Virus record (IMG/VR): IMGVR_UViG_3300048839_000018
Span: 1-20,803 of that record
Source: a virus
Strand: one strand, 5' to 3'
DNA: 20,803 nt
The notes beneath the pieces are model-generated. The model was given only the letters and a program-made list of their open reading frames with translations, made no database searches and had not been told where the DNA came from. Positions 1-20,803 of the stretch are shown in pieces; the stretch's first letter is position 1, and each line of letters opens with the position of its first letter. Position numbers and translations under genes: made by a program.

Positions 1-2069
1 ACCTGTGTGACACCAACGTAGAAGGATACGAGACTTTTGAGCAATCAGTCAGATACGCAACACTCGACGGGCTTCTGCCCGGACGCGGTATCACGTCTAT
101 TAAATACGACGCGGACATTCTGGAAACAGGAGAAGAAGGATCAGTTCCGGTAGTCAATTGGGAGCAAGTCTGCACGGAGACACGCGGATGGGACAGGGTG
201 TATTTCGGCTACGCGAAGAAGTGGTCGAAAGTGCCTTGGATTGCCTACGAGGAATTCATCGACAAGGAGGAAGCAGAACGCTTGTTTGGCGCTGATATTG
301 CCGGGAAGATCACCTACACGCTTGGAGAGGATGACGATGACCCGGAAGAAAAAGGAACCGGAACTGGCGGTAGAGACGACGCCGACAACGAGCAGGGAGG
401 ACGCAAAACAGCACTCGTCTACCAGATTTGGGACAAGTCAGGCGGCAAGGTGGTGCGTTATATCTCACCGGCATACAACGACGGTTATCTCAAGGTCGAG
501 GACGATCCACTAGGCATCACCGGGTTCTACAACTGCCCGCGCCCGCTGCAATTCATCGAGAAGTCAAACGACCTGCTTCCTACGGCGATGTATAAGCTGT
601 ACGAGAACCAGGCCAAGGAACTGAACAACCTCACGCGGCGCTTGCAAAAAGTCGTAAGCGCGTTGAAGGTGCGCGGAGCGTATGACGGCTCCCTCGGCAA
701 TGAGATCGAATCCATCCTAAAGGAAGACGACAACGCGCTGATTCCGACCGACAAAGCATCGTCGCTGATTGGCGAAGGTGGTTTGGACAAGGCCATCTGG
801 TTCATGCCGTTGCAGGAGTTGATGCAGGTTGCCGAGAAGCTGGTAGCCGCCCGCGAGCAATGCAAGCGCGTCATCTACGAGATCACAGGTGTATCCGACA
901 TCATTCGCGGCCAGTCGGTTGCAAGCGAGACGCTTGGAGCGCAGAAGATCAAAGAGTCGTGGGGAACCATGCGGCTCAAGCGGTTGCAGAAGGAAGTGCA
1001 ACGCTACTCCCGCGACATGCTCCGCATCATGCTGGAGATCGCCGCCAGCAAGTTCTCTGTTGAGACATGGGCCAAGGCTACTGGACTGCCGTTCGTAACC
1101 GCACAACAGAAGGCTCAAGCACAGCAGATCGTCCAAGCGCAGCAAATACAAGCGCAGCAGCAAGCCATGATGGCACAGCAGCAAGGTATGCAACCGCCGC
1201 CGCCACAGCCGCCCGATCCGCAGATTCAACAAGCATTAGCAGCGCCAGTATGGGATGACGTTCTCGCGTTGCTGCGTGACGACATTCAACGCGCCTATCG
1301 CATCGACATCGAGACGAACAGCACGGTCGACGTGGAAGCCACAGAGGATCAGAAACAGATTGGCGACTTCATGAACGCAATGGGCCAGTTGCTTGCCGGT
1401 CTGAATCCGATGGTCGAGTCAGGAACTATGCCGTTCGATGGGGCCAAGGAACTGATGCTTGCTGTCATCCGCCGCTTCCGATTCGGTACGGAAGTAGAGG
1501 AACAGTTCAAGAACATGCAGGCCCCGCAAGGCAAGGGCAATCCTGAAGCGGACAAGATGAAGGCAGAAATGGCTCAGTCTCAGATGGACGCCAAGATGCA
1601 GATGGCCGAGGCGCAGCAGAAAGCGAAGATGGATCAACAGGCACTTCAAGCTGAAATGCAGCAGAAGGTCATGGAGTTCAAGGCTGAAATGCAGCTTGAA
1701 ATGGCGAAGCTGCAAGCAGAGAAAGAGGCAGAGAAGCAACAGTTGATTGCCGACCTTGCTGCGGAAAAAGAAAAGCTTATGATGGAGCAGCGCATTGAGC
1801 AGATGAAGGCGAACACGCAGCGCGATACCGAGTTGAAGAAAGCTGCGATGGCTGGTGCAGTGCAGATCGAGATAGCCAAGATCGGCGCACAGGCTCAAGC
1901 CGCAACCGCATCGCAGGAATCAGAACGCGAAGGCGCTGAGAAGGAAGGAAGCGATCAGATGATGGCGGCTGTACTTGAGACGCAGGCGAAACTGCTTGCG
2001 ACGCTGGCTGCGCCGAAGGTTGGCACGTTATCGAACGGGAAGCAGATCAGGATAGAGACGCAGGTATGA
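1..2069 (+). CDS. Portal protein, 5'-truncated by the window edge
   Basis: Partial gene: the frame is open from base 3, so the true start lies upstream, and the first in-window GTG (198) is internal. Portal proteins form the dodecameric ring at one capsid vertex through which DNA is packaged and ejected. The visible part has a mixed alpha/beta body up to about nt 1080. A Gln-rich stretch and a Pro run (nt 1105-1220) follow. A very long Met/Gln/Lys/Glu-rich predicted coiled coil then spans nt 1540-1900. This layout, ending in a Q/K-rich helical tail, is common in podovirus portals of the BPP-1/Bcep22 type. Its place upstream of scaffold and capsid genes fits. The family call rests on recalled similarity and gene order. 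The stop overlaps an ATG in ATGA form (2066-2069). Confidence 0.82.
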   Translation, partial: LCDTNVEGYETFEQSVRYATLDGLLPGRGITSIKYDADILETGEEGSVPVVNWEQVCTETRGWDRVYFGYAKKWSKVPWIAYEEFIDKEEAERLFGADIAGKITYTLGEDDDDPEEKGTGTGGRDDADNEQGGRKTALVYQIWDKSGGKVVRYISPAYNDGYLKVEDDPLGITGFYNCPRPLQFIEKSNDLLPTAMYKLYENQAKELNNLTRRLQKVVSALKVRGAYDGSLGNEIESILKEDDNALIPTDKASSLIGEGGLDKAIWFMPLQELMQVAEKLVAAREQCKRVIYEITGVSDIIRGQSVASETLGAQKIKESWGTMRLKRLQKEVQRYSRDMLRIMLEIAASKFSVETWAKATGLPFVTAQQKAQAQQIVQAQQIQAQQQAMMAQQQGMQPPPPQPPDPQIQQALAAPVWDDVLALLRDDIQRAYRIDIETNSTVDVEATEDQKQIGDFMNAMGQLLAGLNPMVESGTMPFDGAKELMLAVIRRFRFGTEVEEQFKNMQAPQGKGNPEADKMKAEMAQSQMDAKMQMAEAQQKAKMDQQALQAEMQQKVMEFKAEMQLEMAKLQAEKEAEKQQLIADLAAEKEKLMMEQRIEQMKANTQRDTELKKAAMAGAVQIEIAKIGAQAQAATASQESEREGAEKEGSDQMMAAVLETQAKLLATLAAPKVGTLSNGKQIRIETQV

Positions 2070-2101
2070 CCACCCTCCGCACCCACTACGAGCCGCACTA
2101 A
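2066..2101 (+). CDS. 11-codon mini-ORF bridging portal and the next gene
   Basis: An ATG overlaps the portal stop as ATGA and opens an 11-residue frame (MTTLRTHYEPH) that ends TAA directly against the ATG at 2102. It has no evident function. It could be the remaining start of an older gene displaced when the large GC-rich gene arrived, or a re-initiation bridge, because the gene at 2102 has no visible Shine-Dalgarno sequence. It may also be chance. Confidence 0.25.
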   Translation: MTTLRTHYEPH

Positions 2102-5100
2102 ATGGCCACAATCACCACCGCCGTCTATCTGGAGGACGCTGCCCGGACGGCGGGCGAAGCCATGACCATCAACGGTGGCTCGCTCACCGTTCGCTCTGAC
2201 ACCCGTTGGCACGCCAACAGTCCTGCCTCAATGACCGGCTCGCTCGGCGCTGTGACGATCTCCAGCACGCTCGGCGGCAGCTACGTCATCGACGGGAGGA
2301 ACGTGCGCTGGCTGGCCTACGACACAGGCACCGGCAACGTCCCTGCGGTGGGAACCACGATCACGGGCGACACATCGGGGGCCAACGGCTACCTGCTCGG
2401 CGTGTGGGCCAGCCTGACTTCCGCACCAACCGCAGTTGGCGCTGCAATGCCAGCCACCGGCTTCCTCAAGCTGCGTGAGGCCGACGCGACCTATCAGGCG
2501 GAAACCCTGACCGGCATCGGGGCCAGCTCGACGGGTGCTGACGTTGTCGGCTGGATCGAAGTAGTCCATGACCAGGCCATCGCCATCACCGTCCCGCGCC
2601 TTGGCGACTTCACCGTGCGCGGCGACTGGTTCGACCTCGGCACGACCTCAGGCGCGGCGAACCAACTTGTGCAGATTCCGACCAACGGCAGCGCAACCGC
2701 GTATGTGCCGGGGGTGTGGATTGCCAACACGGCGACGCCGACCACGGACGACGATTACGACTTCTACCCGTCGCTCTACGCGGCAGGTATGACAACGACC
2801 AACCTTGGCACGGATGAGCGCAGCAAGTTCGTCTGCATGGAGACGAACGGCAATATCCGCATCGGCCACAACGGCACGACCTCTGTCGGGCATGTTCCGG
2901 CATCCGGTAGGGCGATCAGGATACCGAACGTGCTCGGTCGGCAATGTGCAACCGGCACGCGGGCGACGAACGCCATCCCGAACGCCACGGCAGCAACCCG
3001 CCCCGACTTCACCACCACGTCGGCAGGCTACATCGACATCGAGAACTTTTCGACGGACTGGTATCTACTGTTTGCGCAGCCGTACTACGTCAAGCTGTGG
3101 CACGTCGGCACGTTCGATTACATCAACGTCAGCGAGTGCGCGACGGCGCTTGACATTTACGACGGCGGCAGCGGCACCAGCCAGTCGATTGACGCGAGAA
3201 CGCTCACATTCACATCGAATTTCGCGGGCGGCACTGTGGAGAAGTGGGCGGGGCAGCGTTTCTCGGCAGGCACCACCGACCACGCCTTCGAGATTCTGTA
3301 CTCGAAGGACATCAGCTTCACGAACTGCGATTCCGGCATCATCACCTTCGCCCGCTCGACGGGCATGGCCTACCAGATCACGCAGTCGGACAACATCAAC
3401 TTTACCAACTGCCGGCAGTACAACCAAGCGATCAAATTCACCACCAGCGCCAACTGCGCGGTTACGAATCACGACCACTGCGACCGGTACGTTGGCACCA
3501 CCAACACCACCGGCATCTACGCTGCCTATGTGCTGGCGACCTCGGACGCCATCGTGTTCGACGGCTTCACCTTCGGCCTCGGCGGCACGATTGCCGACGT
3601 GCACCCGTACTTGGGCATTTTCAACTTCGGGCAGAGCAAAAACTGCAAGTTCAGGAATATCGGTTCGCGCACCACGGCGATCTCTGGCGGCAGCGCGAAC
3701 AACCCGGCTTACATCGCGCTGTCGGCTGGCAATAACCAGAACATGCGGTTCCAGCGCATCTACATGACGCCGACGCGCACGGGCGCGATCAGCACGACGA
3801 ACTCGGACAAAGGCAACCTGTACGAGCACGTCTATGGCGACATGGGCGATACCATGACCATTGCCGACCTGAATACAAAGACCAAGAACTGCGGCGGCAC
3901 GAACACGACGACAGGACAGGCGTCGGTGTACGGCACGCACTTCTGGGACGTATTCACCAGCGACACGGCGGGGCGCATCGTCCTGAGCATGAACGAGCCG
4001 ACCGCCGAGACGGTGGCGTATTACACCGTTGTTGCCGGCGCGCCGAAATTCACCAGCGCGGGCGGACTGTCCATGCCGACGCTGAATGATGAAGTGATTC
4101 TTGAGCAGGATTATTTCGTCAAGGGCTGCACGGGCTTGCCGAACACCGCGCCGGTCGTGACGGGAACGAACGTTACCTACGTGTCCGGACCGGATTGGGG
4201 CAATCACGACATCTATTTCCAGATCGACGTGAATGACGGAAGCGGCTGGAGCGGTACGTGGCTCGACCTGACCGGCGCGAACCTGAACAGCTTCAATGCC
4301 AGCATCGACCCGGACTTGGGCTTCAAGCTGAAGTATCGCATCGTCTGCGACAACGCAGCGACGACGAACCTTATCTCGTACATTCGCATCAGCACCACAA
4401 GCACGCTGGTGGCGCAGACGGATAACCTGTACGACCTCGACCAATACACACTGACGCTGACTGGTCTGCAAACAGGGACAAAGGTGGCTTTCCTCGACGC
4501 CGGAACGGAAACGCTGCGGACTGCTGTGGTGGCCGAGAGCGGCGGATCGGTGAGCTACACCTACCCCGACACGGACGTTTCGGACAGCATTGACATTGCC
4601 ATCCTCGCGCCGGGATACCTTTATCAGCGCATCACCAGCTACACGCTGACCGCCGCCGCCGCCAGCGTCCCGGTGACGCAAGTTGTGGATTACGGTTACG
4701 ACTCCGGCGCGTCGGCCACCTGCACATTCAACGGCGCTACCAAGCGGGTCATCATGGACGCCGCCAGTAGCGTGCTGAACGTGGTGGGCATGTATTCGGA
4801 TTGGGTGGATTGGGCGCTGACGGGCAGCAATCTGGCCTACAACGCCCTGTGCGATGAAGTTGGCGGCAACACCATCGACGCGGGGGCGGGAACGTCCATC
4901 CCGATCTACGTGTTCCTTGCGAACTCATGGCGCATCGCCCCGGACGAAGCCGACCACACCCTGGCCGTCACGACCGGAATTGTGCTTGTCTCAGGTGGTG
5001 GCGATCCGTTTGTCGATACGGCAGGCGCATACACGGTGCGGATCAACTATCAGCAGCCGGTGCAGGCCATCACGGTATCCACGGGCGGCGGTGGCGGCGC

Positions 5101-5458
5101 TTCGGCGGCGGACGTATGGTCTTACGCAACCCGTGCGTTGACAGCCGGGGGAGTTAGCGCGATTCAGTCCGGGCTGGCGACCAGCGCCGAGGTGGCGGTA
5201 ATCCCGACCAACCCGCTGCTGACGAACGATGCGCGGCTGGATAACCTCGACGCGGCGGTCAGCAGCAGGTTGGCGACGGCTGGATATACCGCGCCGGATA
5301 ATGCCACCGTCGCACTGATCGCCGGATACACCGACAGCATAGAGAGCCGGCTCCCTGCCGCGCTGGTGGGTGGCCGGATGGATGCCAACGTGGGGGCCGT
5401 GAATGGCCTTGTCGTGGATGGAGCAGGAACCGAAGCCGATCCGTGGGGGCCTGCCTGA
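2102..5458 (+). CDS. Large beta-helix-like virion structural protein (possible tail or receptor-binding component)
   Basis: 1118 residues, rich in Thr, Gly, Asn and Ala with few Lys, as in extracellular phage proteins. Residues 1-200 form a small-residue beta region containing a Gly-Asp-Trp-Phe-Asp motif near 174. Residues about 300-600 carry rungs of the type S-x-D/N-I-x-F-T-N-C (near 401, 429 and 512), suggesting a right-handed parallel beta-helix. The last 250 residues resemble the C-terminal modules seen in many large phage structural proteins: a W-R-I-x-P-D-E-A-D-H motif, then a glycine hinge, a V-W-S-Y-A-T-R segment and a final acidic G-T-E-A-D-P-W. It is visibly richer in G+C than the portal gene, lies between portal and head genes where a tail gene is unusual, and lacks a clear ribosome site. 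A tail-tip or spike role is inferred, and no enzyme active site was recognised. Confidence 0.6.
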   Translation: MATITTAVYLEDAARTAGEAMTINGGSLTVRSDTRWHANSPASMTGSLGAVTISSTLGGSYVIDGRNVRWLAYDTGTGNVPAVGTTITGDTSGANGYLLGVWASLTSAPTAVGAAMPATGFLKLREADATYQAETLTGIGASSTGADVVGWIEVVHDQAIAITVPRLGDFTVRGDWFDLGTTSGAANQLVQIPTNGSATAYVPGVWIANTATPTTDDDYDFYPSLYAAGMTTTNLGTDERSKFVCMETNGNIRIGHNGTTSVGHVPASGRAIRIPNVLGRQCATGTRATNAIPNATAATRPDFTTTSAGYIDIENFSTDWYLLFAQPYYVKLWHVGTFDYINVSECATALDIYDGGSGTSQSIDARTLTFTSNFAGGTVEKWAGQRFSAGTTDHAFEILYSKDISFTNCDSGIITFARSTGMAYQITQSDNINFTNCRQYNQAIKFTTSANCAVTNHDHCDRYVGTTNTTGIYAAYVLATSDAIVFDGFTFGLGGTIADVHPYLGIFNFGQSKNCKFRNIGSRTTAISGGSANNPAYIALSAGNNQNMRFQRIYMTPTRTGAISTTNSDKGNLYEHVYGDMGDTMTIADLNTKTKNCGGTNTTTGQASVYGTHFWDVFTSDTAGRIVLSMNEPTAETVAYYTVVAGAPKFTSAGGLSMPTLNDEVILEQDYFVKGCTGLPNTAPVVTGTNVTYVSGPDWGNHDIYFQIDVNDGSGWSGTWLDLTGANLNSFNASIDPDLGFKLKYRIVCDNAATTNLISYIRISTTSTLVAQTDNLYDLDQYTLTLTGLQTGTKVAFLDAGTETLRTAVVAESGGSVSYTYPDTDVSDSIDIAILAPGYLYQRITSYTLTAAAASVPVTQVVDYGYDSGASATCTFNGATKRVIMDAASSVLNVVGMYSDWVDWALTGSNLAYNALCDEVGGNTIDAGAGTSIPIYVFLANSWRIAPDEADHTLAVTTGIVLVSGGGDPFVDTAGAYTVRINYQQPVQAITVSTGGGGGASAADVWSYATRALTAGGVSAIQSGLATSAEVAVIPTNPLLTNDARLDNLDAAVSSRLATAGYTAPDNATVALIAGYTDSIESRLPAALVGGRMDANVGAVNGLVVDGAGTEADPWGPA

Positions 5459-5862
5459 TGGCTTCCGCATGGGGAAAGAGTTGGGCCTCTGCGTGGGGGA
5501 ATTCATGGGGCGTAATACAAGCTGCGGCTGAAGAAATCCTTGCCGGAGCAGGATACCCGATAAGGATACACAAGCAGAAACCGCACGTTCGCATTGACGA
5601 CATTGTTGAACGCACGATGCGCGAGTTGTACGAAGGCATCACAGCAACTGCACCGCAGCAAGTCAAGAAGCAAGCCGCGAAGATCGTCAGGCCGCATATC
5701 GTCGCTGGCGTCAAACCGGCAACGATACCACCAGCCAGCATCATTGATTGGGCCGCATTGGAGCGTGACGCGGCAAGGGTATCTGCACTGCTGGCACTCT
5801 GGCAGGAGCAGATGGAGTCGTTGGAAGACGAGGAAATGCTGCTGATGTTGATGGCGGCGTAA
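5458..5862 (+). CDS. Small Trp-rich phage protein of unknown function
   Basis: 134 residues. The ATG at 5458 overlaps the preceding TGA (TGATG), which favours it over the in-frame GTG at 5443. The N-terminus repeats an A/S-W-G-x-S-W pattern (four Trp in the first 17 residues), a feature I recall from small phage virion-module proteins. The rest is helical and charged, ending in an acidic Met/Leu-rich tail. It is probably translated by coupling to the large gene before it. No function can be assigned. A minor virion or assembly factor is plausible from location only. Confidence 0.6.
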   Translation: MASAWGKSWASAWGNSWGVIQAAAEEILAGAGYPIRIHKQKPHVRIDDIVERTMRELYEGITATAPQQVKKQAAKIVRPHIVAGVKPATIPPASIIDWAALERDAARVSALLALWQEQMESLEDEEMLLMLMAA

Positions 5863-5872
5863 GGAAAGAACC

Positions 5873-6286
5873 ATGCCTGTATATGAACACCTGTGCGAGA
5901 AAGGCCATAAGTTCGACCGCTACCTGAAGCTGGCCGAACTAGACCATCCGCAGACATGCGAATGCGGCGGTGCGGCAAAGCGGATAATCTCGCCCGTCAT
6001 GTTCAGCATTGATGCCACCAACTTTCCAGCCTACCAGTCTCCAACGACAGGGCGATGGATCACGTCAAAGACGCAGCGGAGAGAGGATATGAAAGCATCT
6101 AACTGCGTGGATTACGAGCCTAGTCTCAAGGACGAGCAGACCAAGCGGATCGCCAGAGAGGACGCAGAGCTTGAGAAGAAAGTGGATGAACACGTTGAAA
6201 AGACGATTTACGAGATGCCAGCGCCAAAAAGAGAGAAATTGGCCGCAGAAGTTGAGCATCTTGACATTGCCGTAACAAGGGCTTAG
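5873..6286 (+). CDS. FmdB-type zinc-ribbon protein, degenerate ribbon
   Basis: 137 residues with a purine-rich ribosome site (AAGGAAAG) just upstream. The N-terminus begins M-P-V-Y-E-H-L-C, the signature opening of FmdB-family small zinc ribbons, with a later C-E-C-G-G turn. Instead of two CxxC pairs it has C8 with H12, then C29 and C31, so the metal site is altered or lost. The C-terminal half (about 75-137) is a charged helix, possibly a coiled coil. Such zinc ribbons commonly lie between portal and scaffold genes in podoviruses of this group. Their role is unknown, though assembly or regulation has been guessed. The family call rests on the N-terminal motif. Confidence 0.68.
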   Translation: MPVYEHLCEKGHKFDRYLKLAELDHPQTCECGGAAKRIISPVMFSIDATNFPAYQSPTTGRWITSKTQRREDMKASNCVDYEPSLKDEQTKRIAREDAELEKKVDEHVEKTIYEMPAPKREKLAAEVEHLDIAVTRA

Positions 6287-6320
6287 TCTAAGTAAGCACT
6301 AACTAACTTTAGGAGGAAGC

Positions 6321-7376
6321 ATGTCAGACGAAGCAGCGGTTGCCGACAGCAGCCAAGATACCAGCGATCAAGGCGGATTTGATATAGATCAAGCGTCAAA
6401 CGACTTGGCCGGCGACCTGTTTCCTGCTTCCGAAAGAGAGGCGTCCGACGATGCAGAAGATGCGGGTACTAATGCAATCACGGAACCTGCTGATACTGAG
6501 CAGGCAACTGAGCCGCCTAAAGATGGCGCTTCCGCAGACGATGCGGCCAAGGCCGCGATTGAAGGAAAGCCAGCCCCAAAGACATGGCCAAAGGAAATGC
6601 ACGAACATTGGGGCAAAACCCCCAAGGAAGTGCAGGACTATTGGGAAGTCCGCGAGAAGCAAATGCTTGACGGACTCGAACAGTACAAAGGTGATGCTGT
6701 ATATGGGAAGGCAATGCGGGATGCCGTTACGCCTTATATGGCGCTTATACAAGCGCAGGGCATTGATGCGCCGAGAGCGGTACAGACCCTCCTGAACGCG
6801 CATTACAAGCTGTCCGTATCACCGCCATCACAGAAGGCGCAATACCTAGATTACATCGCCAAGCAGTACGGTATCGACCAAAGTTTGCGCCAACCGTCGC
6901 AAGGTGGGCAGCAAATCGCCGATCCGCGTTTGGCACAACTGCAAGACGAATTGCATCAACTGAAGCAGGTTATCCACTACGGCAGCGAACAACAACTCAA
7001 CGCCGAGCGTACACGCATCAGTCAGGAAGTGAATACCTTTGCGTCTGATCCGGCGCATCCATATTTCGACGAAGTGGCCGACGACATAATTGTGATGCTC
7101 AAGGCCGGTTTGCCGTTGCAGGATGCTTATGATCGGGCGGTATGGGCAAATCCCGGCACTCGCGCCAAGGAAACCGCAAGGCTTCAGACAGAAGCCAAAG
7201 CGGAAGCCGACAAAAAGGCGAGAGAGCAGGCAGAAGCAGCAAAGAAGGCAGCATCAACGAATATCCGCAATCGTGACACCCGTAGGACTCCTACAGAGCA
7301 GCCGAAAGGAACGATGAGGGACTTGGATGGCGCAATGAAAGAAGCAATGCGCGAAATCAAAGCACGTACTCATTAA
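6321..7376 (+). CDS. Capsid scaffolding protein
   Basis: 351 residues preceded by a strong AGGAGG (6311-6316). The first 90 residues are acidic and rich in Asp, Ala and Ser, as expected of a disordered scaffold N-terminus. A conserved segment follows around 88-125, with W-P-K-E-M-H-E-H-W-G and V-Q-D-Y-W motifs that I recall from podovirus scaffolds. The middle is helical and Gln-rich. The end is a Lys/Arg-rich helix (about 290-351), the type of tail scaffolds use to bind coat protein. It lies directly before the major capsid gene, as scaffolds usually do. Scaffolds guide procapsid assembly and leave before or during DNA packaging. Function is inferred from composition, motif and order. Confidence 0.8.
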   Translation: MSDEAAVADSSQDTSDQGGFDIDQASNDLAGDLFPASEREASDDAEDAGTNAITEPADTEQATEPPKDGASADDAAKAAIEGKPAPKTWPKEMHEHWGKTPKEVQDYWEVREKQMLDGLEQYKGDAVYGKAMRDAVTPYMALIQAQGIDAPRAVQTLLNAHYKLSVSPPSQKAQYLDYIAKQYGIDQSLRQPSQGGQQIADPRLAQLQDELHQLKQVIHYGSEQQLNAERTRISQEVNTFASDPAHPYFDEVADDIIVMLKAGLPLQDAYDRAVWANPGTRAKETARLQTEAKAEADKKAREQAEAAKKAASTNIRNRDTRRTPTEQPKGTMRDLDGAMKEAMREIKARTH

Positions 7377-7394
7377 CTCTGAAAGGAGCCAATT

Positions 7395-7593
7395 ATGGCC
7401 TCGCCTAACAGCACTTTTACGGAACTGGTCACTTCGACCTTCCGTAAGGTTCGGAAGGATGTCAAAGACAACCTTTCCAACCGCAACGCCCTGCTCAAGC
7501 ACATCTACAAGCGCGGGAACTACCGTACCGAAGATGGCGGACTGACTATCGTTTGCCCGCTTGATTACACGACCAACAGCACTTACCAACGGT
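7395..7593 (+). CDS. Major capsid protein, exon 1 (join 7395..7593, 8499..9262)
   Basis: First 66 codons plus one base of the major coat protein, after a good ribosome site (AAAGGAG, 7382-7388). Unspliced, the frame reaches a stop at 7614-7616 and gives only a 73-residue peptide. The sequence up to T-Y-Q-R is typical of the BPP-1/Bcep22-like coat family, in which I recall T-Y-Q-R-Y-S followed by a D-x-L-N motif. Joining base 7593 (T) to 8499 creates a TAT codon and yields T-Y-Q-R-Y-S-D-W-D-L-L-N-I, restoring that motif in frame. The spliced coding length is 963 nt, or 320 residues, right for such coat proteins. The coat protein builds the icosahedral shell on the scaffold encoded just upstream. 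Confidence 0.86.
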
Positions 7594-7600
7594 TGACCTT

Positions 7601-7613
7601 GGCGTTTTGCGCC
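7601..7613 (+). other. Small hairpin near the intron 5' end
   Basis: GGCG, a 5-nt loop (TTTTG), then CGCC. It lies between the 5' splice site and the proposed guide sequence, so it may extend P1 or form a P2-like element. Read from the other strand it sits at the 3' end of the HNH gene but has no U-tract, so it is a poor terminator. Confidence 0.4.
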
Positions 7614-8236
7614 TAACTAGCCGCTTTGGATGCCAACATAGAAATGTAGTAAGGGCGATCAACGTAAGCCATTTTCCATAGATTGCACTTACGACATAGG
7701 GTTTGAGAGTTTTCTTTGATGTTAATGCCACCAGCAACGATAGGAATGATGTGATCCAACTCAAGACCATCGGTAGTTTCACACCAAGCGCAACAGGCTG
7801 CTTTCCAGTTCGCCTTTTGCCAGGGAGTGAATTCTCGCCTATGTCTTGGGCTATCACTAAGCTTCGGCTTCGTGAGTGCGGCGATCATCTTGTCACGGTG
7901 AAGAAGCCAGCGGGTTTTGAGTGCGGCAGAAATAGCCGCCCTATGCTCAAGACTGGGCTTCCATCCAGCGGGCGGGCCGGGTCGTTTCGGTCTAGCCAAG
8001 TTGCTATTGGTAACAGCGTCTCTGTTCTCTTGCGTAGGGATTCGTCCCCAAGCCGGATTGTTTTCGCCGCTAAAAGCCTTGCTCTTGCACTCGGATTTAC
8101 CGCAAGTCTTGGTTATGCCGCGAGCTATAAAACTAGCCTTCCGGTAGAATTCAGCACCGCAAATAATGCAGTTGAAGTTAGCTCCATTTTTGCGATACGG
8201 CCTAGCACCAATGCCGCTGTCTTTGCGCTTCCCCAT
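7613..8236 (-). CDS. HNH homing endonuclease, antisense within the group I intron
   Basis: 207 residues on the strand opposite to the capsid gene. The ATG at 8236 is chosen because GGAGG lies 4 nt upstream; an in-frame TTG at 8305 lacks this. Residues 23-50 form a Cys4 zinc-finger-like unit (C23, C26, C45, C50). Residues about 90-110 (P-A-G-W-K-P-S-L-E-H-R, then A-I-S-A-A-L-K) resemble the NUMOD3 DNA-binding motif of homing nucleases. Residues 149-188 form an HNH domain with C149xxC152, D161-H162, N176 and C181xxC184-N185. Such enzymes cut intron-less alleles so that the intron is copied in. It cannot be read from the sense structural transcript and needs an antisense promoter. A candidate lies just upstream. 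Confidence 0.88.
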   Translation of the reverse strand: MGKRKDSGIGARPYRKNGANFNCIICGAEFYRKASFIARGITKTCGKSECKSKAFSGENNPAWGRIPTQENRDAVTNSNLARPKRPGPPAGWKPSLEHRAAISAALKTRWLLHRDKMIAALTKPKLSDSPRHRREFTPWQKANWKAACCAWCETTDGLELDHIIPIVAGGINIKENSQTLCRKCNLWKMAYVDRPYYISMLASKAAS

Positions 8237-8288
8237 ATTGCCTCCATTGAAAAACCGGGTGAATTCGGTGGAACACTTAATGTTATCA

Positions 8289-8317
8289 ACGATACACTGT
8301 CCCAAACATTAAGTCAA
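8289..8317 (-). promoter_or_regulatory. Candidate sigma70 promoter for the antisense HNH gene
   Basis: On the minus strand, TTGACT (8317-8312; 5 of 6 matches to TTGACA) is followed by exactly 17 bp and TATCGT (8294-8289; 4 of 6 to TATAAT). Transcription would start near 8282, about 45 nt before the HNH ATG. The promoter lies within the intron's P5 stem-loop, so the same bases serve ribozyme structure on one strand and possibly transcription on the other. Predicted only. Confidence 0.5.
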
Positions 8318-8498
8318 TACCGAGCCAAGCCGTTTGCGAAAGCAGCGGAAGGTGTAACGACTAACGCATGGAGCCTAACCCGCGAAAGCGGCATGGCGGT
8401 AAAGCGACACGAGCCCCCGGCCCGCAAGGGAAGATATAGTCTGGACTATGGGGTGACCCATAGAAGTGCGGATAAAGAGCCGCACGATAACATTTTCG

Positions 8499-9262
8499 AT
8501 AGTGACTGGGACTTGCTGAATATCCAGCAATCCGACGTTATCAGCGCCGCAGAGTACCAATGGCGGCAGATTGCGGTCAACGTGGTTGCTTCCGGTCGTG
8601 AGCAGCGCATCAATAGCGGCGAATCCCGTATTTTCTCGCTGGCGAAGGCCAAGATGAAGAACGCGATTCGCACCTTCAACAACTCGTTCTCGTCCGATCT
8701 GTATAGCGACGGCACAGCGACCAACCAGATCAACGGTCTGCAAGCCCTTGTGGCCGACGCTGGCACCGGCACCGTGGGTGGCATCAACTCGTCCTCGTTC
8801 TCGTTCTGGCAAAACACGATCTTTGACTGTTCGGCCAACACGGTAACTTCGAGCGCGACGACCATCGAGAATAGCATGATGCTTCCGCTGTGGCTGAACC
8901 TTGATCGTGGCCCGGATGACCAGCCTGACCTGATTGTGATGGACAACACGTACTACAAGTACTTCGAGGCTTCGCAGACTTCCATCAAGCGTTATATGGA
9001 TGCCAGCAACGCCAACGGCGGGCTTGTCTCGCTGAAGTACAAGAACGCTGATGTCTATTTCGACGGCAATAGTGGCATTCCGTCCTCGCACGCTTACTTC
9101 CTCAACACCAACTATATCGAGCTTGTGGTTCACCGCGATGCAGATATGGAAGTGCTGGAAGATCAGCGCCCGATCAACCAAGATGGCTCGGTGATCCCGA
9201 TCCTGTGGATGGGGAATTTGACATTATCCAATAGAAAAATGCAAGGAGTTATTGTCGAGTGA
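8499..9262 (+). CDS. Major capsid protein, exon 2
   Basis: Continues the coat protein from the split Tyr67 codon to TGA at 9260-9262 (254 codons including the stop, plus two bases of the split codon). It carries the family's conserved core: W-D-L-L-N-I, E-Y-x-W-R-Q, a G-R-E-x-R-I-N-S-G segment and D-L-Y-S-D-G-T. The C-terminus I-P-I-L-W-x-G-N-L-T-x-S-N-R looks like a complete family ending. The same frame is open upstream through the intron to 7703, by chance. That would tempt a gene caller to report a false 519-residue protein with an intron-derived N-terminus. Codons from about 9214 onward (TTG, TTA, AGA, AAA, GTT, ATT) are AT-rich. Earlier exon 2 has only CGN for Arg and no TTA. Confidence 0.86.
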
Positions 9263-9278
9263 TGACAGTGAGTTACGC

Positions 9279-9309
9279 TTGACTTCTATGGGCATTGTGG
9301 CATTATATA
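9279..9309 (+). promoter_or_regulatory. Weak promoter-like sequence before the second endonuclease-like gene
   Basis: TTGACT (9279-9284) is followed after 19 bp by TATATA (9304-9309) in the short AT-rich gap between the capsid stop and the next ATG. The spacing is long for sigma70. The same TTGACT hexamer lies before the antisense HNH gene. Low confidence. Confidence 0.3.
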
Positions 9310-9333
9310 AGCTCCTTAACATTGGAGCCAAAC

Positions 9334-9996
9334 ATGAAGCCACGAGGACTAACTGTAATTGATCGTGTAGGGCAGAGAATTGGGAGGTTGATTGTGATTG
9401 AGAGAGTGGCCAATAGGATCGAAGGAAGCTCTGTTCGGGCCAATTGGTTGTGCCAATGCGATTGCGGTAATACTATTATCGTATCTGGGCATTCTTTAGG
9501 GAAAGCCTTGAATGGTAATGGTGGAACAAGATCGTGCGGATGCTTGATGAAAGAAAAGCCAATCAAGCATGGCATGTATGCGTCAAGGATTTATGGGTTA
9601 TGGGCCTCAATGATTCAGCGTTGCACTAATCCAAAAAATCCTGCATATCACAGTTATGGCGGTAGAGGAATTACAGTCTGTGACAGATGGATGATCTTCG
9701 AGAATTTCTATACTGACATGGGCGATAAACCGCCAAAGCTGACTCTTGATAGAATCGACAACTCAAAAGGATATTCAAAGGAAAATTGCCGTTGGGCAAC
9801 AAGGCATGAGCAAGGGAATAACCGAAGAACTAATACGATTATTTCCTTCAATGGCAAAAAGCAAACTCTGTCACAATGGTCTAAAGAAACCAATCTAAGC
9901 CCTATGTGTATTATGGGCAGATTGCGCAGTGGTTGGCCTATAGATAAGGCGTTGACATATCCAAAATTTGCGACCTTAATCAAGGAAAGGAACTAA
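9334..9996 (+). CDS. Putative free-standing homing-endonuclease-like protein (zinc ribbon, HNH-like, C-terminal HTH)
   Basis: 220 residues. The ATG at 9334 follows TTGGAG by 7 nt and is preferred over a TTG at 9295. The N-terminus has the G-Q-R-I-G-R-L-I-V motif, then a zinc ribbon C40-x-C42-x-C44-G with C68-G-C70. The middle has Y-G-G-R-G-I-T-V-C near 108-116 and L-D-R-I-D-N, then N-C-R-W-A-T and N-N-R-R near 147-175, a set typical of a common phage family often labelled HNH endonuclease. In place of a clear catalytic His there is Arg before I-D-N, so activity is unproven. The C-terminus (about 176-212), with S-F-N-G-K-K-Q-T-L-S-Q-W and G-W-P-I-D-K-A-L, looks like the helix-turn-helix that ends many intron-type nucleases. 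The gene is AT-rich unlike its neighbours, and its last codons include the ribosome site of the next gene. Confidence 0.75.
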   Translation: MKPRGLTVIDRVGQRIGRLIVIERVANRIEGSSVRANWLCQCDCGNTIIVSGHSLGKALNGNGGTRSCGCLMKEKPIKHGMYASRIYGLWASMIQRCTNPKNPAYHSYGGRGITVCDRWMIFENFYTDMGDKPPKLTLDRIDNSKGYSKENCRWATRHEQGNNRRTNTIISFNGKKQTLSQWSKETNLSPMCIMGRLRSGWPIDKALTYPKFATLIKERN

Positions 9997-9998
9997 TC

Positions 9999-10472
9999 AT
10001 GTCTTATATCGCAGGTATGAAGCTGGATGCTGTTCGTACGAGCAGCGAAGGCCCGGAGTTCAAACTTGGCACTGTTGGCCGGACTAGCGACGGCAAGCAG
10101 TACAAGTATGTTCAGTTCAACAACGGGGCTGGCGACGTTGCTTCTGTCGCTGGCAATTTTGCGTACTACTACGCTGTTTCAGGAACTTCCGCTGGTCAAA
10201 TCGACATCGTTACGATGGACGTGACCGACAGCGGCGGCGTTGGTGCTGGCGTGTTTCAGGCTGTTATCCCTGATGGCGGCTACGGCTGGATTCAGACAAA
10301 AGGGCCTGCTACACTGACCACCGCGCTGACTGCGGGTGCTGATGGTAATGCACTTACCGCCATCGGAACCACGGATGGCACGTTGGACGTTAGCGCACTG
10401 GTTACTGACTTCATCTGCGCGGTGGCGATTGATGCCTCTGCTAAGATTGTCATGCTGACCTGTCCTGACTAA
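9999..10472 (+). CDS. Probable capsid decoration/cement or minor head protein
   Basis: 157 residues, ATG two bases after the preceding stop. The ribosome site (AAGGAAAGG, 9982-9990) lies inside the end of the endonuclease-like gene. The protein is small, rich in Gly, Ala, Thr and Val, has no evident signal or membrane segment, and looks all-beta with a Gly/Ala-rich second half. It opens M-S-Y-I-A-G-M-K-L. A beta-rich protein of about 16 kDa right after the coat gene and before a terminator fits a decoration protein such as those stabilising BPP-1-like heads. That role is inferred from position and composition, and I cannot name a specific family. It is the last gene before the terminator. Confidence 0.6.
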   Translation: MSYIAGMKLDAVRTSSEGPEFKLGTVGRTSDGKQYKYVQFNNGAGDVASVAGNFAYYYAVSGTSAGQIDIVTMDVTDSGGVGAGVFQAVIPDGGYGWIQTKGPATLTTALTAGADGNALTAIGTTDGTLDVSALVTDFICAVAIDASAKIVMLTCPD

Positions 10473-10478
10473 GCAATA

Positions 10479-10504
10479 CTCCCCGCTTCGGCGGGGGGTT
10501 TCTC
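10479..10504 (+). terminator. Rho-independent terminator after the capsid cluster
   Basis: Perfect 6-bp stem CCCCGC/GCGGGG (10481-10486 with 10491-10496) closed by a TTCG tetraloop, followed by GGTTTCTC. It begins about 8 nt after the decoration gene stop. The short T-run makes it moderately strong and probably leaky, which would suit graded expression of capsid genes over later genes. Confidence 0.85.
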
Positions 10505-10530
10505 AAACTGCATCATGTTGGTGTAGTTTG
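10504..10530 (+). other. Second hairpin right after the terminator
   Basis: CAAACTGCA (10504-10512) can pair with TGTAGTTTG (10522-10530) through nine pairs, one of them G·U, around a 9-nt loop. It lies between the terminator and the AGGAGG of the next gene (10541-10546) and has no U-tract. It may be an RNA processing or stability element for read-through transcripts. Function unknown. Confidence 0.45.
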
Positions 10531-10551
10531 ATAAACTCGAAGGAGGTCATC

Positions 10552-10764
10552 ATGGCAATCACAGGCGCAGCCCTTCAAGCGGCTCTCGGCACAAAAGAAA
10601 CCAATGCAAAGGTAACGCAGGAGTTTGGTGTTGTCGGAACGTTTCAGGAATGGTATGTAGAAGGCAATGTCGATGCTCCGGGTAAGGCAAAGCTGATTCG
10701 TACAACCGCCGCAGACGATGCGGCAACACAAGCCGCTGCTGTACTTACCGCGCTTCGCGCATAA
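10552..10764 (+). CDS. Small hypothetical phage protein (70 aa)
   Basis: 70 residues. The ATG is set by AGGAGG at 10541-10546, and an upstream in-frame TTG is less likely. The protein has an Ala-rich helical N-terminus, a central F-Q-E-W-Y-V-E-G-N segment, and an Ala-rich C-terminal helix. It has no Cys, signal peptide or membrane helix. It is the first gene after the capsid terminator and sits 9 nt before the next gene, so it probably belongs to the second head/tail operon. I do not recognise the family. A minor virion or assembly protein is the most that position allows. Confidence 0.62.
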   Translation: MAITGAALQAALGTKETNAKVTQEFGVVGTFQEWYVEGNVDAPGKAKLIRTTAADDAATQAAAVLTALRA

Positions 10765-10773
10765 GGAGGTCAA

Positions 10774-11499
10774 ATGTCAGTCGGAGAATTGATTAGCCGG
10801 GAAGAACGTCCGGCCTATGTCCGTTTCGAGCGCCGCCCAATGGAGGACAAGGCCGCATCCATCCGCGAAGGCCGATATGTCGCCAAGGACGTTGATTTTG
10901 CCCTTGTGACTCCGCCGTATTCAAAGGACTGCGTTGAGTACAAGGTAGAGCAATGGCTCATCAACATGGATCGCAATGTGCGCGATGGGCGCATCCCGGA
11001 GAAGTGGGCCGATCAATGGAAGGCGTCATACAAAAGCTGGAAGAACGGGCAGGAAATGCCGCTGAGTGGCACCCCAATCAAAGGATGGGGCGTACTGTCT
11101 CCAGCGCAGCAAGCCACGCTGATTGCCATGAATTGCCTGACGGTCGAGGACTTGGCCATCATCAATGACGAAGGATTGCGCCGCATTGGTATGGGTGCCG
11201 TGGAACTGCGCGACAAGGCAAAGAACTGGCTGGCGTCCATGAAGGATCATGGCGCTGTGACCGTGCAGCTTGCCGCGATGGAGCAGGAGAACCGGAATCT
11301 CTCCGCTACCGTGGAATCACTCAAGGCGCAGGTCGAGGCGCTGCGAGGCATGATCCCGAAGCAGTCCGAGGTCATGGTTCAGGTTGGGCGTGAGCCGGAA
11401 ATCAGCGCGGATGAGCTGCTTTCGGATGAGCCGGAGCCGGTTATCGAAGAACCGAAGCGGCGCGGTCGCCCGCCGAAGGTTCAGGAAGCGGTGATTTGA
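10774..11499 (+). CDS. Conserved phage protein with helix-hairpin-helix-like region and AT-hook-like tail
   Basis: 241 residues, preceded by AAGGAGG. The N-terminal 100 residues contain a P-P-Y-S-K-D-C-V-E-Y segment and W-rich basic helices (W75, W82, W89) that I recall from proteins next to coat genes in related podoviruses. Residues about 107-153 (L-S-P-A-Q-Q through R-R-I-G-M-G-A) look like a SAM/helix-hairpin-helix fold. A Leu-rich coiled coil spans roughly 163-194. An acidic stretch then leads to K-R-R-G-R-P-P-K (228-235), which matches the AT-hook core that binds the DNA minor groove. A head protein contacting DNA or another head component is inferred, but no direct function is known to me. 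Confidence 0.65.
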   Translation: MSVGELISREERPAYVRFERRPMEDKAASIREGRYVAKDVDFALVTPPYSKDCVEYKVEQWLINMDRNVRDGRIPEKWADQWKASYKSWKNGQEMPLSGTPIKGWGVLSPAQQATLIAMNCLTVEDLAIINDEGLRRIGMGAVELRDKAKNWLASMKDHGAVTVQLAAMEQENRNLSATVESLKAQVEALRGMIPKQSEVMVQVGREPEISADELLSDEPEPVIEEPKRRGRPPKVQEAVI

Positions 11500-11500
11500 C

Positions 11501-12391
11501 ATGGCGAACGAGTCTTTACGCGCAAACGTAGCGCAGGAAGTCGCAAGGCGGCGCGTAACGGATGAATTGATGCCGAGACAGTCTCGGTTGAATGAGATGT
11601 ATGGCCCGCCGGACATTCCGATTCCCTCAGAGGTAACGCCGTATCAGACATTCCAGCAGCCAACCGACGCCGTACAAGGATTCTTCGATCCCGGCACCGG
11701 CACCGCGCCAGACTCGGTTGATGGAGTAAGCGCCGCAAGTAACTCCCCGGCGGTATCGAACGGCACCCAGGGCTTCGCTGCGGCGTTGGGCGAGGCTGTG
11801 AGCGCGTTGGGGCCAGCGATGGCAGCGCCTTTCGCTTCTCTGGCTGCTATCGGGATGGCCGTGGCAAACATGGACGCACCGGATAATTCTTCTGCTGTTG
11901 ATGCCGGAGCCGCTGGTTCCGCAGATGCAAGCGCCGGAGTGGGTGATTCTTCTGCAACCGCAGTAGATGGGGTAAGCGCCGCCGATGCCGCCGCTATGGG
12001 TGATGCTGCCGCTGCCGAGGGTGCTGCGGCCACGTCTTCTGATGGCGGCGCTGGCGGCGGTGCGGGCGGGTCAAAGATCGTCTGTACAGCCATGAACCAA
12101 GCCTACGGTTTTGGAGCGTATCGTCAAGCGATCTGGCTTGACTACTCCGCAAAACGCCTTACAAAGCAACACGAACGCGGCTATCACCGCATCTTTCGGC
12201 CTTTGGTGCGATACGCTTTCCATTCAGGAAACAGTCTTGCAAAGCGCAATGTTCGCCAATTCCTTGAATACATCATGCGGTTACGTACTGCCGATCTAAG
12301 GGCTGAAATGCGCGGAAAAAATCCGCACCCGGTTAGGCGCGTTATTCGCCGCACCTGTGAATACATTTGCTATCTTGCGGGGAAACCATGA
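11501..12391 (+). CDS. Ala/Gly-rich phage protein with conserved C-terminal domain
   Basis: 296 residues, ATG one base after the previous stop. Residues 1-60 are polar, with a proline-rich P-P-D-I-P-I-P segment. Residues 85-190 are a low-complexity Ala/Gly/Ser/Asp stretch with a D-G-V-S-A-A repeat (about 74 and 156) and one hydrophobic segment near 92-123. The last about 105 residues (from S-K-I-V-C-T-A-M-N) are basic and well structured, with A-Y-G-F-G, W-L-x-Y and R-T-A-D-L-R-A-E-M-R-G motifs. I recall this conserved domain from many phage genomes, where it closes otherwise variable proteins. The layout suggests a flexible arm carrying a fixed binding domain. Function is not established. 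It ends in ATGA overlap with the next gene. Confidence 0.62.
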   Translation: MANESLRANVAQEVARRRVTDELMPRQSRLNEMYGPPDIPIPSEVTPYQTFQQPTDAVQGFFDPGTGTAPDSVDGVSAASNSPAVSNGTQGFAAALGEAVSALGPAMAAPFASLAAIGMAVANMDAPDNSSAVDAGAAGSADASAGVGDSSATAVDGVSAADAAAMGDAAAAEGAAATSSDGGAGGGAGGSKIVCTAMNQAYGFGAYRQAIWLDYSAKRLTKQHERGYHRIFRPLVRYAFHSGNSLAKRNVRQFLEYIMRLRTADLRAEMRGKNPHPVRRVIRRTCEYICYLAGKP

Positions 12392-13101
12392 GTTTACTGA
12401 CAATCGTTCAACGCTTCTGCCGTCGTACAAACTTGACGGTTCCTGCAACTGTCTATGGTACGTCCGACCCGCAGATCAGGCAGATCATGGCGTTGCTGGA
12501 GGAAGAAGGGAACGATTTGTCAGGTCGTGGCGACTGGAACGAATTGACGTTTCAGGCTACCCACACTACCACCGCAGCAGAGGATCAGGGCGACATCGAC
12601 AGCATCGCCACTAATGGATACCGATACATCAAGAACAACACGTTTTGGGATAGAACGCTTCAGGAGCCGGTCTATGGCCCGTTGAACGATCAGGACTGGC
12701 AAGCCATCAAGGCCATGACCGTAACCGGCCCACGATACCAATGGCGAATCCGTGGAGGGCATTTACTGTCAAACCCTGTTCCGACTGCCGGTCATACGTG
12801 GGCATTCGAGTATGTTAGCTGGAACTGGATGACTGATTCGACCGGCGCAACGTATCGGCAATACTTTGCCGCAGATGGTGACTTGCCGCTGCTTCCAGAG
12901 GAAATCCTTACGCTCGGACTCCGCTGGCGCTGGAAGAAGGAAAAAGGCTTCGACTATGCAGAGGACTTCCGTACCTATGAAAGCATGGTTAAGGATGCAC
13001 TAGGACGCGATGGCGGCAAGCGCACGCTCAACATGGGCGGCGACGGTGAAGGCAAGACGCCGCGAGTGTTCTTGCCAGCCGGGTCTTGGATCACGCCATG
13101 A
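12388..13101 (+). CDS. Putative head-tail adaptor protein
   Basis: 237 residues. The ATG overlaps the previous stop as ATGA and follows GGGGA, so the upstream in-frame TTG at 12367 is rejected. The first 50 residues are helical with an R-F-C-R-R-T-N-L motif, then an L-L-E-E-E-G-N-D-L-S-G-R-G-D-W segment and a conserved Trp-rich middle (D-W-Q-A-I-K, Y-Q-W-R-I-R-G). The helical C-terminal part has L-P-L-L-P-E-E-I-L-T-L-G-L-R-W-R-W-K. This pattern is familiar from podovirus proteins placed between head genes and the gp10-like tail protein, where P22 gp4-type adaptors that extend the portal reside. The adaptor role is inferred from position and recalled similarity. Confidence 0.62.
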   Translation: MSLLTIVQRFCRRTNLTVPATVYGTSDPQIRQIMALLEEEGNDLSGRGDWNELTFQATHTTTAAEDQGDIDSIATNGYRYIKNNTFWDRTLQEPVYGPLNDQDWQAIKAMTVTGPRYQWRIRGGHLLSNPVPTAGHTWAFEYVSWNWMTDSTGATYRQYFAADGDLPLLPEEILTLGLRWRWKKEKGFDYAEDFRTYESMVKDALGRDGGKRTLNMGGDGEGKTPRVFLPAGSWITP

Positions 13102-14660
13102 GACAGGCACTAGCCCGCAAGGCAGCACCGAGGACGCGCATCAGCCGTGCAATGTCCTATCCGGCTCCGGTAAAGGGCTGGAACGAGCGTGATTCGCTTG
13201 CCGACATGCGCCCGGATCACGCTATCGTCCTGAACAACTTCTTCCCGAAGGCGAGCTATTGCGAGATTCGCGGCGGCAATTCCAGCCATGCCACAGGAAC
13301 AACCGGCAACATTAAGACGCTGGCCGTGCATAACGGCATGAGCGGTACAAACAAGATGTTTGCCTATACCGCTAGCGGTATCTATGACGTGACAAGCGCA
13401 GGCGCGGTTGGTGCTTCCGTTCTCGCCCGCACCAACGGCAAACATCAATGGACGATGTTCGGGGACGGTACAAGCCAATGGTTGATAGCGGTCAATGGCG
13501 TGGACAAGCCAGCCTACTATGACGGCTCGACATGGACTGCGGTCGATGGTGCCACATCCCCGGCGCTGACCGGCCTTACGACGACAAGCATCATCAGCCT
13601 GTTCGAGTTCAAGGGCAGGCTCATCTTCCTTGAGAAGGATTCGCTGTCGTTCTGGTACTTGACCGCTGGCGCTGCTGGTGGCGCACTGACCGAGTTTGAC
13701 ATGGCCGGAGTCGCCAAAAAGGGTGGTTACTTGATGGCTGGCGCAACATGGACGTTTGACGGCGGTTCCGGCCCTGACGACCGTGCCGTGTTCGTGACCA
13801 GCGAGGGTGAGGTCATCATCTACGCCGGCACAAACCCGTCCAGCTCAACTTCATGGGCGCTGACCGGCGTGTTTGACCTTGGCAAGCCGCTTGGCCGCAG
13901 GTGCATGCAGAAGGTGGCGGGCGACCTGGTTGTAATCACCGAGAACGGTGCTTACCCGCTCTCCAGCGCCTTGCAATCCGCCATCGTGGATAACCGCGTT
14001 GCGCTGACGAACATCATCGAGAAAGCCTTCACTTCCGCCGCCAGAAGCTACGGCAGTCAATGGGGGTGGGAAGCGATTGTGTATCCGGCGCAGTCGGCCA
14101 TGATTTTCAATATCCCAATCGCAGAGGATGGCACGCATCAGCAGTACGTGATGAACACGATCACGAAAGCATGGTGCCGATTCACGAATTGGGATGCTGA
14201 GACGTTTGCGATATTAAACGGGCAACTTTACTTCTCTGATGCTACGGCGGTCTATAAGGCTTGGAGCGGGACTTCGGATGCCGGAAACAACATCACCGCT
14301 TACGGCAAGACTGCGTTCTCCTACTTCAATGACATGGGAGTCGAGAAGCGGTTTTCGATGTTCCGCCCTGTACTGGCAGCCAACGGAAGCCTGTCATTCT
14401 TAACGGACATTGACATTGATTTCAGCGATACCGAGATTGCTGGCGAGGCAACGTACACGGCGATATCTGGAGGCCAATGGGATGTCAGTAATTGGGACGA
14501 AGCCTATTGGGCGGCTGGCATGGAAGTGCTCAAAGAATGGACTTCGCCTGACGAGGACGTAGGCAGATGCGCTGCTGGAAAAATAAAGATTGCGACGAAC
14601 AGTTTGACGGTGCAATGGCTGTCCTGCGACTGGATTTATGAGACAGGAGGGCCGCTTTGA
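13098..14660 (+). CDS. P22 gp10-like tail hub / DNA stabilisation protein
   Basis: 520 residues, ATG in ATGA overlap with the adaptor gene; a TTG at 13086 is rejected. The N-terminus is basic, then P-A-P-V-K-G-W-N-E-R-D, A-I-V-L-N-N-F-F-P and E-I-R-G-G, the standard opening of this family. Repeated beta-rich segments follow (I-Y-D-V, K-P-A-Y-Y-D-G, L-F-E-F-K-G-R-L, I-I-Y-A-G-T-N-P), consistent with the beta-propeller of podovirus nozzle or gp10 proteins. The end has a K-I-x-I-A-T-N-S-L-T-V-Q-W strand. These proteins plug the portal after packaging and form the lower part of the short tail. Its position directly after the adaptor supports this. Confidence 0.78.
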   Translation: MRQALARKAAPRTRISRAMSYPAPVKGWNERDSLADMRPDHAIVLNNFFPKASYCEIRGGNSSHATGTTGNIKTLAVHNGMSGTNKMFAYTASGIYDVTSAGAVGASVLARTNGKHQWTMFGDGTSQWLIAVNGVDKPAYYDGSTWTAVDGATSPALTGLTTTSIISLFEFKGRLIFLEKDSLSFWYLTAGAAGGALTEFDMAGVAKKGGYLMAGATWTFDGGSGPDDRAVFVTSEGEVIIYAGTNPSSSTSWALTGVFDLGKPLGRRCMQKVAGDLVVITENGAYPLSSALQSAIVDNRVALTNIIEKAFTSAARSYGSQWGWEAIVYPAQSAMIFNIPIAEDGTHQQYVMNTITKAWCRFTNWDAETFAILNGQLYFSDATAVYKAWSGTSDAGNNITAYGKTAFSYFNDMGVEKRFSMFRPVLAANGSLSFLTDIDIDFSDTEIAGEATYTAISGGQWDVSNWDEAYWAAGMEVLKEWTSPDEDVGRCAAGKIKIATNSLTVQWLSCDWIYETGGPL

Positions 14661-15109
14661 GCCTTGAGTTCGCCATCGAGCCTCTGGTAACTGTATGGGA
14701 TGAACTTGTCAGGAACGCATGGGAGCATTGGCAGGAAACCGAAATGTTTAAACGAGGTGAGGCATTCAACCCGCAATACGAGCGATACGCAAAGTATGGG
14801 CCGCAATACATTGTTTTTACTGCAAGAAATGATGGTGAACTTGTAGGGAACTGTGGCATGTATATCTCACGCTCGATGCACACGCAAAAGCTTGTGGCGA
14901 ACGAAGATACATGGTTCCTGAAACCTGAGTACCGCAAGGGCAGAAACGCCATCAAGTTCTACAAGTTTGTCGAGGACGACATGAAGCGTCGCGGGGTGGA
15001 GAAGATCACCATGACCGCCGCTCCCTATAACGGGGCTTGCCGCATCATGGAATACCTCGGGTACGGGCTGGACAAGCATTGCTACAGCAAGGCTTTACAG
15101 ACCGATTGA
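14657..15109 (+). CDS. GNAT-like protein of the virion/ejection module
   Basis: 150 residues starting with TTG, which overlaps the previous TGA as TTGA. The start is set by AGGAGG at 14645-14650, 6 nt upstream, and no ATG fits as well. The fold signs are those of a small GNAT acetyltransferase: a central beta strand with G-E-L-V-G-N-C-G-M-Y, then W-F-L-K-P-E-Y-R-K-G-R-N-A as the acetyl-CoA loop region, a long helix, and a late M-E-Y-L-G-Y strand. T7 gp13, an internal virion protein gene, is also GNAT-like and occupies a comparable place. This protein may therefore be structural or ejection-linked rather than catalytic. Activity and substrate cannot be judged. Confidence 0.7.
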   Translation: MSLEFAIEPLVTVWDELVRNAWEHWQETEMFKRGEAFNPQYERYAKYGPQYIVFTARNDGELVGNCGMYISRSMHTQKLVANEDTWFLKPEYRKGRNAIKFYKFVEDDMKRRGVEKITMTAAPYNGACRIMEYLGYGLDKHCYSKALQTD

Positions 15110-15122
15110 ATTGATCTAGTAT
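15094..15122 (+). promoter_or_regulatory. Candidate sigma70 promoter before the ejection-protein genes
   Basis: TTTACA (15094-15099; 5 of 6 to TTGACA) and TAGTAT (15117-15122; 4 of 6 to TATAAT) are spaced exactly 17 bp apart across the end of the GNAT gene. A start near 15129 would give a leader of about 48 nt that begins just before the hairpin at 15139. Prediction only. Confidence 0.45.
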
Positions 15123-15138
15123 TGCTAGTGAGGGGCCG

Positions 15139-15173
15139 ACAGTCCCGATAACGGCAATCGTTATGGAGACTGT
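15139..15173 (+). promoter_or_regulatory. Leader hairpin that hides the ribosome site of the next gene
   Basis: A 15-position stem (15139-15153 with 15159-15173) has 13 Watson-Crick pairs, two internal mismatches and a 5-nt loop, GCAAT. Its 3' arm contains GGAG (15165-15168), the only Shine-Dalgarno-like sequence before the ATG at 15177, with 8 nt between them. Folding would block ribosome loading, so translation may depend on opening by a protein, on upstream ribosomes or on temperature. No U-tract follows, so it is not a terminator. Confidence 0.6.
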
Positions 15174-15176
15174 GAA

Positions 15177-16202
15177 ATGTGTTACGACGCCCCCGATCCA
15201 CCTGACTACGGCGCAGCAGCAACAGCACAAGGCGCTGCGAACGTAGAATCCGCAGTTGCCGGTTCCCGCCTAAACAACCCGAATGTAATCAATCCTTACG
15301 GCTCTCAGACGTGGGTTGAGGGGGCTACAGACACGTCTCGCCCGACGATGGTTCAGGAGCTTAGCCCTGAGCAGCAGGCGTTGTACGATAAATCGGTTCA
15401 AACAAAATCCATTCTTGGCGATTTAGGCATCCAAGGCTCTCAGGCCCTTGGGGATGTCATCGGGCAAAATCTTGATCTTTCGGGATTACCAGCAGCGCCA
15501 GGGGATGCTGCGGCAACAAGGGATCAGGTTATCAATGCAATGATGAGTCGCGTCAATGAAGACGTTGACCGCTCAATCGACCAAAGGAATTCCGATCTAA
15601 TAGCAGCCGGTATCCGCCCAGGAACAGAAGCATACGATAACGCAATGGCTCAGATTGAGCGCGGAAGGACGGATGCGCGTCAGCAAGCCATCATCGCATC
15701 TGGCAGTGAGGCCCAAAGAGACTACCAGATGGATGCAGATCGTCGCCGTACTGCATTGTCTGAGCTTCTTGCTGGTCGCCAGACACCGCTAAACGAGATC
15801 AACGCGCTCATGTCGGGATCGCAGGTTAGCAACCCGTTCGCTGTGCCGAATGCGGCACAGAACACGCAGGTTGCGCCAGCACCTATATTTGGTGCTGCAC
15901 AAGCTCAAGGCGCGGCGGATTTGGGAGCCTACAACGCGCAACAGGCTGGCATGGGTAATGCAATGAGCGGGCTGTTCGGGCTTGGCAGTGCTGCAATGAG
16001 ATTTTCAGATAGACGATTGAAACGCAATATCCGGCGCATCGGCACGCATCGCATCGGGATCGGCCTGTACGAATTCGACTACATTTGGGGCGAGCATTCG
16101 CATGGCGTCATGGCCGACGAGGTTATGGCGGTGATGCCTGCCGCTGTGTCCATGCATGACGGATATGCGGCTGTAGATTACGGGATGATAGATCATGGAT
16201 GA
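15177..16202 (+). CDS. Virion protein with C-terminal S74-type intramolecular-chaperone-like domain
   Basis: 341 residues. The N-terminus M-C-Y-D-A-P-D-P-P-D-Y is Pro/Asp-rich and a Cys at position 2 is present. Residues about 60-210 are Gln/Ala/Asp-rich and helical. From residue 277 there is S-D-R-R-L-K-R-N-I, the Ser and Lys arrangement of peptidase S74 / endosialidase-type chaperone domains, followed by G-L-Y-E-F-D-Y, G-V-M-A-D-E-V, and A-V-D-Y-G-M-I at the end. In tail spikes this domain trimerises and cuts itself off; here it is short. The protein precedes two ejection-type genes and is likely a minor tail or internal virion protein. Translation may be controlled by the leader hairpin. 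It overlaps the next gene by 8 nt. Confidence 0.7.
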   Translation: MCYDAPDPPDYGAAATAQGAANVESAVAGSRLNNPNVINPYGSQTWVEGATDTSRPTMVQELSPEQQALYDKSVQTKSILGDLGIQGSQALGDVIGQNLDLSGLPAAPGDAAATRDQVINAMMSRVNEDVDRSIDQRNSDLIAAGIRPGTEAYDNAMAQIERGRTDARQQAIIASGSEAQRDYQMDADRRRTALSELLAGRQTPLNEINALMSGSQVSNPFAVPNAAQNTQVAPAPIFGAAQAQGAADLGAYNAQQAGMGNAMSGLFGLGSAAMRFSDRRLKRNIRRIGTHRIGIGLYEFDYIWGEHSHGVMADEVMAVMPAAVSMHDGYAAVDYGMIDHG

Positions 16203-17424
16203 CTATGGCCTCGAACTCTCCGGCCTAGACCCGGACACCACGGCAGAACTGCGTCGCCTGAAGCGGCAGCAGATGATGGCTGACGAACTGGCGAAGCGCG
16301 GGATGACGCCGCTGCAAGGGCAAATGGTTGGTGGCGTCTATGTACGCCCTTCCGTGTTTCAGGGATTGGCTGGACTCGCTAATTCATGGGCCGCAAAAGG
16401 TGAGCAGGACAGGATTGACGAGGGATATAAGTCGCTTGGTGAAAAGCGGAAGGCTGTGGAAGCCACTCAACTTGAGAATTACCGTAAAGAAACGATGGGG
16501 TCGCCTGAAATCCCGATTCCTGAAGACGGTATGGGGCCTGGACGGCCAGCTATGCCGTCAACTCCTGAACAGCGCCGTCAGGCAATCATGGAGGCCATTG
16601 TCAGTAACAATCCGCGCCTATCCAAGATGGCCACATTGGATATGCAACAAGATTGGAGGAAAGAAGATAGGGCTGCTGCCGCGCAGCAACGCATGGCCGA
16701 ATTGGCTATGAAGATTGAGGATGCGCGACTGAGCAGGGAAGAACGTCTTGCGGCTCAGAAAGAATTGATGCAGATGCGCCTTGATGCACAAAAGGAAATG
16801 AAGCAAATGGCTGGCGCTATCAGCAAAGCTCAACCGTATTTTAGTCCGTTCGATTCTTCTGCTGGCGCAATGGTGTTCGATCACCGCACAGGGAAGATGG
16901 TGCCTGCTGTTGATGCGTCTGGCTCTCCAATAAGAAAGTCTACTAGCGATCCAGCGTTGCAAGGTGATATTGCTGGTGCGAAGAAATCAGGCCAAGCCAA
17001 AGCAGAACGTGCTATCAATATGGCAGGGCTTGGAGACACAATAAAACAAGCGGAGGATTTGCTTACTGGCGCAAGTGGTAAGGCATTGCCTACAGGAAGT
17101 GGGGTTGGAACTGTTGTTGATATGGCTGCTGGCCTTGTCGGCGCAAGTCCTTCTGGCGCTGCGGAAGCGCAAACACTCAAGGCTATCGGCGGTGCGCTTA
17201 CCTCAAAGATGCCGCGCATGGAGGGGCCGCAGTCTGACAAGGACACTTTGCTTTACCGTGAAATGGCTGCGGTCGTCGGTGATAGCACGATTCCAAGAGA
17301 ACGCAGGGTAGCGGCACTACAAAAGGTTAAGGAGCTGTGGGGCAAGTACGAACATTTGCAGACTGAAACGCAAGACAAGAAACCGGAAGAAAGCAAACGT
17401 ACATTCAAAGTAATCAGAGATTAG
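16195..17424 (+). CDS. Putative internal virion / DNA ejection protein (409 aa)
   Basis: 409 residues. The start overlaps the previous gene by 8 nt, so coupling is likely. Residues 1-100 are helical and Met/Lys/Arg/Gln-rich, followed by a proline-rich linker (P-E-I-P-I-P, about 104-122). A long charged predicted coiled coil follows (about 150-208). A Gly/Ala-rich, mildly hydrophobic region spans about 300-335. The C-terminal segment has a P-R-M-E-G-P-Q-S-D-K-D motif (340-350) that I recall in phage internal virion and ejection-type proteins. Such proteins leave the virion with or before the DNA and build a conduit across the host envelope. The role is inferred from layout, the motif and neighbours. 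Confidence 0.65.
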   Translation: MDDYGLELSGLDPDTTAELRRLKRQQMMADELAKRGMTPLQGQMVGGVYVRPSVFQGLAGLANSWAAKGEQDRIDEGYKSLGEKRKAVEATQLENYRKETMGSPEIPIPEDGMGPGRPAMPSTPEQRRQAIMEAIVSNNPRLSKMATLDMQQDWRKEDRAAAAQQRMAELAMKIEDARLSREERLAAQKELMQMRLDAQKEMKQMAGAISKAQPYFSPFDSSAGAMVFDHRTGKMVPAVDASGSPIRKSTSDPALQGDIAGAKKSGQAKAERAINMAGLGDTIKQAEDLLTGASGKALPTGSGVGTVVDMAAGLVGASPSGAAEAQTLKAIGGALTSKMPRMEGPQSDKDTLLYREMAAVVGDSTIPRERRVAALQKVKELWGKYEHLQTETQDKKPEESKRTFKVIRD

Positions 17425-17425
17425 C

Positions 17426-19351
17426 ATGGCGGAATTGAAAGTATTCAAGGTTCAGGCCCCAGACGGATCAATCATTAAGATTGAGGGGCCTGCTGATGCT
17501 ACTGATGCTGAACTTGAGAATGCCGCGAAAGAGCAATGGAAGCCGCAGAAAGAATCGAAGTCGCTTGTCGATCAACAACCAGAAAATGTTAGTTCCGATT
17601 GGCGAAATGACGTTGCAGCAGGGGCTACAGCATTACCTCGCGCAGTCGCAAATAAGCTAGGAGAACTCGGAACATTCTTAACCGGAATGCCAAATATCAA
17701 GAGTGAATTTGATATTTTAGGTAAGGGAGTTGACAAGAGTAGTCCTGCCTATATTGCTGGAACTATGGCCGATCCTTATGCAATGGCAATCGGTTCTGGA
17801 ATGTTCAGTAGGGCAGAACAGTTGCCAAAAATTCTCCCTGTGCTTGATAAGTATGCGAAGAATATTCTTGCTGGTGCCGGAACGGGCGGAGCAATAGGTG
17901 GCTTGTCTGAGGACGGTGATGCGGCAACAGGCGCAGGAGTTGGCGCGGGAATCTCTGCCGCGCTTGGCCCACTAGGTTGGGCAGGTGAAAAAGTATGGGA
18001 TATCAGTAGCAATCTAAGACATGGTGCAACCGGACAAGCACAAAATTATTTATCTAAAATATTTGGTGACAAGGTAGGAAGGGCGCAAGTAGCGGATGAG
18101 TTAATCAGACTCAAAAGCGGAGTTACAGGAGAGCGTCCGACAGCAGGATTAGCTGCTGTATCTGGTGATAAGCCGATTGTGGCCTTGAAGGCAATGGAAG
18201 AAGGGGCTAGATCGCGGCCAACAGTTGCGGCAGATTTTGCAATCCGCGATGCCGCTAATGAGGCAGCAAGAGCAAGGCCACTAGAAGCGATTGCCGATGT
18301 TGGGCGGCGAGTCCCTGCTACGGAAGGGGCTAAAGTAAATTTGTCTCGCGCTGAAGCCACTCGGAAAAACATAACCGAACAGATGTATAAAGAGGCAGGG
18401 AAAGACATCGTTAATGTTGACGACAAACTGCTTACTATACTATCCGGTGCAGAAGTTGGGCCTGCTGCTGGACGTGCTGTAAAAAGCATGGATCAGGCCA
18501 TCGCTAATGCTGTTTCACAGGGTAGAACTCCGCCGACTGGATTTACACCGGGAAGCAAAGTCGCTTCGCAAAGTCTTCCTGAGTGGGCGATGTTCCCGAC
18601 TACGCCAGAGGTTATCAAACCGTCTACTGTGTCAATCAATGGTCTGCAACGTATCAAGAATGAGATTGACAAGGATATTTCCTCGCTTGTTGGCGCAACT
18701 GATTCGGCAGGAGCCACTAAGTTGGCGCAATTGAAAGTTGCGAGAGCGCAACTGGATCAATGGATGCGCGGGAATTCTGAGAAGTGGGGCCAAGCGCAAG
18801 ACACATTCAAGGCGTTGTCAGCGCCTCAGAACCAAGCAGACGTTGCCGAAGTTCTGTTAAACGCGCTGCGTAGTCCCGTTGGAGTTGAACGCGGCTCAAC
18901 ATTTGCAAACGCTATACGCAATGCACCGCAAACCATTACAAAAGCTGGAGTGCCTAGATTCGAGGAAATCGGGCAAGTAATGAGTCCGCAACAGATGCGA
19001 TGGATAGATGCAGTTAAGGGAAGCGTTGAAAGGGAAGGCCGGTATCATGGATTGAGCGCAAAGCAATCAATGTTGCCTGAAGTGAAAAACACGATTGATG
19101 TAATCCGAGAGGGAACGCCAAACTGGCTTAATGTGGTTACGACTACATTCCATAAAGTCATGGCAAAAGCTGGCGGGAAACTTGATTCACAATCTCAGGC
19201 TATTGTTGATCGTCTAATGCTTGAGCCTGAAAAACTTGCGGCATTTATGCGCCAAGCAACGCCTAGCGAACGAAGTATTGTAAATCAGTATATGCAGCAA
19301 GTGCCGAAAGGCATTCCGACAGCAGCAGCAATCTCGGCAGCACAGCAATAG
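17426..19351 (+). CDS. Putative large internal virion / DNA ejection protein (641 aa)
   Basis: 641 residues, ATG one base after the previous stop and only a weak ribosome site, suggesting coupling. The N-terminus carries F-K-V-Q-A-P-D-G-S-I-I-K-I-E-G-P followed by A-T-D-A-E-L, a short module found at the start of many large phage ejection and tape-measure-like proteins. Residues about 147-190 are Gly/Ala-rich with GxG repeats and could insert in a membrane. The remainder is helical and charged, ending Gln/Ala-rich. No lytic transglycosylase or peptidase motif was seen, so any wall-degrading activity must be elsewhere. Function is inferred from size, composition and its place before the tail fibre. 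Confidence 0.66.
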   Translation: MAELKVFKVQAPDGSIIKIEGPADATDAELENAAKEQWKPQKESKSLVDQQPENVSSDWRNDVAAGATALPRAVANKLGELGTFLTGMPNIKSEFDILGKGVDKSSPAYIAGTMADPYAMAIGSGMFSRAEQLPKILPVLDKYAKNILAGAGTGGAIGGLSEDGDAATGAGVGAGISAALGPLGWAGEKVWDISSNLRHGATGQAQNYLSKIFGDKVGRAQVADELIRLKSGVTGERPTAGLAAVSGDKPIVALKAMEEGARSRPTVAADFAIRDAANEAARARPLEAIADVGRRVPATEGAKVNLSRAEATRKNITEQMYKEAGKDIVNVDDKLLTILSGAEVGPAAGRAVKSMDQAIANAVSQGRTPPTGFTPGSKVASQSLPEWAMFPTTPEVIKPSTVSINGLQRIKNEIDKDISSLVGATDSAGATKLAQLKVARAQLDQWMRGNSEKWGQAQDTFKALSAPQNQADVAEVLLNALRSPVGVERGSTFANAIRNAPQTITKAGVPRFEEIGQVMSPQQMRWIDAVKGSVEREGRYHGLSAKQSMLPEVKNTIDVIREGTPNWLNVVTTTFHKVMAKAGGKLDSQSQAIVDRLMLEPEKLAAFMRQATPSERSIVNQYMQQVPKGIPTAAAISAAQQ

Positions 19352-19360
19352 GAGAATAGA

Positions 19361-20497
19361 ATGGCATTCAACGGTTCCGGTCTTTTTGTTATCGACAGCA
19401 CAGGGCAACCAGTCAGCGCGAACACGCTGATTGAGTCTGCCGATTTCAACGCGCTTACCGCCGATCTGGCGGCTGGCTTGTCCAACTGCATAACGAAGGA
19501 CGGCCAACAGACTATTACAGCAAACCTGCCAATGGCGACGTATCGCCATACCGGAGTCGGCAATGCTGTAGCACGCACCGACTACGCTGCGGCTGGACAG
19601 GTGCAGGACGGCAAGCTGAATTGGGTTGATGGTGGTGGCACGGCTGATGCGATCACGGCGACGTACTCGCCATCCATTACCGCTCTGGTAGATGGGCAAC
19701 TGTGCTGCGTGCGTGCAACTGCGGCCAATGCGACGACTACGCCGACATTCTCTCCGAACGGATTGACTGCGCGAACAATCGTCAAGAAGGGCGGCTCTGC
19801 CCTAGTTGTCGGGGATATTGTTGGCGACGGGCACGAATTGCAGCTTCGCTACGATCTGACGAATACGCGGTGGGAATTGCTGAATCCTGGCGCGTATGCC
19901 GCATCAGGAGCCGCTACCGCCTCCGGCCTGACAATGGCAACCTCCCGCCTATTGGGAAGGACTACTGCTAGTACCGGGGCGATAGAGGAAGTGACGGTAG
20001 GCAATGGGTTGAGTCTGACCGGTACAAATCTTGCCGTTAGCGGTGGAGTTGTCCAACGAGTCGAGGCAACACCCTTCACAACCTATTCGAGCGACTCCTC
20101 CGGGTCTTTGCCGATAGACGACACGATACCGCAGAAAACAGAAGGTAATGCGTACGTCTCTGTATCTATAACGCCGAAGTCGTCTACCAACCGGCTAGTC
20201 ATTAAAGGCATTGCACATATCGGCGGAAATGGCGCAGACACGGTCTGCGTGACGCTAGTCGACACCGCAATCAACGACTGCCTTGCTGCTGTGGTAACGA
20301 CATTAGGAGGTGCCAATTATCATGCAAGCGTGCCCATTGAGCACGAACTGGAAGCCGGCTCCACAAGCGCGAGAACATACCAGCTGCGCATCGGTGCTGG
20401 GGCTGGCAAAACATTCTTCGTTAATGGCGGCACTTCCACGCGATTGTTTGGCGGGAAGATGGGTTGTCGTTTGTGGGTTGAGGAAATCGCTGTTTAA
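19361..20497 (+). CDS. Tail fibre protein
   Basis: 378 residues. A TAGGAG ribosome site overlaps the previous stop (19349-19354). The N-terminus M-A-F-N-G-S-G, then the A-x-G-L-S-N-C-I-T-K-D-G-Q-Q-T and T-A-N-L-P-M-A segments and the H-T-G-V-G-N-A-x-A-R-T-D-Y-A motif form the classic repeat of podovirus fibre proteins that anchor to the tail. The middle is beta-rich and Thr/Ala-rich with a W-E-L-L-N-P segment near 170. The last about 150 residues form a separate beta domain (from about V-V-Q-R-V-E-A-T-P-F), probably the receptor-contacting head. A fibre or collar-attachment role is well supported by the N-terminal motifs, but receptor choice cannot be predicted. Confidence 0.8.
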   Translation: MAFNGSGLFVIDSTGQPVSANTLIESADFNALTADLAAGLSNCITKDGQQTITANLPMATYRHTGVGNAVARTDYAAAGQVQDGKLNWVDGGGTADAITATYSPSITALVDGQLCCVRATAANATTTPTFSPNGLTARTIVKKGGSALVVGDIVGDGHELQLRYDLTNTRWELLNPGAYAASGAATASGLTMATSRLLGRTTASTGAIEEVTVGNGLSLTGTNLAVSGGVVQRVEATPFTTYSSDSSGSLPIDDTIPQKTEGNAYVSVSITPKSSTNRLVIKGIAHIGGNGADTVCVTLVDTAINDCLAAVVTTLGGANYHASVPIEHELEAGSTSARTYQLRIGAGAGKTFFVNGGTSTRLFGGKMGCRLWVEEIAV

Positions 20498-20508
20498 GGA
20501 GATTTAAA

Positions 20509-20803
20509 ATGCCGTGGAATGAATCCAACCGAATTTTCACTTTCGACCAGCACTCCGGCCCGACTGTTGTTTTCGCCGGAGACGGCACCAGCGGCGGGCC
20601 GCCGCATTACGCGCCCGAGGTATGGCACACCATCGACCTGAAGCCTCTCGGTGTTTCGGCTGACGCCAAGTTTGCCGAGATCACTGGCTTTCTTATCATC
20701 ACCGATCTCGGCAGCGAGATCGATAATCTGACGGCCACATTCCGGCCGCCAGGCAGCACGCTTGACGCCGGCAACTACCAGATGCAGGTCATCTCAGTTT
20801 TCA
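20509..20803 (+). CDS. Probable tail-associated protein, 3'-truncated by the window edge
   Basis: 98 codons are visible, with a good ribosome site (AAGGAG, 20496-20501) overlapping the fibre gene stop. The protein begins M-P-W-N-E-S-N-R-I-F-T-F and continues with short beta-strand-like segments and Gly/Pro turns. It contains W-H-T-I-D-L-K-P-L-G and ends at the window edge within a F-R-P-P-G region. It is GC-rich like the fibre. Its placement after the fibre suggests a second fibre, a receptor-binding protein or a fibre assembly factor. I do not recognise a family, and the C-terminus is out of view. Confidence 0.55.
   Translation, partial: MPWNESNRIFTFDQHSGPTVVFAGDGTSGGPPHYAPEVWHTIDLKPLGVSADAKFAEITGFLIITDLGSEIDNLTATFRPPGSTLDAGNYQMQVISVF

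Follow-up and report, generated by a model that had tools for sequence, protein, structure and literature searches.

Gene content and base composition of the locus

The 20,803-nt stretch of DNA analyzed here (the window) is a phage fragment, an IMG/VR virus record, that encodes a portal protein, a zinc-ribbon protein, a scaffold-like protein (so named from position only), a capsid protein (PHROG 9953) and tail genes (Table 1). Between the portal gene and the zinc-ribbon gene, which is conserved in L069, L075 and other contigs, lies the 1118-aa gene with which this report is concerned. The original prediction had described it as a large, GC-rich virion gene with no clear ribosome site, and these observations are confirmed, with the interpretation placed on them partly supported. 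The frame is open from end to end; its GC content is 0.623 (GC3 0.807), against 0.536 for the rest of the window; and the stretches upstream of it that complement the anti-Shine-Dalgarno (anti-SD) sequence are at most 3 nt long. The GC excess over its surroundings, +0.087, is the largest in a set of 28 homologous genes (27 relatives plus the window gene), the 27 relatives differing from their own flanks by −0.067 to +0.085. A separate gene near the right end of the window (19361-20497), the N-terminus of which matches PHROG 13989 “virion structural” (E 2e-11), we read as tail-fibre-like.

Table 1. Features of the locus, in window coordinates
Feature	Position	Strand	Basis or remark
Portal protein gene	3..2069	+	PHROG 12082 portal, E 7e-122; 5′ end outside the window
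Replaced block (portal 3′ end, 11-codon frame, 1118-aa gene, 134-aa gene)	1877..5870	+	blastn against L075
Portal C-terminal tail allele	1877..2069	+	Related to cargo-bearing L077 (55.6% over 54 aa, E 2e-11)
11-codon frame MTTLRTHYEPH	2066..2101	+	ATG 2066 in ATGA overlap with portal stop TGA 2067-2069
1118-aa gene (A::C fusion; probable horn-type appendage protein)	2102..5458	+	ORF without internal stop
Beta-helix region, residues 27-630 (predicted)	2180..3991	+	AlphaFold2 and VIA-align
CnaB/transthyretin-like domain D, residues 783-866	4448..4699	+	Shared with C-termini of Syn5 gp54 and relatives
Domain C, residues 874-1005	4721..5116	+	Syn5 gp55 homology, 32% identity, E 4e-11
Helical C-terminal tail, residues 1006-1118, ending DPWGPA (predicted)	5117..5455	+	Model (low confidence)
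134-aa gene	5458..5862	+	Start overlaps stop of 1118-aa gene (TGATG)
Zinc-ribbon protein gene	5873..6286	+	Right border of block; Pfam Zn_ribbon_8, 1.7e-5, below Pfam cut-off

As had been pointed out, an 11-codon frame is joined to the portal stop by ATGA, and its TAA (2099-2101) directly abuts the ATG of the 1118-aa gene. This short frame had been taken for the remnant of a longer gene. No relative of its peptide was found at 7 or more identities of 11 among 7.5 million translated residues of the loci compared, and the remnant reading was rejected. Ribosomes leaving the portal stop may start again on the 11-codon frame and, after its own stop, at the ATG next to it, as had been proposed; the stop-to-start join makes this plausible, but the coupling is nothing special. 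Tight stop-start spacing is only mildly enriched in genes of this kind (19 of 30, versus 81 of 189 other genes; Fisher p 0.048) and SD-like sites precede 14 of the 30, versus 53%, so the coupling must be considered ordinary, and the notion of a special re-initiation signal was rejected.

Allelic replacement at an empty site

The genetic event is made plain by L075 and L076, two near-isogenic contigs with portal and capsid proteins 96% and 99% identical, respectively, to those of the window. By blastn, window positions 3-1876 correspond to L075 1360-3233 (93.7%) and 5871-9268 to L075 3321-6720 (95.5%), and the DNA identity of all other parts common to the window and the two contigs is 92.6-95.5%. 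Between the two matches the window has a block of 3,994 bp, whereas L075 has 87 bp (3234-3320), comprising 14 codons from the end of the portal gene plus a frame of 13 codons (MGCKGKKPKPPKR). The left border of the block lies inside the portal gene and the right border two bases before the zinc-ribbon start codon, and the block carries about 63 C-terminal portal codons of its own. Hence the 1118-aa gene is an acquired block, given the empty site in such close relatives, and the event is an allelic replacement that includes the portal end and the 134-aa gene, rather than an insertion. The proposal that virion-type cargo had been acquired is thus borne out. The further proposal that it cut an older gene is not supported: the block replaced 87 bp and the 11-codon peptide is unrelated to the 13-codon frame of L075. 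The 1118-aa gene was probably acquired recently and is probably accessory.

Two other parts of the block, the portal tail and the 134-aa gene, have relatives of their own. The 134-aa protein, which begins with SAWGxSWG and ends in the acidic-hydrophobic DEEMLLMLMAA, has relatives in the same place in L077 (E 7e-19; 37.5% over 104 aa), L026 (3e-13), L022 (N-terminus, 2e-9) and L086 (0.001). In L077, a related portal tail and a 134-aa-type gene flank a different, 451-aa fibre-like gene. Because both the portal tail and the 134-aa gene have flanking relatives there, the block is coherent and a chimeric assembly is unlikely. A junction 20-mer and a junction 23-mer gave 0 matches in viral contigs, a set from which the window's own record may have been left out; in the absence of a second junction contig, the junctions therefore rest on one contig together with the coherence argument. 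The block could have come by recombination from a donor relative that had both a longer portal tail and cargo at this position.

Kinship with the Syn5 horn genes

A scan of viral contigs returned 67 relatives of the 1118-aa protein, most of which align as two separate segments: A, spanning residues 1-866 or reduced to its terminal part D, and C, at about 874-1005. Another gene, B, often lies between them. This A-B-C cassette is homologous to genes 54/53/55 of the marine Synechococcus phage Syn5, and its usual form is three separate genes. B corresponds to gp53 (37.7% over 467 aa, E 8e-88). The window protein has a gp54-type C-terminal domain (38.6% over 88 aa of the gp54 C-terminus, E 1.5e-6) and a gp55-type domain (E 3.7e-11; the domain profile matches gp55 at 2e-25), and tblastn extends across the end of gp54 and gp55 (32%, E 4e-7). 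The homology to Syn5 is confined to D and C; no sequence homology links the beta-helix of A to the gp54 N-terminus. Searches of the 20.8-kb window, a fragment, with B and gp53 queries found no gp53-type gene, the one match being of 25 residues and at chance level (E 0.009). The window thus departs from Syn5 in that gp54-type and gp55-type parts form one polypeptide on a shaft that is another beta-helix, and in the position of the gene, which follows the portal and not, as in Syn5, the tail fibre gene; it is like Syn5 in having D and C, and the co-occurrence of the parts is conserved in relatives, where B corresponds to gp53.

Seventy loci were considered in the cassette survey (the 67 relatives plus L068, L070 and L071), and B was found in 54. 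Nine loci have a fusion of C with a protein of type A or X, and no B was found in them (L009, L010, L011, L022, L025, L026, L027, L029 and L030). L034 and L070 were counted as separate genes, since the apparently fused alignments there read over a stop. Neither fusion nor B was seen in L005 (a lone A), L007, L018, L023, L031, L032 and L033, most of which are cut by a contig end. With the window included, 10 of 10 fused loci have no B in the DNA sequenced (Fisher p 4e-8, for loci that are not independent and among which several contigs are short). From the pattern of fusion without B, we read A and C as acting together and B as dispensable once they are fused. Judged by homology, the A-C fusion is a new arrangement of Syn5 horn-type parts.

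Syn5-type three-gene sets turn up in dozens of phages from the environment, whose portals belong to several families. Homologues of gp53 are limited, among 50,697 phage records, to five distinct phages. S-TIP28 and the Maribacter phage Panino each carry all three of B, a D-ending protein and C; they likewise lie close together in Panino and in Virus Rctr197k, but there as separate genes, annotated as hypothetical and with other N-terminal fibres. A plasmid search for relatives returned none, and genome contigs yielded only three loci with relatives, all in MAGs and giving no host clue.

To our knowledge, the Syn5 horn has been treated in the field as a peculiarity of one cyanophage. Raytcheva and colleagues reportedly identified gp53 and gp54 as the horn proteins. 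The horn is located at the vertex opposite the tail (PMC10575957), and gp55 was tentatively assigned to a capsid density by its discoverers, a contested assignment, no AlphaFold2 model of gp55 fitting that density (PMC9207676). For Syn5, a recombination system has been reported (PMC8776855). Panino is a podovirus by TEM, and the passages of its description that were consulted make no mention of a horn (PMC11590407). In titles and the first parts of abstracts, in a search with subscription journals mostly outside it, neither homologues of the Syn5 horn elsewhere nor a portal-side fibre bay is reported.

Predicted structure and place on the virion

The single-chain AlphaFold2 model of the 1118-aa protein (mean pLDDT 84.5, from an alignment of 43 sequences) contains a right-handed parallel beta-helix, the tailspike fold, in agreement with the beta-helix character originally predicted; near-invariant residues were also listed. 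VIA-align matched model residues of about 5-630 to alginate epimerases, inulin fructotransferases and phage tailspikes, with Z about 15-20 and roughly 10% identity. In a second model, of residues 775-1118 (pLDDT 79.9), D is transthyretin/CnaB-like: its matches span 69-86 residues at Z 8-9.7, not far from what the tool labels common; the fold of C was barely probed, as the PDB match lists were filled by D. The C-terminal tail (residues 1006-1118) is also found in L022 and L026 and is absent from the fused relatives L009 and L011. Syn5 gp54 is among the Foldseek matches to viral models (E 7e-6). By sequence, neither the whole protein nor 36 D and C sequences of the scanned cassette members gave a useful match in Pfam or PHROGs, a C protein matching PHROG “tail fiber” weakly (E 0.03), and a sequence-profile search of the PDB gave no match.

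Gene context was surveyed with PHROG profiles for chosen neighbours of 38 cassette loci. In 12 of the 38, the end of a portal or PHROG 332 head-tail adaptor gene lies no more than 1 kb before the cassette, and at least 8 PHROG families are represented (332 in L001; 146 in L003; 21 in L014 and L022; 2271/12 in L015; 12 in L016, marginal at 9e-6; 156 in L017 and L019; 1216 in L029; 2662 in L034; 145 in L044; 113 in L064). A capsid or head gene precedes the cassette in L004 and L061. Three phages have the set in other parts of the late region: Syn5 (downstream of the tail fibre gene), L038 (beside tail-fibre and internal virion genes) and S-TIP28.

Taken with the kinship to Syn5, this portal- and head-side context favours an appendage on the head or portal vertex. 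We consider it fairly probable that the 1118-aa gene encodes an accessory appendage of the virion, of the same type as the Syn5 horn, and is a recent cartridge in an exchangeable bay between the portal and the zinc-ribbon, scaffold and capsid genes. In the predicted fold, a beta-helix forming a shaft or spike would stand on a CnaB-like domain as its stalk, followed by the gp55-type domain and a helical tail; the last two, with the 134-aa protein, may fix the appendage to the head or portal vertex, where it could serve as an extra adhesin or as a sugar-binding or sugar-cleaving fibre. The “tail character” ascribed to the gene is borne out by its fold, but its sequence relatives and neighbouring genes indicate the head or portal side. 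Against the horn-type reading, the Syn5 homology is limited to D and C, gp53 is absent from the window fragment, the Syn5 and L038 sets lie near tail fibre genes, and both the best folds for the beta-helix (tailspikes and sugar enzymes) and the PHROG “tail fiber” match look to the tail.

The same facts suit a different reading, in which the protein is an ordinary tail fibre or tailspike, for receptor binding or depolymerization, that is merely located among head genes. The closest matches to the beta-helix are the tailspikes of CBA120 (TSP3, 6nw9), Sf6 (2vbe) and Dettilon and phi29 gp12 (3gq8), at Z 16-20 over about 300-350 residues, and Foldseek concurs. The identity is about 10%, however, and the window protein adds CnaB-like and gp55-type domains in a head-side gene context. 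Moreover, the window keeps a separate tail-fibre-like gene, cassettes follow the portals of many families, and D and C are held in common with gp54 and gp55, the latter having been placed, in a contested assignment (PMC9207676), in capsid density. On balance, we regard an ordinary tail fibre or tailspike as a possibility that must be taken seriously, although an unlikely one. The fused form ties gp55-type proteins to an appendage, and the contested place of Syn5 gp55 thereby becomes testable.

The portal-side interval as an exchangeable bay

Capsid-based scans added loci to the comparison, for a total of 177 examined, of which 65 were uninformative and 112 informative in having a portal and a zinc-ribbon or scaffold gene (108 assigned automatically plus four, L105, L180, L193 and L220, designated empty manually; the total includes three contigs twice, as L083/L097, L079/L098 and L088/L099). 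The interval from portal to zinc-ribbon gene is less than 350 bp in 58 of the 112, 350-1150 bp in 10, and at least 1150 bp in 44. Relatives had been expected to pass directly from the portal to small head genes; this is true of L075 and L076 but not of the wider group as a whole. Micro-frames like the 13-codon frame of L075 occur in 9 of the 58 empty loci, three of the nine being contigs counted twice. When the presence or absence of cargo is mapped on a portal-core tree of 105 rows, 95 of them with an unambiguous state, a minimum of 17 changes is required, gains and losses being indistinguishable. Cargo genes are diverse: D and C occur together only in the window and L026 among the 44 cargo bays, and B occurs in none. 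An acidic-hydrophobic tag (such as DEEILLLL) ends some interval gene in 31 of the 44 cargo loci, compared with 59 of 1,899 other ORFs, with the caveat that several ORFs were tried per locus and that, for a few of the 31, a regular expression hit another gene of the interval. The repeated changes of state mark the stretch behind the portal as a bay in which this group of phages exchanges fibre genes.

The turnover also bears on whether the 1118-aa gene is instead ancestral to its lineage and was lost by L075, L076 and the other empties. Since 44 of the 112 loci hold some cargo and the tree is blind to direction, such a history can be accommodated, but we judge it improbable: the D-plus-C module is confined to two of the 44 cargo bays, the window gene has the most extreme GC excess among its homologues, and the portals placed nearest to that of the window on the tree include those of L075/L076, L082 and L079, all of them empty loci, though L077 has cargo. 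That the gene is a moron in the usual sense, cargo transcribed on its own, is very improbable: like morons, it is acquired, probably non-essential and of odd base composition, in a single block between conserved late genes, but a consensus scan of 1800-6000, covering consensus-type promoters, found 0 promoter-like sites where 1.2 were expected, no plus-strand terminator was found in the same region, and the block overlaps or abuts its neighbours and replaces the end of the portal gene.

The portal C-terminal tail

In cargo loci the portal usually has a C-terminal tail resembling PKRIVRGPDGRAVGVE. A profile of this tail, built from 13 instances in the cargo loci of one half of the data, with its threshold set on the empties of the same half, separated the held-out loci with an AUC of 0.91 (23 cargo, 25 empty). 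Overall, the profile was positive in 38 of the 44 loci with cargo and in 3 of the 58 empty ones (held-out, 17 of 23 and 3 of 25). The window, L026, L102, L117, L121 and L125 fell below threshold, and the window tail is judged to be related only through L077. Three of the ten intermediate loci were tail-positive; in two of these three (L104 and L136) the interval contains just a single small gene (135-137 aa). Phylogenetically independent pairs mostly numbered 5 to 6 in the same direction (range 4 to 6) and none in the opposite one, with a median p of 0.06. The association of portal tail with cargo is therefore suggestive, not proven.

The bay and the cargo-linked portal tail together offer a concrete, testable idea of how phages might swap head appendages. 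A bolder version is that the tail (PKRIVRGPDGRAVGVE) would be an add-on C-terminal docking tag, present on portals of unrelated families, that recruits interchangeable fibres encoded directly downstream; the horn-type protein of the window would be one such cartridge, and Syn5 gp55 would be the horn anchor and not an icosahedral capsid knob. We hold this version to be doubtful. The C-termini of portals are generally described as lying on the inner side of the capsid, which counts against a docking role, as does the prospect that shared recombination could move tail and cargo together.

Similar tails were also noticed, post hoc, on other portal families just upstream of a horn-type cassette, strongly in L022, also in L014, and more weakly in L044 and L029, and on small genes that abut the cassette in L046 and L056.

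Variation at the cargo site and within the horn-type cassette

In the A proteins, the predicted beta-helix shafts of the usually three-gene horn-type cassette homologous to Syn5 54/53/55, extra sequence or a frame break falls between residues ~256 and 262 at three viral contig loci (see table), suggesting that the beta-helix tolerates insertions here. The profile region at about positions 250-400 is duplicated within the gp53-like B proteins of loci L034, L046, L051, L053, L054, L056, and L060. In empty-site phages, the gap between the portal and zinc-ribbon genes holds a conserved frame of 13-14 codons, with the peptides MGCKGKKPKPPKR, MGCKGKGKRPPKK, and MGCKKGHGTKPPKK.

Other inserts and variable genes

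The capsid gene of the window is split after residue 66 by 908 bp (7593-8500), within which lie a group I intron core, scoring just under the gathering threshold, and an oppositely oriented HNH endonuclease frame. The same insert is present in the near-isogenic empty-site phages L075 and L076 (98.8%), and nothing similar was found in the other fetched loci. The window is also unlike L075 at two further intervals, both tabulated. Finally, the last residues (~273-336) of a PHROG 6121 virion protein weakly match terminal stretches of long tail fibre proteins and baseplate proteins, and this end is perhaps a chaperone-like C-terminus.

Coordinates of the features discussed
Feature	Location	Strand	Details
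13-14 codon frame	L075 3277-3322		equivalent position in L076, L078, L079, L083, L088
A protein	L025 9407-13918		several hundred residues added
A protein	L061 8113-12045		several hundred residues added
A protein	L021 10001-13366		frame break
Group I intron core	window 8162-8463	+	49.7 bits (gathering 50), E 2e-11
HNH endonuclease frame, capsid-gene insert	window 7613-8305	opposite to intron core	
HNH endonuclease gene and 157-aa gene	window 9269-10473		HNH: PHROG 374, 4e-71; GC 0.43
296-aa gene	window 11504-12386		without known family; differs from L075
PHROG 6121 virion protein	window 15177-16202
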